A DNA stretch of 64,000 nt from Alphaproteobacteria bacterium. GTDB taxonomy: Bacteria > Pseudomonadota > Alphaproteobacteria > Micavibrionales > Micavibrionaceae. Made by a program: the position numbers and the translations under genes. Under the pieces are notes generated by a model. That model was not told where the DNA came from. It saw nothing but the letters and a program-made list of their open reading frames with translations, and did not search any database. Location: positions 62,001 through 126,000 of the forward strand of contig NZDE01000010.1 in the NCBI GenBank assembly GCA_002690045.1. Reading direction: 5' to 3'. Of this stretch, positions 1 through 64,000 are shown one piece after another (positions within the stretch are counted from its first letter, which is position 1; every line of letters begins with the position of its first letter).

Positions 1-930
1 CTGTTTATGGTAAGTTGCGCACAAATTCGCAAGGAGTAGTCCTTCAATAAGGGCTGTAGCATTTGGTGTTGTGGGTCTTGCTAGAAGCTCGTCTCCGCCC
101 GTACCTATAGGTGTTTGTACACTATCTATGAAACGTAACCATGAGTTTGTAGCAAAATTTCCGCCGATTTTTGCGACGTTTAAAATTAAATGCTGACCTG
201 TGCTGAAGCCGTAATAAGTTGGGACTAAAAAAGCGAGTGCAATAATTAGACGGAGCGGGACGTAGCCACTTGCGAAACGTTTGCCAAATGGTGTGCCATC
301 TTCGATTGTTTCGATCACCACAACGAAAAGGAAATATATGACCAAGAATGAGGCAACAGTCGACATTGCAAAGTTGTAAAAATAGAACGTACTTTGCAAG
401 GCGCGTGTGAATGGCGGGATGCCACCTAGCGCGATCGGGTCATATTTTGTACCATAAAGGCCAGGAATGCCGAAAACTTGATCGAGCATTCCGAAGGCAA
501 TATCATTTGTTAGGTTTGCGCCTAGCGGTGCTTGGAAGAACCCCATAAATTGTAATTGTGCATGGGCCAGATTCGTCGTCATCACAAACGCCAGAATGGC
601 AAACTGCATGGCCAGTAAGACAAAGCCGACAAGTACAACGCAATATATGATAACTTGGTCGCTATGCCGAATGTTGAAATTCACATTATTGGCGGCTTGG
701 GCCATTACACCGCGGATTGTAAGGTTTTTGGTATCCTTAAGCGCTGTTGATGACAAATCTGTGGGCAGTAGGCGGATCATTTGGAAAATGCTGGCAAGCA
801 TAAGGGCAATCCACTGCGTATTAAGCGACAGGTTTTTAATCCGCCGCCCAAGCTGTGGGGAGAACATATATCCTAGCACAGCGCCTGTGCTTATATTTAT
901 TCGCCTATTTGGGTTTACCTTCATTTGCAT
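1..930 (-). CDS. DotA/TraY-like type IVB secretion membrane protein, second tandem copy (3' end outside the window)
   Basis: An open minus-strand frame runs from ATG at 930 (or the in-frame ATG at 924) to the left edge with no stop, giving about 310 visible residues. An in-frame TAA lies just upstream of 930, so the N-terminus is complete. The layout matches the upstream neighbour: a cytoplasmic N-terminus, a hydrophobic helix at about residues 85-110 ending in AHAQ (a signal-peptidase-like site), a conserved NDIAFGMLDQVFGIPG segment, a further membrane segment, then FGKRF, a membrane segment and NFATNSW. The neighbour has corresponding DDIALMMLDATIGVPN, FGRRF and ALATNSW. It is therefore a diverged paralogue of the 1001-3712 gene, 70 bases downstream and probably co-transcribed. 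DotA and TraY are inner-membrane components of type IVB (Dot/Icm, IncI) secretion machines. The family call rests on this paralogy and on topology; the substrate and the completeness of the system are unknown. Confidence 0.75.
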   Translation of the reverse strand, partial: MQMKVNPNRRINISTGAVLGYMFSPQLGRRIKNLSLNTQWIALMLASIFQMIRLLPTDLSSTALKDTKNLTIRGVMAQAANNVNFNIRHSDQVIIYCVVLVGFVLLAMQFAILAFVMTTNLAHAQLQFMGFFQAPLGANLTNDIAFGMLDQVFGIPGLYGTKYDPIALGGIPPFTRALQSTFYFYNFAMSTVASFLVIYFLFVVVIETIEDGTPFGKRFASGYVPLRLIIALAFLVPTYYGFSTGQHLILNVAKIGGNFATNSWLRFIDSVQTPIGTGGDELLARPTTPNATALIEGLLLANLCATYHKQ

Positions 931-1000
931 TGCTGTTTAACGCTTACCTTCTTACTTACTCTCTTTATTCGCCAAAAACTTTAAAATCTGTTTAACTTAC

Positions 1001-3712
1001 TTAATTTTTCATTGCACCTTTTAAGCCCATACCAACCCCAGTACCTAACGCGCCACCAGCTTTGGATGCTGCGCCTGTTACTTGTGGCACCATTTGCGCG
1101 CCTGAGATTGCGGCTGTTTGTGTCAGTGTTTCAAGCTGGTCTTGTGACATGTCACCAAAGCTTGATGTCGAGCTGCCCATCCAACGTAAAATTTGGTTAG
1201 GGATCATATCAATGAGCTTAAAGCTACCTTGCGCCATCAAATAAACAACAATCACGTAACAAATGGTAAAGAATAGCTGGTCAATACGCCCGCGGAAAGA
1301 ATCTGTATCAACATCATTTGCGGCGGCATCAAACTCAAAACCTGTCAGGTTAGTGGTAACCAAAGACCAAATGTCATTTAAAACTGTAACCAGCGCACCG
1401 AAGATGCTTAATGCGGCTATTAGGCCAAAAACAATTAAAACAGGACGGATGAATATTTCGAAAATCAGGTAATACCCACTAATCGCCATATCGCCAACGC
1501 CTTCACCTTCATAACGCAAATGCGCCAATGCCCATAATGGCGCACCGACCATTGCTTCGAATACAGTTTTTACCCAACGCCCACAAGCGAAGAAGAAATA
1601 AATAAACGGCATTAGCGGGACAATGTAGTACAAGATAATCCCTGCGGTGAGGGTGATTTGCCCGACCATGCCTGTAATGCCTGAAATAGCGCCGGTTATT
1701 GCTTGCGCGCCGGGCATACTTAATTGACCAAGCAGCCCCGTGCCTGCGGACGCAATGGTGGATACGAGAAGGTTACGAATAGAGGCTTCAATCAAGCCGC
1801 GTCCTAAGCCTGTGAGTTGATAAATTGCGTGCGTTTCTGAGTTAGCGGTCATATTTGCAATGCCGCTTGTTCCGAATAAGGAATTTAGAATCATTTCAAG
1901 GATGCTAGAGGCGGAGGTATCCGTAATGCTGTTTTGCTGTAAAGCGCCAAGCGGCGACATCATTTGCGTATAAACAGGGAACAGAACCTTAACCAAGTTA
2001 CCTTCATTGGCGGCTTCTGAACCGACATTGTCAATAACTTCGCCATCGCCTGTGGCGGGGTTGAACAAATCTTGCGCGGTGGCTGTTGTGTCTTCTTGCA
2101 TACGCAAATTCAACAGATCCTGAAATACTACTGGGATTTTTGTGTAGGTGGCAACGCTCATGGTCGCCGCGGTGTTCGCGCCATTCATATCGGCAACGTT
2201 AATATACCAAAGCCCCGCGCCAGCCCATCCACGACCATTCAAAGCGAAGGCTAATTCGTTTGAATTTTGCAAATCATTTACGCCGTCCATAACAATGGCG
2301 TCAGCTAAATTCTGGTGTACTCCACCAGGGCCGTAGAAATATTCGCCATATGACGTGGGAATGTCTTGTTGGCAGCCTGCTGCAACAGCTGCAGGATAGT
2401 TTTGGCATCCGCCGCCATAGCTCGGAACATGCAGGCGATGCATGTGTTCCGCGTATGCTTCAATGACGTTATTGTTATATAGCGTCATGACGGCTGTCAA
2501 ATGTGATTCATAAGCTGCGGCAGCGCCAGGAACTGTCGGCGTTTCAACGTCAATGGTCAGTTCGCCACATAAAGGGACAATATTGCCTGTATATTGTCCT
2601 GTTTCTGGGTTTTGGTAGCCAAAGCGTATGTTAATTGGGCCGCCAGCAGAATTCGTAATAGCTTGCGTGTAGTTTCCTGTGCCGGTAATAACTGAGGCGC
2701 TATTGCCGTAGACTTGATAAGGCTGAATGTTTCTGTAGAGTGGGCTGCCTGCGCCGCCATTAGCATTTTCATAGAAAAATTCGCAAGTTTTGATGATATG
2801 CATCGCGCCAATAAGCGGGTTTATATCAGGGCGCGGCGGTTGTGTAATGATGTTTCGGAAGTTTGCGCCGTTTACGTCGACACCACCCAATGGGACGTTT
2901 ACTTCACTTGTGAGAACAGTCCATGAATTCGTCGCGAGTGCGGATCCAAATTTGGCCGCATAAAGCATAATATACTGTGCAGAATTAAGGCCATAAGCAA
3001 CGGGAATAAGCAGTCCTACGCCCATCATTAAACGCATGGGCCCCCAAAATGAGTTAAAACGGCGACCGAATAAGCTGCCAGTTTGGATGGTATCAAATAT
3101 TGCATGCATAATATGAACAAGCATAATAAGCACAGCAACTACTAAAAATAGGTAGTTATAGGTACCAAACAATACATTCTGCATGGATTGGTGGAATGCA
3201 GAAGGTGGATCGAGCATCATGCCAGAGTTAAATACATTTGGTACGCCAATAGTCGCATCAAGCATCATCAGCGCAATATCATCTTGCGGGGCTACGGTGG
3301 TAAAAAGCTGCGCAATAGATGGCAGGGGGATCCAGCCGGGGTTTTGTGCCCATGCGGCGTTAATGATTAAGAAGCTTAGCGCGAGTAATGATAAAATAGC
3401 CAGTATAACAAATGAAGCAATGACTGAAAAATAGGCTATGATGCGGTCAATGTTTTGTAAATTGAATGTTATATTTTCTCCCGCAGCACCAATGACATGG
3501 AATACGCCGTATTTACCGAAATTTCGTTTTTGTAAATAAGGGTGATTTTTAGGAAGAAGCTTCACAAAGGCGAATAAATAAGCATAGCCATATGCCAAAA
3601 AGATCAGGGGCGAGGTAAATAAGTCACGTAGTCTAGGAAGTATGCCGGGCAGCAAAACCGCTTTAGCAGCGGATTTTACACTGAAGTCAATATTATTTAA
3701 CCCATTAGCCAC
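1001..3712 (-). CDS. DotA/TraY-like type IVB secretion system inner-membrane protein
   Basis: A 903-residue protein with DotA/TraY topology. There is a hydrophobic stretch near residues 33-53, a long helix at about 90-122 ending in AWAQ, membrane segments around 185-255, a soluble loop of about 400 residues, then several C-terminal membrane helices (about 660-850) and a Gly/Ala-rich tail. Legionella DotA is a polytopic inner-membrane protein of the Dot/Icm translocon, and IncI TraY is its conjugation counterpart. The ATG at 3712 is the natural start, and the downstream gene (1-930) is a paralogue in the same orientation. No other dot/icm gene is visible here, so whether this serves effector export or conjugation cannot be decided. 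The large soluble loop contains Cys-rich stretches (around residues 310 and 430) compatible with periplasmic disulfides. The family call is well supported; the function is inferred. Confidence 0.75.
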   Translation of the reverse strand: MANGLNNIDFSVKSAAKAVLLPGILPRLRDLFTSPLIFLAYGYAYLFAFVKLLPKNHPYLQKRNFGKYGVFHVIGAAGENITFNLQNIDRIIAYFSVIASFVILAILSLLALSFLIINAAWAQNPGWIPLPSIAQLFTTVAPQDDIALMMLDATIGVPNVFNSGMMLDPPSAFHQSMQNVLFGTYNYLFLVVAVLIMLVHIMHAIFDTIQTGSLFGRRFNSFWGPMRLMMGVGLLIPVAYGLNSAQYIMLYAAKFGSALATNSWTVLTSEVNVPLGGVDVNGANFRNIITQPPRPDINPLIGAMHIIKTCEFFYENANGGAGSPLYRNIQPYQVYGNSASVITGTGNYTQAITNSAGGPINIRFGYQNPETGQYTGNIVPLCGELTIDVETPTVPGAAAAYESHLTAVMTLYNNNVIEAYAEHMHRLHVPSYGGGCQNYPAAVAAGCQQDIPTSYGEYFYGPGGVHQNLADAIVMDGVNDLQNSNELAFALNGRGWAGAGLWYINVADMNGANTAATMSVATYTKIPVVFQDLLNLRMQEDTTATAQDLFNPATGDGEVIDNVGSEAANEGNLVKVLFPVYTQMMSPLGALQQNSITDTSASSILEMILNSLFGTSGIANMTANSETHAIYQLTGLGRGLIEASIRNLLVSTIASAGTGLLGQLSMPGAQAITGAISGITGMVGQITLTAGIILYYIVPLMPFIYFFFACGRWVKTVFEAMVGAPLWALAHLRYEGEGVGDMAISGYYLIFEIFIRPVLIVFGLIAALSIFGALVTVLNDIWSLVTTNLTGFEFDAAANDVDTDSFRGRIDQLFFTICYVIVVYLMAQGSFKLIDMIPNQILRWMGSSTSSFGDMSQDQLETLTQTAAISGAQMVPQVTGAASKAGGALGTGVGMGLKGAMKN

Positions 3713-3901
3713 GATATAAACGCCTCATGCTATCCTCACGTATCTATAAAACGAGAGAATAACGAAAAATACCAAACAAATATGCCCCTTGTCTTTGAAA
3801 GCCACTTAATGGCCTGATAACTAAAGACCTTAAAATGATAGCATAAATTATTGAATAAATGCCATAAATATTCAGAGCAAATTGATTTAACTCGATTTTT
3901 C

Positions 3902-3930
3902 TTGACATAAAGCTCTCTCGCAAATATTCT
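3902..3930 (+). promoter_or_regulatory. Sigma-70-type promoter for the ELM1-family gene
   Basis: A perfect -35 hexamer TTGACA (3902-3907) is followed after 17 bases by TATTCT (3925-3930). It lies 58 bases upstream of the GTG start at 3988 and points towards that gene. It is the clearest consensus promoter in the window. Confidence 0.65.
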
Positions 3931-3987
3931 AATTTGTCATAATTTTTATGGTGATGGTTATTATATTAGCGTTTTACAGAGGTTTAC

Positions 3988-5055
3988 GTGGTAAGTTCTA
4001 GCGCGCAGAATAAGCAATATATTTATGTAGTTGGTGATACGAAACCAACGGCAAGTGTTTTGCACGCGGAAAAGAAAAAACCATTAGTTATGGCCTTTAT
4101 TGGGCTTGATGACCCATATCGTGGAGATAGTCGCGGCGCGGCGGGGGTGGGGCGCATAGCAGCTAAATTACTCGATGGGCGCTATGAATATGTTGATGCA
4201 GATAGTTTGTCTAAAACATTTAACCATGTGTCGGGATATGAGAACCAGTTGGCTGCCTATGCAGAACAAATCAATCAGGCTGGGGGCGTTGATATTTTAA
4301 TTGGCAGCACAGGTGAAAAATTTATCGAGCTGTTAGAAAAGAAGCCGGTTATTATTGAAGGGCGTTTCAATGAAAAATTTTCTGAAAGCCGCGCATATAT
4401 GCAAGATATTCCAATGGGGCTTGTTAGTCATGATTTATCGCAAGATAAACTGAATAAAGAAGGCGCAGCGTTTGATTTGCATTATCCGAATATAAAAGGG
4501 TCGCTTATCGCGGTAATGATGGGGGGAGCTTGCATTGATATACATGGGATCGTTGAAAATATTATTAGTAAGCTGAAGCATGAAACTGGACCAGTGACTT
4601 TGTTCGTTTGCCCATCTCGCCGTACAGAAGAATATTATCAAGAGTTTTTAGATGAGCTTGCGCTCCAACGTAAAGATAATTTTCCTGAGTTAACAGTAAT
4701 GGGAAAAGAATATAATAAAGCTATTTCTAGCTATAATCCTTATTATGGCCTGCTGGCTAATGCGAACCATATTGTTCTTGTCGGTGAATCTGGGTCTATG
4801 ATAAGTGAAGCGCTTTATACGGGGAAGCCGTTGCATATGGCGCATATGGTGCATGTACAAATGTCGCCTTTGATTGACCAAGGCTACATTATTGATATGG
4901 CGGAAGTTCAAGATCGTCCGTTTATTTCCCCGTCTATGCCGCGGCTAGATGTGACTATGGAGGTCGCGTCCAGTATCGTTCTTGAATATAAAGAGGCCAA
5001 AGATGCCTTGGCGTGCGTGTTAAAACGTTCTGCCGGTGGCGGGCCAATGATTTAA
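3988..5055 (+). CDS. ELM1-family (mitochondrial fission ELM1-like, GT-B fold) protein
   Basis: A 355-residue protein. The hallmark is the C-terminal block NPYYGLLANANHIVLVGESG followed by SMISEALYTGKPL, which matches the conserved nucleotide-sugar-site-like region of the bacterial ELM1 (formerly DUF1022) family. An earlier GLDDPYRGD loop and a central MMGGACIDIHG segment fit the two-Rossmann GT-B layout. Plant ELM1 recruits dynamin to mitochondria. The bacterial relatives are common in alphaproteobacteria and are thought to be glycosyltransferase-like, but their reaction is not established. Translation probably starts at GTG 3988, preceded by AGAGG seven bases upstream, with a consensus promoter further up. 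It converges on ettA across a strong hairpin. The family assignment is good; the function is unknown. Confidence 0.75.
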   Translation: MVSSSAQNKQYIYVVGDTKPTASVLHAEKKKPLVMAFIGLDDPYRGDSRGAAGVGRIAAKLLDGRYEYVDADSLSKTFNHVSGYENQLAAYAEQINQAGGVDILIGSTGEKFIELLEKKPVIIEGRFNEKFSESRAYMQDIPMGLVSHDLSQDKLNKEGAAFDLHYPNIKGSLIAVMMGGACIDIHGIVENIISKLKHETGPVTLFVCPSRRTEEYYQEFLDELALQRKDNFPELTVMGKEYNKAISSYNPYYGLLANANHIVLVGESGSMISEALYTGKPLHMAHMVHVQMSPLIDQGYIIDMAEVQDRPFISPSMPRLDVTMEVASSIVLEYKEAKDALACVLKRSAGGGPMI

Positions 5056-5069
5056 GCTTTAAATACAAA

Positions 5070-5107
5070 TTTGCCATAAATACAGATCGTATCGTATTTA
5101 TGGCAAA
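5070..5107. terminator. Bidirectional hairpin between convergent genes
   Basis: A perfect 14-bp inverted repeat (TTTGCCATAAATAC at 5070-5083 and GTATTTATGGCAAA at 5094-5107) with a 10-base loop lies between the convergent ELM1-family gene and ettA. The flanking T-tracts are short, so termination strength is inferred from position and stem length. Confidence 0.6.
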
Positions 5108-5133
5108 TAAATTAATTTATGATATATTTACGT

Positions 5134-6795
5134 TTACGCGAAGCGGGCGCGGACTTTGACTTCGCCGTCATCGCCAGTGCGACGTTTACGGTCTTCGACA
5201 TAGTCTTCGTAATTGCCTTCAAACCAGACAACTTCGCCATTGCCTTCAAAGGCAAGAATATGCGTTGCCAGACGGTCAAGGAACCAACGATCGTGGGAAA
5301 TCACCACGGCGCAGCCTGGGAATTTTTCAAGCGCTTCTTCCAAAGCTGATAATGTTTCTGTATCCAAGTCGTTGGTCGGTTCATCGAGCAAAATAAGGTT
5401 GGCTTCTTTACGAAGCATTTTTGCCATATGGACACGGTTACGTTCACCACCTGATAATTTGCCAACGTTTTTCTGTTGGTCTGTTCCGCGGAAGTTGAAT
5501 GATGAAACATAAGCGCGGGATGACATTTCAACTTTACCAAGCTTCATGATGTCGAGGCCTTCAGAAATTTCTTCCCAAACGTTTTTGCTGTCATCTAATG
5601 AATCGCGGCTTTGGTCAACATAGCCAAGCGCAACCGTTTCACCAACGCGCAGTTCACCGCCATCAGGCTGTTCAACGCCGGTAATCATTTTAAACAATGT
5701 GGTTTTACCCGCGCCGTTCGCACCGATTACACCGACAATACCACCTGGGGGTAATTTGAAGGATAAATCTTTGATGAGTTCCTTTTCGCCGAAAGACTTG
5801 TTAAGGCCTTTGGCTTCAACAACCAAGTTACCTAGACGTGGCGGCGTTGGAATAACAATCTGTGCGTTGCGGACGTCTTCGCGCTCGCTTGCGGCCAATA
5901 AATCTTCATAAGACGAAATACGTGCTTTAGATTTTTTACGGCGGCCTTCTGGTGATTGACGAATCCACGCCAATTCGCGGCTAAGTGTTTTTTGACGTGA
6001 TGCATCTTCACGTGCCTCTTGCTCAAGACGTTTGGCTTTGGCATCCAAATACGCAGAATAATTTCCTTCGTAAGGAATGCCGCTACCGCGGTCAAGCTCA
6101 AGGATCCAGCCCGTAACGTTATCAAGGAAGTAACGATCGTGCGTAATCATGACGACCATGCCTGGATATTGTGCTAGATAGCTTTGTAGCCATGCCACAG
6201 AATAGGCATCCAAGTGGTTGGTTGGTTCGTCGAGGAGCAGCATGTCAGGCTTCTCAAGAAGGAGACGACATAGCGCAACGCGGCGTTTTTCACCACCAGA
6301 TAGATTGTCTACCTTCGCATCACCCGGTGGGCAGTTTAGCGCCTGCATCGCGATGTCTAATGTGCGGTCAAGTTCCCAGCCATCAACGGCGTCAATTTTT
6401 TCTTGCAATTCACCCATTTCAGCCATTAGGGCATCCATGTCGCAATCAGGATCAGCCATTTCCGCGCCGATTTCATTGTAGCGGTCAACGAGGGCTTTGG
6501 TTTCTTTTAAGCCTTCTGTGACGTTTTCACGGACGTTTTTTGTCGGGTCAAGCTTTGGTTCTTGCTCCAAATAGCCGATTTTGATGCCATCAGCCGCCCA
6601 AGCTTCGCCAGTATATTCTTTATCCACCCCAGCCATAATCTTTAAAAGTGTTGATTTACCAGCGCCGTTTGGGCCTAGTACGCCAATTTTTGCACCTGGT
6701 AGGAAGCTTAGTGTAATGTCGTTCAAGACCTTCTTGCCGCCACCCAAGGCTTTGGATACATTTTTCATTACGAAAACATATTGATATGATGCCAT
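5134..6795 (-). CDS. ettA: Energy-dependent translational throttle protein EttA (ABC-F ATPase)
   Basis: A 553-residue protein, close to the 555 residues of E. coli EttA, with two ABC cassettes and no membrane segments. The first cassette has Walker [10 protein letters not shown] (about residues 40-48), signature [11 protein letters not shown] and Walker [12 protein letters not shown]. The second has [20 protein letters not shown] and [12 protein letters not shown]. The intervening linker is basic and helical, as expected for the P-site tRNA interaction motif. EttA binds the ribosomal E site and gates entry into elongation according to the ATP/ADP ratio. The ATG at 6795 begins [15 protein letters not shown], typical of the family. 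The gene diverges from the TerA-like gene across about 120 bases that contain a short perfect inverted repeat. Confidence 0.95.
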
Positions 6796-6852
6796 GTAAA
6801 TCGTCCTTGCAGTTTTCTTGTATTGCTTTAACTTTATGTTAGTCTCTTTACA

Positions 6853-6872
6853 GCAAATTAGATGTAATTTGC
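6853..6872. repeat. Perfect 8-bp inverted repeat in the divergent ettA/Ter promoter region
   Basis: GCAAATTA (6853-6860) and TAATTTGC (6865-6872) form a perfect inverted repeat around a 4-base spacer. It lies 58 bases upstream of the ettA start and 47 bases upstream of the TerA-like gene start. There is no T-tract, so an operator is more plausible than a terminator. Confidence 0.4.
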
Positions 6873-6918
6873 AAGGACAACCGCATATTTAGACGTTAAA
6901 TTATAGGTAGGGCTTATA

Positions 6919-7653
6919 ATGTCATCACAAGAATCGCTTCAGAACGCATCAAAATCTCGTTTAGAATTTTCAAAACACGGTAATTCTCTTGGCGCAACAG
7001 GCTATGTGTGCCGTAATCAGCAGACCGCAACTAATAATGATTTCCTTGGTCGTGCGGGGGATGCAATATCCGTCAGTCCGCCTAAAGGGGGCTTTGATAA
7101 AATCTGTGTCGGGGCGGCATGGGATAATGATACAGCGCTGAGCAAAAGTATGGTTGGGCGCTTGCTTGGTATTAAAAAGAAAATTGATATAGACCTTGAT
7201 TTGGGCTGTTTGTATGAAATGCAAGATGGCACACGCGGCACGGTTCAGGCTTTTGGTGATCTTTATGGTGAGTATGACAAGGCGCCGTTTATTAGCTTGT
7301 CTGGTGATGAGCGCACCGGTGACGCCGAAGGCGATGATGAATATATGCTTATAAATGGTCAGAAATGGAGCGAGGTTAAACGCCTTGTTCTGTATATTTA
7401 TATTTATAAAGGCGCGCAAGACTGGGCACAAGTTTCGCCGCAAATTCAGTTGCGCATTCCGGGGCAGAAACAAATTGTTATTACGCCATCCGTGCACAGT
7501 AAGAACCTATCGTTATGCGTATTGGCGGGACTTGAAAATATCCGCAATGGCATAAAAGTAACTAATTACACAGAGTTCTTCCCTGGGCATGAGGAAATGG
7601 ATCGTGCATTTGGTTGGGGGCTACAGTGGGATGACGGTGCAAAGGGGCATTAA
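6919..7653 (+). CDS. TerA-like protein (TerD-domain stress protein)
   Basis: A 244-residue soluble protein. The central region DIDLDLGCLYEMQDG (about residues 94-108), then GTVQAFGDLYG and ISLSGDERTGDAEGDDE, is the acidic metal-binding core of the TerD/TerA superfamily. The pattern of a cytoplasmic polar strand followed by an aspartate-rich loop resembles TerA more than TerD. Ter proteins underlie tellurite and oxidative or envelope stress phenotypes, and TerD-type domains bind Ca2+. The gene starts at ATG 6919 after AGGTAGGGC. Downstream, in the same direction, are a Ca2+/Na+ antiporter (7762) and a second Ter-domain gene (8770), so the three look like one calcium/stress module. The exact role is inferred from the family. 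Confidence 0.75.
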   Translation: MSSQESLQNASKSRLEFSKHGNSLGATGYVCRNQQTATNNDFLGRAGDAISVSPPKGGFDKICVGAAWDNDTALSKSMVGRLLGIKKKIDIDLDLGCLYEMQDGTRGTVQAFGDLYGEYDKAPFISLSGDERTGDAEGDDEYMLINGQKWSEVKRLVLYIYIYKGAQDWAQVSPQIQLRIPGQKQIVITPSVHSKNLSLCVLAGLENIRNGIKVTNYTEFFPGHEEMDRAFGWGLQWDDGAKGH

Positions 7654-7761
7654 CCTAAATGCCGCTTTATCGTACTTGGCTTGTCGGGGAATATATATTA
7701 TATTTACAAGATGTGCCTAGTTTTAAGGCGTATTCCACTGGGTTAGCGAAAGACTATTTTC

Positions 7762-8766
7762 ATGTATGAATTGGCAACGAGTCAGGCCTTTATTCTTGCT
7801 TTAGGCGCATTGGGACTCGGCATGCTCATGTTAATTAAGGGCGGGGACTGGACGGTTGATGCCGCGGTTTATATTGCGCGCCATTTCGGTGTATCTCCAC
7901 TGGTTGTCGGGTTTACAATTATTGCTTTTGGGACGTCCTTGCCCGAGCTTCTTGTTTCCACAAATGCGAATTTTAAAGATTTACCCGGCATTTCGATCGG
8001 TAATGTTGTTGGGTCAAACATTGCTAATATTCTGTTAGTGCTAGGGGTGACCGCAGCAATTGCAACGATTCCTGCCAAGCCGCGCGATTTAGCGCGTGAT
8101 CTGGCTGTTATGTTCGGTTCCACGTTATATTTTATATATTTGGTTAATAGCGGCGAGGTTTCGCGCTTATCCGGTTTTATCATGGTCGGGTTGTTGGCTA
8201 TTTATGTAGGTTGGCAATATTGGATGGCGAAACGCGGGAAGGTTGAGATTGATGATATTGATGAACCTGCGTTTAAATCTATGCCCCTTGGTATTTTATT
8301 TTTATTGATCGGTTTAGTCTTTATTGCGGGCGGTGCCGAACTTTTGGTGCGTGGCGCGGAGGTCAGCGCAGGCATTATTGGCGTGCCAGATGCGGTAATC
8401 GCCTTGACGCTTATTGCGCTGGGTACGTCATTGCCGGAACTGTCGACTTGCGTTATTGCGGCGCTTAAGAAGCATAGTGATATTGTCTTAGGCAATATTA
8501 TCGGTTCAAATGTGTTTAACATTTTGATGATCATTGGCACGACATCTGCGCTAAAGCGTATCGAGGAAACAACTCAGAATGCGGCGCTAACCGAAATAAA
8601 TAATATTATTTTGATTATTACGGCGTTTTTGCTGTCAATTCTTTTACTTTTTGTTCGTAAAATACCTAGACCGGTAGGATTTTTATTCGTAGCGGCATAT
8701 ATAGCCTATATAGTGGCTGTATATGCAATGTTTATGTCCGGTGTAACTTTACCTGTTGGGGAATAA
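7762..8766 (+). CDS. Calcium/sodium antiporter, CaCA family (YrbG-like)
   Basis: A 334-residue polytopic protein with about ten membrane helices in two inverted halves. Each half carries an alpha-repeat: FGTSLPELLVSTNA then GNVVGSNIANILLVLG in the first half, and LGTSLPELSTCV then GNIIGSNVFNILMIIG in the second. The acidic residue in each GTSLPEL motif coordinates the transported cation. This is the K+-independent bacterial YrbG branch, close to the usual length of about 325 residues. It exchanges Ca2+ for Na+ or H+ across the inner membrane. It lies three bases before a TerD-like gene and just after a TerA-like gene, suggesting that Ca2+ export and Ca2+-binding Ter proteins are expressed together. 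Confidence 0.9.
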   Translation: MYELATSQAFILALGALGLGMLMLIKGGDWTVDAAVYIARHFGVSPLVVGFTIIAFGTSLPELLVSTNANFKDLPGISIGNVVGSNIANILLVLGVTAAIATIPAKPRDLARDLAVMFGSTLYFIYLVNSGEVSRLSGFIMVGLLAIYVGWQYWMAKRGKVEIDDIDEPAFKSMPLGILFLLIGLVFIAGGAELLVRGAEVSAGIIGVPDAVIALTLIALGTSLPELSTCVIAALKKHSDIVLGNIIGSNVFNILMIIGTTSALKRIEETTQNAALTEINNIILIITAFLLSILLLFVRKIPRPVGFLFVAAYIAYIVAVYAMFMSGVTLPVGE

Positions 8767-8769
8767 ACG

Positions 8770-9732
8770 ATGGATGATGATTTATTAAACCCAGTCAAAA
8801 TTGATTTATCAGATTATGATGATGATGACGGCAATGGCGATACAGATGCAGATAATGCCGCGCAAAGTGCTGCGTCACCGCCGCCGCAAGCGCCAGTCGC
8901 GCCACCATCAAATCCTGCGCCAAGTCCAGAAGATCTGGACAAAGCTTTAGCGGGCGAAAACGCACCTGCTTCTGCGCCTACAGCGCCGCCTGCATCTGTC
9001 GTGCCGTCCTTACCAGAGGAAGATAGCGCTGCCGCGCCTTTAGCTGAAGAAACCGCGCCTCAGACCGTGTCACAGCCTGAAACTGCACCTGTTGCGGCCA
9101 GTGATGATGCGCCAGAAGTGGATATGAACGGTAATAAAATTAACCGTGTTAAATTGGGTGAAGAAATTAATTTAACGCGTTTGGACCCCAGTTTAAAACG
9201 TGTTTTGATTGGCATGGGGTGGGATGCAAAGGTTTTTGCCGATGAATCGACGCCAGATTTAGATGTGTCTTTGTTCTTACTCGATAAGAACGATATGACT
9301 CGCGATAATGAAGACTTCGTTTTTTATAATAATTTGGAGGCCTGTGAAGGCGGCGTTCAGCATCACGGTGACAACCGTACGGGCGCGGGTGATGGTGATG
9401 ATGAAAATATCACCATTACGTTTAATGAAATTCCGTATGATGTTTTGCGTATTGAGGTCGTGTTATCGATCTATCAAGGGCGCGAAAAAGAACAAAGTTT
9501 TAAGGACGTTGAGAATATCTTTTTCCGTTTAGTTAATGCAGATACGACTATTGAATTATTTAGAATTGAGCTAGATAAAATTGTCGGCGGCGATGATGCT
9601 GTTGGTGTGAAAATTGGTAGCTTTAAGCGTGAAGGGCCAAACTGGTTCTTTGAAGCGCGGGCTGAGCCTGTTGAGCGTGGTTTAGAAGAAGCGGCCACTG
9701 AATATGGCATTATTGTTGCTGAAATGGTTTAA
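8770..9732 (+). CDS. TerD-family protein with an N-terminal Pro/Ala-rich acidic region
   Basis: A 320-residue protein. Residues 1-115 are disordered-looking: an Asp-rich start, then a Pro/Ala/Glu-rich linker. Residues from about 125 onward form a TerD domain: LTRLDPSLKRVLIGMGWD, then PDLDVSLFLLDKND, then VFYNNLEACEGGVQHHGDN and GDGDDENITITF. These match the TerD consensus with its paired Asp-rich Ca2+-binding loops. Long low-complexity N-terminal tethers are unusual for TerD itself. The start ATG at 8770 follows the antiporter stop by three bases, indicating translational coupling. It probably acts with the TerA-like protein (6919) as a cytoplasmic or membrane-associated stress sensor. The domain call is strong; the pathway is inferred. 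Confidence 0.85.
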   Translation: MDDDLLNPVKIDLSDYDDDDGNGDTDADNAAQSAASPPPQAPVAPPSNPAPSPEDLDKALAGENAPASAPTAPPASVVPSLPEEDSAAAPLAEETAPQTVSQPETAPVAASDDAPEVDMNGNKINRVKLGEEINLTRLDPSLKRVLIGMGWDAKVFADESTPDLDVSLFLLDKNDMTRDNEDFVFYNNLEACEGGVQHHGDNRTGAGDGDDENITITFNEIPYDVLRIEVVLSIYQGREKEQSFKDVENIFFRLVNADTTIELFRIELDKIVGGDDAVGVKIGSFKREGPNWFFEARAEPVERGLEEAATEYGIIVAEMV

Positions 9733-9765
9733 ATTAGGCAGAAGCCGATCTTTGAAAGAGATATT

Positions 9766-10410
9766 ATGCGTAGAATGAATATATTTTTGATGGTTTTTGC
9801 ATGTCTTTTGGTAAGTTTGCCAGCGCTCGCACAGGAAGACGCTGTCGCACCCGCGCCGAAAACGGGGGTAGAGCATTTTGTTCTAGAAAAGCCACATACA
9901 CAAATTTTGTTTTTTGCAGATCATTTGGGCTTCTCGCTGTCAAATGGTCGTTTTACTGATTTCGATGGAAAGTTCACGCTTGATTATGATGATTTAGCCA
10001 ACTCATCAGTTGATGTTACGGTTAAAACAGCAAGTATTGAGATGGGTGATGAAGCGTGGAATACGCATATGAAGAATGAGGATTTTCTTAATGTTGAAGC
10101 TTTCCCTGAAATGCGATTTGTTAGCGATTCTGTTGAGCTTTTGGATGACAAAACAGCACATGTGAATGGTAACTTAACCTTGCTAGGCATCGAGCGCCCA
10201 CTCACTTTACATGTAAAACATAATAAGTCAGGTATACACCCATTTAACGGTAAGGTGGTTTCAGGCTTTACTGTTGAAGGTGAGGTGCGTCGTTCTGACT
10301 ATGGTATGACTTTTGGACTGCCGCTATTAGGTGATATCGTTAAAATCCAAATTCAGGTTGAGGGGCATTTGGATACAGCGGGGCAGGACGCGTCAGCCGC
10401 TGAAGAATAA
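9766..10410 (+). CDS. YceI-family periplasmic protein (polyisoprenoid-binding lipocalin-like)
   Basis: A 214-residue protein with a signal peptide (residues 1-22, ending LPALAQ). The mature part has the YceI lipocalin-like beta-barrel pattern: FVLEKPHTQILFFADHLGFS near the start, FTLDYDDLANSSVDVTVKTA, WNTHMKNEDFLNVEAFPEM and LTLLGIERPLTLHVK. YceI barrels hold long-chain isoprenoids such as polyprenols or quinone precursors in the periplasm. The gene follows the TerD-like gene by 33 bases and may be read through from it. The C-terminus ends in a short acidic tail. Its ligand is not predictable from the sequence. Confidence 0.85.
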   Translation: MRRMNIFLMVFACLLVSLPALAQEDAVAPAPKTGVEHFVLEKPHTQILFFADHLGFSLSNGRFTDFDGKFTLDYDDLANSSVDVTVKTASIEMGDEAWNTHMKNEDFLNVEAFPEMRFVSDSVELLDDKTAHVNGNLTLLGIERPLTLHVKHNKSGIHPFNGKVVSGFTVEGEVRRSDYGMTFGLPLLGDIVKIQIQVEGHLDTAGQDASAAEE

Positions 10411-10570
10411 TCTAATCTTTTAGATAGGATTGTATCTATCATTTACAATCTTTTTACTTTTATCTGGCAAAATAATCTTGTGTGTGAGGGAGTAAGAATC
10501 TCCTGAATTTTTATATCGCAAATGACGATATTATGAAGTGACCGGGCAAATCCGGTATATTGGGTGTTAT

Positions 10571-10614
10571 ATGGAGCTGTTATAGGATGATCTATAACGG
10601 CTCCATTGTTTTTT
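10571..10614 (+). terminator. Strong rho-independent terminator, 160 bases after the YceI gene
   Basis: A 15-bp stem with arms ATGGAGCTGTTATAG (10571-10585) and CTATAACGGCTCCAT (10592-10606) and one G-U pair has a 6-base loop and is followed by TGTTTTTT. It ends transcription rightward but lies far from the YceI stop at 10410, leaving a long 3' region. The rest of 10411-10691 contains a weak ATCTAA/TTAGAT hairpin and no convincing gene. Confidence 0.75.
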
Positions 10615-10691
10615 AATACTTGCACAATAGGCAACGACCTTATATTCATGCTATACTGAGTAGTTGATGGAATATTTTTTAGACAGAAACC

Positions 10692-11201
10692 ATGCGTAAG
10701 ACCTTTAAAGAAGTAATGAACATGTTGAGCGTGCCCAAAGTTTTGGGGCCGTATGAAACATGGCCGTGGTCACATTATGACGAAGCCACGCAGACAAGCA
10801 TTAGCGCGGAAGTGCGTATGGGGTCACAGGACGATAGTGTTGAAGCTGAAATTCAAGTTATTCGTGATGATCCAAAGGATGGTGAGGCGCCATTTGAATG
10901 CTTATTATGGGTTATCGTTGAGCGCCGTAAAGATGACCAATGGTGTACAACCTCTTTAACTCATAAAGGTCAGCCGCACCCGCAAGATATTTATGATTGG
11001 GAACAGCGCGCATTAAAAGTGTTTGCCCGCTGCGCCGTATTGCTAAACCAAAGCATCATGCCGAATTTTGACGAAATTTTCCAAGAAGAATTCAAAAGTA
11101 ATGACCGTTTCGGCTCTAAAGGCGGTGCAGGCGGCAGTAAATCTCCAATCGTCCGCCCAGAGGCATTATTAGATATGCGCAAAGATGGCGGTGGATTTTA
11201 A
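10692..11201 (+). CDS. Conserved-looking hypothetical protein (169 aa)
   Basis: I do not recognise this family. The protein is soluble, with no signal peptide or membrane segment. An aromatic N-terminal block (LGPYETWPWSHYDE) leads into a beta-rich middle (TSISAEVRMGSQDDSVEAEI, then FECLLWVIVERRKDDQW). A helical stretch around EQRALKVFARCAVLL follows, and the C-terminus is Gly/Ser-rich and probably disordered. It starts at ATG 10692, downstream of a strong terminator, so it is likely an independent unit. It ends before a palindromic terminator shared with bipA. Normal codon use for the window and clean flanking signals support a real gene. Confidence 0.7.
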   Translation: MRKTFKEVMNMLSVPKVLGPYETWPWSHYDEATQTSISAEVRMGSQDDSVEAEIQVIRDDPKDGEAPFECLLWVIVERRKDDQWCTTSLTHKGQPHPQDIYDWEQRALKVFARCAVLLNQSIMPNFDEIFQEEFKSNDRFGSKGGAGGSKSPIVRPEALLDMRKDGGGF

Positions 11202-11231
11202 CCTCGGTATTTTTTCTTTTTATCTTTAGAA

Positions 11232-11265
11232 TTAAAAAAAGGCGCGAAATTCGCGCCTTTTATTT
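11232..11265. terminator. Bidirectional rho-independent terminator
   Basis: A-tract, then AGGCGCGA / TCGCGCCT stem (about 11240-11258) with a three-base loop, then TTTTATTTTG. It sits between the convergent 169-aa gene and bipA and has U-tracts in both directions. Confidence 0.85.
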
Positions 11266-11271
11266 TGTTCT

Positions 11272-13086
11272 TTATGATGCCTGTTTCGCGGCAATTTTAC
11301 GCTCATGCGGTTTTAAGAAACGTTTGCGTAGGCGTAGGTTCTTTGGTGTGACTTCAACCAATTCATCATCGTTAATGTAAGACATCATGTCTTCCAATGT
11401 CATGCGCTTTGGCGGGACGAGCGTTACCGCTTCATCTGAGCCTGATGCGCGCATGTTGGTCAATTTCTTACCTTTAAGCACGTTGACGTCCAAATCGTTT
11501 TCACGGTTATGTTGGCCGATAATCATGCCTTCATAAACATCAACTTGTGGATCAATGAACATAAAGCCACGGTCTTGTAGGTTAAATATCGCATAAGCAA
11601 CGGCTTGACCGTCACCATTTGAAATCAACACGCCGTTGTGACGGCCTTTAATGTCGCCTTTATATGGGCCGTATTCCATGAAGATACGGTTCATAACGCC
11701 TGTGCCGCGTGTATCAGTCATAAATTCACTTTGATAACCGATTAAGCCGCGTGATGGCGCTTTGAAGGTGATGCGTGTTTTGCCGACGCTTTGACGCATA
11801 TCAGTCATTTCGGCTTTACGCAGCTGCATTTTTTCAACAACAATGCCAGAATATTCTTCATCAACGTCAATGAAAACTTCTTCATACGGCTCAAGCTTTT
11901 GGCCGTTTTCTTCTTTAACTAATACGCGTGGTTTTGAAACAGTCATTTCAAAACCTTCACGGCGCATTGTTTCAATCAGAACGCCAAGTTGCAATTCACC
12001 GCGGCCGCCAACTTCATATGCATCTTTGTTATCTGATTCTTTAACAGTGATGGCAACGTTACCCTCGTCCTCTGCTAACAAGCGGTCACGAATCATTGTT
12101 GAGGTTAGCTTTTTACCTTCACGGCCCGCAAGTGGGGAATCGTTAACGGTAATAGTAATCGCCATTGTTGGTGGGTCAATCGGTGTCGATTGAATAGGCT
12201 CATCAATTTCTGGCGCACAGATTGTGTCTGACACGGTTGTTTCTTTAATGCCCGCAATACAAACAATATCGCCTGCGACAACCTCATCAACAACTTTACG
12301 TTCAATGCCTTCAAAACGAAGGAGTTTTGTTAGGCGGAATGTTTCAACTTTTTTACCGTCTAGGCTAAGTGACTTAACGCTATCGTTAACGCGCGCACGA
12401 CCGCTATAGATTTTACCGGTTAAAACACGCCCAAGGAAGTTGTCCTTATCAAGCATGGTTGCAAGCATAGAAAATGGTGCGTCTGGATTGTTCTTTGGCG
12501 CAGGGACGTGCTTGACAATTAAGTCCATCAACGGCGCAAGATTTTCACGTGGGTCGGTATCTAAATGTTCAACTGCCCAGCCGTCACGACCTGATGCGTA
12601 TAGAATAGGGAATTCTAGTTGGTCTTCATGCGCATCTAGTGACACGAAAAGGTCGAAGACTTCGTCAACAACGTCTTCGCCGCGGCTGTCAGCTTTATCA
12701 ATTTTATTGACGACAACGATTGGCTTTAGGCCAAGGTTTAGTGCCTTAGACAGAACGAATTTTGTTTGTGGCATTGGGCCTTCTGCTGCGTCTGTTAACA
12801 GGATTACACCATCTGCCATCGACAATACACGCTCAACTTCACCGCCGAAATCGGCGTGGCCTGGGGTGTCGATAATATTAACGCGTACGCCTTTCCAGTC
12901 TACAGCTGTACATTTTGCCAAAATTGTAATGCCACGTTCTTTTTCCAAATCATTGGAGTCCATAACGCGTTCATTCATGTTTTGGTGGCTTTGGAATGTG
13001 CCGCTTTGTTTGAAGATAGAGTCAATAAGAGTAGTTTTGCCATGGTCAACATGGGCAATAATAGCAACGTTGCGAATTTCTGACAT
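11272..13086 (-). CDS. bipA: Ribosome-binding translational GTPase BipA/TypA
   Basis: A 604-residue translation-factor GTPase, close to the E. coli length. The G domain has NVAIIAHVDHGKTT (G1), RGITI (G2), DTPGHADFGGEVERV (G3) and NKIDKADSR (G4). EF-G-like domains III and V and the BipA-specific C-terminal domain follow (TPKNLRLRKRFLKPHER). BipA binds 70S ribosomes and promotes 50S maturation and expression of stress and surface genes. I place the start at ATG 13086 (MSEIRNVAI), preceded by AAAGG, rather than at the in-frame GTG 13107, because the family normally begins at this residue. Termination uses the palindrome at 11232-11265. Confidence 0.95.
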   Translation of the reverse strand: MSEIRNVAIIAHVDHGKTTLIDSIFKQSGTFQSHQNMNERVMDSNDLEKERGITILAKCTAVDWKGVRVNIIDTPGHADFGGEVERVLSMADGVILLTDAAEGPMPQTKFVLSKALNLGLKPIVVVNKIDKADSRGEDVVDEVFDLFVSLDAHEDQLEFPILYASGRDGWAVEHLDTDPRENLAPLMDLIVKHVPAPKNNPDAPFSMLATMLDKDNFLGRVLTGKIYSGRARVNDSVKSLSLDGKKVETFRLTKLLRFEGIERKVVDEVVAGDIVCIAGIKETTVSDTICAPEIDEPIQSTPIDPPTMAITITVNDSPLAGREGKKLTSTMIRDRLLAEDEGNVAITVKESDNKDAYEVGGRGELQLGVLIETMRREGFEMTVSKPRVLVKEENGQKLEPYEEVFIDVDEEYSGIVVEKMQLRKAEMTDMRQSVGKTRITFKAPSRGLIGYQSEFMTDTRGTGVMNRIFMEYGPYKGDIKGRHNGVLISNGDGQAVAYAIFNLQDRGFMFIDPQVDVYEGMIIGQHNRENDLDVNVLKGKKLTNMRASGSDEAVTLVPPKRMTLEDMMSYINDDELVEVTPKNLRLRKRFLKPHERKIAAKQAS

Positions 13087-13207
13087 AGAGGGCGACCTTT
13101 CACGCACAATTTACCGATGATTCCTGATCGGTAGTTTCTTTATATGGTTGCGGTATTACCTGTAAATGACAAAGTTTTCAACACAAATCTTATAAGTGTC
13201 TGAATTT

Positions 13208-13243
13208 CTAAAAAATAATGCCCAGCTTGCGCCGGGCATTATT
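13208..13243 (-). terminator. Rho-independent terminator of the Gly/Asp/Phe-rich secreted protein gene
   Basis: Stem AATAATGCCC / GGGCATTATT (13214-13223 and 13234-13243), followed on the minus strand by a T-tract reading TTTTTTAG. It is just downstream of the stop at 13278. Confidence 0.75.
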
Positions 13244-13277
13244 AAGAAACTATGCTCAAATTTATTTGGGGCGTTAC

Positions 13278-14756
13278 TTATCCGAATAGGCTGCCGATGC
13301 TACCAAGTAGGTCGCCGCCAATGCTGCCTAGTAGGTCGCCAACTGCGCCAGAGATTGTATCGGATAGCATGCCTGTGATGCCTTCAGTAATGCTGCCTGT
13401 GATGCTGCTTAAGTCGAAGCCGCCTAGCAAGCTGCCAACATCGAAGCCACCTAACATGTCGCCGAGACCATCAGTTATGCCGCCCATGTCAAAGCCAAGG
13501 TCAAAGCCACCAAAATCAAGGCCACCAAGGTCAAAGCCGTCGAGCATGCTGCCCATGTCAAAGTCACCGAAGCCAAAGTCGCCGAAGCTAAAGTCACCAA
13601 AGAAGTCACCGCCAATGCTGCCAAGGTCAAAGCTATCGCCAAGGCCGCTGAAGAAGTCACTTGCTGCGCCCGCCGCTGCGTCACCTAATTGACCTGCCGC
13701 GCCATCTAGCGCCTGACCAATAGTGTTGCCGAGGCCGCCAGGAAGGCCCTGTAAGAATGATGCATCTGCAAAGCTGCCATAGAAGTCACCAAGAGACGAG
13801 ATACCACCAATTTGTGCTGCGCCGCCAATGGCTGACATGAACGAGCTTGATGTATTACCTGTCTGCGATAGGTTTGTTACGCCTGTGTTAACAGGTGTAC
13901 CAAATGATAACGTACTTTGTGTCTGTCCGTTAGACCCTGTAATGCCTAGATTGCCTAAAGATCCACCTAAATAGTTGGTTAAGGAGCTAGATGCTTGACT
14001 AGAGAGGCCGTCCATCGCGTTATTTGCAATGCCGTTCCAGAAGCTACCGCCTGTGCTGCTACCAGTTGATGCATTACTTACGGCGTTGTAGTTTGAATAA
14101 TATGATGAGCCGCCTGTGTTGCTTGCTACAGAGTTATAACTTCCGCTATATACGTCGTTTCCATAGTTACCAAAGCTGCCTGTGTCGATTCCAAAATCGC
14201 CGAGGTCAAAACCATATCCACTGATGTCTGATAAGCCATAGGACCCAGTTGCATTGCTTGATGTACTTACTGCTTCAGCGAAATCAGAAGCGCTCATATC
14301 AAACTTAAGGCCTGACGAAGGGTCATAAAGCTCATATTGGCCTGTAAATTCGTTTTCAGTGGCGTATAGCTGACCGTTTGAGCCCCCTGGAAGAATATAT
14401 TGGTAATTATCGCTGTTTGCTGCTTGGTAAGTGTAACCATAATCATCAAATGAGCCGTATTGGTTCCAACCGTAATCATGATGCGTATTATAATAATACT
14501 CAGGGGCGTAATTTGAATTAGTGTATTGTGAGGATATTCCTCCGAATGACGCTAGTGGATCATCATCTCCAATAAGATCGTTATAATAGTTCCCATAGCC
14601 TCCCGTGTAGGTGCCACAACCTGTTGGGCCACAGCCATCTACATAGTAAAAATCTTCTTGTGTGAGTGTGTAGCCAGCTGCTACAACCTCTCCTTGCACG
14701 CTTATTGCTGATATTGCTATCAGCGCCAAAGCGGAATATTTGTATTTCTTAAACAT
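13278..14756 (-). CDS. Secreted Gly/Asp/Phe/Ser-rich repetitive protein, function unknown
   Basis: A 492-residue protein with a signal peptide (about residues 1-27, basic start then ALALIAISAISVQGEVVAA). The N-terminal third is rich in Tyr, Gly, Asn and Asp. The middle has Ser/Thr/Asn/Gly segments. The C-terminal third (about residues 345-492) is a degenerate repeat built on GDFGFGDFDMGSMLDGFDLG-like units, then short LLGSIGGDLLGSIG units. Such composition is seen in surface layers, adhesins and amyloid-like matrix proteins, but I recognise no domain. There is no calcium-binding RTX nonapeptide and no C-terminal autotransporter barrel. The ATG at 14756 is preceded by AGAGGGA, a good ribosome-binding site. 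It forms its own unit ended by the terminator at 13208-13243. Localisation is well supported; function is unknown. Confidence 0.75.
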   Translation of the reverse strand: MFKKYKYSALALIAISAISVQGEVVAAGYTLTQEDFYYVDGCGPTGCGTYTGGYGNYYNDLIGDDDPLASFGGISSQYTNSNYAPEYYYNTHHDYGWNQYGSFDDYGYTYQAANSDNYQYILPGGSNGQLYATENEFTGQYELYDPSSGLKFDMSASDFAEAVSTSSNATGSYGLSDISGYGFDLGDFGIDTGSFGNYGNDVYSGSYNSVASNTGGSSYYSNYNAVSNASTGSSTGGSFWNGIANNAMDGLSSQASSSLTNYLGGSLGNLGITGSNGQTQSTLSFGTPVNTGVTNLSQTGNTSSSFMSAIGGAAQIGGISSLGDFYGSFADASFLQGLPGGLGNTIGQALDGAAGQLGDAAAGAASDFFSGLGDSFDLGSIGGDFFGDFSFGDFGFGDFDMGSMLDGFDLGGLDFGGFDLGFDMGGITDGLGDMLGGFDVGSLLGGFDLSSITGSITEGITGMLSDTISGAVGDLLGSIGGDLLGSIGSLFG

Positions 14757-15226
14757 ATATAATCCCTCTTTCTAAATTTGAGCCGCAAATACAAAAAATG
14801 CTGATACATTAATGATAAAGCCTAGAGGATGGTTTTTGCAAAAATATATCGTAAGTTATTGATTTGTAATATTTATATAAAATTTTATATTATTTTTATT
14901 TGCATTGTTATTATATGCGTAGTTGCAAAAATATAAAACCCCATACGTGACTTATTAAAACACATAAATGTTAAAAGAATCTTTCCGTCTGAATACAAAA
15001 AAAATATACGCTTAATTCGCTGATTTATAAGGGTTTTGAGCGGCTCAACTACAGAGGTAAAATATTTACCATATTTGTTAAGTATTTTTTAATCAAATAA
15101 GGACAATATGTAATCACCGACACAAAAAAGGTGAAACGAATAGCAGTGCTAAACAAGTGGCCAAGTTGTGCGGGGAAATATTTTTTTAATAGTAATTAAC
15201 GGGTGTAAAGAAAACGGAGTTTAGTT
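14757..15226. other. AT-rich 470-base intergenic region
   Basis: Divergent promoter region between the secreted repetitive protein gene (minus strand) and the 205-aa gene (plus strand). It is very AT-rich with many poly-A/T tracts. I find no tRNA, no convincing open frame and no hairpin with a T-tract. AT-richness at a divergent surface-protein promoter is compatible with regulation by a nucleoid protein, but no specific site is visible. Confidence 0.4.
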
Positions 15227-15844
15227 ATGCAGGTAAATGTAAACGAGCTAATAGAAGCATCAGATTTAAAAGAGCCGCTCTATCAAGGTAAGCGGGTTGT
15301 GAAGAAATATCCGGTTGCGGGTGACCATAAAAGCCACTGCATGGTTTTTGATTGGCGTGACCAAGGTTTATTGCATGTAGAATTAAAAGCCGGTTTAACG
15401 GGGCGCGATTTAGAACCTAAAGACCTTGCGCAGTATCCTGTAAGTTTTCAGGCACGTACATTTGTTGATATTGAGACAGCAAATGAAAACGAAGATGAAG
15501 AGGAAAGCGGCACATCTGGTCGATCTGGTAAAGGCGGCGGCGGTAAACGTCCTGCGAAACACGCGTTTAGTAAAGCATTGGATGCTGAACATGCGGAACA
15601 TGGTAAAATTAAGCGCATGATGATTATGGGCAAGGAAATCGCACAGGAAGCTTTTGCAGTTGCTTATGAGAATTTGAAAGAGCAGCTTCACCAAACGAAG
15701 ATCGCTGCGATGGATATGATGAAGGGCGTTGCAAATATTGAACGTGCAACACCAGGTGGCGGCCTTGATGCAAAAGGTAACGAAACCATCAATTACAAAT
15801 ATAACATTGAGAAAAACTCAACAATGTTCTCTGGGCCGTCTTGA
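15227..15844 (+). CDS. Hypothetical protein with a disordered basic/Gly-rich linker (205 aa)
   Basis: I do not recognise this family. Residues 1-80 look like a small beta-rich domain (LYQGKRVVKKYPVAGDHKSH, then DWRDQGLLHVELKAGLTG). Residues 85-110 are an acidic then Gly/Lys-rich linker (ENEDEEES followed by GRSGKGGGGKRP). The C-terminal half is helical (GKEIAQEAFAVAYENLKEQL). It has no signal peptide or membrane helix. It starts at ATG 15227 after ACGGAG and ends before its own terminator at 15873-15908, so it is probably monocistronic. The charged linker suggests a nucleic-acid or protein-scaffold role, which is speculation. Confidence 0.7.
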   Translation: MQVNVNELIEASDLKEPLYQGKRVVKKYPVAGDHKSHCMVFDWRDQGLLHVELKAGLTGRDLEPKDLAQYPVSFQARTFVDIETANENEDEEESGTSGRSGKGGGGKRPAKHAFSKALDAEHAEHGKIKRMMIMGKEIAQEAFAVAYENLKEQLHQTKIAAMDMMKGVANIERATPGGGLDAKGNETINYKYNIEKNSTMFSGPS

Positions 15845-15872
15845 TGATGGTCGTATAAAGATTTTTTACACC

Positions 15873-15908
15873 AGCAAGGGCGTGGATATTTCCGCGCCCT
15901 TGCTTTTG
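15873..15908. terminator. Rho-independent terminator
   Basis: Stem AGCAAGGGCG (15873-15882) and CGCCCTTGCT (15895-15904), followed by TTTT. It ends the 205-aa gene and lies against the stop of the convergent ferredoxin gene. Confidence 0.8.
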
Positions 15909-15910
15909 TA

Positions 15911-16222
15911 TTAACCTGTAGGGGCAAGTTTCAAACGGATGCCGTCTAACGCTTCGCTCATTATTAATTGGCATGACAGGCGGGAGTTATCTTCAACATC
16001 AACTGCTTCGTCAAGCATATCAAGTTCGTCGTCGCGTGCGTCAGGGATTTTATCAAGCCATTCATCTTCGACATAAACGTGACATGTCGCGCAGCAGCAG
16101 GCGCCGCCACATTCGGCCTTAATAGGCAGGCCATGGTCGCGGATAATTTCCATGACCCGCCAACCTTCAACCGCTTCAAGGTGATGCACTTCACCGTTAA
16201 AATCTGTGACAATGATTTCCAT
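15911..16222 (-). CDS. Adrenodoxin-type [2Fe-2S] ferredoxin
   Basis: A 103-residue ferredoxin with cluster ligands in the spacing Cys38-x5-Cys44-x2-Cys47 and a fourth Cys85. They sit in ECGGACCCATCHVYV and SRLSCQL. There are extra neighbouring cysteines at 42 and 43, giving an unusual CCC triplet. The length and motif are those of the adrenodoxin/ISC ferredoxin class, which supplies electrons for Fe-S cluster assembly or for monooxygenases. No isc genes are adjacent, so the partner is unknown. The start ATG at 16222 is three bases after the stop of the upstream membrane-protein gene, so the two are translationally coupled. Confidence 0.9.
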   Translation of the reverse strand: MEIIVTDFNGEVHHLEAVEGWRVMEIIRDHGLPIKAECGGACCCATCHVYVEDEWLDKIPDARDDELDMLDEAVDVEDNSRLSCQLIMSEALDGIRLKLAPTG

Positions 16223-16225
16223 GTC

Positions 16226-17101
16226 TTACTCTTCGTTCTGTTTTTCTGTGTTTGTGTTTTTATTTTTATCAAAGAAACCGCGCATGCCTTCGGTCATGGC
16301 CACGGTGCTGACAATGCCAATCAGAAGAGCGGTAAACTGTGTGATCGTCTCCACCAGAATTTGTTCCGCTGATGACAGGTTTTGGGCGTCTATAGCTAAG
16401 GCGGTGACTAAAAAGCCCCTAACAATAGACAGCGCTGCAATAAAAGGAATTAGGCAAATCATATAACAGGCAATCATTTTAAATACGAGGCGCTGTTTAA
16501 TAGCTGTCATGTAGAAGTCTTTAAAATATATATTTGCGGCAGGTGCGATGTAGATCCACAGCAATGGAAACCAGAAAATGGCCGTTACAAGAATGATTAA
16601 TGCGGTTACTGCAGGGGTGAATGATACGCTTGTCCCTTCTGGGAGTGTTTCGCCCGCGCTAACCAAGGCAAGGTTTTGGAAGTCTTCTTCTGATATGTAC
16701 ATCAGGCTTTGCACGCCGTAAAAGGCTAAATGAATAAGCGCATATGTGATGATTGCGGCCAGAATGCAGGTTTGGCGATTGTTTAGTTTTTGTGTGTCGC
16801 GGTCTTTTTCGCCGCTCAGCATTACAGGCCAACGTTCATTGAATAAAAAGCTGCGTGTGACTTGGGCATATAACCAGCCTTCTGCAAATATGCTCGGCAG
16901 TAAGGCGATATTCCCTGCGTAATGCCCCTGTGGTATATTCAGTAGAGACAAAATAAGTATCGTCACAAATTTAATGATAAACGGCGCGGCAATAAGCTTT
17001 ATAAGATATTGCCGTTCAGTGAACAGATAGTGATAACCGGTTCCTGCGGATTCGATCATATCAAACTTAGGTTGATTATCTGGTGAAGAATGGTGTAACA
17101 A
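16226..17101 (-). CDS. Multi-pass membrane protein of unknown function
   Basis: A 291-residue protein with about five to six hydrophobic helices (around residues 35-57, 65-85, 110-130, 160-190, 205-230 and 245-270) and a Lys/Asn/Glu-rich hydrophilic C-terminus. The overall look is Yip1-like, but I cannot assign a family with confidence. It is the first gene of a two-gene unit with the ferredoxin, separated by three bases, and it diverges from the rRNA methyltransferase gene. No transporter or enzymatic motif is visible. Confidence 0.7.
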   Translation of the reverse strand: MLHHSSPDNQPKFDMIESAGTGYHYLFTERQYLIKLIAAPFIIKFVTILILSLLNIPQGHYAGNIALLPSIFAEGWLYAQVTRSFLFNERWPVMLSGEKDRDTQKLNNRQTCILAAIITYALIHLAFYGVQSLMYISEEDFQNLALVSAGETLPEGTSVSFTPAVTALIILVTAIFWFPLLWIYIAPAANIYFKDFYMTAIKQRLVFKMIACYMICLIPFIAALSIVRGFLVTALAIDAQNLSSAEQILVETITQFTALLIGIVSTVAMTEGMRGFFDKNKNTNTEKQNEE

Positions 17102-17143
17102 AGCAATACCTTAAAATGAAAAACAATATTGAGTATAAAATAT

Positions 17144-18478
17144 ATGACACCTGCGGCAAGAATTAAAGCATCAATTGAAATATTTAACACGATTGAGAAA
17201 TCTATCGTCCCGATGGACAGTGTTGTCGGTGATTACATGCGCGGGCGTAAATATATCGGCTCTAAGGACCGTCGCTATATTGTCGGCTTTTGTTATGATG
17301 CGATGCGCGCCTATGCGAAATTACGCTGGTGGCTTGAAAAAGTTGGGCTTGAGGTCGATGGCCGCACTATTGTTATGGCTGCGCTTGCTTTGTTAGAAAC
17401 GCGTGACGCGGCTTATATAGACGTAATATTTAATGGTGACAAATATAGCCCTGAAACATTGGATGATGCTGAAAAAGCAGCATTAAATAACTTAGTTGGC
17501 CAAGATTTAGTCCATGCGGATATGGCGGAACATGTACAATTGGAAATCCCCGAGAAATATTATGATGCGCTTAAGGGCTTGCATGGTGATGATCTGGCCG
17601 ATGAAATGCACGCTTATATGGGGGAAGCCGCACTTGATTTACGTGTGAATCTGATGCGTATTGCGCGTGATGATGCTCTGGCGAGTTTGAAGAAAGAGGA
17701 TATTGCCGCAAAACCGCATCAATATTCACCGTGGGGTATACGTTTAAAACAGAAAACATTTTTAACGACGACCAAAAGTTATAAGAAACAGTTTATTGAT
17801 ATTCAAGATGAGGGCTCACAATTAATTGCCTATGCATGTAATCCTCAGCCATCAATGCAAGTGCTGGACTTTTGCGCGGGCGCGGGCGGCAAAACATTAG
17901 GGCTTGCCGCGGCGATGAATTGTAAAGGCCGTATTGTGGCGATGGATATTGACTCCCGCCGTTTAGCGAAGGCAAAACCACGCTTTAAACGTGCGGCAGT
18001 GTCCGATATTATTGAAACGCGCGGGCTAGAAGAATCTAAAAACCGTAAATGGCTGCGTCGTCAGAAAGAAACTTTTGATGTGACGCTTATTGATGTGCCG
18101 TGTTCAGGTACGGGGACATGGCGCCGTAATCCTGATATGCGCTGGCATCACTATGGCCCAACATTGGACGAACTAATCCAAACGCAAAGCGAAATTCTTG
18201 ACCGCGTGTCGCATACGGTAAAAATTGGCGGGCGTTTGGTATATGCGACATGTTCGATTTTGCCGCAAGAAAATGAAGAACAAATCGCCGCGTTTTTGGC
18301 GCGCAACCCTGATTATAAGGTGTTGCCACTCGCACAGGCATGGCCAGATAAAGATAATATTCCATGCAGCGGTGATTATATGCGTCTTTCGCCGCATCAA
18401 CATGGGACAGATGGGTTCTTTGCGGCGGTTTTAGAGCGCGTTAGCGCGGACCATATCCAAGAACAGGATAACAGCTAG
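17144..18478 (+). CDS. RsmB/NOL1/NOP2/sun-family RNA (cytosine-5-)-methyltransferase
   Basis: A 444-residue S-adenosylmethionine-dependent enzyme. The N-terminal half is a NusB-like/RsmB helical region. The C-terminal Rossmann domain has motif I VLDFCAGAGGKTLGLAAAM, an acidic loop VAMDIDSRR, the Cys of motif IV in DVPCSGTGTWRRNPD and the catalytic Cys of motif VI in ATCSILPQENEEQI. Both cysteines of the RNA m5C mechanism are present. Substrates in this family are usually 16S rRNA C967. I prefer ATG 17144 over the in-frame TTG 17129, although the ribosome-binding site is weak for both. It is followed 26 bases later by the polysaccharide cluster. Confidence 0.9.
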   Translation: MTPAARIKASIEIFNTIEKSIVPMDSVVGDYMRGRKYIGSKDRRYIVGFCYDAMRAYAKLRWWLEKVGLEVDGRTIVMAALALLETRDAAYIDVIFNGDKYSPETLDDAEKAALNNLVGQDLVHADMAEHVQLEIPEKYYDALKGLHGDDLADEMHAYMGEAALDLRVNLMRIARDDALASLKKEDIAAKPHQYSPWGIRLKQKTFLTTTKSYKKQFIDIQDEGSQLIAYACNPQPSMQVLDFCAGAGGKTLGLAAAMNCKGRIVAMDIDSRRLAKAKPRFKRAAVSDIIETRGLEESKNRKWLRRQKETFDVTLIDVPCSGTGTWRRNPDMRWHHYGPTLDELIQTQSEILDRVSHTVKIGGRLVYATCSILPQENEEQIAAFLARNPDYKVLPLAQAWPDKDNIPCSGDYMRLSPHQHGTDGFFAAVLERVSADHIQEQDNS

Positions 18479-18504
18479 AGTCTATAACAGGAGGGATTTA
18501 GCTA

Positions 18505-19758
18505 TTGCTTAATCTGCGTATAACAACTTTACAGTTATGTGCGGTACTTGCCGCCATGTTGTTATATGGCGCGCTGGGGCAGCCTACGCCAGATCAGCTT
18601 GGTATTACTGAAATTGTCATCGCATTGCTGCTTATTGCTGGCGCAGGTGCGCAAGGCGCGTCGAATTTATTTATCTTGACGCCGCGCCAACATGTTTTTG
18701 CAAGGCCCGCATGGTTTAATGCAGGGCAACTTTTTGCGCTATATGGCTTAACAGTGCCGCTTTTAATTGCCGTGTTTGGCGGTGCAGATATTGGCGAGGC
18801 GGCGCGAGACATAATCGCTTTTGCCTTTATCCTTTTGCCGCTGCTTTATTGGCATTTATTTCGTGAAGCGCGTGGATTTCGGCGGTTATTCTTTTTAAGT
18901 GTTTTATTTATTGGGCTCGCCTTTTCTTTGCGAATTTTCTTGCCGTTGCTTTTTCCGTCACTCGGGATATCATCGGCGGCGGCACTTTATTTAACGATAA
19001 CACCTGCGGTGCTGTTTGCGGCGCTTTATTTCTTGGCGGCTGCATATTTGCAAATTTCATGGCGCTATGGGTATATGCTGCGGCATATCTGTTGGGGCGT
19101 TATATTCGTTGCGCTCGCCTTGTTCCCAATATGTGCAGTGGCTTTTGCCCTGCAGCGCGCATCCGTTGCTGCAGTACTAATTTTTGCCGTGTTTGGGTTT
19201 ATCTATGTGCTGCTCTATCGGCCTGAAACGGTGTGGCGCTTGGCGTTTTTACTTGCGCTGCTTGTATTGGCGCTATTTCCGTATATTCAGGATATTTTGC
19301 TTCGGCTTGAAACCAAACATTTGCATGTTGGGTTTAACAGCCGCGGTATGGAATTGAAAACCGTGATTGATTTGGGGCTTAGTCATTGGGGCGTGTTTTT
19401 ATTTGGGCATGGCTGGGGCGCTTTATTTGAAAATCCGGCCGTAGGGAATATGAAGGTTGGCTATACGCATAATGTATTTAGTTATTATTTCTTCAAAACA
19501 GGCGCGCTGGGATTGGTTTTGTTGATTGGCTTTTGGTTAAGCGTAATGCAGCAGAATTTGCGCCTTATACGCATTAACCCGCCGCTTGGGATGGCGTTGT
19601 TCTTGCCGTTGATGATCTCTAGCTTCTTTTATGCCTCGCATAAGGCGTTTAGCTATGGCGTGCTTATTTTATTGGTCTGTGCGTTGACGCGCAGGCCTGC
19701 GCCACGCGCATCAAGAGTTGAACCTGCGGCTGATTTAGTGTATTCAGGTAAGCCTTAG
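18505..19758 (+). CDS. O-antigen ligase/polymerase-like membrane protein
   Basis: A 417-residue protein with about eleven membrane helices. The late periplasmic loop LGLSHWGVFLFGHGWGALFE, then THNVFSYYFFKTGALGLVLL, is the pattern of the WaaL/Wzy O-antigen ligase family. In it, glycine-rich sequence plus a conserved His and Asn precede the final helices. It starts at TTG 18505 with AGGAGGG eight bases upstream. It is the first gene of a co-directional glycan cluster (18505-22778). Ligase versus polymerase cannot be separated by sequence alone. Confidence 0.75.
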   Translation: MLNLRITTLQLCAVLAAMLLYGALGQPTPDQLGITEIVIALLLIAGAGAQGASNLFILTPRQHVFARPAWFNAGQLFALYGLTVPLLIAVFGGADIGEAARDIIAFAFILLPLLYWHLFREARGFRRLFFLSVLFIGLAFSLRIFLPLLFPSLGISSAAALYLTITPAVLFAALYFLAAAYLQISWRYGYMLRHICWGVIFVALALFPICAVAFALQRASVAAVLIFAVFGFIYVLLYRPETVWRLAFLLALLVLALFPYIQDILLRLETKHLHVGFNSRGMELKTVIDLGLSHWGVFLFGHGWGALFENPAVGNMKVGYTHNVFSYYFFKTGALGLVLLIGFWLSVMQQNLRLIRINPPLGMALFLPLMISSFFYASHKAFSYGVLILLVCALTRRPAPRASRVEPAADLVYSGKP

Positions 19759-19776
19759 CGTAAAGATTATAAATTG

Positions 19777-21039
19777 ATGCAAAAACCGTCCGTCTTATTC
19801 ATAAACAGAGTTTATCCGCCGCTGCATGGTGCAACGGGGCGTATGCTGTTTGATTTATCAGGGGCATTTGCCAAAGCAGGTTGGCATGTAACTGTTCTGA
19901 CAACGGGCGCGGAAGCTAAGAAATATATGGATGAGCGCGGCGTCAATATTTGTACGGTGAAAACGCCTGAAGAGCAAAAAACCGTTTTATTTTATATGCT
20001 CGTGTGGCTCAAATTATTCTGGGCGGCGCTGTTTTTGAAAAAGCATCAATTGGTGGTCAGTAAAACTGACCCGCCGTTATTAATGGTGCTAGGCCATATT
20101 ATTTCAAAAAAGATGGGCGCGGCACATGTGCATTGGTCGCAAGATGTTTACCCAGACTTGTTCCCTGTATTGCGTGTAGGCTTACCTAAACTTTTGTTCC
20201 GTTTTATGAAGAAGCTGCAAATTCATGCGCTAATGCAGTGTGAACGCATTGTCGTGATTGGCCGCTGTATGGCGCGGCATATGATTACGGATAAAATTCC
20301 AGCGCGTAAAATTACGGTGATTCCGAACTGGCATAACCCATGCCTTGATGCGCGGTCGATTAAAGCGCGGCAAGATGCGGATTCGGTGTTTGGCGGCAAT
20401 AGTCAGTTTAAAAAGACGCTGTTTAATGATGATACGCCGAAGTTTCGCGTGTTTTATGCGGGTAATTTAGGCTGGGCGCATCCGATTCAGACCATACTTG
20501 GCGCTGCTTATTATTTGAATGAAGATTACCCAGAAATTGAGTTTGTGTTTATTGGTGATGGCGCAGGGCATGAACGTTTGGCGCGTGAGCGTTCGCGCTT
20601 GGGTTTGCAAAACATTCGATTCCTACCGTATCAGCCAGAAGAAAACTTACGTGATGTACTTGAAAGCGGCGATATTCACTTGGTTAGTCTGCGTGATAAT
20701 GCCTGCGGGTTGATGGTGCCGTGCAAGGCTTATTCCGCGATGGCCGTGGCGCGCCCATTGATTTTCTTAGGGCCCGAACATTCCGAAATTGCGCGTTTGA
20801 TACAAGACTTTAAAATCGGTCAGGTCGTGCCGCAGGGGCAAGCGCGCCAATTGGCGAAGACCATTCGTCATTACCGTCAAAATGGTGAGGCATGGTATGA
20901 CGCACATAATGCTGCGGCAAAAACGGCGATATATATGCGCCCTGAAGAATCGTATACGGCGTGGATTGAGCGCGCCGCAGAAATTATCGGGGATCAATTT
21001 TCTGATTCAAATGTTTATCGCAATAAAAAGGCGGCTTAA
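19777..21039 (+). CDS. Glycosyltransferase, GT4 family (WbuB-like)
   Basis: A 420-residue GT-B glycosyltransferase. The N-terminal domain has LFINRVYPPLHGATGRMLF and the acceptor-side loop VHWSQDVYPDLFPVL. The C-terminal domain has FYAGNLGWAHPIQTIL, VFIGDGAGHERLAR and the donor-binding region LMVPCKAYSAMAVARPLIF. These resemble WbuB/WcaI-type transferases of O-antigen and exopolysaccharide loci. There are TTG 19774 and ATG 19777; I use the ATG. It is 18 bases after the ligase-like gene, and its stop TAA directly abuts the ATG of the chain-length regulator. Confidence 0.85.
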   Translation: MQKPSVLFINRVYPPLHGATGRMLFDLSGAFAKAGWHVTVLTTGAEAKKYMDERGVNICTVKTPEEQKTVLFYMLVWLKLFWAALFLKKHQLVVSKTDPPLLMVLGHIISKKMGAAHVHWSQDVYPDLFPVLRVGLPKLLFRFMKKLQIHALMQCERIVVIGRCMARHMITDKIPARKITVIPNWHNPCLDARSIKARQDADSVFGGNSQFKKTLFNDDTPKFRVFYAGNLGWAHPIQTILGAAYYLNEDYPEIEFVFIGDGAGHERLARERSRLGLQNIRFLPYQPEENLRDVLESGDIHLVSLRDNACGLMVPCKAYSAMAVARPLIFLGPEHSEIARLIQDFKIGQVVPQGQARQLAKTIRHYRQNGEAWYDAHNAAAKTAIYMRPEESYTAWIERAAEIIGDQFSDSNVYRNKKAA

Positions 21040-21903
21040 ATGGGACAGGATATTTTAAATCGTGGAATGAATCGTAGCGCGGCGGATGTCCTTAAATTAT
21101 TTTGGGCGGCAAAAATATATGTATTGGCGCTGTTTTTGATTTTGGGCGCTCTGGCGTCATTATGGCTTGCCATGCAGCCGAAATATTATCGTGCGCAAAT
21201 GTTTATTGGCCCTGCCGAAGCGATGTTTGCCCCGTCGGAAGAGCCTGTTTATGAAGCGCAAGATGTTTATGCAGGAACGCCGCTATATAAAATGCAGCGC
21301 CGCGATACGAATTTAGCTTTCCAGCACGCCATTAAATATATGCGCGGGCAGGATATGGCGATGGCGCTTAATGCGCATATGCCGGCGCTGTTGACGTATT
21401 TTACAGATGAACATAGCGCCATATTGCCATGGAAGAAGCGTTATGACCTTGCAGAGGAAGATACTGCAAACGCGGCGCTGACTTATATTTTGAAGGAACG
21501 CGTACACATACAGCCTGATGGATTGACACCTTTTTATCGCGTAACTTTTGAAACGCGGGATCAGGCTTTGGCTATAAATTTTATGCGCGCATTATATGAT
21601 TATACGGATGATGGCCTTAGAAAAGCCGCACAAAAAGATGTGAAGGCGCGCTTAGCGTATCTGCGCGAACGTATGAGAGATGCACGTAGTAGCGATAAAA
21701 AGCTGCTTACGGCGCTTATCCTTCAAGAAGAAAATGCCTTGATGTTGACAGAGGCCGGCGGTGCGTTTGCCTTGCGTCTTATTGAAGCGCCAAGCGTTAT
21801 GCCAAGCCCCGTGTGGCCACGCCCATTTTTGATATATGCTGCGGTGGCGCTCGTGTCTTTATTGCTTGGGGCAAGTTTATATTCACTTAAAGAGCATGCA
21901 TAG
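21040..21903 (+). CDS. Wzz-type polysaccharide chain-length determinant (polysaccharide co-polymerase)
   Basis: A 287-residue protein with an N-terminal membrane helix (about residues 27-50), a roughly 200-residue periplasmic domain with a helical segment (around residues 190-240), and a C-terminal helix (about 262-283) preceded by PSVMPSPVWPRP. The Pro-rich sequence before the last helix is typical of Wzz/PCP proteins. These set the length of O-antigen or exopolysaccharide chains. No cytoplasmic kinase domain is fused. Its ATG immediately follows the stop of the glycosyltransferase gene, so the two are coupled. Confidence 0.7.
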   Translation: MGQDILNRGMNRSAADVLKLFWAAKIYVLALFLILGALASLWLAMQPKYYRAQMFIGPAEAMFAPSEEPVYEAQDVYAGTPLYKMQRRDTNLAFQHAIKYMRGQDMAMALNAHMPALLTYFTDEHSAILPWKKRYDLAEEDTANAALTYILKERVHIQPDGLTPFYRVTFETRDQALAINFMRALYDYTDDGLRKAAQKDVKARLAYLRERMRDARSSDKKLLTALILQEENALMLTEAGGAFALRLIEAPSVMPSPVWPRPFLIYAAVALVSLLLGASLYSLKEHA

Positions 21904-21911
21904 GTGGCGTT

Positions 21912-22778
21912 TTGGGGGATGTGCCAGTTTCAGTCGTTATTCTGACCAAGAATGAAGCGCGCCGCATTGAAGACACTTTGCGCTGTTTAAAAGGTTTTTC
22001 CGATATTTGGGTGGTTGATTCTGCGAGCACAGATAATACGGCGGCGCTCGCCGCGCAGAATGGCGCATCGGTGATGAATTTTCATTGGAATGGGCAATAT
22101 CCGAAAAAGAAACAATGGGCGCTCGATAATCTACCGCTAAAGCATGATTGGGTGCTGATGCTTGATGCTGATGAACGTTTGACGTCTGAACTATGTGCGG
22201 AGATTGCATCGTTATTTGATGGTAACGCTGCGCCTGACGCGGATGGCTATTTTATTACGGGGCTCTACCGCATTGGTGATAAAATCCTTAACTATGGGCA
22301 AAAGAACCGCAAATTAATGCTGATGAATCGGCAGAAATTAGTGTTTCCAGTTGTCGATGATTTAGCCTTTGAGGGCGGCTGGGAAGTTGAGGGGCATTAT
22401 CAGCCCGTTGCTAAGGCAGGAGCTGTACGTATAGGCGTACTGCATGCGCCGCTTATTCATGATGCGTTTGATGACCGCGCCGCGCTTAAAAAACGCCATG
22501 CCGCCTATGCGCAGTGGGAAGCGCGCATGAATATTGAGGACACTTGGCCGCAAGACATTGTACCGCAGCGTGAACGCTTAAAACGCATATTTCGCGCACT
22601 GCCTTGCCGGCACATGGTTATGTTCGTCTATAGCTATATTATCAAATGCGGTTTTTTGGATGGGCGGTTAGGCTTCGCATTTGCGCAGCAGCGCGCCTTA
22701 TATTATAAAGACATTGCTGCCTGTACGCGGGCGATTCAACACAAGGGGGATATTCCATGCAATCAAAAGCAAGTTTAA
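21912..22778 (+). CDS. Glycosyltransferase family 2 (LPS core/exopolysaccharide type)
   Basis: A 288-residue GT-A transferase. VSVVILTKNEARRIEDTLRC forms the first strand and nucleotide loop, VVDSASTDNTAAL the second, and WVLMLDADERLTSEL contains the metal-binding DXD-like motif (DADE). The fold continues with GYFITGLYRIGDKILNYGQ. These match the KdtX/WaaE-like group that adds glucose to LPS core. The start is uncertain: TTG 21912 has AGGTGG close upstream, while GTG 21921 is a shorter alternative. The C-terminus overlaps the next gene by 22 bases. It is the last gene of the glycan cluster. Confidence 0.85.
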   Translation: MGDVPVSVVILTKNEARRIEDTLRCLKGFSDIWVVDSASTDNTAALAAQNGASVMNFHWNGQYPKKKQWALDNLPLKHDWVLMLDADERLTSELCAEIASLFDGNAAPDADGYFITGLYRIGDKILNYGQKNRKLMLMNRQKLVFPVVDDLAFEGGWEVEGHYQPVAKAGAVRIGVLHAPLIHDAFDDRAALKKRHAAYAQWEARMNIEDTWPQDIVPQRERLKRIFRALPCRHMVMFVYSYIIKCGFLDGRLGFAFAQQRALYYKDIAACTRAIQHKGDIPCNQKQV

Positions 22779-23467
22779 TATTAGGACTATGTTTATTACT
22801 GGGCTTTACCGCGCTTGGTGGTTTTTTGTACAAGGCAAGCATGTACGTCAAGATGACGGAGCGTAGCGTCAGCGTAAAAGGGCTGTCTGAACAAATCCGT
22901 ATGGCGGATCAAGTCATCTGGCCGATTAGTTTTACGGTAGCTTCGGCGGATTTAAATGATTTATATGTGCAGCTAGAGGGCGCGGCCAATACAGTGCGTG
23001 ATTTTCTTGTAAAAGAAGGGCTGAACGAAGATGATATATCGCTCGCCATGCCGCAAGTCACTGATAAAATGGCAGACCGCTATAATAACCAAGCTGTAAA
23101 TGGGCCACGCTATACGGCGCTTCATACCGTCACGGTGTTTTCTAATGATGTTGAAAAAGTTGGCGGTATCATGGAAAAAGTTTCCGCGCTTGGCAAAATG
23201 GGCATAGTGCTAAACGCGAATAATTATAATCAGCCCGTGGAATATAGTTTTACAGGGCTGAATGATTTGAAACCAGCCATGGTCGAAGAAGCGACAAAGA
23301 ATGCCCGCGCCGTAGCGGAGAAGTTCGCGGCCGATTCTCACAGCCGTCTGGGTAAAATTAAACGCGCGTCACAAGGTCAGTTTTCAATTAGTGACCGTGA
23401 CCGGAACAATCCGCATATCAAAAAAATCCGTGTGGTCAGCACGGTTGAATATTATTTAGCGGATTAA
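22757..23467 (+). CDS. SIMPL-domain (DUF541) protein
   Basis: A 236-residue protein with a single N-terminal membrane anchor (about residues 5-27) and a SIMPL domain. Characteristic segments are SVSVKGLSEQIRMADQVIWP near the start of the domain and VEKVGGIMEKVSALGKMGIVL in the middle. The C-terminal KIKRASQGQFSISDRDRNN is also typical. The fold is known from BP26/OMP28-like proteins, and a general cellular role is not established. It starts at ATG 22757 with a strong AAGGGGG site, inside the 3' end of the GT2 gene, and precedes mutM by 17 bases, so it may be transcribed with both. Confidence 0.8.
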   Translation: MQSKASLILGLCLLLGFTALGGFLYKASMYVKMTERSVSVKGLSEQIRMADQVIWPISFTVASADLNDLYVQLEGAANTVRDFLVKEGLNEDDISLAMPQVTDKMADRYNNQAVNGPRYTALHTVTVFSNDVEKVGGIMEKVSALGKMGIVLNANNYNQPVEYSFTGLNDLKPAMVEEATKNARAVAEKFAADSHSRLGKIKRASQGQFSISDRDRNNPHIKKIRVVSTVEYYLAD

Positions 23468-23484
23468 GGGGCTGTAAGTGTATT

Positions 23485-24321
23485 ATGCCTGAACTTCCTG
23501 AGGTTGAAACTGTATGCCGCGGCATTGCGCCGTTTATTGAAGGCCATGTTATGCGTGATGTTGTCACCACACGTCCGAATCTGCGTGTGGCCTTCCCTGA
23601 GTTATTTGCAGAGCGTCTAAATGGGCATAGTGTGGAGCAGGTTAAACGCCGCGCTAAATATATTCTAATCTATTTTAAAGGCGGGCCATGTATGGTCATT
23701 CATTTGGGGATGAGCGGCCAGATCAAGATAGTTGAGCCTGATGCCTCCTATCAGCCGATTAAGCATGACCACATGTTTTTGCATTTCGATGATGGGCGTA
23801 GCCTTGTCTATAACGACCCGCGCCGCTTTGGTTTTGTGCTGCTTTATGATAACGCAGCGGCGTTAGAGGATGATAAGATCTTTAAACAGATGGGCCCTGA
23901 TCCATTTTCTGATTCATTCACGCCGGCGTTTTTTTATGATGCGCTGAAACGTCGCAATAGCCCGGTTAAGACGGCGCTGCTTGATCAGCGCCTTGTGGTC
24001 GGGCTTGGCAATATTTATGTGTGCGAGGCGCTGTTTATGGCGGGTATAAACCCAAAGCGATTGGCGTCGGATGTTTCGCGTAAAGAGGCTAGCGCGCTTT
24101 ATGCTGCGATACTTGAGGTGTTAGAGAAAGCGATTAAGGCGGGTGGTTCAACTTTAAAAGATTATCGCCGCGCCGATGGTAAGCTTGGTTATTTTCAGCA
24201 TGAGTTTCAGGTCTATGGCCGTGAGGGTGCGCCATGTTTTGTTTGCAATAAGGGGGAAGTTCACCGTATTGTACAGGCAGGGCGGTCGAGTTTTTATTGT
24301 TCGGCCTGTCAGAAGAAATAG
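23485..24321 (+). CDS. mutM: Formamidopyrimidine-DNA glycosylase (Fpg/MutM)
   Basis: A 278-residue glycosylase/AP lyase. The N-terminus PELPEVETVCRGI places the catalytic Pro at mature position 1 and Glu at 2. A conserved Lys lies in RRAKYILIYF. The helix-two-turn-helix region contains GLGNIYVCEALFMAGINP. The C-terminal zinc finger has four cysteines in CFVC and CSAC. It excises 8-oxoguanine and FaPy from oxidised DNA. The order mutM, (unknown), rpsT, dnaA is a recurrent alphaproteobacterial arrangement. Confidence 0.97.
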   Translation: MPELPEVETVCRGIAPFIEGHVMRDVVTTRPNLRVAFPELFAERLNGHSVEQVKRRAKYILIYFKGGPCMVIHLGMSGQIKIVEPDASYQPIKHDHMFLHFDDGRSLVYNDPRRFGFVLLYDNAAALEDDKIFKQMGPDPFSDSFTPAFFYDALKRRNSPVKTALLDQRLVVGLGNIYVCEALFMAGINPKRLASDVSRKEASALYAAILEVLEKAIKAGGSTLKDYRRADGKLGYFQHEFQVYGREGAPCFVCNKGEVHRIVQAGRSSFYCSACQKK

Positions 24322-24335
24322 GAAATTAGGATTAT

Positions 24336-24689
24336 ATGATAAGATTATTTGTAGTTTTGCTCTCAATGGGGCTGTGTCTTTCAGCGGCGGCTTTGGCGGA
24401 AAGCCGGTTCTTCTCGGCGTTGCCAGATGTACCGATCGCGCCTAACTTTAATGAACTTACGGATTCGGTTGTGATCTTTGATAAAGTATCAGGGCGTTTG
24501 GTTGACTTTGCCGCGCAAGGCGCGGGGGACTGCGCGGCAGCGCTTTCTTTCTATCAGAAAAGCTTGCCAGCACTGGGCTGGGTAAAGTTAAGCGCCGGAT
24601 ATTTGCGTGAAGCAGAGCTCTTAAATATCCATGCACGTACGTCTGAATCAGGCGGGTGTTTGCTGACTTTTTCTTTGCGCCCACAATGA
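24336..24689 (+). CDS. Small secreted protein of unknown function (117 aa)
   Basis: A 117-residue protein with a signal peptide (about residues 1-22, ending LSAAALAES). The mature part has a conserved-looking FDKVSGRLVDFAAQGAGD and a C-terminal block with two cysteines (GDCAAALSFYQKSLPALGW and GGCLLTFSL), possibly a disulfide. It resembles small alphaproteobacterial proteins found next to mutM, but I have no name for it. It starts 15 bases after mutM and probably shares its transcript. Confidence 0.75.
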   Translation: MIRLFVVLLSMGLCLSAAALAESRFFSALPDVPIAPNFNELTDSVVIFDKVSGRLVDFAAQGAGDCAAALSFYQKSLPALGWVKLSAGYLREAELLNIHARTSESGGCLLTFSLRPQ

Positions 24690-24770
24690 TCAGGCCCAAA
24701 GTATATGTTGAGGATAAAGCAAATAATTCTTTTTTTTTGCGTTAGGGCACAAAAAATAGGTTAGTTTTTC

Positions 24771-24912
24771 TTGACAAGCAGGGGATAAGTTGATTAAAAC
24801 ACTATCTCACGCGAACATGGTTGACGGCTAGACCCACTATGTTTTCGCTTGTCGGCCAAGAGCCGGATGTAAAAATTTAGAATTTGATCGTCTTTTCGGG
24901 TATGACGAAAAG
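24771..24912 (+). promoter_or_regulatory. rpsT promoter and leader hairpin
   Basis: TTGACA (24771-24776) and TTAAAA (24794-24799) are separated by 17 bases. The roughly 135-base leader contains CTTTTCG (24892-24898) and CGAAAAG (24906-24912), a 7-bp hairpin shortly before the ribosome-binding site. Autoregulation by S20 is known in enterobacteria, but no conserved S20 site can be identified here. Confidence 0.5.
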
Positions 24913-24935
24913 GCAAAATATAAAAGGAAAAAAAT

Positions 24936-25208
24936 ATGGCTAACCACGCTTCATCAAAAAAACGTATTCGTCGTAATAAAAAACGCGAAATCATCAATGG
25001 CGCACGTCGCAGCCGTGTACGTACTTTCGTTAAGAAAGTTGAGATGGCCCTAGAAGCGGGTGATGTAACTGCAGCAAACGAAGCTTTGAAAGCTGCACGC
25101 CCTGAATTACAGCGCGCCGTTGCAAAAGGCATCTTCCACAAGAACACTGTGGCACGTAAAATCTCACGTTTGAATAAACGTATTGTGGACGCGAAAGCAG
25201 CCGCTTAA
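24936..25208 (+). CDS. rpsT: 30S ribosomal protein S20
   Basis: A 90-residue basic helical protein. The N-terminus [17 protein letters not shown] and the C-terminal [20 protein letters not shown] are family signatures. S20 is a primary 16S rRNA-binding protein of the small subunit. It has a purine-rich AAAGGAAAAAA upstream of ATG 24936 and its own promoter. After the stop, a weak GGCTCCAT/ATGGGGCC hairpin lacks an immediate T-tract. Confidence 0.97.
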
Positions 25209-25837
25209 TTTCATAAAATACAGTTAAATTTCTGATTGGCTCCATGTTTTTGAATATGGGGCCACAGGTCTATGTGCTTGTTTTTTAATAAAAAAATAAT
25301 TAAAATTTTTTTAATGTTCATGAAAAGTTCTGCTTGCACTGATGGGAAAAAGCAGCTACTGTTCTTCTTATCAGCGATACAGACAATAAATAAAAAATCG
25401 CAGCCGAAATCAGTAATGATTTCACGTGGTATATGAGTGTGTTTACTGTGACAATATAAGGCTTTTTAAGGTCGTCACAGACGTTGCTGGCATAGCCCGC
25501 ATCATAGATAACATATTGTAATAAAATGAAAATTTTAGCTTTATGTTATTGCAGAGAAAACTTCGATATAGATGTTTATCACTTTGGTGTTCTGCCGCTG
25601 TGATGCGCCTCAGAGGTTGAAAAAATCGACATGGTTTATGAAGTGTATAATGTGCAGTTTACATGCTGCCCAAACCCTTTCTGATGTCTTTTTTTCTTTG
25701 TTGGATGATGGGCGAGGCCTGTGTGGAGTGAATGTACAAGAATGTACATATTTTTATATGGGGCGTACGGTTTTGTGACGTATCGCGCCAATAAAAGAAT
25801 TTTTTATAAACGCTAAAAAGTATATGGAGACTATAAT
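25209..25837. other. Long AT-rich region upstream of dnaA
   Basis: 629 bases without a convincing gene. It holds the 3' end of the rpsT transcript, AT-rich tracts and the dnaA promoter. No perfect DnaA box (TTATCCACA) is present, so an origin of replication here is not supported. The only clear element is a 10-bp-spaced direct repeat at 25730-25748. Confidence 0.45.
25730..25748. repeat. Tandem GAATGTACA pair upstream of dnaA
   Basis: GAATGTACA occurs at 25730-25738 and again at 25740-25748, exactly one helical turn apart and each containing the palindrome TGTACA. The pair lies about 90 bases before the dnaA start. Two in-phase copies look like an operator for a dimeric regulator of dnaA. 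Confidence 0.45.
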
Positions 25838-27259
25838 ATGAGCAATGCGAACAGCAATGTCGTCACTATGGGCGCATCTTTTCAACAAGCTGATTCATTT
25901 GAGCCTACACCGGAAATCTTAAAAGCATGGACGGCTGTATATAAAGAGCTTCGTAATGAGTTTGGTGAAGCGGTGTACCGTAGCTGGTTGAAACCTTTGA
26001 GTTTGCAGGCGTATTACCATGGTACTTTAGAAGTTTCTGTCCCTACACGTTTTATGCGTGATTGGATTCAATCGCACTACGCTGCGCGCATTTTAGAAAT
26101 GAGCATGGAAAAGAACGCTGAAATTAAGCGTTTGGAAATCGTGGTTGTTCAAAATTCTGTGCCATTAGACGAAGAAGATGAAGAGATTCTTGCGCGTCCA
26201 AAAGCGAACATCAACGAACTGACAGCGGATTATGATTTGTCGTCTCCACTTGATCCGCGTTTCACGTTCGATAATTTTGTCGTTGGTAAAACAAACGCAT
26301 TGGCACATGCTGCGGCGCGCCGCGTTGTTGAGTGTGACAAGGTTCCATTTAACCCATTATATATCTATGGCGGAGTTGGCATTGGTAAAACACACCTTAT
26401 GCACGCTATTGCGCACCAAATTCGTCAGCAAGACCCTGAAAAAGTGGTTATGTATCTTTCAGCTGAAAAGTTTATGTACCAATTCGTGCGTGCGCTTCGT
26501 GGCCAAGACACAATGAAGTTTAAAGAAATCTTCCGCTCAGTTGACGTGTTGATGATGGATGACATCCAGTTCATCGCGGGTAAAGAAAGCACACAGGAAG
26601 AATTTTTCCACACATTCAACGCCTTGGTTGACTATAACAAGCAGATCATCATTTCTGCCGACAAAGCGCCAAGCGAAATGAATGGTATTGATGAGCGCCT
26701 ACGTTCACGTTTGGCATGGGGCTTGGTTGCCGATATTCAGCAGTCATCTTATGACTTGCGCTTAGACATTCTGCATTCAAAGCGCGCGCTTCTTCAGGCA
26801 GATATCCCTGATAGCGTTCTTGAGTTCCTTGCGCTTAAAGTGACAAGCAATATTCGTGAACTTGAAGGTGCGTTGAACCGTATCGTTGCGCATGCTGATG
26901 TATCTAAAAACCCAGTGACGCTTGAAAGCACACAGGATATTTTGCAAGATATGCTCCGCAGCCATGATCGCCGTATTACAATTGATGAAATTCAGCGTAA
27001 AGTTGCGGAACACTACAACATTAAGCTGACAGATATGCATTCTTCACGTCGTGCTCGCAGTGTTGCGCGCCCACGTCAGATTGCGATGTATTTGGCAAAA
27101 CAGCTTACTGCGCGTTCATTGCCTGAAATAGGCCGTAAGTTTGGTGGCCGTGACCATACAACCGTTATGCACGCCGTTCGTAAAATCGAAGAGCTTATGG
27201 ATGAAGATGCAGGTTTCGCACAAGACGTAGAAGTTGTACGTCGCGCCCTTACAGGTTGA
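25838..27259 (+). CDS. dnaA: Chromosomal replication initiator protein DnaA
   Basis: A 473-residue initiator. Residues about 25-95 form domain I, then there is a short linker. The AAA+ domain has Walker A GGVGIGKTHL, Walker B VLMMDDIQFIAGK and the initiator-specific helix. The C-terminal DNA-binding domain carries the DnaA signature GRKFGGRDHTTVMHAVRKIE. It binds DnaA boxes and opens the origin. The linker (domain II) is short. It starts at ATG 25838 after TATGGAGA. The GNAT gene begins six bases after the dnaA stop codon. Confidence 0.98.
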   Translation: MSNANSNVVTMGASFQQADSFEPTPEILKAWTAVYKELRNEFGEAVYRSWLKPLSLQAYYHGTLEVSVPTRFMRDWIQSHYAARILEMSMEKNAEIKRLEIVVVQNSVPLDEEDEEILARPKANINELTADYDLSSPLDPRFTFDNFVVGKTNALAHAAARRVVECDKVPFNPLYIYGGVGIGKTHLMHAIAHQIRQQDPEKVVMYLSAEKFMYQFVRALRGQDTMKFKEIFRSVDVLMMDDIQFIAGKESTQEEFFHTFNALVDYNKQIIISADKAPSEMNGIDERLRSRLAWGLVADIQQSSYDLRLDILHSKRALLQADIPDSVLEFLALKVTSNIRELEGALNRIVAHADVSKNPVTLESTQDILQDMLRSHDRRITIDEIQRKVAEHYNIKLTDMHSSRRARSVARPRQIAMYLAKQLTARSLPEIGRKFGGRDHTTVMHAVRKIEELMDEDAGFAQDVEVVRRALTG

Positions 27260-27264
27260 TCTGC

Positions 27265-27678
27265 ATGACGTATCAGTTAGATACAAATTATAGAGATGAA
27301 GACAAGGCCCGCGTTGATGCGGGCTTTGCCGCTTATGCGGTGCAAAATAACGTGTCGCCGCGAAGCTGTGAGAACTTTGTCTATCGTGATGAAGATGGCG
27401 TATGTATTGCCTGTCTTGAAATGCTCGTCGCGGGTAGGCAGGGTTATATTAAGACATTATGGGTTGATGATGCGCATCGCGGGCAAGGCCTTGCCAAAGA
27501 CCTTATGCGAAAAGCCGAGGATTTTGCTATAGAGCAGCATTTCTCTGATTTATTCGTGGATACCTTTGCTTTTCAAGCGCCTGAATTTTACAAGAAATGT
27601 GGTTATACAATTATCGCCGAAGTGCCAGATTATATTGCCGGTCATGCGCGGGTGTTTTTGAGGAAGCCTTTAATTTAG
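27265..27678 (+). CDS. GNAT-family N-acetyltransferase
   Basis: A 137-residue acetyltransferase. The acetyl-CoA-binding motif A is visible as IKTLWVDDAHRGQGLAKDLM (Q/RxxGxG/A pattern), followed by a C-terminal PEFYKKCGYTI strand-helix block. I use ATG 27265, five bases after the dnaA stop, rather than the overlapping TTG 27256. It is co-directional with dnaA and likely co-transcribed. The substrate cannot be inferred. Its last nine bases overlap the end of the convergent 27670-28209 gene. Confidence 0.8.
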   Translation: MTYQLDTNYRDEDKARVDAGFAAYAVQNNVSPRSCENFVYRDEDGVCIACLEMLVAGRQGYIKTLWVDDAHRGQGLAKDLMRKAEDFAIEQHFSDLFVDTFAFQAPEFYKKCGYTIIAEVPDYIAGHARVFLRKPLI

Positions 27679-28209
27679 CATGGGCGGCTTTTGGTCCGCG
27701 ATATCCGCTAGGCTGTACGCATGTATGGTTCTTAGCAAGGAAACATTATCTGCGTTTTTTAGCTCTTGCGGCAACGCGCTACACATAAAGGGCAGCGATA
27801 TAATAGGTGCGTTGCCTGAGATATCTTCGCCCTGTAGAAATTTAATATATAAGTCACGCTGCTGAACATGGTCTATCATAGCCTGAATACGCTTCTTACG
27901 GCTTATTGTTGGGTCGGGCTCTTCATCTGCTTCGTCTAAGGCTTTGCCAAAGCCAAACAAATCTTCAAAATGTGATACAAGATAAGCTTCAGCCAATGGT
28001 GTAAGCTCTTCGTTATTTGGTGGGTCAAGTGCGGCGTCAAAAGCGTTTTGTGTCGCGCTATGATCTTCGATACGCTGGGCAAGTGCATTTGCAAATGCCT
28101 CAGTTAGCTCCAGCAAATCAAGTAGTTCGTTCGCGTCAATTGCTTCGTAATCATATATATCTGCTGTGGTTTTCTTATCAAGGTCTGTGTCTGATATCGT
28201 TTTTTGCAT
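27670..28209 (-). CDS. Hypothetical acidic helical protein (179 aa)
   Basis: I do not recognise this family. It is a strongly acidic, mostly helical soluble protein (DYEAIDANELLDLLELTEAF, then FEDLFGFGKALDEADEEPD). It has no signal peptide and no metal-binding motif. It is convergent with the GNAT gene, overlapping by nine bases, and divergent from dnaN, so it interrupts the usual dnaA-dnaN linkage. The ATG at 28209 has AAGAAAAA upstream. Confidence 0.65.
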   Translation of the reverse strand: MQKTISDTDLDKKTTADIYDYEAIDANELLDLLELTEAFANALAQRIEDHSATQNAFDAALDPPNNEELTPLAEAYLVSHFEDLFGFGKALDEADEEPDPTISRKKRIQAMIDHVQQRDLYIKFLQGEDISGNAPIISLPFMCSALPQELKNADNVSLLRTIHAYSLADIADQKPPMLN

Positions 28210-28412
28210 TTTTCTTGCCCGCCCTATATGTCTTTTGAAGTTATCTTACATAAACAGCTGTTGAAACGCAACTATTTTCCATAACATACACAGCAAAAAA
28301 GAGTGTGGGATAAGTGTTATGCCAGTAAACAAAAGGGTTGGCACAGGTTTTACCTATGCTATTTTTAGCTATCAAATATTAAATAGATCGATTGAACGAT
28401 AGGATACAAGCA

Positions 28413-29531
28413 ATGAAATTTTCTATTGACCGTGCGGCGTTACTTCGGGCTCTAAACCACGTACAGAGCGTTGTTGAGAAACGAAATACTATTCCGATAT
28501 TATCAAACGTTTTGATGCGTGCGGAAGATGGTGTGCTGTCTATGGCCACAACTGATATGGACCTTGAAATGAACGAAGCCGTTGCGGCTGAAGTTGATAA
28601 GCCAGGCGCAACAACGGCGCCAGCGCATACATTGCATGACATCGTGCGTAAAATGCCTGACGGCGTTAAAATTGAACTTGAAGTGAGCGAAGACGGTCAC
28701 TCTATGCAGGTGCGCGGCGGGCGTTCAAACTTCCGTTTAGCATGTTTGCCGATTAGCGATTTCCCTGAACTTGGTTTGGGTGATCTGCCGACAACATTCT
28801 CTGTCCCTGCGGCGGAGCTTCGTGCGTTGATTGACCGTACAAAATTCGCAATGTCGACAGAAGAAACACGTTATTACCTAAATGGTATTTATGTGCACGC
28901 AGCCGATGCGGATGGTATTCCTGTATTGCGCGCCGTTGCGACCGATGGCCACCGTTTGGCGCGTTTTGAAATGCCAATCCCTGAAGGCGCGGGCGAAATG
29001 CCGGGCGTGATTGTACCGCGTAAGGCAGTCAACGAAATTCGTCGCCTATTAGAAGAAGCGGCGGATCAGATTTCTATCAGCCTGTCTGAAAACAAAATCC
29101 GTTTCGCGTTTGACCATATTGTCCTGACATCAAAATTGATCGACGGTACATTCCCTGATTATAACCGCGTTATTCCAGTTGGTAATGACAAGATGATCGA
29201 AGTTGACCCGAAAGTGTTCACACAGGCGATTGACCGTGTATCAACAATTTCTGATGGTAAATCACGCGCTGTTAAAATTCAGTTGAATGGCAAAACAATG
29301 ACCTTGTCAGCAAATTCAGCGGAATCAGGCTCTGCGATGGAAGACATCGAAGTAAACAGCGAAGCGCCAAATATTGAAATTGGCTTCAACGCGAAATACT
29401 TGCTTGATATTACATCACAGGTTAGCGGTGATGGCTGCCGTATGGAAATGGCCGACCCTGCATCACCAACAATCATTCAAGACACAAGCGATGCTTCAGC
29501 ATTGTATGTTTTGATGCCATTGCGCGTGTAA
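28413..29531 (+). CDS. dnaN: DNA polymerase III beta subunit (sliding clamp)
   Basis: A 372-residue sliding clamp with three clamp domains. The N-terminus MKFSIDRAALLRALNHVQSV and IPILSNVLM are typical. LRAVATDGHRLARFEMP marks domain II, and the C-terminus YVLMPLRV forms part of the hydrophobic partner-binding pocket. I place the start at ATG 28413 after AGGATA rather than the upstream in-frame TTG 28392. The clamp tethers polymerase and many repair factors to DNA. recF follows 31 bases downstream. Confidence 0.98.
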   Translation: MKFSIDRAALLRALNHVQSVVEKRNTIPILSNVLMRAEDGVLSMATTDMDLEMNEAVAAEVDKPGATTAPAHTLHDIVRKMPDGVKIELEVSEDGHSMQVRGGRSNFRLACLPISDFPELGLGDLPTTFSVPAAELRALIDRTKFAMSTEETRYYLNGIYVHAADADGIPVLRAVATDGHRLARFEMPIPEGAGEMPGVIVPRKAVNEIRRLLEEAADQISISLSENKIRFAFDHIVLTSKLIDGTFPDYNRVIPVGNDKMIEVDPKVFTQAIDRVSTISDGKSRAVKIQLNGKTMTLSANSAESGSAMEDIEVNSEAPNIEIGFNAKYLLDITSQVSGDGCRMEMADPASPTIIQDTSDASALYVLMPLRV

Positions 29532-29562
29532 TCAGCTGCATTAGGAGCATAAGGATCAGTAA

Positions 29563-30702
29563 GTGGTTTATATCGACCGTTTAACACTGACAAATTTTCG
29601 AAATTATGACGCCGCCCGACTTGATGGATTAGAGTCGGGCGCTGTTATATTTATCGGGGCGAATGGCGTTGGGAAAACCAATATCCTAGAGGCTGTGTCT
29701 TTGCTGAGCCCTGGGCGCGGCCTACGCGGGGCATCGGTCGATGATTTCGTTAATCGCGCTAAGGCGGATCGCCCATGGGGCGTCAGCGCCGATTTTCATG
29801 ATGGTAATGTGCTGACCAAAATTGGGACGGGCACAACGGCGGAGAATTTAACGAAGCGGCAGGTGCGCCTAAACGGTGAAATGCAGCGCAGCCAGAATGC
29901 ACTATCTGATTACGTGGCCTGCGTATGGCTGACCCCGCAAATGGACCGGATTTTTCTTGATAGCTCATCACATCGCCGCCGTTTTCTTGACCGCTTTATT
30001 TATGCGTTTGACCCTGCCCATACAGGGCGTTTGACGAGATACGAAAAAACATTGCGCCAGCGCAGCCGCCTTTTGAAAGATAACGCCAAGCCCGATGCGC
30101 ATTGGGTAAGCGCCCTTGAAAAACAAATGGCCGAATCGGCGGTAGCCATCGCTGCGGCGCGCGTTGATTTTTGTACGCGCCTGCAAGAAGCCTGCGAGCG
30201 TGCGCAGAGCCTTGATAAAGGTTATTTCCCCCTCGCCAGATTGAAAGTAGATGGCGAGATTGAAGCGCGAATCGCTAAGTCATCGGCGTTAGAGGTTGAA
30301 AATTGGTTTAAAACGGCGCTTGAAGATTCTCGCCCTACGGATGCGATTACGGGCGGCGCGGCCGTTGGCGTACATAAAAGTGATTTGCTCGTCACGATGG
30401 CGGCAAAGGAAATGCCCGCGGATCAATGCTCAACAGGGGAACAAAAGGCGCTGTTAATTGGCCTTGTCCTCGCCCATGCGCGGCTGATAAATGCGGAACG
30501 TGGTGCGCCGCCATTATTACTGCTTGATGAAATTGCCGCGCATTTGGATGATGACCGCCGTGCGGCGCTCTATGCGCGCTTGGCAGATCTTGGCGGGCAG
30601 GTCTGGCTGTCTGGCACTGATGCGGCCTTATTTACCCGCTATGAAGAGCGCGCGCAGCGTTTTGAAATCCGTGATTCTGGTCAAATTCTGCGCGCGGCTT
30701 AA
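29563..30702 (+). CDS. recF: DNA replication and repair protein RecF
   Basis: A 379-residue SMC-like ATPase. The N-terminus YIDRLTLTNFRNYD is the family hallmark. Walker A is GANGVGKTN, the signature is STGEQKALLIGLVLAHARL and Walker B is LLLLDEIAAHLDDDRR. RecF loads RecA at gaps with RecO and RecR. It starts at GTG 29563. It is not followed by gyrB, which often completes this block. Confidence 0.97.
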   Translation: MVYIDRLTLTNFRNYDAARLDGLESGAVIFIGANGVGKTNILEAVSLLSPGRGLRGASVDDFVNRAKADRPWGVSADFHDGNVLTKIGTGTTAENLTKRQVRLNGEMQRSQNALSDYVACVWLTPQMDRIFLDSSSHRRRFLDRFIYAFDPAHTGRLTRYEKTLRQRSRLLKDNAKPDAHWVSALEKQMAESAVAIAAARVDFCTRLQEACERAQSLDKGYFPLARLKVDGEIEARIAKSSALEVENWFKTALEDSRPTDAITGGAAVGVHKSDLLVTMAAKEMPADQCSTGEQKALLIGLVLAHARLINAERGAPPLLLLDEIAAHLDDDRRAALYARLADLGGQVWLSGTDAALFTRYEERAQRFEIRDSGQILRAA

Positions 30703-30712
30703 ATCTATATAA

Positions 30713-31015
30713 TTAGTATTTCAAAAAAGCGCCGAGCTCTTTTGCTGCTTTTTGTGCGTAAACGACGGTCTGTTCATCGCTTTTCCAGAGTGTTGTCGCG
30801 TCATTAAGCTGTATAAGCGCTGTACGTAGGCTTGGGAAGCCTGCTGAATCTTCTGGCGTTACATCTAGGCCAGTTGCGCTAACCATATTGATGAATTCAG
30901 TTGTAAGCTTGTTTAGCTCATCACTGCGTGAAAATGCGTATGCAGGTAAGTTTCTGTCAACAACGGCGTCAACGAGTTGCTGTGAAATTGTATTGAATGT
31001 TTCGTGTAGGGGCAT
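30713..31015 (-). CDS. Hypothetical protein (100 aa)
   Basis: I do not recognise this protein. It is a small helical protein with no signal peptide (LHETFNTISQQLVDAVVDRN, then DELNKLTTEFINMV). I use ATG 31015, which has GGAG seven bases upstream, rather than the in-frame TTG 31027. It converges on recF with a 10-base gap. Together with the next gene it bridges the replication block and ssrA. Confidence 0.6.
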   Translation of the reverse strand: MPLHETFNTISQQLVDAVVDRNLPAYAFSRSDELNKLTTEFINMVSATGLDVTPEDSAGFPSLRTALIQLNDATTLWKSDEQTVVYAQKAAKELGAFLKY

Positions 31016-31092
31016 GGGATTCTCCAATTACTATGTTTCTTGTAACTGGGACCATCTAATTAGCGCAATCTAATGAATATGTCAATATTTAA

Positions 31093-31452
31093 TTATCGCA
31101 AATTGACAACTTTGCCATCTTTTCGTGACTCTTGGATCTTTTCAATCTTCTCACGCAGCTGCGTAACGAAGGAATCGATCTTCTCTGAACGGACAATTTC
31201 TTGCGGCTGGCCGTTGCTTGATGGTGTGGTGGCGATAAATAAAGCCCGATCTGCGCTTAATTTCTTCTTTTCAATAGTAATCAGCGGCGTTTTGCCCGCT
31301 TCCTCACGGAAGGAGATATAGTAACGTCCGTCAATTTCAGCGAAAGAGAAGTCCTTGAACAGGCCTTTATAGACAAAGGTCGAGTATATCTGAAAGATTT
31401 TGCGAAATTCGTCGCGTTTGTACCCGATTTTTCCATTATGAATCATTATCAT
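31093..31452 (-). CDS. DUF2794-like protein (119 aa)
   Basis: A 119-residue protein. The block FRKIFQIYSTFVYKGLFKDF, followed by YISFREEAGKTPLITIEKK, resembles the alphaproteobacterial DUF2794 family (an LYGRKVAAGEWRDY-like segment, then a PLYRIEK-like one). No function is known for that family. There are alternative ATGs at 31452 and 31446. It is transcribed away from ssrA. Confidence 0.55.
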   Translation of the reverse strand: MIMIHNGKIGYKRDEFRKIFQIYSTFVYKGLFKDFSFAEIDGRYYISFREEAGKTPLITIEKKKLSADRALFIATTPSSNGQPQEIVRSEKIDSFVTQLREKIEKIQESRKDGKVVNLR

Positions 31453-31559
31453 AACGCTTATTATATCAAAAATACTGCGAAAAATCTATGTAAAAAAACA
31501 TCGAATCTTTCGCGAAAATACTGGAAATATAAGGGCTGCTGCGCTATTATAAAGATGTC

Positions 31560-31637
31560 AGCTCGTCTGACTATGACGCTAAAGGCGTCGCGGAATAAGC
31601 GTTATGGACCCGGGGGCGGTACCCGGCGGCTCCACCA
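31560..31637 (+). ncRNA. ssrA: tmRNA acceptor piece of a two-piece (permuted) ssrA
   Basis: The acceptor half ends in CGGCTCC-A-CCA at 31637. Its last seven stem bases pair with GGGGCCG at the start of the coding half (31683-31689) and include the G3-U70 pair that marks alanine charging. The T-stem is CCGGG/CCCGG, and the T-loop reads GGCGGTA instead of the usual TTCRANY. The 5' end is approximate. The 45-base spacer (31638-31682) contains a TGCTGT/ACAGCA hairpin likely removed during processing. Permutation of ssrA is typical of alphaproteobacteria. Confidence 0.9.
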
Positions 31638-31682
31638 TTTGCTGTCTGATACAGCATTTGCGATGGTTAGACATCAAGTGAT

Positions 31683-31930
31683 GGGGCCGAAATAGGATCG
31701 ACATGCGTAGTAAAGGTGATAGCTTGCGTTCGGTATGGTACTTCCGTTATTAAGGCCATTATTTATAAATGCAAACGATAACAATCGTTTCGTAGCGGTT
31801 AACGACAATGCTGTCGTTAGCGAAGCGATGGCTGCTTAATTGAGCAACCGTAGCGTGCTACAACTAAATTCCTGGTAATTGAAACCTATTGGGTGGGGCG
31901 TGGGTCGGCCTCGCAACAGAACTGGCCCAT
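31683..31930 (+). ncRNA. ssrA: tmRNA coding piece with a 22-codon proteolysis tag
   Basis: It begins with GGGGCCGAAATAGGATCGAC, the conserved tmRNA 5' sequence. The tag frame runs from GCA at 31771 to TAA at 31837-31839 and encodes ANDNNRFVAVNDNAVVSEAM plus AA. It ends in -MAA, compatible with ClpXP recognition. The 3' side forms TGGGTC/GGCCCA (31901-31906 and 31924-31929) followed by TTTTCTTTATT, probably the terminator. tmRNA rescues stalled ribosomes and marks the incomplete protein for degradation. Confidence 0.92.
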
Positions 31931-32017
31931 TTTCTTTATTACGTCGTTATTCGTTGCTCACCTAGCGTTGCTAGGCTTCACGCCTCATGCCTAGTACAAA
32001 AGAAAATTTCATTTTCC

Positions 32018-32734
32018 TTATGATAAAAATTCATATTTGATGATGTAGCAAACCAAACCGAAAAAGCTTACGGCTTCAAACCAATGAACTTTACCGCGGC
32101 ATATGGAATAGTAATAATGATGTTCGACATCTTTGACATCGACTAAATCGGCGTTCTCAATACGTGATATGTCATCGGCAGTAAGTTTTGAATAATCTGC
32201 AGGCTTCTTAAAATTCGTTATTTTACTGATTTGTTTTTCACCTAAATAATCAAGCTCACGCCTTGTGTTAAGGTAGTCAATCAATATTGCAGCAGAGAGG
32301 ACGCCGAATGACAGATAAAAGAACATGTCCGTATTGAGTGTTTCGAATGGCTTAAAATATGCGAGGGCAAATATAAAAATAAAGCCAAGCGCGCAAATAT
32401 CGCCTGCAAAGTTCAAGTCAATATAGCGGTCCTTTTTAAGCTTTATCTTTATATTTTGCCCTTGTTTGATAAGGGCGCTCATCCTTTTTACGGTGATTTC
32501 AGAGCCGTCTTCTAACCGAATAACAGGATAAAACCGCGTCGGCATAACTGGCGTAGCAAAAAACGGTTTATGCGAAAAGCGATAGCCAATTATCGTGGCC
32601 TTTTGAAATGGTAAACGCATATTGTTTATAATCTTAGTAATCAATTCATATAAAAAATAAAGCGTAAATAACGCCGCTAATAAAGACGTGGCGTATGTAC
32701 GTAATTCAGCTATGTCAATCTGTCCCCAATCCAT
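32018..32734 (-). CDS. Membrane protein with a DUF3592-like segment, paralogue of 33805-34614
   Basis: A 238-residue protein with an N-terminal membrane helix (about residues 15-38), a soluble beta-rich segment (residues 44-105, KATIIGYRFSHKPF and RFYPVIRLEDGSEITVKRM), and two helices around residues 108-155. A hydrophilic region and a short C-terminal hydrophobic stretch follow. The segment shares a pattern with the 33805-34614 protein (AEILGYRNSKR, then FRPIIRYKDNKDVTHEK). In both it is followed by an I-K/K-L-R/K-[KN]-[DN]-R motif. DUF3592 is a guess for this beta segment. No function is assignable. Confidence 0.55.
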   Translation of the reverse strand: MDWGQIDIAELRTYATSLLAALFTLYFLYELITKIINNMRLPFQKATIIGYRFSHKPFFATPVMPTRFYPVIRLEDGSEITVKRMSALIKQGQNIKIKLKKDRYIDLNFAGDICALGFIFIFALAYFKPFETLNTDMFFYLSFGVLSAAILIDYLNTRRELDYLGEKQISKITNFKKPADYSKLTADDISRIENADLVDVKDVEHHYYYSICRGKVHWFEAVSFFGLVCYIIKYEFLS

Positions 32735-32776
32735 CCGCTTATTCTACCGCAAAAAGTTTTAGTAAAAGGTGAATGT

Positions 32777-33274
32777 TTATAACGGCGTGTGTTGTCCATC
32801 GCGCCTCATATATGGCTTTGGCGTAATCGTGATGGGGGTGTTTAGCTGCACGACGTCTATATTATTTTGTTTCAGGCTGGCGGCGTCGGTGAAGGCTTTG
32901 TGTAGCAAGCCATTGGCTATTTTGGGGGAATAGGGCATGGCGGTTTGGGCATTTGGGGCGCTGAAAATGTCGTAATCTCGCGGGGCGTTGATGTTTGGGT
33001 TGAGGCTATGGGTGATGTGGTAATAGCCCCACCAATCGCGCAGATGCGTGCCGTTAATGGTGACGAGTAGGATGTCGATGCCTTTATTATCGGTGACGTA
33101 TCCGGTGATTTTGACGTCTTTGATGGCCTGCGCCAGTTTTTGCGCTTGGGTGAAATCATCGGTGAGGGATAGGGTGATGTGGTCACATTTCAGCGTAGAA
33201 AATTGCGGCTGAAACTTTGCGCGTAATTTCTGCTGATCGGCATCAGATAGTTTTAAACCAACATAATTGGTCAT
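32777..33274 (-). CDS. Possible 2H phosphoesterase-like protein
   Basis: A 165-residue protein from ATG 33274 (a longer in-frame start exists at 33334). It contains two H-x-T motifs, DHITLSL (His32, Thr34) and YHITHSL (His86, Thr88). This paired HxT arrangement defines the 2H phosphoesterase superfamily (RNA ligase-like cyclic phosphodiesterases). The spacing of 54 residues is shorter than the usual 70-80. It has no signal peptide. Neighbours are unrelated membrane proteins, so context gives no clue to a substrate. The assignment is tentative. Confidence 0.5.
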   Translation of the reverse strand: MTNYVGLKLSDADQQKLRAKFQPQFSTLKCDHITLSLTDDFTQAQKLAQAIKDVKITGYVTDNKGIDILLVTINGTHLRDWWGYYHITHSLNPNINAPRDYDIFSAPNAQTAMPYSPKIANGLLHKAFTDAASLKQNNIDVVQLNTPITITPKPYMRRDGQHTPL

Positions 33275-33412
33275 GATGAGTGTATCCCTGTACGTATTTT
33301 CATATACGCTAAGGCGGTTTATGGCGTACGTCAATATTTTTCACGCAGCGCACTTTACATATGCATTTTTGTTGTCTATAAAAGCATTTGATATTTATAG
33401 GGAGTTTAAAGA

Positions 33413-33781
33413 ATGAAAAATCTATTGAAAAAAGATTCGCGTGGTGAATCTGGTCTGAAAAAAGCATTTGATGGTGCTGTTTTTTTGGGGCTCGGTGGTC
33501 CAGCTCTTAGTAGTTTGGTGCTTTGGGATACGGTGCGCGGTAAAGGCAAAGCAGATGAATTTTGTCGACTTTTCCGTGATGACCGTTTGAACCGCGCGGC
33601 AACAATAGTTGCTTCACCGGTTATTTTTGCTGGTATAGCCACTATTTTGCCAATTTATGGCACATATATTGGGGTTAAAGAAGGTGTGCAGATGCATTAT
33701 AGCGATCTAGACCGTGATGCATTAAACGCAGAAAGAGCAAAGCAATGTAGCGATAAAAATGACCAAGGTCCAAAGGTCTAA
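33413..33781 (+). CDS. Small membrane-associated hypothetical protein (122 aa)
   Basis: A 122-residue protein with two hydrophobic segments (about residues 22-40, VFLGLGGPALSSLVL, and 66-90, AATIVASPVIFAGIATILPI), a basic N-terminus and a charged C-terminus. It begins at ATG 33413 after AGGGAG. It is the only plus-strand gene in this minus-strand stretch. I do not recognise it. Confidence 0.6.
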   Translation: MKNLLKKDSRGESGLKKAFDGAVFLGLGGPALSSLVLWDTVRGKGKADEFCRLFRDDRLNRAATIVASPVIFAGIATILPIYGTYIGVKEGVQMHYSDLDRDALNAERAKQCSDKNDQGPKV

Positions 33782-33804
33782 ATTTTAAATCCTAATAGTG
33801 ATGG

Positions 33805-34614
33805 TTAGAGGTTTTCTACGAAGAGAAGCAGTAATATGAATAGGATGCAACAGCCAATATTTATTAAGTTTTCTTTCGGTACATGCCATTTTTGATGGCG
33901 ATATGCCAATAAGGCATTTTGATTTATCATTTCTTGCTTCGTCATATTCTTGAAGTCAGTTTTTGAATATGTGTGATAATGTTCGGGCTTTGGGTCCAAG
34001 GCAAATAGATATTTATAGAATGATGTTCTTGGTATATCTCTTATATACGTAATACATAGATAGACCATTGCCGCCTCAAATATGATCAGCATGTACAACA
34101 TGCATATGGCATGTAGCCAAAATGAAGTGAAATATGTCATGAATGTAAAAGGTAAGAACATAAATGAAAAATATAAAAGGAATGTTGCTCTTATTTCTCG
34201 ATTATTTCTAAGGCGTAGCTTGATTTGACTGCCTTCTTTGAGAATGCTGCCTAGATTTATGATTATTTTCTCATGAGTGACATCTTTATTGTCTTTATAC
34301 CGTATTATCGGACGAAACTTCGTTAGATTTTTAAAATGCCCTGTGTTTTTGGTTCTTTTGCTATTTCTATAGCCAAGAATTTCCGCGTATATTTTAGGTG
34401 TATTTAACCAGACGTAGAAGCTTCGTGTACCAAGTATAAAACAAAATAAGATACTTACGGCAAACAAGGTGTCGAGATTATAGTATAAATCATCTCCATA
34501 TTTCGCCAAATATTTATAGGTGAATAATGTGGCAAAGAAAATATTTAGAAACATAATAGTCCATGCGCCCAATATTTCTAAATGATCTTTGTTAAATTTT
34601 TTAAAATTCATCAT
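33805..34614 (-). CDS. Membrane protein, paralogue of 32018-32734
   Basis: A 269-residue protein with two N-terminal helices (about residues 15-35 and 47-66), a beta-rich segment (residues 74-128, ending QIKLRLRNNREIRATF), two central helices and a C-terminal helix. The segment aligns with the protein encoded at 32018-32734, so the two flank the 32777 and 33413 genes as diverged copies. Starts at 34614 and 34611 are equivalent. Function is unknown. Confidence 0.55.
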   Translation of the reverse strand: MMNFKKFNKDHLEILGAWTIMFLNIFFATLFTYKYLAKYGDDLYYNLDTLFAVSILFCFILGTRSFYVWLNTPKIYAEILGYRNSKRTKNTGHFKNLTKFRPIIRYKDNKDVTHEKIIINLGSILKEGSQIKLRLRNNREIRATFLLYFSFMFLPFTFMTYFTSFWLHAICMLYMLIIFEAAMVYLCITYIRDIPRTSFYKYLFALDPKPEHYHTYSKTDFKNMTKQEMINQNALLAYRHQKWHVPKENLINIGCCILFILLLLFVENL

Positions 34615-34638
34615 TTTATATTAAATGATAAATCTTAG

Positions 34639-35118
34639 CTAAAGTTTAAGCAGATGATTGAGCGCCATTTTATGGGCGTAGTTGATAGCGGATTTTTCTA
34701 AATCCGCTATTTTTATCCATGCGGCGTGGCCTTCGGTGACGGCGCGTTTTTCAGGGAAGTATAGCGTCGTGCCTTTGGCGGTGGCAAGGAAATAAGTTTG
34801 CGTATAATGCCAATAGCCATCCACATCATCGGCGTAAAAGTTTATGTTTTGATTGTGGGTGTTTAGGATGGTTAGGTTATTGGGCGCGGTGAGGTCTGTT
34901 TCTTCAAAAAATTCACGGCGGGCAGCATCTAAAGCGGTTTCGCCCGCATCTATGCCGCCGCCCGGAATATCAGCCACATCTGGCGCGTAATCCGCATAGG
35001 CGAAGAGAATAGCATCGCGTTCAAGCAAAGCAAGCCATGCGCCTTCGCGGTTTATGGCTTGGTTTTTTGTTTTAGGGGGGTGTGTGTTGCCCCAGCGGTC
35101 ATAAAATAAATCAGACAA
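34639..35118 (-). CDS. Nudix hydrolase
   Basis: A 159-residue protein carrying a complete Nudix box, GGIDAGETALDAARREFFEE (plus TDL). It contains the REFFEE metal-binding Glu pair of GX5EX7REUXEEXGU. Nudix enzymes hydrolyse nucleoside diphosphates linked to X. The substrate cannot be read from the sequence, although the N-terminal RWGNTHPP is distinctive. It sits six bases after the I78-like gene on the same strand, so both are probably co-transcribed. Confidence 0.85.
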   Translation of the reverse strand: MSDLFYDRWGNTHPPKTKNQAINREGAWLALLERDAILFAYADYAPDVADIPGGGIDAGETALDAARREFFEETDLTAPNNLTILNTHNQNINFYADDVDGYWHYTQTYFLATAKGTTLYFPEKRAVTEGHAAWIKIADLEKSAINYAHKMALNHLLKL

Positions 35119-35124
35119 GCTTGA

Positions 35125-35400
35125 TTACCCGAACCTAACATCTGTGATACGCCATGTCCCATTTGTGTCTTTATCTACATAGACATTTGGGCGCGTTGGG
35201 ATGTAATCCATAGTGAGCATTGTGTTGGGCAGGATGATACGTGCACTGGCGTTTTTGTTGAAAATATCCTTTATGACAGGGTCGTTTTTATCGTAGCTAT
35301 AGTTGAAATCTTTATATGTTTCGTCGCCGAATTTATATTCTACAGGTTCTTCTGAAACGTTGATTTCTTTGCCAATATAGTCTTGAAATGCATCTGACAT
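35125..35400 (-). CDS. I78-like protease inhibitor family protein
   Basis: A 91-residue protein from ATG 35400, which has GGGAGAA upstream; a longer frame to 35466 is less likely. The C-terminal NTMLTMDYIPTRPNVYVDKD, then ITDVRFG, follows the I78 inhibitor pattern (TMDY-P-R-NV-D-G-I--V-G). The N-terminal part is polar. Unlike many I78 proteins there is no signal peptide or lipobox, so it may act in the cytoplasm. The family call rests on this short motif. Confidence 0.5.
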   Translation of the reverse strand: MSDAFQDYIGKEINVSEEPVEYKFGDETYKDFNYSYDKNDPVIKDIFNKNASARIILPNTMLTMDYIPTRPNVYVDKDTNGTWRITDVRFG

Positions 35401-35475
35401 GCGTAGTTCTCCCATAATGTTTTTAATTATGATAAAGACCATAGAGGACTCACTCTTAGAGTGCAATAGGAGGTG

Positions 35476-36027
35476 TTATTTTTCGTCCTGTGCCGTACGT
35501 AATTTGATGCGTAGACCTGCGCCGTGATTAACGAGCTCTTCGGTCGGGCCGCCGGCACGTACGGGGCGGGGCGCGTGACGACCGCTTGATATGAGGCGGT
35601 CATACATTACCAAAGCGCCCGCAACACCGACATTAATACAGAAATGCATGGGAATTTTGATGATATGGTCGCAGCGCGCCATGGTTTCTTCGGATAAGTT
35701 GCCCATTTCAGGGCCAAGGATATACGCCGCACGTGTTGGATGACGGAAGCTTGGTAGTTCAATGGAGTTTTCGACTAATTCTACACCAACAAGCTGGCAG
35801 CCATGTGGCAGGACAAGGTCGTCTAATTTATCGTATTGGTTATAAGGTACGGAATCAAATGCGCTTGATGTATCAACGGAGCGTACTTTTTTAACGCTGA
35901 TGATTGGTGCCACGGTGAAAAAGAAGTTTGCCCCAAAAGCATGGGCAGAGCGTGCTAAATTGCCAAGGTTAGTTTCCTTGGTGATGCCTTCAACGCCAAT
36001 GCCAAAATAGCCTCTGCCTGTACTCAT
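35476..36027 (-). CDS. SpoU/TrmH-family RNA 2'-O-methyltransferase
   Basis: A 183-residue SPOUT enzyme. Motif 1 is NLGNLARSAHAFGA, motif 2 AAYILGPEMGNLSEE and motif 3 IPMHFCINVGVAGALVMYDR, forming the knotted SAM-binding site. The family 2'-O-methylates tRNA (TrmH, TrmL) or 23S rRNA (RlmB). The short length and absent N-terminal L7Ae-like domain favour TrmH/TrmL over RlmB. The Cys before NVGVAGA replaces a usual aliphatic or aromatic residue. The start ATG at 36027 follows AAGGACTATCCT. Confidence 0.85.
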   Translation of the reverse strand: MSTGRGYFGIGVEGITKETNLGNLARSAHAFGANFFFTVAPIISVKKVRSVDTSSAFDSVPYNQYDKLDDLVLPHGCQLVGVELVENSIELPSFRHPTRAAYILGPEMGNLSEETMARCDHIIKIPMHFCINVGVAGALVMYDRLISSGRHAPRPVRAGGPTEELVNHGAGLRIKLRTAQDEK

Positions 36028-36061
36028 AGGATAGTCCTTATTTTTAATATTAAGGAGGTTG

Positions 36062-37258
36062 TTATCGCACAGCGCGCTCTAATCGGTCAAGCGCTTCGTT
36101 AAGGCGTGGCTCTGATACCGCGTAACAAAGGCGTACATAGCCTGCACAATCTTTGCCGAAGCCAATACCTGGCGCAAGGACGAGGCCGACTTTATCGACG
36201 AGGTCACGGCAGAGGCGTATGCATTTATCTTCACCGTCAACGCGGAAGAAGCTATAGAAGGTTGCTTCTGGCGGCGCCATTTGGATGCGGTTATGGTTTT
36301 TAAAATGTTCTTCTAAAATGGCGCGGTTTTTGATCCAGTCCATTTTTTGTTCTTTGATAAAATCTTCACCGTGGCGGAGCGCCGCGATACCGCCATATTG
36401 CAGCGGTGTGGGGGCGCCCATTGTGTTGTAAAGCGCAATGTCACAGATGATTTCTTCGGCGCAAGGCGGCCCGACAAGCCAACCTAAACGCCAACCCGTC
36501 ATTGCATAAGCTTTGGAGAAGCTGTTAACCGTGAATAGTAATTCACGATCATGCGCGTATTCTAGGAAGCTTGGTGCATGATCTTCAAACAAAGTAAGGC
36601 GGTTATAGACTTCATCGGCGATAATCCAAACGCCAGTCTTACGTGAAAATTCAAGCAGCGCCTTGATTTCGTCAGGCGTGATCGTCCAGCCTGTTGGGTT
36701 TGATGGGCTAACGACAAGAATAGCGCGCGTTTTATCTGTCACAGCATCGAATACGGCGTCTAAGTCTAGTGACCATTGACCGTCTTGTTCATTTAAGGGT
36801 ACTTCTATCGCATTGGCTTCGGCGACTTCGACCGCGCTTAATAGGTTCTTCCAAATCGGGGTGATGGCGATTACATCATCACCCGGGTCTAAAAGCGCCG
36901 TTAAGGCATAATCCATCGCGTTTGTACCTGATGTTGTCACATAAATACGGTTAGATGGAATATCGACATTGAAAATGCGCTTATAATAATCTGATATTTC
37001 TTGGCGTAATTCTGGTACGCCATTTGGGGAATCATAAAATGTTTTGCCTTCTAACATCGCTTGATGGGTGGCGTTGCTGATAAAATCTGGTGTGGGGGCG
37101 CTGCCTTGGCCTTGCGCTAATGTCAGCGCGCCTTCTTTGCGGCGGCCGTAACGAATAATTTCCGCACCAGGGTTTTGCGACAATGTACTAAATATTGGGC
37201 GGTAATTTAATTTATTCTTCTTAATATCCATTTGCTGGTCTAAATCTAGAAATTCCAT
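36062..37258 (-). CDS. Pyridoxal-phosphate-dependent class I aminotransferase
   Basis: A 398-residue fold-type I enzyme. The PLP-binding region has VTTSGTNAMDYALTALL for phosphate contacts and VSPSNPTGWTI. The Schiff-base lysine lies in NSFSKAYAMTGWRLGWLVGP. The C-terminal YVRLCYAVSE contains the substrate-carboxylate Arg. These place it in the AspC/AspB-like group that includes aspartate and aromatic transaminases, but the substrate is unresolved. The ATG at 37258 has AAGGAG upstream. The SpoU gene follows 34 bases downstream. Confidence 0.9.
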   Translation of the reverse strand: MEFLDLDQQMDIKKNKLNYRPIFSTLSQNPGAEIIRYGRRKEGALTLAQGQGSAPTPDFISNATHQAMLEGKTFYDSPNGVPELRQEISDYYKRIFNVDIPSNRIYVTTSGTNAMDYALTALLDPGDDVIAITPIWKNLLSAVEVAEANAIEVPLNEQDGQWSLDLDAVFDAVTDKTRAILVVSPSNPTGWTITPDEIKALLEFSRKTGVWIIADEVYNRLTLFEDHAPSFLEYAHDRELLFTVNSFSKAYAMTGWRLGWLVGPPCAEEIICDIALYNTMGAPTPLQYGGIAALRHGEDFIKEQKMDWIKNRAILEEHFKNHNRIQMAPPEATFYSFFRVDGEDKCIRLCRDLVDKVGLVLAPGIGFGKDCAGYVRLCYAVSEPRLNEALDRLERAVR

Positions 37259-37390
37259 GACTACTCCTTACATGGCCTTATTTTTTAACTGGAGCAGCGC
37301 GTTAAAATAGTGGCTATATAACGACATAAGCTTAACAGTTTTTAGTGTTATTGAAAATTAAAATATCGATGTGGTTTGGGAGTATATATG

Positions 37391-37492
37391 TTAGCGGCGC
37401 GATGCCGCCGCACATGCGCATGCCGCCGCGTTTGCTGCTGCCGCTGCGATCAAAGTGGATAATAACGATGTAATAAACGTCATTTCAATCAT
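37391..37492 (-). CDS. Possible Ala-rich small peptide (33 aa)
   Basis: A short frame from ATG 37492 to TAA 37391. It has a hydrophobic N-terminus, then a poly-Ala/Cys segment and a basic end: IEMTFITSLLSTLIAAAAAN, then AAACACAAASRR. It could be a small membrane peptide or leader. It lies in the 37259-37566 gap, which otherwise shows no gene. The Ala-rich composition may instead reflect a GC-rich low-complexity DNA tract, so support is weak. Confidence 0.3.
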   Translation of the reverse strand: MIEMTFITSLLSTLIAAAAANAAACACAAASRR

Positions 37493-37566
37493 GGGATCAG
37501 CTTAACGCGGTTTTTGTGCGTCGCGCAAGTTGTTTTTTATAAGCTGTTGTTTTTGCAGCGAAGTTA

Positions 37567-38550
37567 TTATTTACTGTAGAAAATATTAAACGCGTCATTA
37601 AATGGCGTGCCATCAATGATGAGCTCTTTGACGTATAAATTTTCTTGTTGGTTCGTTTCAATGCGCGCGGCAAATGCGGTTGGATCTTTCTTATATTGAT
37701 CCAGCAAGAATTTACCATGCCTGTTGTTGCGGCAAAATGTTTCAAATGGATAATTCCATGTGCTGTTCCATGCCCCGCTTCTTAGGCGTGCACTACAGTT
37801 TTGTGTGCCGTTTTGCGCAGCGGCGGCAATGACGCGCCCATCTTTGCTATGAGTAAGGCATAAATCTGGTGTTTGTTCACTCATATCAAAGCTTAGGCCA
37901 TGTTTTGCCCAGTCAATTTCATATGCTACGCAAGCCTGAGAATCTGTTACTTGATAAGGGCGTAAATTTTTCACTGCGAGGGTAAATTCTTGCGGGGCGA
38001 ATTTTGCTCCAAGCGATGCTATATATTGGTTTTGGATGTTGCGGTAATTGTATTTGACGGCTTTGCCGTTCATGTGTAAATCACCCACATACAGTTTATT
38101 TTTGTGTACGCGTATATCTATTGAAAATTTATTCTTACGGTCTGCAAAGGCTTTATCTAAGGCGTTGGCGTATTTTTCAGGGATTTGATAACGGCGGCCT
38201 TGGTAGTTCCAGTTCTTAGCGGTTTTACCGGCGTTTATCGTTGAGGCGCAGTTATCCGCTGTATCTAGTGAAACAACTGGCTCGATGCCGCCTTCTGGTG
38301 CTTTGTTAAGGCAGAGTGTTTTTGTTGAGCCGCGCGTAGCCGTCACCGCGCCATATTTTGCCCAGTCAATTTGGTAACGAATGTAACGTCCATGTAGTAA
38401 ATCGCGCGGGTCGTACCCTGTGATGTCAACACGCCAGAGCGTCCCGCTATTCTGTTTATGATTTGTGGTGAGCGTAATATAGCCTAGGATGATTATGGGG
38501 ATTATTAAGCAGATAAGGCGGATGAGCTGCATTTGCTTTTCTTGTGTCAT
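37567..38550 (-). CDS. GDYXXLXY-domain protein
   Basis: A 327-residue protein with an N-terminal membrane helix (about residues 9-28) and two repeats with the GDYXXLXY pattern: DPRDLLHGRYIRYQIDWAKY near residue 47 and a weaker copy RPYQVTDSQACVAYEIDWAK near residue 206. In the first copy the motif is degenerate (GRY in place of GDY). GDYXXLXY proteins are usually encoded with DUF2157 membrane proteins, as here: the DUF2157-like gene ends three bases upstream. The function of the pair is unknown. Confidence 0.6.
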   Translation of the reverse strand: MTQEKQMQLIRLICLIIPIIILGYITLTTNHKQNSGTLWRVDITGYDPRDLLHGRYIRYQIDWAKYGAVTATRGSTKTLCLNKAPEGGIEPVVSLDTADNCASTINAGKTAKNWNYQGRRYQIPEKYANALDKAFADRKNKFSIDIRVHKNKLYVGDLHMNGKAVKYNYRNIQNQYIASLGAKFAPQEFTLAVKNLRPYQVTDSQACVAYEIDWAKHGLSFDMSEQTPDLCLTHSKDGRVIAAAAQNGTQNCSARLRSGAWNSTWNYPFETFCRNNRHGKFLLDQYKKDPTAFAARIETNQQENLYVKELIIDGTPFNDAFNIFYSK

Positions 38551-38553
38551 GGC

Positions 38554-39708
38554 TTACTCCTCCTCACCGAATAGTTTTGCTTTAACTTTTTTATCGAGTT
38601 TTAAGGCTAGGCGCAAAACTACAAGTAAAATAATGCCTGTAACAATCATACCAACCCCCATGGCAAACATTGGGCCAGTAAGCTCTATGTAGAATGCAAA
38701 TAGGCGCATAGTGATAAGTAAGATCGCAAGTGTTACAAAGCCATGTAGGCTAAGTGGAATAGCGAAATAACCAATGACGCCCGCAAAAAGTACAAAATGA
38801 ATGGTCGCCATGGTGTCAATCTCTGGGCGGTTCGGCAGGAAGGATATAAGTGCAGAGAGTGCGGCAATGGCCGCAAATTGACAGAGTGCCTTGTTGGTCG
38901 CGCTTTGCAATATTCGGCTTACACCATATAGGCCAACTGCCCAGAGCGTGAACAAGGCTGTAGGAAGCCAATATAAGTTTTTAAACTGCCTATTTAGGAA
39001 ATCTGAATCGTCATACCACCCAAATGATGCGGCTAAACCTGCAAGAATATACAGTGTGGTCGCCGTAATTAAGTAGCTATGCTGCCATTCAGGGCGCAAC
39101 GTTTTAAACTTAGGTGTCATGGCACTGAATAACAACCCAGCAGGGACGCAGCTGATGAGCATTAAGTAAAGGCTGTTTTCTGTCGCGTAAGAGACGTCAA
39201 AGCGTTCTATGAGGTCTTCTAGGTTTAACGCAGTTGTTGCGAGGAAGCCTGCGAGCCATAAAATAGCAATCATGCGCGATTCACCGAATATGAACAGCAT
39301 TGGTGATGTAATCAAAATCCAAAGCAGTAGCGCTGATTCAACGGTTCCATTTAATTGGAAGACCTGACCGATCAAGACGATTAAGGTCATATTTAATGCG
39401 GCAAAGATAAAAGACGCACCTTCGCGCAGCCAGTAATTGTTCCGGATTTTTCCTTGCCAAACGGTACAAGCCGCTGCGCCGCTTAAAATGAAATGGCCAA
39501 TAAGTTTTGTCGCGCCAGATATCTCTGCCCAGTTTGAGGCGATGATCATTGCAAGCCCACCAAATATAGTGAGGAGGGCAAGGCCTATCAGACCGCGGAA
39601 ATATTTTGTGCCGATGCCTTGTTTTTCATGTTTAAGGATGGCGCTTGCTTGTGAGGCTTCGATAAGCTCTGCCGCGGTCCATTTTTTTAGCTTATGTTTT
39701 AGTCCCAT
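38554..39708 (-). CDS. DUF2157/DUF4401-like polytopic membrane protein
   Basis: A 384-residue protein. The N-terminal cytoplasmic helix-turn region LKKWTAAELIEASQASAILK is the DUF2157 hallmark. About ten membrane helices follow. I use ATG 39708 with GGGGGATC upstream; a longer frame to 39780 overlaps the neighbouring GNAT gene. It is paired with the GDYXXLXY gene three bases downstream, a recurrent partnership in bacteria. No transport motif is visible. Confidence 0.7.
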   Translation of the reverse strand: MGLKHKLKKWTAAELIEASQASAILKHEKQGIGTKYFRGLIGLALLTIFGGLAMIIASNWAEISGATKLIGHFILSGAAACTVWQGKIRNNYWLREGASFIFAALNMTLIVLIGQVFQLNGTVESALLLWILITSPMLFIFGESRMIAILWLAGFLATTALNLEDLIERFDVSYATENSLYLMLISCVPAGLLFSAMTPKFKTLRPEWQHSYLITATTLYILAGLAASFGWYDDSDFLNRQFKNLYWLPTALFTLWAVGLYGVSRILQSATNKALCQFAAIAALSALISFLPNRPEIDTMATIHFVLFAGVIGYFAIPLSLHGFVTLAILLITMRLFAFYIELTGPMFAMGVGMIVTGIILLVVLRLALKLDKKVKAKLFGEEE

Positions 39709-39749
39709 ATGATCCCCCTCAGTGCGACTAAATGACGAATATAGCCAAG

Positions 39750-40295
39750 CTACTTTAACAGATTTGATGTGTCGCGCCAACCGAAGCAGGCTTCTTTGAC
39801 GTTACGGCCGCCAATTTCAACGACTTTTTTGCCGATGCGCTGCCCGCCCATTTTTTCGTAGAATTTACAGGCGCGCTTATTGCCGCCAACAACCCATAGC
39901 GCCATTGAATAATGTTTTTGGTCTTTAAGCGCGGCGGCGGTTTCTTTAAAAAACATTTGCGCAAGACCTTTGCCCCAATGGTCTTTACCCAAGTAAATGG
40001 CGTAAAGTTCCGCAGAATATATTGGTCGAATAGAGGATTGCCCAGGCACAGGCGTTTGCAATGACCCGAACATTGAAAAACCTGCAGGGTTACCGTTTTC
40101 ATCTTCGGCAATTAATGCGGTTGAAATATCATCCGGCATCCATTTTTTCCATTTTTCGGCAAATTCTTCTGGCGTTAACCCATCCAAATAATCTTGTGGG
40201 ACAAGGTCAACATAAGAATCTTTCCAGCCTTGGCAATGAAGCTCTGCTAAGGCTGGAATATCATCAATAGTAGCTGTACGTATGGTGTAAGCCAT
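39750..40295 (-). CDS. GNAT-family N-acetyltransferase
   Basis: A 181-residue acetyltransferase. IRTATIDDIPALAELHCQGW is a typical N-terminal GNAT segment. The acetyl-CoA motif lies around AIYLGKDHWGKGLAQMFFKE, and the C-terminal ACKFYEKMGGQRIGKK is the usual beta6-beta7 region. The substrate is unknown. The gene is five bases from the mscS-like stop, suggesting an operon or convergent packing with it on the same strand. Confidence 0.85.
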   Translation of the reverse strand: MAYTIRTATIDDIPALAELHCQGWKDSYVDLVPQDYLDGLTPEEFAEKWKKWMPDDISTALIAEDENGNPAGFSMFGSLQTPVPGQSSIRPIYSAELYAIYLGKDHWGKGLAQMFFKETAAALKDQKHYSMALWVVGGNKRACKFYEKMGGQRIGKKVVEIGGRNVKEACFGWRDTSNLLK

Positions 40296-40300
40296 TGTGC

Positions 40301-41152
40301 TTATGCAGCCTTCTTTTTCGCTGTTGATTTCTTTGCTGGTGCGGCTTCGCCGTTCTGTACGTATTCAACAGTTTGTGTTGGGAACGGAATGGTTAGGCCA
40401 GCTTTTTCAGTTTCATGACGAATGGCTTTTGTCATGTCTGTCTTGGTATCAAAGAAGTCAGAAGATTTTGTCCAGTAGCGACCGATAATATCAACTGAAG
40501 ACGCGCCAAGCGTATTGACAAACACTTTTGGCTCTTTGCCTTCTGTGCGGATAATGCGCTCATCCTTATCAAGCATTTTCTGTAGGGTTTTGATCGCTTT
40601 ATCAACATCATCGCTATAGCTAATGCTCATCACTACATCATTACGGCGCTGTGTATTGCGTGACATGTTGCAAATATCGCTGCTCCAGATTTTGTTGTTT
40701 GGAACAAATTGGTACAAATTATCAACGGTGGCAAGTTCTGTTGCGAAAAGGCCTAGGTTTTTGACTGTACCCGTAATGCCTGCCGCTGTGATTGTGTCGC
40801 CAACATTAAACGGACGAAGAAAAAGCAGCATAACGCCGGCGGCAATATTTGAAAGTGTACCTTGTAAAGCTAGGCCGATTGCTAAACCCGCAGCACCGAG
40901 TACGGCAAGTAAGCTCGCGGTTGGTACGCCGACTTTTGTGAGGACCATAACAATGGCTATAACATAGATTGAGTATTTGGCAACGGCACCTATGAAATGA
41001 CGCAATGTCTTATCAAGGCGTTCAACTTTTTTCATACGCTCTTCAATAAGGCTTCCTAGAAACCAAGCGCCGACTAAGAGTGCGATAATAATAATTGTCG
41101 ACCAAAATACGCTACCCGCGCTTGTTGTTACGACTTGAATTTGTTCGTTCAT
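40301..41152 (-). CDS. Small-conductance mechanosensitive channel (MscS family)
   Basis: A 283-residue channel with three N-terminal membrane helices. TM3 contains the pore helix AAGLAIGLALQGTLSNIAAG, followed by FLRPFNVGDTI, which is diagnostic for MscS. The C-terminal vestibule is cut by an Ala/Lys-rich tail (AAPAKKSTAKKKAA) not found in E. coli MscS. MscS opens on hypo-osmotic shock and releases ions. It starts at ATG 41152 after AAGGGG. Confidence 0.92.
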   Translation of the reverse strand: MNEQIQVVTTSAGSVFWSTIIIIALLVGAWFLGSLIEERMKKVERLDKTLRHFIGAVAKYSIYVIAIVMVLTKVGVPTASLLAVLGAAGLAIGLALQGTLSNIAAGVMLLFLRPFNVGDTITAAGITGTVKNLGLFATELATVDNLYQFVPNNKIWSSDICNMSRNTQRRNDVVMSISYSDDVDKAIKTLQKMLDKDERIIRTEGKEPKVFVNTLGASSVDIIGRYWTKSSDFFDTKTDMTKAIRHETEKAGLTIPFPTQTVEYVQNGEAAPAKKSTAKKKAA

Positions 41153-41223
41153 AATAATCCCCTTAATTCAAAATGGATGATTAGAGTTTACTGTTTTTTC
41201 TTTGTGGGTCAATGGCTTTGCGT

Positions 41224-42654
41224 TTACTTGGCATACGGGTTTTTGGACGTTCTTACCAATAAACGTACTGGCACGCCCATCAGGCCATAATCTTCACGCA
41301 GGCTATTGACGATATAGCGGCGGTAAGAATCTGGTAAATCCTTCGGCACGCCGGCCCAGACTGCGAATGTCGGTGGACGCGTGTTGATTTGCGTGATGTA
41401 ACGCAAACGGTTTGGACGCCCTTGTGACAGTGGTGGTGGGTGGTGGCTGACGATGGCTTCTAGCCAACGGTTCAGCTTACCTGTCGGGACGCGTTTATTC
41501 CATGTTTCATAGGCTTGAAGTGCGGAATACATCATCTTGTCAAGGTTTTTGCCGTTAAGTGCCGAAATGGTTTGGAACGGAATGCCTTTGATATGTGACA
41601 TGCCGTGTTCTAAGCGGTAAAGAAAATCATCGCGCTTTTCATTACGGTTTGGTACGTCATCCCATTTATTGGCGGCGACGACCAAAATACGGCCTTCTTT
41701 AACAACGTGGCTGGCAATGATTAAGTCTTGTTTATCAATGCTTTCTTTGCCGTCAATCATTAGAATTACGATTTGTGCCAGACGAATGGCGCGCAGCGCA
41801 TCATCAACGGCCATTTTTTCAATAGCGTCGGTGATTTTACTTTTACGGCGCATGCCAGCTGTGTCGACCAATTTAAACTTGCGGCCATTGAATTCCCAGT
41901 CCACGGCGATGGCATCACGCGTAATGCCTGCTTCTGGGCCAACCATAACGCGGTCTTCACGTAGAAGGGCGTTTACAAGTGTTGACTTACCCGCATTTGG
42001 ACGGCCGACAATTGCAACTTTGATTGGTTTTTCTTCGTCTTCTTCGTCAAGCTCAAGTTCGGCAAAGTCTAAATCTTCGCGGCCTTCAAGGTCATCAATG
42101 TCATCAACATTAAATGGATTATCGATTTCATCTTCTTCATCTGTTTCGTCTTCGTCTTCTGGGAAGTACGGCAGAAGGGCTTGGTAAATATCAACAATAC
42201 CGTGGCCGTGTGCAGATGAAATTGGAATTGGCTCCCCTAAGCCAAGGGCATAAGCTTCGGCAACACCTGCCGTGGCTTGGTGTTCGTTTTCACATTTATT
42301 GACGCAAAGCACGACGGGAATGTCGCGGCGTCGTACCCAATCCGCAAAATGTTCATCAAGCGGGTTTACGCCTTCGCGCCCGTCAATCATAAATAGAATT
42401 GCATCGGCATTTTCAATGGCGGCTTCGGTTTGTTTACGCATGCGCCCTTCGATGGATTCATCGAATTTTTCTTCAAGACCTGCGGTATCAATCAGCTTTA
42501 TTTTTTGGTCGTAAAGTACCGCGTCATGTAGGCGGTAATCACGCGTTACGCCTGGGCGGTCATCAATAATCGCCAGTTTTTTGCGGCATAGGCGGTTAAA
42601 TAATGTTGATTTACCAACATTCGGGCGCCCAAGAATTGCTACTGTAAAAGCCAT
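41224..42654 (-). CDS. der: Ribosome-associated GTPase Der (EngA)
   Basis: A 476-residue tandem GTPase. The first G domain has GRPNVGKST and DTAGLEE; the second has GRPNAGKST, DTAGMRR and NKWDD. The C-terminal KH-like domain includes PPTFAVWAGVPKDLPDSYRR. An acidic Asp/Glu linker of about 30 residues joins the G domains. Der is needed for 50S maturation. The upstream order yfgM-like, bamB, der matches E. coli. Confidence 0.97.
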   Translation of the reverse strand: MAFTVAILGRPNVGKSTLFNRLCRKKLAIIDDRPGVTRDYRLHDAVLYDQKIKLIDTAGLEEKFDESIEGRMRKQTEAAIENADAILFMIDGREGVNPLDEHFADWVRRRDIPVVLCVNKCENEHQATAGVAEAYALGLGEPIPISSAHGHGIVDIYQALLPYFPEDEDETDEEDEIDNPFNVDDIDDLEGREDLDFAELELDEEDEEKPIKVAIVGRPNAGKSTLVNALLREDRVMVGPEAGITRDAIAVDWEFNGRKFKLVDTAGMRRKSKITDAIEKMAVDDALRAIRLAQIVILMIDGKESIDKQDLIIASHVVKEGRILVVAANKWDDVPNRNEKRDDFLYRLEHGMSHIKGIPFQTISALNGKNLDKMMYSALQAYETWNKRVPTGKLNRWLEAIVSHHPPPLSQGRPNRLRYITQINTRPPTFAVWAGVPKDLPDSYRRYIVNSLREDYGLMGVPVRLLVRTSKNPYAK

Positions 42655-42787
42655 TTTATTATCTATTCTTATTTATTTGTTTCTGTGATGGCGGTTATAT
42701 AGGGTTTTTATAAAAAATGCTAGTTTTTTCAACGACCATGCTTATACGCTTGGCGCTTTAGGGAAATCTATCTAGGATTATGCTGGT

Positions 42788-44146
42788 TTAACGATAAGCC
42801 AGTATTTTCCCACTTTCGGCTGTTAAATAAAGTGTGCCGCCGGCAATGATTGGCGGTAGGGCGATGGATTCTTTGGTGTCCCATGATGTGATTTGCTCGC
42901 CGCTGCGTGGGTCATATTCACGCATCTCGCCGTTTGAACCAACGATAAATACACGGTCATTTGCCATGACAGGGCCGCGCCAAATGATAGGGTCTTCGCG
43001 GTCTTTAACGTCTTCATAGGCAGGAAGTGCGTCAACCCACACAACTTGACCTGACATGCGGGATAAGGCAACAAGCTCACTATCAGACGTTAGGACATAT
43101 ATATAATCACCGGCTACCCAAGGTGTTTGTGACCCGCCAATACTGCGTGCCCAAATGCGTTGACCGCTGCGTGTGTCAATGGCAACCATGCGCCCGCCAA
43201 ATGAAATGGCAATCACCACTTCGCGGGCAATAACGGGAAGGCCGCGAATTTCAACAAGATCATCCATCCCGCTATAGCGACGGACGGGAGATAGGTTATC
43301 AGACCATGCGACTGACCCGTTTTCTATGCGTAGGGCATAAATTTCGCCTGATGAAAAGGCTGGCACAACAATGTCGCTATCTGCCGCAGGGCTTGCAGTC
43401 CCTGTTAAGCCAGTCATTTCAGAAATACCTTGATATTCCCAAAGAATTTCACCGGTATCAGCCGAGAGGCAAACAAGGCGGCTGTCGGCTGTGATAATAA
43501 AGGCGCGTCCTGATATAACCGTTGGTGCGCTACGTGCAGGGGCTGGCAGCTTGCTTTCCCAGATTTGTTCGCCGTCAGCAGCGCTGAGGGCGTAAGCTTC
43601 GTTAAAGCCGCTTGTTACATAGACCACGCCGTTTGCAACGCTGATGCCGCCGCCTGTGACGTTTTCATCTTCGTCTTCTGGTTTAAGGTCTATGCGCCAT
43701 TGTTCTTTACCGTTTTCAGTGGATAGCGCGGTGACGTGCTGCGTTGTGTCCATCGCGAAGATTTGTTTTTCAAAAACAACTGGGGATGCGGATAGAGGTA
43801 ATTTTTTTGTCGTACCTTGGCCAATATTTGCGCTCCAAATGCGGCTAACAGCTTTGTCTTCCGTGCCGAGCGACAGGTTATGCATAGCGTGGTTGGGGTA
43901 GCCACCATTTTGTGGCCAATATTCATTTTGCCATGCAGGCGGTAAATACATATTTTCTTTGTTAGCGATATCTTCAGGGACAAGCTGTTTTTCTAGCTGA
44001 AGGATGGATATACGGTCACCTTCGATAATTACTTCCGGATCGCTGCTTTCAAACATGCTACATGCGCTGAGAAGCAATGATGCGCCTGCAAGCATAGTTA
44101 GTGTTTTTAATTTCAATGAACGCGGTGAAAATATATGTCCAGACAT
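42788..44146 (-). CDS. bamB: Outer-membrane assembly lipoprotein BamB
   Basis: A 452-residue protein with a lipoprotein signal (lipobox LLSAC, lipidated Cys29). The rest is an eight-bladed PQQ-like beta-propeller with repeating DTxxG/W motifs such as GKEQWRIDL, GEQIWESKL, GEILWEYQG, GQRIWARSI and GQVVWVDAL. BamB supports BamA in folding outer-membrane barrels. It starts at ATG 44146 after AGGATA. It sits between yfgM-like and der genes, as in gammaproteobacteria. Confidence 0.95.
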   Translation of the reverse strand: MSGHIFSPRSLKLKTLTMLAGASLLLSACSMFESSDPEVIIEGDRISILQLEKQLVPEDIANKENMYLPPAWQNEYWPQNGGYPNHAMHNLSLGTEDKAVSRIWSANIGQGTTKKLPLSASPVVFEKQIFAMDTTQHVTALSTENGKEQWRIDLKPEDEDENVTGGGISVANGVVYVTSGFNEAYALSAADGEQIWESKLPAPARSAPTVISGRAFIITADSRLVCLSADTGEILWEYQGISEMTGLTGTASPAADSDIVVPAFSSGEIYALRIENGSVAWSDNLSPVRRYSGMDDLVEIRGLPVIAREVVIAISFGGRMVAIDTRSGQRIWARSIGGSQTPWVAGDYIYVLTSDSELVALSRMSGQVVWVDALPAYEDVKDREDPIIWRGPVMANDRVFIVGSNGEMREYDPRSGEQITSWDTKESIALPPIIAGGTLYLTAESGKILAYR

Positions 44147-44173
44147 ACGCTTATCCTGTAATTGGCTATGTGT

Positions 44174-44836
44174 TTAGCTATCTGTTTCTTCTTTACGGAT
44201 TGTGTAAAGCTGTTCTAATGCGCCTGCACGCTGTGCGAGGGATGGAATAACATTCGCCCCTGCACGGACAGCGCTAACATCGGCTATGGCATCTTGATAA
44301 TTGCCTTGCATAGCGAAGATAGATGCGCGGTTTAGTAGGGCGTGGTAGCGCCATACAGATTTTTTATCATCTATAAGGGCGGTAAGATCCGCTGTAAGCG
44401 CCGCGGTGTTTTCTTCATTAATGCCGTCCATGTCAATTTGGATGGTCATTAATTTGCCAAAATCTTTATAAAAACTTGGCGCAGAATTATCGTTTGCAAG
44501 CGTGTCATAAGCGGCGCGTGCGGCTGTTATATCATCATTTTCAAGCGCATCGCCTGCGATAAGAAGCTGTGCAATGACAGTACTTTTGCCTTTTGTTGTT
44601 TCGGCAAATCTCTTGAGGTCGGCGGCTTTATCTTCTGATGTTTCAAGGATGTTAAGCAGCGCTGTAGTCGCGCGTTCACTTGTGACGCGGTGGTAATATT
44701 CGTAGCCACTTTTAGCTGCAGTCATTAAAACAACCAAAACAAGTGCCGCAATTATATAGCTGCCATAGCTTTGCCAAATTTTGAGGATGCGCTCCTGTTT
44801 AAGGGCTTCATCAACTTCGTGCAAAATATCGCTCAT
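44174..44836 (-). CDS. YfgM-like tetratricopeptide membrane-anchored protein (SecYEG ancillary)
   Basis: A 220-residue protein with an N-terminal cytoplasmic segment, one membrane helix (about residues 26-46) and a periplasmic helical repeat domain, as in E. coli YfgM. YfgM binds the SecYEG translocon and chaperones substrates. The order with bamB 27 bases downstream supports the identification, since similarity in the TPR region is generic. It starts at ATG 44836 after AGGACG. Confidence 0.8.
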   Translation of the reverse strand: MSDILHEVDEALKQERILKIWQSYGSYIIAALVLVVLMTAAKSGYEYYHRVTSERATTALLNILETSEDKAADLKRFAETTKGKSTVIAQLLIAGDALENDDITAARAAYDTLANDNSAPSFYKDFGKLMTIQIDMDGINEENTAALTADLTALIDDKKSVWRYHALLNRASIFAMQGNYQDAIADVSAVRAGANVIPSLAQRAGALEQLYTIRKEETDS

Positions 44837-44937
44837 ATTCTAACGTCCTAAAAATCTTATTTATTTGGAATTAATTAGTAACGTATTGCACAGAGATTAC
44901 AAACAAATTCTGGCTTTTGGGTAGTGATAATTGTGGT

Positions 44938-45555
44938 TTAACTGATGCCCAGATGTGTGCGATATTTTGTTCTGTATTTTTTGACGATTTCAAAATCTTG
45001 CATTTCAGGGCCTTTTAAAGCCATCCATTCATGAACGGGCGTACCCGCTTTTATAAAATCTGTTTTTACATCAACCAGATAGTTGCGGGTGATGGTGTAT
45101 TTTTTAAGGCGTTCTAGGTCTTTATCCTGTGGCAAGAAGGTGTTGCGCGCCTGTGACATATTGTCGAAATTGTCTTTCAGTTTCACATCCGTGGAATCGC
45201 CGTTGAGGCTGCAGCGTTCAATGCTGTCGAAATAGAGCTCACCATCTTGGTGTGTGACGCCTTCAATCCCTTTGATGATGCGTTCGCTGAAGCCGAGCGT
45301 GCGTAAATCATCTAAAGTCCAATCCGTGTCTTCGACAACGTCATGTAATACGCCCATAATCATTTTTGCTTCGGAATCTGTGCTATAGCGCGAAACGCGT
45401 AGGAAGTGGTGGGCGTAATCGTGTCCTGATTTGTCCTTTATGTCGATCATAGACGCGGTGGCAATAAAACATGCCAGATTATATCCGGCTTCTAACAATT
45501 CGCCTTTCGCACGTTTTTCGGCGATGCGGTCTAAAATCTCTTGTTTGGTGAACAT
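44938..45555 (-). CDS. HD-domain phosphohydrolase-like protein
   Basis: A 205-residue protein with the HD metal motif HDVVEDTDWTLDDLRTLGF around residues 90-110 and an upstream HHFLR histidine cluster. The pattern is closest to the MazG/ppGpp-hydrolase-type (SpoT/RelA HD) proteins, but there is no synthetase domain. It probably hydrolyses a phosphorylated nucleotide. The gene is monocistronic between the yfgM-like gene and fabF. Confidence 0.75.
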   Translation of the reverse strand: MFTKQEILDRIAEKRAKGELLEAGYNLACFIATASMIDIKDKSGHDYAHHFLRVSRYSTDSEAKMIMGVLHDVVEDTDWTLDDLRTLGFSERIIKGIEGVTHQDGELYFDSIERCSLNGDSTDVKLKDNFDNMSQARNTFLPQDKDLERLKKYTITRNYLVDVKTDFIKAGTPVHEWMALKGPEMQDFEIVKKYRTKYRTHLGIS

Positions 45556-45625
45556 AAAAAACTCCCCCTATGTGTTTGGATAGGGGAAGTTTATAGAGTT
45601 TCTAATTTATGTCAATATTGGTTTT

Positions 45626-46900
45626 TTAATCGATCGCTTTAACAATCAATGACGCGTTCGTGCCGCCGAAGCCGAAGGAATTAGAAAGTGCGATATTTAC
45701 TTTCTTCTCTTTTGCTTTTAGTGGAACAAGGTCGATGCCTTCGCATTCTTCGGATACGTTATCAAGGTTTAGTGTCGGCGGGATAATGCCCGTGCTAAGT
45801 GTCTTGATGGTGTAAATCGCTTCAACCGCGCCTGCCGCGCCTAAAAGGTGACCAATGGCTGATTTGGTTGATGACATAGACACTTTATCTAGGTTGTTTG
45901 CGAACATGCGCTTAACGGCGCCGCATTCAATGCCATCACCTACAGGTGTCGATGTACCGTGTGCGTTGATGTAATCAACATCTTCTGGGTTAATGCCGGC
46001 ATTTCTGAGGGCGGCTTTCATGGCGCGGAAACCGCCATTACCATCAGGAGCCGGTGTAGTGATGTGGTGAGCGTCCCCAGACAGGCCGTAGCCAATGACT
46101 TCACCATAAATTTTCGCGCCGCGTTTCTTGGCGTGTTCGTATTCTTCCAGAATAACAACGCCTGCACCTTCGGCAATCACGAAACCGTCACGGTCACGGT
46201 CAAATGGGCGCGATGCAGTGCTTGGGCTTTCATTATATGATGTGCACAATGCGCGTGCGGCGGCGAAGGATGCAACGCCGATTGGGCATACTGCAGCTTC
46301 TGCGCCACCTGCAACCATGACGTCAGCATCGCCGAACATGATAAGGCGCGCTGCGTCGCCAATGGCATGTGTGCCTGTGGCACAGGCTGTAACCACCGAG
46401 TGGTTTGGGCCTTTATAGCCGTGTTTTATGGATACATGGCCAGATGCAAGATTAATTAGCATTGCAGGAACAGAGAAAGGTGATAAGCGACGTGGGCCGC
46501 GCTCTTTTAGTGTAATCGCTGTATTGTCAACGCTTTGTAGGCCGCCAATGCCTGAGCCAATCATGACGCCTGTACGTTCGGCTTCTTCTTCATTGCTTGG
46601 CTTCCAACCTGAATCGGCAATGGCTTGTTCAGCAGCAGCAATACCGTAGACGATAAATGGGTCGACTTTGCGCTGTTCTTTTGGGTCGAGGTATTTGTCT
46701 GCATCAAACGCGTTTTCAGGTGCGTCTTCTTCGCCGACTAATGGAACTTCGCCGGCAATATGTGATGCCATAATTTCTGGGTCAAATTGACGAATGCGAC
46801 GAATGCCCGATTTGCCTGCCGTAAGGGCGGCCCAGTTAGATTCTACGCCATCGCCAAGTGGAGATACCATACCCATGCCTGTAATTACAACGCGTCTCAT
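45626..46900 (-). CDS. fabF: 3-oxoacyl-[acyl-carrier-protein] synthase II (FabF)
   Basis: A 424-residue condensing enzyme. The catalytic triad is visible: Cys in VTACATGTHAIGDA, His in NAHGTSTPVGD and His in KSAIGHLLGAAGAVEA. It elongates acyl-ACP in type II fatty-acid synthesis. I use ATG 46900 with GAGGAT upstream rather than the ATG four codons earlier. acpP lies 120 bases upstream on the same strand. Confidence 0.97.
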   Translation of the reverse strand: MRRVVITGMGMVSPLGDGVESNWAALTAGKSGIRRIRQFDPEIMASHIAGEVPLVGEEDAPENAFDADKYLDPKEQRKVDPFIVYGIAAAEQAIADSGWKPSNEEEAERTGVMIGSGIGGLQSVDNTAITLKERGPRRLSPFSVPAMLINLASGHVSIKHGYKGPNHSVVTACATGTHAIGDAARLIMFGDADVMVAGGAEAAVCPIGVASFAAARALCTSYNESPSTASRPFDRDRDGFVIAEGAGVVILEEYEHAKKRGAKIYGEVIGYGLSGDAHHITTPAPDGNGGFRAMKAALRNAGINPEDVDYINAHGTSTPVGDGIECGAVKRMFANNLDKVSMSSTKSAIGHLLGAAGAVEAIYTIKTLSTGIIPPTLNLDNVSEECEGIDLVPLKAKEKKVNIALSNSFGFGGTNASLIVKAID

Positions 46901-46959
46901 GTCTATCCTCAAAATCTATATGGTTATGTTTTGAAATTAAAAAATGGATTTTAAACTAT

Positions 46960-46993
46960 AAAGGCGGCAAAACGCAACTGCGATGCCACCTTT
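46960..46993 (-). terminator. Hairpin between acpP and fabF
   Basis: AAAGGCGGCA (46960-46969) and TGCCACCTTT (46984-46993) form a 10-bp stem with one mismatch. The downstream T-tract is weak. It may attenuate rather than fully terminate, which would raise acpP relative to fabF. Confidence 0.4.
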
Positions 46994-47020
46994 ATATTAT
47001 GTTCATTTCTGTAGTTGCGA

Positions 47021-47257
47021 TTAAGCAGCTTCTTTTTGGATGAAGCTTACTGCGTCGCCAACAGTTTGAATTTTTTCAGCTGCGTCATCAGGAATAACAA
47101 CGTCAAAAGCTTCTTCAAATGCCATAACTAATTCAACTGTATCAAGAGAGTCTGCGCCAAGATCGTCAATAAAGCTTGCGCCTTCAACAACTTTGTCTTC
47201 TTCAACGCCAAGGTGTTCTACTACGATTTGTTTAACTTGGCTCAATACGTCACTCAT
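47021..47257 (-). CDS. acpP: Acyl carrier protein
   Basis: A 78-residue acidic protein with the phosphopantetheine Ser in [18 protein letters not shown], and ILSQVK/VVEHLG-type helix I. It carries growing fatty acyl chains between Fab enzymes. It starts at ATG 47257 after AAAAGGTAAG. Confidence 0.97.
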
Positions 47258-47336
47258 GTTCTCTTACCTTTTATTAATTATCTAATTGTTCACCACACTC
47301 ATATCCGCATGGAATCGGATGCGAACATAATACGAG

Positions 47337-47364
47337 ATTTTAGCAAATGCAAGCATTTTTGCAA
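47337..47364 (-). promoter_or_regulatory. Candidate acpP promoter
   Basis: On the minus strand TTGCAA (47364-47359) and TAAAAT (47342-47337) are 16 bases apart, about 80 bases before the acpP start. It overlaps a small AAATGC/GCATTT inverted repeat. Confidence 0.35.
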
Positions 47365-47368
47365 GCGC

Positions 47369-48091
47369 TTAGGCTGACATCAAGTAAGACTTTGTTTTTT
47401 CTTGAATAATATCCCCAGATAATTGCATAAAATTATCGAAAATATGGTCGGCGCCTGCTTTTTTCAGTGCTAATTCTTCGGCTTTTTTATGGGCACCCAT
47501 AATGCAGCCTGTAAATGCATAAACACTAAATCCAGCGGCTTTTCCTGCCTCTGTACCAAGCGGTGTATCTTCGACAACTATGCATGCTTTGCCTTCATAA
47601 CCACATTTTTGAGCGGCATGCAGGAATAGCAATGGGCTTGGCTTAGGCTCTGCGACCATTGACGCGTTAAATATGCGCTCTTCGCTGAAATATTGCATTA
47701 AGTCGGCATGCATAAGCGATGCGATGACGTTGTTATATTCTCCGTTAGACGCAACACACATTTCAAAACGTCCGTCTTGTGACAATTTCTCAAGGCTTTC
47801 TTTTACGCCTGGGATAATTTTTTGGTGTTCTTTACGGTGCGTAACAATTTCTTGCATATAAGCGGCGGTGATTTCTTCGACGCTTGTATCAAGCTTATAT
47901 TCATCAATAAGGATTTGCGCGCTTTTGCTGATTTTCATGCCTTTGAACTCATGTTCAAGTTTTTCGGCATCGTAATGTTTAAGTTTATCTGAAATTTTAT
48001 GGAGTGCAGTGGCGTAACCAAAAGAGCTTAAATACTCTGTATTTACTAATGTGCCATCACAGTCGAATATTATAAGGGTTTTTTCTGTCAT
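47369..48091 (-). CDS. HAD-superfamily phosphatase (beta-phosphoglucomutase-like)
   Basis: A 240-residue HAD hydrolase. Motif I is IIFDCDGTLVNTEYL with the nucleophilic Asp, the conserved Ser/Asn lies in CVASNGEYN, and motif IV is CIVVEDTPLGTEAGKAAGF. The helical cap sits between motifs I and II. This subclass includes phosphoglycolate phosphatase and beta-phosphoglucomutase-like proteins, so the substrate is unclear. It starts at ATG 48091 after AAGGTAAG. Confidence 0.85.
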   Translation of the reverse strand: MTEKTLIIFDCDGTLVNTEYLSSFGYATALHKISDKLKHYDAEKLEHEFKGMKISKSAQILIDEYKLDTSVEEITAAYMQEIVTHRKEHQKIIPGVKESLEKLSQDGRFEMCVASNGEYNNVIASLMHADLMQYFSEERIFNASMVAEPKPSPLLFLHAAQKCGYEGKACIVVEDTPLGTEAGKAAGFSVYAFTGCIMGAHKKAEELALKKAGADHIFDNFMQLSGDIIQEKTKSYLMSA

Positions 48092-48133
48092 ACTTACCTT
48101 CTATTACTTATTTTTTTATATATATTTTGCGCC

Positions 48134-48145
48134 CATGTATACATG
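48134..48145. repeat. 12-bp palindrome CATGTATACATG
   Basis: A perfect palindrome in the divergent region between the HAD gene and the 48270 gene. It may be a regulator site or chance. Confidence 0.25.
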
Positions 48146-48269
48146 ACTATGTTAAATAGTTCAATATAATTATTTTGCAATGCAGTATTTCTACTATTCT
48201 GCATTGGGGAGAGTGGTATTGACATATTCTTTGTATTGCTTTTATATGGGCATATAATGGAGTAAAGTT

Positions 48270-49241
48270 ATGACAACAGATTTAAAAGCAGTATATACAT
48301 GGTGGCGCAATGAAGGGCAAGCTTTGGGTGCGGAGCGTAAAGACTTAGCGCTACAACGTTCGGCGCTACAAGCCGACTTGGATGCGCTGAATGATGAGAA
48401 GGCGGGCTATAACCCTTTTAAGTTCTTGAAAAACGCATGGCGCCGCGCGACGGAAGGCAGTAATCTTCAAGGGCAAATTAATGTTCTTAACGACAAGCAA
48501 GCAGATTTAGAGGCTAGCTTGCGTAATAAAGCTGATGCGCAGGCCGTAGAATTATTTTATGCATATTTGCAATCTAGCGCGGCTGATGCAGCGACCGTGT
48601 CTGCATATAATGATAATACAGCGGCCTTTGATGCGGCGAATAAAACTTATGCGGCATTAGAAAAAATTAATTCCAAAACAAATGACGTTTTACGCAAAGT
48701 TGATCGTGCGCGGTATGAGTGTGATGATGCGCAAGATTATGAAACTATGGATATGATCGGCAGTAACCCTGTCGTCTCTATAATTTCACATGGTGAAACG
48801 GAGGAGGCGGCAGAGTATCTTGCGGATGCTGTTGAAGCGATTAAGGATTATTCTGAATATATGGAGAAAGTCAAAGGCGAGCCATACATGGTTGAGGCGA
48901 ATATTGATATAGATGATATTCTTTCTACAGCAGAATGGGATTTATGGTTCGGTGTTTTTGACCTTGATGTGTTGAGTTTCTTTAGTAGCTGGCAAAATCA
49001 TACAAAGCTTGAAGAGGCTAAGACACAGTTAGAAGATGTAAAAGCACATATTGAGCCGATTAGTGAATCTTTATCTACGCGTATGAAGGCTAGCCGTGCG
49101 GAAAAATTATCTTATGAGGATAAAAATCGTGCGTTGTGTCGTGCTTATATTAATGGGCTAGAGCTGCCATCTGATATGCGGGCTTCATTGTCGCTTAATG
49201 TGCCTATATCCGGGGCGGTTGGCTCTGCACCGAGTATTTAA
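48270..49241 (+). CDS. Coiled-coil protein of unknown function (323 aa)
   Basis: A soluble, mostly helical protein. Residues about 15-60 and 65-110 look like two coiled-coil stretches (RKDLALQRSALQADLDALND and LQGQINVLNDKQADLEASLR). A Trp-rich acidic central block around residue 215-235 (STAEWDLWFGVFDLDVLSFF) precedes another coil (LEEAKTQLEDVKAHIEPI). No signal peptide is present. I recognise no family. It starts at ATG 48270 after GGAG and ends at a bidirectional terminator shared with rplI. Confidence 0.7.
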   Translation: MTTDLKAVYTWWRNEGQALGAERKDLALQRSALQADLDALNDEKAGYNPFKFLKNAWRRATEGSNLQGQINVLNDKQADLEASLRNKADAQAVELFYAYLQSSAADAATVSAYNDNTAAFDAANKTYAALEKINSKTNDVLRKVDRARYECDDAQDYETMDMIGSNPVVSIISHGETEEAAEYLADAVEAIKDYSEYMEKVKGEPYMVEANIDIDDILSTAEWDLWFGVFDLDVLSFFSSWQNHTKLEEAKTQLEDVKAHIEPISESLSTRMKASRAEKLSYEDKNRALCRAYINGLELPSDMRASLSLNVPISGAVGSAPSI

Positions 49242-49260
49242 CAATAAGGTCGCTATATAA

Positions 49261-49300
49261 AAAAACCGCGCCTTGGAGGGGATAAGGCGCGGTTAAACTT
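49261..49300. terminator. Bidirectional rho-independent terminator
   Basis: AACCGCGCCTT (49264-49274) and AAGGCGCGGTT (49284-49294) form a perfect 11-bp stem, with an A-tract before it and TTTT after. It ends both the 323-aa gene and the rpsF operon. Confidence 0.85.
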
Positions 49301-49321
49301 TTATATGTTAGCAAGATAGGA

Positions 49322-49984
49322 TTAAGCTTGCGCTGCTTCCTCTGTCGCTTCTTCAGCAGGTGCTTCAGCTTCAGCGGCTTCCGCTGCGGCTGCTGCTTTT
49401 TCAGCTTTTAGAGCTTCATCATCTAGAAGCTCTTCTTTTGCTGCATCGGCTGCGGCTGCTTGAACTTCTTCTGTTTCAGAAGCAATCAAGGCACGACCAA
49501 GTTTAGCTTGTTCTTTTGCTTCGTCTTCAGTACGTGCGATGTTCAATGTCACAGTCGCTTTAACTTCTGGGTGAAGCGCAATAACAACGTCAAACAAACC
49601 AATTTCTTTGAAGTTTTGGTTCATTTCAACTTGGCTGCGTTCAGCTTTAACGCTTGTTTCTGCTTCAACGGCATCTGTGATGTCGCGAGAGTTAACAGAG
49701 CCGTAAAGGTGACCAGCTTCTGACGCCGCGCGGATAAGGTTGATTGTCTTACCATCAATCTTTTTCGCAAGCTTAGATGCTTCGTCTGCTTTTTTCTTGT
49801 TGGCTGCTTCCAAAGTTGCTTTTTCAGCTTCGAAATATGCAATGTTACCTTTTGTTGCACGAAGCGCTTTGCCTTGTGGCAAAAGGAAGTTTCTTGCATA
49901 GCCAGGTTTAACTTTAACAACTTCGCCCATAAGGCCAAGCTTGTCTACTTTTTCCAATAGGATGACTTCTGTTGCTGTTGCCAT
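49322..49984 (-). CDS. rplI: 50S ribosomal protein L9 with an Ala/Glu-rich C-terminal extension
   Basis: A 220-residue protein. The N-terminal domain (EVILLEKVDKLGLMGEVVKV, then YARNFLLPQGKALRATKGN) is typical L9. Beyond about residue 150 lies a low-complexity Ala/Glu/Asp tail of some 60 residues, longer than in E. coli (149 residues). L9 binds 23S rRNA near L1. It is the third gene of rpsF-rpsR-rplI. It starts at ATG 49984 after AAAGGA. Confidence 0.96.
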   Translation of the reverse strand: MATATEVILLEKVDKLGLMGEVVKVKPGYARNFLLPQGKALRATKGNIAYFEAEKATLEAANKKKADEASKLAKKIDGKTINLIRAASEAGHLYGSVNSRDITDAVEAETSVKAERSQVEMNQNFKEIGLFDVVIALHPEVKATVTLNIARTEDEAKEQAKLGRALIASETEEVQAAAADAAKEELLDDEALKAEKAAAAAEAAEAEAPAEEATEEAAQA

Positions 49985-50003
49985 TATCGTAATCCTTTAC
50001 TTA

Positions 50004-50288
50004 TTAGTTTGATTGACGACGAGGCGCTTGGTGGTCACTTTCAATACGTACGTATGGAAGCAAAGCCATGTAACGTGCGTTTTTAACCGCTTTCGCCAAT
50101 TCGCGTTGTTTTTTTGCTGATACAGCTGTGATACGGCTTGGAACCATTTTACCACGTTCAGAAATGTATCGGCTTAATGTTTTAACATCTTTCCAGTCGA
50201 TTGCCTTTGCATCAGCGCCGCTGAATGGGCAAGTTTTTTTACGACGGAAGAATGGACGTTTTACTGTAGGTGCATCTGCTGCGCTCAT
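50004..50288 (-). CDS. rpsR: 30S ribosomal protein S18
   Basis: A 94-residue protein with [20 protein letters not shown] and the core [17 protein letters not shown]. The CPFS cysteine is conserved. S18 forms a heterodimer with S6. Its ATG at 50288 overlaps the rpsF stop region by one base, as in typical operons. Confidence 0.97.
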
Positions 50289-50641
50289 TATGCTGCTTCC
50301 TTCTCATCTGAATTTTTGTTTTCGCCGCCAAGCATTACAGAAGCGCCTTCTGTTGGCTTCTCAAGGCGTGTTGTAAGGTAACGAAGAACGTCTTCGCTCA
50401 AACGCATGTTACGCTCAACTTCTTGTATAGCCGCTGACTCAACGTCTGATTCAATCAAAACGTAGTGGCCTTTACGGTTTTTGTTGATGCGGTATGCAAG
50501 TGTTCTTAAGCCCCAGTTCTCGGTCTTAAGTACTTTACCTTTAGCGTCTGTGATAATTTTAGAGTACTGCTCTGTCAGTTCTTCAACTTGCTGTGCGCTT
50601 AGTTCCTGACGTGCAATAAACACGGTTTCATAAATTGGCAT
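50288..50641 (-). CDS. rpsF: 30S ribosomal protein S6
   Basis: A 117-residue protein with the S6 pattern [38 protein letters not shown] and a C-terminal LEKP-plus-acidic tail. It heads the rpsF-rpsR-rplI transcript. The ATG at 50641 follows GAGAGGAGC. Its leader forms three successive hairpins (50663-50742). Confidence 0.97.
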
Positions 50642-50662
50642 CGTTATGCTCCTCTCGGTTAA

Positions 50663-50742
50663 TGTAGGGCGTTTATGACCATCCTACAAAAGCTAGCCCA
50701 TCAATAGCTAGCGAGGTTAGTATATATCTCCGCACCATGCGG
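50663..50742 (-). promoter_or_regulatory. Structured 5' leader of rpsF
   Basis: Three consecutive hairpins lie upstream of rpsF: CCGCA/TGCGG (50730-50742), GCTAGC/GCTAGC (50692-50712) and TGTAGG/CCTACA (50663-50688). S6:S18 autoregulatory leaders are known in many bacteria. Whether this leader carries their conserved bulge is not resolved. Confidence 0.4.
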
Positions 50743-50841
50743 AAACGGTGTAGTTATAATGATTTCCCCGCGCGGGTCAAGGAAAATATTCGTTTTTTCG
50801 TTTATAAGGCGATATGCGGCGCGCGTTTTTGTTTTGGACAT

Positions 50842-50879
50842 AAAAAAACACCGTTAGATAGGCTCTGACGGTGTTTTTG
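50842..50879 (-). terminator. Rho-independent terminator of the 50897 gene
   Basis: AAACACCGT (50846-50854) and ACGGTGTTT (50868-50876) with T-tracts on both strands, downstream of the 304-aa minus-strand gene. Confidence 0.8.
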
Positions 50880-50896
50880 TGTTTATATATTGAAAC

Positions 50897-51811
50897 TTAA
50901 CGCTTTAAATTTGCGTATGCTTGTTTCTTTGCGTCACCCATAGCAACGGCGACTTGTGCTGCGTTACTTGGAACAAGACCTGCATTTACAACGGCATCTT
51001 CAAAGGCTTGTGCCAGTTTTTTGACGCCATTGCCGAATTTGCGGGCGTTTGTTTTGTCCGCTAGGTCAAATGCATTACCGTTTTCAGCAGCTTCAACAAC
51101 ATCACGTGTGAAAGCGAGGCCGTTAATCGCAACATCGGACAAATCATCTGGTGTGATGTTTGTTTTAATGTCATTGATGATGCTTGTTGCTGCATTTGGA
51201 TTAATTTTGCTGACGATATCCATTACAGCATCAACATATAAGTCTTGTGGCTTGTTTAATGCCGCGTCTTTGAATGCTGCAAGTAAGTCTTGTTCGCTGT
51301 TTAGGGACAAAATGTTGCGGCCCTCTTTTACGCGCGCAGGAATAGACTTGTTTACGTTGTTGTTTGCAACGTCCGCAAATGCTTTTAGGCCTTTTGGCAG
51401 GATTTTGCGCATAGCTTGATTAAGTGCAATTTCATCTGCCTCGCTCATTGATGCAGCTAGAGATTTGCTTAGTGCAATAGTTGATTTAATATTTTCGTCA
51501 TCTGCGCCTTGTGCGATGGATTCTTTGATGGCTTGCTTAACTTGGCTTTTATCGATCATTAGTGGTACAAAAGCAAGCATAGCCAGCATTGATGGGTCAA
51601 TGTTATCAAGCTGTGCGTGAAGCATTGCTGCGCCTTGCTTGATGTCATCTTTGTTTTCGTCTGTTAAGAGCGCGTCCAATACAGGAAGGATTGATGGTGC
51701 TGCACCAGCAATAACATCTGTAACATCGGCGCCAGAATTAATCATGGCCTGTAATGCTTTTGCTTGATCTTCAGCGTCTTGTTTGTATTTGTTGATTTGT
51801 TTTTTGTCCAT
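50897..51811 (-). CDS. Hypothetical helical protein (304 aa)
   Basis: I do not recognise this protein. It is entirely helical and hydrophilic with Ala-rich repeats (QAMINSGADVTDVIAGAAPS, then MLAMLAFVPLMIDKSQVKQA). It has no signal peptide or membrane helix. The ATG at 51811 follows GGGAGATC. It is flanked by its own terminators and is monocistronic. Composition is compatible with a scaffold or structural role, which is only a guess. Confidence 0.65.
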   Translation of the reverse strand: MDKKQINKYKQDAEDQAKALQAMINSGADVTDVIAGAAPSILPVLDALLTDENKDDIKQGAAMLHAQLDNIDPSMLAMLAFVPLMIDKSQVKQAIKESIAQGADDENIKSTIALSKSLAASMSEADEIALNQAMRKILPKGLKAFADVANNNVNKSIPARVKEGRNILSLNSEQDLLAAFKDAALNKPQDLYVDAVMDIVSKINPNAATSIINDIKTNITPDDLSDVAINGLAFTRDVVEAAENGNAFDLADKTNARKFGNGVKKLAQAFEDAVVNAGLVPSNAAQVAVAMGDAKKQAYANLKR

Positions 51812-51936
51812 AATGATCTCCCGAAATTATGATTGTGCAGTTAAGCTTGTGGGGCTTATCTGCGTTTTTTTTATAATAAATTTTACTATGCATAATTCGA
51901 TAAAGCATGATTGACCATAAGTCAACACTCATGCGC

Positions 51937-51972
51937 AAAAAGGCTAACAATTACAATATATTAGCCTTTTGT
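51937..51972 (-). terminator. Rho-independent terminator of the 52027 gene
   Basis: AAAAGGCTAA (51938-51947) and TTAGCCTTTT (51961-51970) form a perfect stem; the minus-strand T-tract is clear. Confidence 0.8.
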
Positions 51973-52026
51973 GTTATATGGCTTTTGCATTGTTGCATAA
52001 CAAAAATGATATTGTTTTCTGAATAA

Positions 52027-52311
52027 TTATTGCGGGTCTAAATCGAGTTTGCTTTCTTGCATCGCTTTTTCGACGATGAGAATCATGTCTTCTTCTGATC
52101 CGCCGGATTTTTCCCAATCTTTATAGATTTTGGCAAATTTTGCGGCTAAAGCCATGCCTTTGGCCATATCAATCATTGATATGTCATCGTTATCATTCTT
52201 TGATATGCGGGCTTCTAGGTCTGCTGCTTTATTAAAGGCATCAACGAGGCGTGGTTTGAATTTGTCTTTAAGGTGCTGTGGCACGTCATCATAAGTACGC
52301 TCATTACTCAT
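52027..52311 (-). CDS. Small hypothetical protein (94 aa)
   Basis: A 94-residue soluble helical protein (YDDVPQHLKDKFKPRLVDAF, then IDMAKGMALAAKFAKIYKDW). No family is recognisable. The ATG at 52311 has GGGAGA upstream. It lies just downstream of fabD on the same strand, with a hairpin between them, so it may be separately expressed. Confidence 0.6.
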   Translation of the reverse strand: MSNERTYDDVPQHLKDKFKPRLVDAFNKAADLEARISKNDNDDISMIDMAKGMALAAKFAKIYKDWEKSGGSEEDMILIVEKAMQESKLDLDPQ

Positions 52312-52346
52312 TTATTTTCTCCCTGTTTTATTGTCTTTATGTAAGA

Positions 52347-52372
52347 AGACCGCCGATCTGCTCGGCGGCCTT
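52347..52372 (-). terminator. Hairpin after fabD
   Basis: CCGCCGA (52350-52356) and TCGGCGG (52362-52368), extended by AAG/CTT with one mismatch. The minus-strand T-tract is interrupted (TCTTCTTAC). Confidence 0.55.
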
Positions 52373-52380
52373 AAAAAAGT

Positions 52381-53328
52381 TTATGCATTTAAAAATGCTT
52401 CAATTTGTTCTGGCGTACCAATCGACGTGCCGCCAATTTCTCTGTTGATGCGGCGTGTTAAGCCTGAAAGGACTTTGCCTGCACCAATTTCGATGATTTG
52501 TTCAATACCGTTATTCCCCATCCAAAGGACAGATTCACGCCAGCGTACGCGGCCAGTAATTTGCTGTACTAATAAATTGCGAATTTGTTCAGGGTCGTTT
52601 ACAGCTTCGGCGGTAACATTTTCAACAACAGGTACGCATGGCGCGTTCATGGCTGTTTCTTTTAATGCCGCTTCCATGCGTTCAGCTGCAGGGCCCATTA
52701 ATTGACAATGGAATGGCGCAGATACTGGCAGGGTTACCGCGCGTTTTGCACCTTGCGCGCTTGCGAGTTCAACGGCAATTGCGACCGCCCCTTTATGGCC
52801 TGATACAACGACTTGACCGTCGGCATTATCATTCGCCGCTTCGCAGACTTCACCATCTGCTTTGCTTGAGGCTTCATTGGCAATGCCTTCAACGGCAGCC
52901 ATATCAAGGCCAAGTATTGCGGCCATTGCGCCAACGCCGACAGGAACAGCAGCTTGCATAGATTGACCTCGTAGCTTAAGAAGCTTCGCAGTATCCGCCA
53001 ATGCGAATGTGCCAGCGGCTGTAAGAGCAGAATATTCACCCAATGAATGACCAGCGACAAATTTAGCGACATCAGCCAGTTTTATGCCGCCTTGCTTTTC
53101 AAGGACGCGCATAACGGCGATGGATACAGCCATTAATGCAGGCTGTGTGTTTTCAGTCAGGTTGAGGTCGCTTTCAGGACCTTCGCACATGATTTTGAAT
53201 AAATCTTGTGAAAGGGCGTCGTTGACTTCAGCAAAAACATCTTTCGCTTCGGTGAAGTTATCGGCTAAATCTTTGCCCATACCAATAAATTGAGACCCTT
53301 GTCCCGGAAATACAAATGCGCGTGCCAT
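52381..53328 (-). CDS. fabD: Malonyl-CoA:ACP transacylase (FabD)
   Basis: A 315-residue acyltransferase. FVFPGQGSQFIGMGKDLADN is the N-terminal signature, the catalytic Ser lies in GHSLGEYSALTAAG, and the His in APFHCQLMGPAAERM. It supplies malonyl-ACP for fatty-acid elongation. I use ATG 53328 with AAAGGAG upstream rather than the longer frame to 53424. The partner fabG is 6.7 kb away on the other strand, with the four-paralogue array between. Confidence 0.96.
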   Translation of the reverse strand: MARAFVFPGQGSQFIGMGKDLADNFTEAKDVFAEVNDALSQDLFKIMCEGPESDLNLTENTQPALMAVSIAVMRVLEKQGGIKLADVAKFVAGHSLGEYSALTAAGTFALADTAKLLKLRGQSMQAAVPVGVGAMAAILGLDMAAVEGIANEASSKADGEVCEAANDNADGQVVVSGHKGAVAIAVELASAQGAKRAVTLPVSAPFHCQLMGPAAERMEAALKETAMNAPCVPVVENVTAEAVNDPEQIRNLLVQQITGRVRWRESVLWMGNNGIEQIIEIGAGKVLSGLTRRINREIGGTSIGTPEQIEAFLNA

Positions 53329-53481
53329 TTTTGCTCCTTTAAGCTGCTTATGATTTCGTTGGCAGACTTTATAGTGTGCAGCCGCAAATTTCAAGATAAA
53401 GCTATATTCGTAATTTTCTTGCAACAGGCCGTGTGTTATGTAAATATATTGCGAATTTAATTTTATAAGATATGCAACACA

Positions 53482-54495
53482 ATGAGCGAAACAGAAAATA
53501 CATATGGTGTGTTTACATTAGAACGACAAGATTTGGTCGATCTATCACACCGCATTGCTGCATGTATTCCAGCCGATTTCCTAAAAGATAAAGATAAGCC
53601 TGTCGTGATTGCTGTTGATGGCACGTGGCAATGTGGCAAGAAAATTGTCGCAGATTATGGCCGTGAAGCCCTGTTGGGCGTAAAGCATGAGGATGTGCGT
53701 TTTCCTATGAGGGGTGAGACTGAAGTGGTGCCTAATGACAGCCTTACAATGGCGCAGTCATTTGTAAACGCCGTTAAAAATTTGTTTGGTAGACGCGAAC
53801 AGAAAGATAAGTGGATTACACGGCCGTTAAAAAAGCGCCTTGCAAATAGTCGTGGGGTAGATATGACATGCCGCGGTATTTCTGAATATGATGAATATGT
53901 TGCCGCAGACGTGAATGGGGCGCTTTTGGACGTCTCATTTATTAATATAGCTTGGCGCGGAAATTTTAGTTTCCATGATGACATAGATGACTGGACGGAC
54001 GCATCTTTCTTCAAACATCATATGAATGAACGGCAGGCTGGTGGTGTGGTCTATGTGCATAACCTGAAACGTGACGTTGTTGAGCCTGACATAGAAATAA
54101 AGTTAGAGTCTAAATCTGGATATACATCACTGAACGGTGAAGAGCGTTCATGTAAGAATGTGCCACATGCTTTACAGGCGTCATTAGGCGAAGATGGCGC
54201 GGATATTTTTGCAGAATGGGCGCGCTTTGTAATGGTTAAATTTAATAACACGGCATTAGAAACGCGCGCGAATATGGCTAAGATGCTGAAAGATGAATTT
54301 GGTTTCTGTGCGCTTGAGCAAATTTCACAAGAGTTACTCGCAATCCCTGTTGAAGATGACTCTGATAGCGAGCTGATGCAAATTAAAGTGGACCAAGCTG
54401 ATTTTCCTTTGGCGAAAAAGCATAAACATCATTTGGCGGCATGTAACAATAATCCCACAGCTTTGGTTAAAACTGCTGCGCCTTGTCCTTGCTAG
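53482..54495 (+). CDS. TsaE-like P-loop paralogue 1, variant Walker A
   Basis: A 337-residue protein and the largest of four tandem relatives. Conserved blocks: YGVFTLERQDLVDLSHRIA; the P-loop-like GTWQCGKK (residues 47-54); EYDEYV then VSFINIAWRGNFSF; GGVVYVHN; EPDIEIKLES; and WARFVMVKFNN. In ordinary P-loop ATPases GxxxxGK is followed by S or T; here it is Lys. The order helix, P-loop, aromatic strand, GGV-VHN strand and PDIEI strand resembles TsaE (where the blocks are GDLGAGKTT, HFDLYR, EWP and PDVEI). The FDLYR-like block reads FINIAWR, and EW reads HN. It has a unique insert (residues about 75-125) and a Cys-containing C-terminus ending PCPC. The function is not known; the TsaE link is my inference. 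Confidence 0.7.
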   Translation: MSETENTYGVFTLERQDLVDLSHRIAACIPADFLKDKDKPVVIAVDGTWQCGKKIVADYGREALLGVKHEDVRFPMRGETEVVPNDSLTMAQSFVNAVKNLFGRREQKDKWITRPLKKRLANSRGVDMTCRGISEYDEYVAADVNGALLDVSFINIAWRGNFSFHDDIDDWTDASFFKHHMNERQAGGVVYVHNLKRDVVEPDIEIKLESKSGYTSLNGEERSCKNVPHALQASLGEDGADIFAEWARFVMVKFNNTALETRANMAKMLKDEFGFCALEQISQELLAIPVEDDSDSELMQIKVDQADFPLAKKHKHHLAACNNNPTALVKTAAPCPC

Positions 54496-54597
54496 ACATG
54501 CGGCTTGGCAATGGTTTTAACCTATTTCCTTGCAAAATCTATGATTTATATGTAAAATGCTTGTTTTTTAGTCCCTATACGTGAAAGTGGTTATAAG

Positions 54598-55536
54598 ATG
54601 GGCGAAACATATGGTGCATTTACATTAGAACGAGACGACCTTGTCGCGCTCGCGCAGCGTATTGTTTTATCTGTGCCGAATGACTTTCTCTATGATAAAG
54701 AAAATCCGCTTATCATATCCGTTGATGGAACGTTTAAAGGCGGTAAAAAAATTATACCGGATTCTGGGTATGAAGCCGCATTTAACATTCAAAGAGAAGA
54801 TTTAAGTTTTGCGCAAGGCGAAATTCATGATGGAACGGATTGGAAGCGCAGCTTTTCCGAAGCGGGTAAAGATTTGAACGTTATATATCGCGGGCGTGGA
54901 GAATATGATGAATATGTGATTGGTCGTAAGGCTGGGCGCGATGTCGAGCTTTCATTTGTGAATGTCGCTTGGGGGCAGGGGTTTAGTTTTAAGGCTGCTC
55001 CAACTGAGTGCGAGCGCCTAGCACAGCATTTAGGGCTACGCCAGAAAGGCGGCATTGTTTTTGTGCATAATGCAGAACGTGAATATATTGCGCCTGACAT
55101 AAACATCAGAATTGAATCTGATTATGGTGACCGCCATGTGAATGGTGAAAACCGTGTGTGCCCAGATGTGGTTCGTATTTTGGGAAAAGGGCTTGGCACT
55201 AAACAGGCTTATGATCAATATGACTGGGCGCGCTATGTTGAAGTGTCCTGCCATAATGAAGCGTTAGATCGTGCGGCCAGTATATCTAAAATGTTGACGG
55301 ATGAGTTTGGCTTTACGGCAAAATCCCAAATGCCAAAAGGTTTGTTTGATTTAGGTGGTGGTACGGTTCGCTGTGCGGAAGATGTGTTAACATTTCCTCT
55401 GCTTGATAAATATCGTGCTCATTTGCGCGCCTATGCGGATGTAGTAAAAACGCAGCGGCCAGGGGAGCCATCATGTTACGAAATTAAGATTGATATGCCT
55501 GTTTCTGGGTGTTTAAAGGGGCTGAATCATGGATAA
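54598..55536 (+). CDS. TsaE-like P-loop paralogue 2, variant Walker A
   Basis: A 312-residue paralogue of the preceding gene. It carries GTFKGGKK (residues 44-51), EYDEYVIG, LSFVNVAWGQGFSF, GGIVFVHN, APDINIRIES and WARYVEVSCHN. The C-terminal FPLLDKYRAHLRAY matches FPLAKKHKHHLAAC in paralogue 1. It starts at ATG 54598, 102 bases after paralogue 1, and overlaps paralogue 3 by eight bases. It has no signal peptide. It is likely in the same transcript as the next two genes. Confidence 0.7.
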   Translation: MGETYGAFTLERDDLVALAQRIVLSVPNDFLYDKENPLIISVDGTFKGGKKIIPDSGYEAAFNIQREDLSFAQGEIHDGTDWKRSFSEAGKDLNVIYRGRGEYDEYVIGRKAGRDVELSFVNVAWGQGFSFKAAPTECERLAQHLGLRQKGGIVFVHNAEREYIAPDINIRIESDYGDRHVNGENRVCPDVVRILGKGLGTKQAYDQYDWARYVEVSCHNEALDRAASISKMLTDEFGFTAKSQMPKGLFDLGGGTVRCAEDVLTFPLLDKYRAHLRAYADVVKTQRPGEPSCYEIKIDMPVSGCLKGLNHG

Positions 55537-56275
55537 AGCGCCAGACATTAACGGCTATACGCTGCGCCGTTCAGATATTGTACAGCTTGCCCGTAATATT
55601 GCGCGCGCCGTGCCGCTTGAGATTCTTTCCGATAAAGCGCACCCGCTGACTATCGCGATTAAGGGGTCGTATAGTTGTGGGAAGAAATGTTTCGTTGATT
55701 CTTTTATAGAAGCCGCGATTAATCTGCCGCCATGCCCTATAGAGGGTGTAGGAGGGTGGAGGCCTGAAAAGAAAGAAGACTATCGCGCTTATCTTGCTAT
55801 GCGTTATCGCCGTGATTACTCATTTCAAGGTAATGAAGGTAAAGATGAGAGCGTTATTGCACGTGGCCTAAATGGGCAAATGATGCAGTTCTTATACCTC
55901 GACATGAATTATACGCCATATCATTTTTCGTTTTGTGCGCAGACAAATAATGAGTCCTCTACTGTTGCTGTACGTGAGTTTAATGCCTTGCGCAAATATG
56001 GTGGGGTAACGTTGCTGCAGAATACGGATGGCCCGCATGATGAAGAAGAGTTTCCTTCTGATATAGAAATATGGCTAGAAAATAAACGTGCAAATTTCAG
56101 TGGTGCGGAATTGCGTTGCCCCGATAAATCGAAATTAGCAGGAGCTTTTAATGATGAGGCCAAAAATGGCGACTGGCGGCGTTATGTTGAAGTGCGTGTA
56201 CATAACCCAGATTTGTCGTTGGTTGTTGATGCGTGTAAGCCCGTGTTTAAAGAATTTAAAATGGGCGATATATAG
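55529..56275 (+). CDS. TsaE-like P-loop paralogue 3, short form
   Basis: A 248-residue paralogue with GSYSCGKK (residues 46-53), a block FLYLDMNYTPYHFSF where an Asp is retained, GGVTLLQN, PSDIEIWLEN and WRRYVEVRVHN. It lacks the C-terminal extension seen in paralogues 1 and 2. It overlaps paralogue 2 by eight bases, and its TAG is directly followed by the ATG of paralogue 4. Confidence 0.7.
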   Translation: MDKAPDINGYTLRRSDIVQLARNIARAVPLEILSDKAHPLTIAIKGSYSCGKKCFVDSFIEAAINLPPCPIEGVGGWRPEKKEDYRAYLAMRYRRDYSFQGNEGKDESVIARGLNGQMMQFLYLDMNYTPYHFSFCAQTNNESSTVAVREFNALRKYGGVTLLQNTDGPHDEEEFPSDIEIWLENKRANFSGAELRCPDKSKLAGAFNDEAKNGDWRRYVEVRVHNPDLSLVVDACKPVFKEFKMGDI

Positions 56276-57097
56276 ATGACAACGTACTGTGTGTTTACGA
56301 TTAGCCGAGATGATTTGATTGCACTTTCACGTGGGATAGCACGCGCCGTGCCGCATAACTTTTTGATGCATAAAGACCGTCCTGTTAAAATCGGCGTTTC
56401 GGGCACTATACGTAGTGGTAAGAAAATTGTGGCTGATTATGGTCGTGCTGAAATTCTTGGCGTGGCTGGGGATACAAAAGATCTAGCGTTTGCAAAACAC
56501 AAGAAAGTCAAAAGTGAGGATGATTTGCGCGATATTTTTGTTGCGCATGGCTATGATGCTGCGGGGCTACCTGAGCATGATGAATTTGTGTGCGGCCTTC
56601 ATAAGGGCGATGTTGTTGAGGTTAGTTTTATGAATATGTCTTGGCGCTGTGGGTATAGTTTTTCTTATTATAAGAACGCTAATAGTCATGTTTATAATGA
56701 TCATGAACGTGTGCCCGCTTTATATGATGGTTATCTCGCGCATCGGGATTACGGCGGCATAGCGTATATTCACAATGCTGCGGAAATGGGGATTGATTTT
56801 GATGTTGAGGTTGATGTCAATGATGATGTCATTTCTCAAAATCAAGGTGATGATTTATGCTTTATTCCAGATTTGTTGTGGTGTTTTAATCAACGCGCAG
56901 GTTGGGATAAAAATTGGCTGCGCTATGTTGAAGTGCGTATTCCTAATGAAATTCTTGCGCAGCAAAGCGGGCTAAATGATAAGCTCAAAGCGATGGGCTT
57001 TATGAGTAAGGACGATCTGCCTAACGAGATATTTCTATCTGATGATCAAGTCTATGATATGTCTAGTTTGCCCAATATCCCTTTGCTTAAGCGTTAA
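56276..57097 (+). CDS. TsaE-like P-loop paralogue 4, variant Walker A
   Basis: A 273-residue paralogue with GTIRSGKK (residues 43-50), EHDEFVCG, VSFMNMSWRCGYSF, GGIAYIHN, FDVEVDVND and WLRYVEVRIPN. The FLM-K and IPLLKR ends match paralogues 1 and 2 at reduced length. Its stop overlaps the convergent D,D-carboxypeptidase gene by four bases. It completes a four-gene array of one family. Confidence 0.7.
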   Translation: MTTYCVFTISRDDLIALSRGIARAVPHNFLMHKDRPVKIGVSGTIRSGKKIVADYGRAEILGVAGDTKDLAFAKHKKVKSEDDLRDIFVAHGYDAAGLPEHDEFVCGLHKGDVVEVSFMNMSWRCGYSFSYYKNANSHVYNDHERVPALYDGYLAHRDYGGIAYIHNAAEMGIDFDVEVDVNDDVISQNQGDDLCFIPDLLWCFNQRAGWDKNWLRYVEVRIPNEILAQQSGLNDKLKAMGFMSKDDLPNEIFLSDDQVYDMSSLPNIPLLKR

Positions 57098-58044
57098 GCA
57101 TTAGGCGTAGGGCAGGTTTCATAAAACTTTCTATGTGTTGCGCTGGGCGCGGCGTCATTTTTTAGGTCATTGAATGCTGCGTTAAAATGGTCGGCCATAT
57201 GTACAAATGAATCTCTGCGCCAATATGTGCCAAGAGACACGCCAATAAGCTGCCACTCTCCCATGCGGGCGGTGGCGACTAAATTGTTGCGGGATGCATT
57301 TAAGTAACCGGTTTTCTGCCCTTCGGCATGGTCATAAAAATCCGTGAACAGGCCGTTTCCTTGATGGGTTTTTCCGTTATGCTCATAATCAGTAGCGCTG
57401 AAATAATTGCTATATAGGGATGGATGTGCGCCCATGATTTTTGTCATCATAATGGCCATGTCGCACGCCGTGGATGTTGAATAGGCGCGCGGCTTGTAAC
57501 GCGATGGCCTTTTTGCAAAGCCAGAAGCATCGGCAAATATTGTTTTATGCATCCCCCAAGATTTGGCTGTTTCGTTCATGCGTTTTACAAAGGCGTCATG
57601 ACTGCCAGATACATGTTCTGCAATGGCATAAGATACATCCCCTGCCGATTTCGCGATGATTGCACGTGCCGCTTGGTCGTAAGTTAATACATCGCCAGCT
57701 TTCGCATGGAGGAGCGAGGCGCTATAGCCCTTTAAGTAACGAACCGCTTTGTCGCTAATCACAAGCGTGGCATCCATATTTTCATCATTATTACGCATAT
57801 GATCGAATAATAAATGCAATGTCATGGCTTTGTTTAATGATGCGGTAATCCAGATTTTTTTAGGATTATTGTGGCTATATACAGTTTGTGTGTATGGATC
57901 CATAACCATAAAGGCTTTTGGCGTAGATTCCCCGTGCTCTGGCCGTTTAGATGCGGCTTCAACTGGCGCGCTGAAGGCCATGGTTAATGAAAAAGCGGCC
58001 GCCCAAAAAGCTTGGGCTAATTTAGTTGATTTTTTTGTATGCAT
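57094..58044 (-). CDS. D-alanyl-D-alanine carboxypeptidase (S11, DacF/DacA-like)
   Basis: A 316-residue protein with a signal peptide (about residues 1-30). The active-site SxxK is TASLNKAMT (Ser69, Lys72), and the KTG motif is GQKTGYLNASRNN. The middle motif, normally SxN, reads SAGD, so Asn is replaced by Gly. The mature protein is short and has no obvious C-terminal amphipathic anchor. S11 enzymes trim peptidoglycan stem peptides. The changed SxN motif may reduce or alter activity. Confidence 0.85.
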   Translation of the reverse strand: MHTKKSTKLAQAFWAAAFSLTMAFSAPVEAASKRPEHGESTPKAFMVMDPYTQTVYSHNNPKKIWITASLNKAMTLHLLFDHMRNNDENMDATLVISDKAVRYLKGYSASLLHAKAGDVLTYDQAARAIIAKSAGDVSYAIAEHVSGSHDAFVKRMNETAKSWGMHKTIFADASGFAKRPSRYKPRAYSTSTACDMAIMMTKIMGAHPSLYSNYFSATDYEHNGKTHQGNGLFTDFYDHAEGQKTGYLNASRNNLVATARMGEWQLIGVSLGTYWRRDSFVHMADHFNAAFNDLKNDAAPSATHRKFYETCPTPNA

Positions 58045-58271
58045 CCCTGCGTCTTATTTATTTTATTTATAATTGAATTGGCCTGTAAGTTACATATTTC
58101 ATAACTTATTGTCAAAGGTATTTTTTCTGTGCGCATTGGTATTTGTGTAACATACTGATGACTAGGTTTTAAATTATTTTTTAAGGATTTTTATGTTATC
58201 ATTAGTAATTGCTTATATTTTATTTGAACAATTTTTTTATTTTTAATTCGCAGTTCAGTAAGGATAAATCA

Positions 58272-58808
58272 ATGGCTTTATACGGTAATCCGCACTTGAC
58301 GGGGCGTGAGACTTTTTTTGATAGCACGGATGTAATTGTTTCCAAAACCGATTTGAAGGGTAAGGTTACGTATGCTAACCGCACGTTCTTGAAAATGGCG
58401 CAGATGGATGAAAAAGATATTCTTGGGCAGCCCCATAATATTATTCGCCACCCTGAGATGCCGCGCTGTGTTTATAAGCTTCTGTGGGATCGCCTGCAAA
58501 ATGGGCAGGAGGTATTCGCTTATGTAAACAACCGCGCGGTGAATGGTGACCATTACTGGGTGTTAGCCAATGTAACACCAAGTTTTAATACACAGGGGCA
58601 GATTATCAATTATCACTCCAATCGCCGTGTGCCTGACCGTAATGTGCTTGAGGGTAAAATTATGCCGCTATATAGCGAGCTTTTGGCGCTAGAAAAATCT
58701 TTCGATAGCCCTAAAGAAGGCTTGGAAGCGTCATATGGCAAGATACAAAAAATGCTGGATGATGCGGGCATTAGTTTCAATGAGTTTATGTTTTCTCTTA
58801 ACGCTTAA
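58272..58808 (+). CDS. Aer-like PAS-domain sensor protein
   Basis: A 178-residue cytoplasmic protein. The PAS core [20 protein letters not shown], followed by [19 protein letters not shown], is the Aer-type redox PAS domain. No membrane segment or kinase domain is fused. It starts at ATG 58272 after AAGGATA. The following gene encodes a soluble methyl-accepting protein 15 bases downstream, so a redox signal is likely passed between two proteins instead of one. Confidence 0.85.
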
Positions 58809-58822
58809 GTGTGGAGGCCGTC

Positions 58823-59971
58823 ATGTTTGGGCAAAATCAAAAAGAAATTAAGCGTGCTTTGGATGTTTTGAACCGTGCTGTGCAGGGTGATTTTGAAGCG
58901 CGTATTTTAAATATTCAGGCGAAAGGCGCGCTGGGTGAATTGTTGCATGGTATTAATGATTTAATAGACCGTAATGATGCATATATTCGTGAATCGCGCG
59001 CTTGTTTGGAGCATGTTGCAAAGAATGAATATTACCGTAAGATTGTTGAGGTCGGTATGAATGGGACGTTCTTACATGCCACACGTGCAGTGAATGCGGC
59101 GCTTGATTCTATTCAGCATAAAGTAACAGATTTTCGTGTGCTTACCGATAATTTTGAAAAAAGTGTCGGCGCAGTTGTTGGTGATGTATCCAGCGCAGCG
59201 GAACAGTTAAGCAACACGTCTTCATCACTTCTTTCTGCGGCGGATATGACAAGTGCGAAGGCGGTATCTGTTTCGAGTGTGGCTGAACAGTCTAAAACAA
59301 ATGCTGCAACTGTGGCTGAAGCTGCAAACAAGCTTTCTGCATCTATTCATGATATTGGTCAGCAAGTGCAGAACTCTGTTCTGGTGGCGGATGAAGCATC
59401 AAAAATTGTTGAAACCGTAGTTGACCAAGTTGTTCAACTTGAACAGGCAGGGAACCAGATTAGTAAGGCGGATGGGTTGATTAATGACATTGCAGAACAA
59501 ACTAATTTGCTAGCCCTAAATGCGACAATTGAAGCGGCGCGCGCTGGTGAGGCGGGTAAAGGGTTTTCGGTTGTTGCAGGTGAGGTTAAGAATTTGGCGC
59601 AGCAGACATCAAGCGCGACAGATGAAATTGGTGGCTATGTCGGAAATATTCAAGCTGCCATGGAGGCTGCGGTTGAAGGGATACGCGCCATTCAGTCAAA
59701 AATTGGTGACATAAATGACGTGAATGTAAAGGTGTCGACAGTGGTTGAAGATCAAGCGAGCTCCACACAAGAAATTGCCAAGATTATTTCCGAAACGGCA
59801 CAAGGGGCGCATGAGATGTCTGATAATATCGCTGAAGTATCTAACGTTGCGGAAAATACTAAACAATCCGCGCAGGAAGTGCGTCAGGCGGCGGGCACAT
59901 TATCAAGCCGTGCGACGAACTTATATGACGAAGTACGCGGCTTCTTGGAAAAGGCGCGCCGCGTCGCGTAG
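58823..59971 (+). CDS. Soluble methyl-accepting chemotaxis protein
   Basis: A 382-residue chemoreceptor without transmembrane helices. The N-terminal part resembles a HAMP-like module ([20 protein letters not shown]). The cytoplasmic domain includes the highly conserved hairpin tip [20 protein letters not shown], plus [20 protein letters not shown]. It starts at ATG 58823 with TGGAGG upstream. Acting after the PAS protein, it would signal to CheA/CheW. No che genes are visible here, apart from a response regulator at the right edge. Confidence 0.92.
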
Positions 59972-59994
59972 AAAATCAAATTATTATGGATGTG

Positions 59995-60030
59995 CAAGAG
60001 GGTGTTGAATATACCCTCTTGTTTTATTTT
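59995..60030 (+). terminator. Rho-independent terminator after the chemoreceptor gene
   Basis: CAAGAGGGT (59995-60003) and ACCCTCTTG (60013-60021), then TTTTATTTT. Perfect 9-bp stem. Confidence 0.85.
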
Positions 60031-60088
60031 GACTCTCCGCGTATGTTCAGGGCGAAAATTATCGGATTGATTATAGGAGAATGACGTA

Positions 60089-60829
60089 ATGTTTGATTTG
60101 TCAGGAAAAACAGCCCTTGTCACAGGCGCAACAGGCGGTATTGGTGAGGCCATTGCCCGTAATTTGCACAAACAGGGCGCAGAAGTCGCATTATCTGGCC
60201 GTAATACAGATAAATTAAACGCGCTGGCAAAAGAATTAGGGGAACGCGCACATGTTGTTCCTGCGGATCTAGGCGCTGCAAATGGCCCTGCGGATCTTGC
60301 TAAAGCGGCAGGCGAAGCGCTTGGCGGTAAAGTAGACATCTTGGTCAATAACGCGGGTTTAACGCGTGACGGCTTGTCTATGCGTATGAAGGAAGATGAT
60401 TGGAATGAAGTCATCAATGTTAACATGACCGCAACATTCAAATTGGCGCAAGCGTTACAGCGTGGCATGATGAAAAACCGTTTTGGCCGCGTTATCAATA
60501 TTACATCTGTGGTTGGCGTAACAGGTAACCCAGGTCAGACGAATTACTGTGCATCTAAGGCCGGTATGATTGGTTGGTCAAAGTCAATGGCGGCGGAAGT
60601 TGCTTCACGCGGTATCACGGTAAACTGTGTTGCGCCGGGCTTTATTGCCACGGCAATGACCGAAGTTTTGACAGATGACCAAAAAGACGGCATCAATAAA
60701 AACATTCCAATGCAGCGTATGGGCGGCGCAGAAGACATCGCGGCTGCATGTAGTTACTTAGCGAGTGATGAAGCTGGCTATGTAACAGGACAGACCATAC
60801 ATGTTAATGGTGGTATGGCAATGATCTAA
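60089..60829 (+). CDS. fabG: 3-oxoacyl-[acyl-carrier-protein] reductase (FabG)
   Basis: A 246-residue short-chain dehydrogenase. The NADPH motif TGATGGIGEAIARNL, NNAG, and the catalytic Ser, Tyr and Lys (ITSVVG, YCASKAG) are all present. The C-terminus TGQTIHVNGGMAMI is FabG-specific. It performs the first reduction in fatty-acid elongation. It starts at ATG 60089 after TAGGAG. Confidence 0.96.
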   Translation: MFDLSGKTALVTGATGGIGEAIARNLHKQGAEVALSGRNTDKLNALAKELGERAHVVPADLGAANGPADLAKAAGEALGGKVDILVNNAGLTRDGLSMRMKEDDWNEVINVNMTATFKLAQALQRGMMKNRFGRVINITSVVGVTGNPGQTNYCASKAGMIGWSKSMAAEVASRGITVNCVAPGFIATAMTEVLTDDQKDGINKNIPMQRMGGAEDIAAACSYLASDEAGYVTGQTIHVNGGMAMI

Positions 60830-60833
60830 ACAA

Positions 60834-60860
60834 AAAAGGCGCTGTGAAGCGCCTTTTACT
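60834..60860 (+). terminator. Rho-independent terminator after fabG
   Basis: AAAAGGCGCT (60834-60843) and AGCGCCTTTT (60848-60857) with a 4-base loop, then ACTTTT. Confidence 0.85.
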
Positions 60861-60880
60861 TTTGTGGAGTTTTGTTAATT

Positions 60881-61279
60881 ATGTCCGAATTATATGAGGC
60901 TGCGTTAGCTGCGCAAAAAAATGCATATTGCCCCTATTCAAAACATCCAGTGGGTGCTGCGCTAAAGACAGAATCAGGCAAAATATTTGCAGGCTGTAAT
61001 GTTGAAACGGCGCATTATATTGCGACCCACGCGGAAACATCAGCCATCTCAGCGATGGTTACGGCGGGGGAAACGGAAATTCGTGAAATAGCCATTGTCG
61101 GCCCTTATGATGGGCTGTGTAGTCCATGCGGTGATTGCCGCCAACGCATACGTGAGTTTTGCGATAAAGAAACCGTGCAGGTACATGTTTATGCGCAAAG
61201 CGGCGCGCTTTTGAAAAGTTATACGATAGATGAATTGCTGCCCGACAGCTTTGGCCCAGAAAATATTGGTGATGTTTAA
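60881..61279 (+). CDS. cdd: Cytidine deaminase
   Basis: A 132-residue homotetrameric-type deaminase. The catalytic HAE lies in THAETSAISAMV, and zinc-binding cysteines in CSPCGDCRQRIREF. CNVETAHY is the substrate loop. It converts cytidine and deoxycytidine to uridine forms. I use ATG 60881 after GTGGAG rather than the upstream TTG. It overlaps the end of the convergent glycosyltransferase by four bases. Confidence 0.95.
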   Translation: MSELYEAALAAQKNAYCPYSKHPVGAALKTESGKIFAGCNVETAHYIATHAETSAISAMVTAGETEIREIAIVGPYDGLCSPCGDCRQRIREFCDKETVQVHVYAQSGALLKSYTIDELLPDSFGPENIGDV

Positions 61280-62340
61280 TCTGCGGATTTGTTTTCGCGT
61301 TTCAAAATATAATCATAAAAATCTTTATAGGCCTGCATAGTCTTTTCGACGGAGAATTCATTGATGTAGCGTTGATAACCATTTTTGACTAAATCTTGGC
61401 CAAGCGCTTTGTTGTCGCGAAGGAGCTTGAGGTTCTCTCGCAATGTGTCAACGTCATCAATATTGAAGGCAAGACAGTCTTCTTTATCACGGACAAATTG
61501 TTTCGGGCCATCGGCAAGACTGACGATTAATGGCGTTTTATTTGCCCAAGCCTGTACGAAGACAGTACCAAAGGGCTCGTACCGTGAAGGGAAGCAACAA
61601 ATATCTGCGGCGTTAAGTAAGGCTGCGCGGTCTTCACGCCAGCCGAGGAAATGGACGCGGTCTTCCATTCCGCATTCTTTAGCATAATTTTCAAGCTTTT
61701 CACGGTCTGGCCCGTCGCCAGCAAGCCAGAGATGGATTTTATCTAAATCTTTAGCTGCGGTGATTAATGTGTCAAGTGCCTTGGATTTATGCAGGCGGCT
61801 TAAGGTTAAGACGACCGTTGCGTCTTTGGGCGTGTTTAATGTGCTGCGGTCAATTTTTTGGAAATGATCTTCAGTTTCAGCGAAGTTATTAATGTGCTGA
61901 ATAGTATCAGGGTTTACGCCCTCATCTGTTAGAAAGCGCCCAATATCAGGCGTGATGGTCATGAAATAATCGGTTTCGGTATAGTATTTTAGTTTGTAAT
62001 ACCCACCTAGGCGGCTGACAACGTGATAATCTTTGTCGTCCGGCGCGGATGGGATTTTATCTGCGGCGCGGGACATCCATGTCTGGACGATTTTTGGTTT
62101 TGACTTCTTGATGATTTGCCCTATGCGCCATGGCGTAAATTTATCAACTTTTCCGCCAAAGGGAAGCGTATGTGTTTTGATGCCCGCTTTTTTTAGGCGC
62201 GGAACGCGAATTTTATTGGGGCGCGTGATGACCTCAACATCAAAGCCATGTTTCGACAGGGCAATACATGTGTCAACAAAGGCGGTCTCTGCACCGCCTG
62301 TTTCTGCTCCTGCTAAAACTTGGATAGTTTTTAAAGTCAT
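61276..62340 (-). CDS. Glycosyltransferase, GT4 family
   Basis: A 354-residue GT-B transferase. The N-terminal glycine loop is LAGAETGGAETAFVDTC, and the C-terminal domain has LTLSRLHKSKALDTLI, LAGDGPDREKLENY and CFPSRYEPFGTVFVQAW. The second Glu of the EX7E donor motif is Gln (EPFGTVFVQ). The acceptor is unknown. It is four bases after the gene at 62345, in a three-gene unit headed by the RNase D-like gene. Confidence 0.85.
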   Translation of the reverse strand: MTLKTIQVLAGAETGGAETAFVDTCIALSKHGFDVEVITRPNKIRVPRLKKAGIKTHTLPFGGKVDKFTPWRIGQIIKKSKPKIVQTWMSRAADKIPSAPDDKDYHVVSRLGGYYKLKYYTETDYFMTITPDIGRFLTDEGVNPDTIQHINNFAETEDHFQKIDRSTLNTPKDATVVLTLSRLHKSKALDTLITAAKDLDKIHLWLAGDGPDREKLENYAKECGMEDRVHFLGWREDRAALLNAADICCFPSRYEPFGTVFVQAWANKTPLIVSLADGPKQFVRDKEDCLAFNIDDVDTLRENLKLLRDNKALGQDLVKNGYQRYINEFSVEKTMQAYKDFYDYILKRENKSAD

Positions 62341-62344
62341 GATT

Positions 62345-62920
62345 TTACTTATCTAGGCCGATATTCTCGCGGAGTAAGCGAATTAAATTCGGCTGCGTTT
62401 TGTCCATATCTTTTAGCAGGGCTGTGCAGCTTTTTTTGTCTGATGCGGTTTTTAGATCTATTAGTTTCTCACCATATTGTGCAGCCGCGTCAAAACTCTT
62501 GAGGTGTTTTTTGACATCTGAGGGTTTGGCGTAGTCTTGCAGGAGTATGAGCTTTTCTAAACGGTCTTCACCAGATTTCACAACAGGGTGAACGGCAAGC
62601 TTCCACTCGGTGAAGCGTTTATCAATATTCTCGCCAAGTTCGCCATGTTTCTCTTTACATTCTTTGACGGCTTTGCCAACGATCGTTTCCACAGATTGAA
62701 CGGAACGAATAATGCCATGCGTATCACGGATGAGGTGATATTTTTTTGCTTGCTCTTCGCTTAAATTGCGTAACAGATCTTCTGCTTCTGCCGCGTAACG
62801 CGTGATGGGCGTGTCTTGTTCAGTGGCTGGTTTATCGCCTTCTGCGTATGCAGTGATGCTAATAGATGCGACAACAAATAAGCTCGCGAGAAAGATGGTT
62901 CTGATGAATCTTGATGTCAT
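62345..62920 (-). CDS. Periplasmic hypothetical protein (191 aa)
   Basis: A protein with a signal peptide (about residues 1-26, ending ITAYAEG). The mature part is helical with two cysteines (VKECKEKHG and KKSCTALLKD), perhaps a disulfide. I do not recognise the family. It starts at ATG 62920, 14 bases after the RNase D-like gene, and is followed four bases later by the glycosyltransferase gene. Confidence 0.65.
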   Translation of the reverse strand: MTSRFIRTIFLASLFVVASISITAYAEGDKPATEQDTPITRYAAEAEDLLRNLSEEQAKKYHLIRDTHGIIRSVQSVETIVGKAVKECKEKHGELGENIDKRFTEWKLAVHPVVKSGEDRLEKLILLQDYAKPSDVKKHLKSFDAAAQYGEKLIDLKTASDKKSCTALLKDMDKTQPNLIRLLRENIGLDK

Positions 62921-62934
62921 GTCAAATGTCCTGA

Positions 62935-63549
62935 TTAATGGGCGAAAATGTCAATGTCATTCCAGCCAATGATGTCCAAATCTGCACGCGTATTGAGGAA
63001 GTTAAAGCATTCTTGTGCTACATCCATGCGGCCTTCGCGCGTAAGAAGTGTATCAAGCTTCTCTTTTAAACGGTGTAGGTAAAACACGTCACTAGCCGCA
63101 TATGATAGCTGATCTTTTGATAATTCGTCGGCGCCCCAATCAGAAGATTGCTGCTGTTTGCTGATGTCAACGCTGATTAGTTCACGGCAAAGCTCTTTAA
63201 GGCCGTGGCGGTCTGTATAGGTACGCACAAGCTTTGATGCAATCTTTGTGCAATAAACGGGCGCTATATCAACGCCGAGGAATAATTTTAGTGCCGCGAC
63301 ATCAAAACGCGCAAAGTGGAATATTTTGACGATATTAGGATCAGACATTAATTTCTTAAGGTTTGGTGCTTCGGTTTGGCCTTTGGCGATTTGTACCAAA
63401 TGCGCGGTGCCATCACCTGCGGATATTTGTACAACACATAGGCGGTCGCGCCCATGAACTTGTAATCCCATAGTTTCGGTATCAACGGCTATGGCATCGG
63501 TAAAAGTTATATTGTCTGGTAAGTCACCTTTATGTAGCGTAATGCTCAT
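62935..63549 (-). CDS. RNase D-like 3'-5' exonuclease (DEDDy)
   Basis: A 204-residue nuclease. Exo I is AVDTETMGLQVHG, Exo II HFARFDVAALKLF, and Exo III YAASDVFYLHRL with the Tyr of the DEDDy subgroup. There is no HRDC domain, unlike E. coli RNase D, so it is the short alphaproteobacterial form. It would trim tRNA or other structured RNA 3' ends. I use ATG 63549 with GGAAG upstream rather than the ATG at 63570. Confidence 0.88.
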   Translation of the reverse strand: MSITLHKGDLPDNITFTDAIAVDTETMGLQVHGRDRLCVVQISAGDGTAHLVQIAKGQTEAPNLKKLMSDPNIVKIFHFARFDVAALKLFLGVDIAPVYCTKIASKLVRTYTDRHGLKELCRELISVDISKQQQSSDWGADELSKDQLSYAASDVFYLHRLKEKLDTLLTREGRMDVAQECFNFLNTRADLDIIGWNDIDIFAH

Positions 63550-63750
63550 AATTATCTTCCTTATATTCATCGATTATTAGACGCATTAGGATAGTGCATG
63601 CGCTATGCGTTTGATGCAAGCAAATATTTTTCAGGTGAATTGTTATTTGTGGGTTTGATTAAAATGCCTGTCCGTGATAAATTTGTTAATTATTTCTGTG
63701 TACTATATTCGTAATGCACAAATTTTTTCCAATATGTTTCGGGGGCTTCA

Positions 63751-64000
63751 ATGAAGTGTTTGATTGTCGATAGTGATAAAGTTTCTTCGGAGTTGATACA
63801 AAGTCGACTATCGGCGGCGGGTGTAAAGGCTTCAATTGAGCCAGGGCGTAATATTGCGATTAAACGGCTAGAAAGCGAGCCGTTTGATTTTATCGTGATT
63901 GACCCTTCTCCTATGCGTGATGCGCGCCCTTTTGTGCGTGAGGCACGCCGTGTTTTGAAAGCGAACCCGTATATGGTGTTAGCGAGCGAAAGCCACACAT
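63751..64000 (+). CDS. Response-regulator receiver protein (CheY-like), 3' end outside the window
   Basis: An open plus-strand frame from ATG 63751 (GGGGG five bases upstream) runs off the right edge, showing 83 residues. KCLIVDSDKVSSELIQSRLS is the start of a receiver domain with its acidic pair, and FIVIDPSPMRDARPFVREAR contains the phospho-accepting Asp region. The conserved Lys side of the fold lies further on. It may connect to the chemoreceptor pathway, but the output is not visible. Confidence 0.8.
   Translation, partial: MKCLIVDSDKVSSELIQSRLSAAGVKASIEPGRNIAIKRLESEPFDFIVIDPSPMRDARPFVREARRVLKANPYMVLASESHT

Follow-up and report, generated by a model that had tools for sequence, protein, structure and literature searches.

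Ser or Thr in the Walker A motif of P-loop enzymes helps to hold Mg2+. In TsaE, a P-loop protein of tRNA t6A synthesis, this residue and several others have been mutated. Among the E. coli variants, T43A (the Walker A Thr), E108A, Y82A and W109A lose ATPase activity (PMC4330362, Table 3). The same source gives t6A as affected in E108A but not in W109A, with T43A and Y82A not tested for it, and classes T43A and E108A as unable to bind ADP and ATP. For a Walker B mutant of TsaE, a second paper reports that t6A catalysis is still stimulated (PMC9654439).

Here we describe an array of four genes in a contig of a Micavibrio-like alphaproteobacterium. The window is the whole stretch of DNA that was analysed, 64,000 nucleotides long. 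Judged by their sequences, the four genes belong to an undescribed P-loop (nucleotide-binding-type) family. The family has a built-in contrast: some members carry GKS in the Walker A motif, while a GKK branch has a Lys that is fixed over deep divergence. This contrast bears on what the metal and the Ser/Thr of Walker A do, and on Lys as a replacement.

Results

Four tandem paralogues with an altered Walker A motif

The genes and their Walker A-like motifs, read from the sequence, lie in the window as follows.

53482..54495, + strand: gene 1, GKK P-loop paralogue, 337 aa, ATG start
53620..53643, + strand: gene 1 Walker A-like motif GTWQCGKK (residues 47-54)
54598..55536, + strand: gene 2, GKK paralogue, 312 aa, ATG start
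54727..54750, + strand: gene 2 Walker A-like motif GTFKGGKK
55529..56275, + strand: gene 3, GKK paralogue, 248 aa, ATG start
55664..55687, + strand: gene 3 Walker A-like motif GSYSCGKK
56276..57097, + strand: gene 4, GKK paralogue, 273 aa, ATG start
56402..56425, + strand: gene 4 Walker A-like motif GTIRSGKK

The original prediction described four consecutive same-strand paralogues, each with GxxxxGKK and thus Lys for Ser/Thr, and we confirm both points. The E values of a search with gene 4 are 2e-30 for gene 2, 3e-16 for gene 1 and 6e-11 for gene 3. Compared with gene 1, gene 2 is 44% identical, gene 3 27% and gene 4 32%, and the four aligned proteins have 36 invariant columns. In gene 1 the P-loop helix is followed by an insert, and the C-terminal tail is longer. 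At least five blocks were proposed to be common to all four proteins. GxxxxGKK is, but gene 3 deviates in two blocks and gene 4 in one: gene 3 reads LYLDMNY where genes 1, 2 and 4 carry SF(I/V/M)N-x-(A/S)W, and the PDIxI block is replaced by SDIEI in gene 3 and by FDVEV in gene 4.

Tight junctions, also proposed, are present at two of the three boundaries. Genes 2 and 3 overlap by 8 bases and the ATG of gene 4 directly abuts the stop of gene 3, but genes 1 and 2 are 102 bases apart. The 3' end of gene 4 overlaps by 4 bases with a converging D-alanyl-D-alanine carboxypeptidase-type ORF (57094-58044). The counts of promoter-like sites (10 vs 9.8 expected) and of terminator-like sites (6 vs 4.2 expected, sd 1.9) are both uninformative. 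By eye, the ribosome-binding context of the array genes is weak.

Elsewhere in the same genome, C13:233.6-234.3 kb encodes a fifth GKK copy and C13:414 kb a distant GKS homologue. A scan of genome contigs gave four loci in three assemblies.

A family recognised in one order

Within the samples searched, the family is recognised in one alphaproteobacterial order only, which supports the proposed lineage specificity. It occurs in 32 of 142 genomes of this order (profile search, E up to 1e-5). The nearest named relative is Micavibrio sp. UBA2705. Searches of Pfam, NCBIfam, PHROGs and PADLOC returned no convincing match for the array family.

We compiled a set of 42 members. It leaves out a near-copy (L052), fragments in G139 and G067, a truncated member in G087 and second copies in G001, G032, G037 and G140, as well as weaker hits in the order (G007, G047 and others). 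All 42 carry GxxxxGK after a hydrophobic strand, the mark of the P-loop NTPase superfamily, with the limitation that this motif was in part a criterion for choosing members. The residue after GK is Ser in 21, Lys in 20 and Glu in 1. Homologues with a canonical Ser beside the P-loop Lys therefore exist, which is half of what the original prediction had named as counting against it. Proteins are 176-339 aa long, with one of 459 aa.

Viral contigs contained no relatives of the family, nor did phages in a single-protein search with gene 4 or plasmids in one with gene 1. We rejected a virus or plasmid origin on these grounds.

The array is conserved in order and diverges fast

The array is common to three species of the order and its gene order is conserved. 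The proteins fall into orthologous groups between species; gene 1, for example, has orthologues in G001 and G002. Gene 2 is absent from the G002 array and is apparently split over two contigs in G001. Between species, array proteins are 36-54% identical, against 66-98% for neighbours in 21 of 24 comparisons (fabD 82-94%, fabG 98%). Few genes of the neighbourhood diverge as fast as the array, and its own neighbours look like housekeeping genes. A single-copy ORF (48270-49241) keeps pace with the array.

Despite this divergence the array is under purifying selection. For the three array pairs that are not saturated dN/dS is 0.15-0.27, and for the fifth GKK copy it is 0.066; all these values are rough, with dS at least 1.4. 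In the GKK branch Lys54, Asp58, Glu138 and Asn194 are each present in 20/20 members. The Asp sits four residues beyond the Lys, and Glu138 lies between the P-loop and the next strand. Since the median pairwise identity of the members is only 26.5%, a Lys found in 20/20 is maintained and is not a product of decay. The array as decaying or spurious coding sequence is hence scarcely credible. The missing database family and the weak ribosome-binding context would fit such an origin, but an order conserved in three species, orthologous groups, dN/dS well below 1 and fixed residues contradict it.

The order includes predatory bacteria. Together with the fast divergence, this makes it worth testing whether the array takes part in encounters with other organisms. 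The array could be an accessory conflict-type set (defence, predation or competition) caught in an arms race, with the P-loop as the sensor part. Such a set would be patchily distributed, as the family is, with tandem pairs in G015 and G086 and scattered addresses: a trigger-factor/clpP interval, a place beside fliI/flhF-type genes and a sensor kinase/rapZ interval. Type I restriction-modification genes are found 3.3 kb away from the distant GKS homologue of the array's genome. However, PADLOC matches are weak (DndD in 2 members, best 0.0022; QatA in 3, 0.036), the viral, phage and plasmid searches are empty, the neighbours are housekeeping-like, the fifth copy evolves slowly and the ORF at 48270-49241 is equally fast. 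On balance we find a conflict role doubtful.

The motifs of TsaE are absent

The original prediction asked whether normal tsaE, tsaB and tsaD genes occur elsewhere in the genome. A canonical TsaE and TsaD are encoded outside the array, and a second, partial PF00814 match is probably TsaB. The genome's own TsaE scores 122.6 bits against PF02367. It is retrieved neither by gene 4 (E 10) nor by the family profile (E 0.001). Conversely, PF02367 matches 0/36 family members at E 10, the four array proteins included, where the HMMER filters let few matches with E beyond about 0.1 through.

The TsaE motifs SPT, HFDLYR and EWP are absent from the family. Together with the missing PF02367 match, this led us to reject membership in the TsaE family. 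The proposal that the motifs are changed is supported: Lys takes the place of the Walker A Ser/Thr, and other residues stand at the positions aligned with HFD and EW. In the TsaE control Walker A reads GK[ST] in 28/28, compared with GKS in half of the family and GKK in 4/4 array proteins. H, D, Y and R of HFDxYR are each 28/28 in TsaE; the family has no HFDxYR, and at this place, where the alignment is ambiguous by one residue, it carries Asn in 27/42 or Asp in 9/42, two after an aromatic-type position. E and W of EWP (E108 and W109 of E. coli) are 28/28 in TsaE. The family has H 17, S 9, Q 8, T 6, N 1 and E 1 at the place of the E, followed by Asn in 38/42.

Array proteins might nevertheless act on t6A synthesis as hydrolysis-dead decoys or regulators that bind TsaD-TsaB. 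Some TsaE-like profile signal exists, and hydrolysis is not always needed, as W109A and the reported Walker B mutant indicate. This role is very improbable, because TsaE ancestry is not established, the motifs are absent, T43A and E108A are among the variants listed as disabling ADP/ATP binding, and the array has no positional link to tsaB or tsaD.

Discussion

Proposed explanation of the array

To explain a fast-diverging array with a fixed lysine, we tentatively favour switches or scaffolds that bind phosphate ligands without hydrolysing them, possibly independently of metal, and that have diversified partners, as the best of several readings though not one we would call probable. The ancestor of the family would have been a uridine-kinase-type P-loop kinase or TsaE. 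In the GKK branch the Ser/Thr that helps to hold Mg2+ would have given way to the fixed Lys, accompanied by the fixed Asp. The array proteins most likely keep binding a nucleotide or another phosphate ligand, with the Lys ammonium substituting for the metal, and would neither hydrolyse nor transfer it. They may act as ligand-sensing switches or scaffolds, each on different partners, possibly as hetero-oligomers.

Glu138 could serve catalysis, so we can only infer that catalysis has been lost. A Lys could likewise have taken on a new role in catalysis. The most specific version, in which an old P-loop enzyme domain became metal-free, catalysis-dead sensors of nucleotides or other phosphates, a fixed Lys-Asp pair replacing Mg2+ and four co-transcribed, rapidly diverging paralogues forming one hetero-oligomeric switch, is unlikely.

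Comparison with known P-loop families

As far as profile scores go, the family resembles P-loop profiles well beyond chance. We compared it with control sets from which rows were dropped for length, truncated flanks or stops (kept: TsaE 28/30, PRK 29/30, DnaA 26/30, CoaE 30/30); the PRK set is mainly of the phosphoribulokinase type. In global hhalign the 42-member profile scores 42.5 with TsaE, 22.3 with PRK, 21.4 with CoaE and 3.4 with DnaA.

The AAA+ control DnaA scores lowest against full-family profiles. Torsin (PF06309), an AAA+ protein with a Walker A GKN, matches 2/36 members (best E 6.8e-5) and none of the four array proteins at E 10; we set it aside because of these few, weak matches. 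CoaE and phosphoribulokinase score similarly to the family in the Walker A neighbourhood. Their local alignments are short (CoaE 24-34 columns, PRK 24-42), with little order-dependent similarity except for PRK globally (2/60 shuffles).

Derivation from TsaE, as originally predicted, is not established: uridine-kinase profiles outscore TsaE, PF02367 does not match and the TsaE motifs are absent. Two candidate ancestries stand, so the mapping of family residues onto TsaE residues is uncertain. That the family is TsaE-derived, with the hydrolysis motifs replaced, seems unlikely to us, but it accounts for several observations. With the Walker A core set aside, TsaE is a better fit than CoaE, PRK and DnaA. 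Its global score is reached by 0/60 core-kept shuffles with the 42-member profile and by 1/240 over four profiles. An Arg in the last strand is common to both (28/28 in TsaE, 39/41 in the family). The N-terminal block aligns with TsaE (0/60 when only that side is shuffled); CoaE, PRK and uridine kinases, in which the P-loop comes close to the start of the protein, are no competitors there. The C-terminal side adds little (shuffles 2/60 global, 60/60 local; post-P-loop local E about 0.09), and local scores are higher than those of TsaE for CoaE in 4/4 profiles and for PRK in 3.

Alternatively, the family may be a divergent uridine-kinase-type branch, its array proteins still enzymes that phosphorylate small molecules, with the Lys adapted to the task. 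We regard this as a minority possibility. Uridine-kinase profiles score above TsaE in 5/5 query profiles, locally and globally, but this set was picked for matching the family profile in other genomes, which biases its scores upwards. With the 42-member profile the global score is 44-48, reached by 0/40 core-kept shuffles and similar to that between CoaE and uridine kinase, both of them kinases (41-42). The order of non-core columns matters (shuffles 0-1/40 global, 0-2/40 local). Matches outside the order cover mainly the P-loop, which in one profile search is of the uridine-kinase type in 18/24; the three that run over much of the profile (L212, L214, L217) read by eye as uridine kinases. Uridine kinases also head, or occur among, the weak PDB and NCBIfam matches of the family. 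Against this, PF00485 matches 0/36 members, the GKK profile alone scores only 24-28 globally, and both CoaE and phosphoribulokinase lack marked order-dependent similarity.

Each of the two candidate ancestors resembles the family in some features and differs from it in others. TsaE is collinear with it over 116-124 columns for the A5 and A6 profiles and over only 48-55 for A2 and A3, in the order N-terminal helix, Walker A, strand ends replacing HFD and EW, and the D-I-x-I strand; lax settings add the last strand opened by Arg. The array proteins differ from TsaE in the Walker A Lys, and the family in its copy number, being multi-copy, and its length, the genome's own TsaE having 144 aa. Uridine kinase has the top profile score among the families compared, and for some profiles it is collinear over 116-197 columns, from the P-loop through later strands. 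It differs in its own GKS/T P-loop with a GASASGK-type signature, in a strand that by eye ends in V-E-G where the family has x-(H/Q/S/T)-N, and at the N terminus, where the family carries an additional block and alignments begin at profile column 34-39.

The array and its genome

The four consecutive genes had been read as same-strand paralogues with a GxxxxGKK motif. Sequence search and alignment bear out the paralogy, and the motif is present in all four proteins.

53482-57097, + strand: array of genes 1 to 4, open reading frames (ORFs) of 337, 312, 248 and 273 aa

The tight junctions of the original prediction are also there. The last 8 bases of gene 2 belong to gene 3 as well, gene 4 starts directly after the gene 3 stop, and 102 bases lie between genes 1 and 2. 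The array adjoins a divergent fabD-type gene at its 5' end; at its 3' end lies a converging ORF of D-alanyl-D-alanine carboxypeptidase type (57094-58044).

The window's genome (G000; 2.88 Mb, 23 contigs, 98.85% complete, 3.55% contaminated) holds a fifth copy with Lys after the Walker A GK (GKK) outside the array, on contig C13 (233.6-234.3 kb). A distant homologue with Ser at this position (GKS; C13, 414 kb) lies 3.3 kb from hsdM-/hsdS-type restriction-modification genes (locus L274:6873-15361). The genome also carries dnaA in two full-length copies that share 74% identity over 474 aa: one in the window (25838-27259, +), before a dnaN-type gene (28392) and a recF-type gene (29563), the other at about 2403 on contig G000:C8 (locus L181). 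The second dnaA may be a genuine duplication or, given the level of contamination, part of a contaminating contig.

A family with a fixed motif

For motif counts we gathered 42 family members by hand. All 42 have GxxxxGK, followed by Ser (21), Lys (20) or Glu (1). Asp or Glu stands four residues further on in 38/42 (Asp in all 20 GKK members). In gene 1 numbering, Asn155 or Asp is found in 36/42, Asn194 in 38/42 and Arg248 in 39/41. Despite low pairwise identity among the 20 GKK rows (median 26.5%, range 18-87%), Lys54, Asp58, Glu138 and Asn194 are each present in 20/20. The fixed GKK motif of one branch is unusual.

Pfam, NCBIfam, PHROGs and PADLOC give no convincing match for the family; the best stray values are 6.8e-5 for Torsin (2/36 members) and 0.0022 for DndD (2/30). 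Among the matches listed from literature on TsaE (ATPase, paralogs, TsaE-like), Micavibrio/Micavibrionales and GxxxxGKK P-loops, there is no description of such an array. These proteins form a genuine P-loop family, so far undescribed, which we recognise in a single order only.

Distribution and gene neighbourhoods

Within the order Micavibrionales, the 36-row family profile has matches at E <=0.001 in 37/142 genomes, of which 32 also pass 1e-5 and five are regarded as doubtful. An even draw of the class gives 7/385 matches, running along the length only in the window's genome and in G036, a genome of the same family. An even draw of the phylum gives 24/398, with coverage mainly of the P-loop besides the window's genome, and 18 of the 24 outside matches have a uridine-kinase-type P-loop. 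No relative was found in the viral contigs searched for the family, the phages searched with gene 4 or the plasmids searched with gene 1.

Single members occupy varied genomic addresses, among them near fliI-type genes in two genomes. In four genomes the single GKS gene of the family is flanked by trigger-factor and clpP genes and runs in the opposite direction (neighbours Pfam-checked in locus L264, identified by eye in L265, L272 and L273), a common address unlike that of the array. Tandem pairs also occur elsewhere. A GKK pair in genome G015 (L107:5850-10610) stands between a sensor histidine kinase gene and rapZ, a place where hprK is often found in alphaproteobacteria. A separate GKS pair in genome G086 (L275:6663-8105) has flhF- and ParA-type genes nearby.

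Age and rate of the array

One scan of genome contigs placed relatives in Micavibrio sp. UBA2705 and in two MAGs titled Alphaproteobacteria bacterium. Genome G001 keeps all four genes and their order, with the set apparently divided between two contigs, and genome G002 has genes 1, 3 and 4. In a maximum-likelihood tree of the 42 members, built with the Lys/Ser column removed (bootstrap not settled, backbone unresolved), every window gene clusters with its counterparts (94/82 for gene 2, starred support for the other three). Hence the duplications are older than the species split. The tree needs a minimum of 3 changes between GKK and GKS, and a single origin may still apply.

Blastp identities of genes 1, 3 and 4 are 54, 51 and 53% to G001 and 48, 50 and 36% to G002. 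Gene 2 shares 46% identity with the partial counterpart in G001. Neighbouring proteins show 66-98% identity in 21/24 comparisons, and 45.5% (48270-49241), 56.6% and 58.8% in the remaining three. Against G001, dN/dS comes to 0.15 for gene 1 and to 0.27 each for genes 2 and 4; gene 3, and gene 1 in the comparison with G002, are saturated. The fifth GKK copy gives 0.066. By these measures, array evolution is fast yet constrained. The 323 aa ORF at 48270-49241 (+) diverges from its G001 counterpart as fast as the array; it has no Pfam match, and none of the G002 ORFs in this stretch matches it.

TsaE or uridine kinase

The genome has a normal TsaE elsewhere (contig C12, 170.9 kb, 122.6 bits) and a TsaD (C12, 362 kb); a second, partial PF00814 match (C11, 147.6 kb) is probably TsaB. 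This TsaE is missed by a gene 4 search at E 10 and by the family profile at 0.001. PF02367 matches 0/36 members, and the TsaE motifs SPT, HFDLYR and EWP are absent from the family. Matches to PDB sequences are weak (best 0.0066, a uridine-cytidine kinase, in one search and 0.014 in another).

We compared query profiles of the family with controls built from overlapping sets of phylum genomes. Local scores are higher for CoaE than for TsaE in 4/4 query profiles and for PRK in 3.

Control profiles and shuffles (P-loop core kept, other columns permuted, n=60 per profile)
Control (sequences); shuffles reaching real score, four query profiles; 42-member global score; shuffles reaching it
TsaE (28); 0, 1, 0, 0; 42.5; 0
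CoaE (30); 5, 5, 1, 5; 21.4; 22
PRK (29); 59, 58, 15, 54; 22.3; 2
DnaA (26); 14, 60, 6, 46; 3.4; 13

When only the N-terminal side is shuffled, the real TsaE score is reached in 0/60. C-terminal shuffles reach it in 2/60 globally and 60/60 locally, thus the C-terminal side adds little to the TsaE similarity. An Arg in the last strand is common to TsaE (28/28) and the family (39/41).

Uridine kinases (two sets, 7 and 18 sequences) outscore TsaE in 5/5 query profiles, globally and locally, with scores inflated by their selection through the family profile.

Global scores by query profile (uridine-kinase values inflated by selection)
Profile; uridine kinase, two sets; TsaE
42-member; 48.3, 44.3; 42.5
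A5; 49.6, 49.0; 32.9
A6; 42.7, 41.3; 32.7
GKS subset; 47.8, 50.4; 33.8
GKK subset; 28.2, 24.3; 21.7

With both sides permuted, the real score of the 7-sequence set is reached in 0-1/40 globally and 0-2/40 locally; for the 42-member profile with only the C-terminal side permuted, the counts are 0/40 and 4/40. These uridine kinases are without the family's N-terminal block. Yardstick global scores are 25 for TsaE-CoaE, 12-14 for TsaE-uridine kinase and 41-42 for CoaE-uridine kinase; the family therefore stands at a remote relative's distance from both TsaE and uridine kinase.

As to the proposed derivation from TsaE, there is some similarity outside the P-loop core, better than that to CoaE, PRK and DnaA, but uridine kinase scores higher and both the TsaE motifs and a PF02367 match are missing. 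A TsaE origin is possible and not favoured over a kinase origin. We assign the family to neither; its ancestor may have been of either type.

Catalysis and function

The likeliest reading, and a tentative one, is that the array proteins act as a non-hydrolysing ligand-binding switch or scaffold. The fixed Glu138 leaves open another catalytic arrangement in the GKK branch.

According to PMC4330362, E. coli TsaE loses its ATPase in T43A, E108A, Y82A and W109A. The t6A assay there covers E108A, which is affected, and W109A, which is not, and leaves aside T43A and Y82A. Read as TsaE-like, the array carries Lys at the T43 position and other residues at those of E108 and W109; read as kinase-like, it again has Lys in place of the Walker A Ser/Thr. 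In either reading, the usual catalysis is doubtful in the GKK branch.
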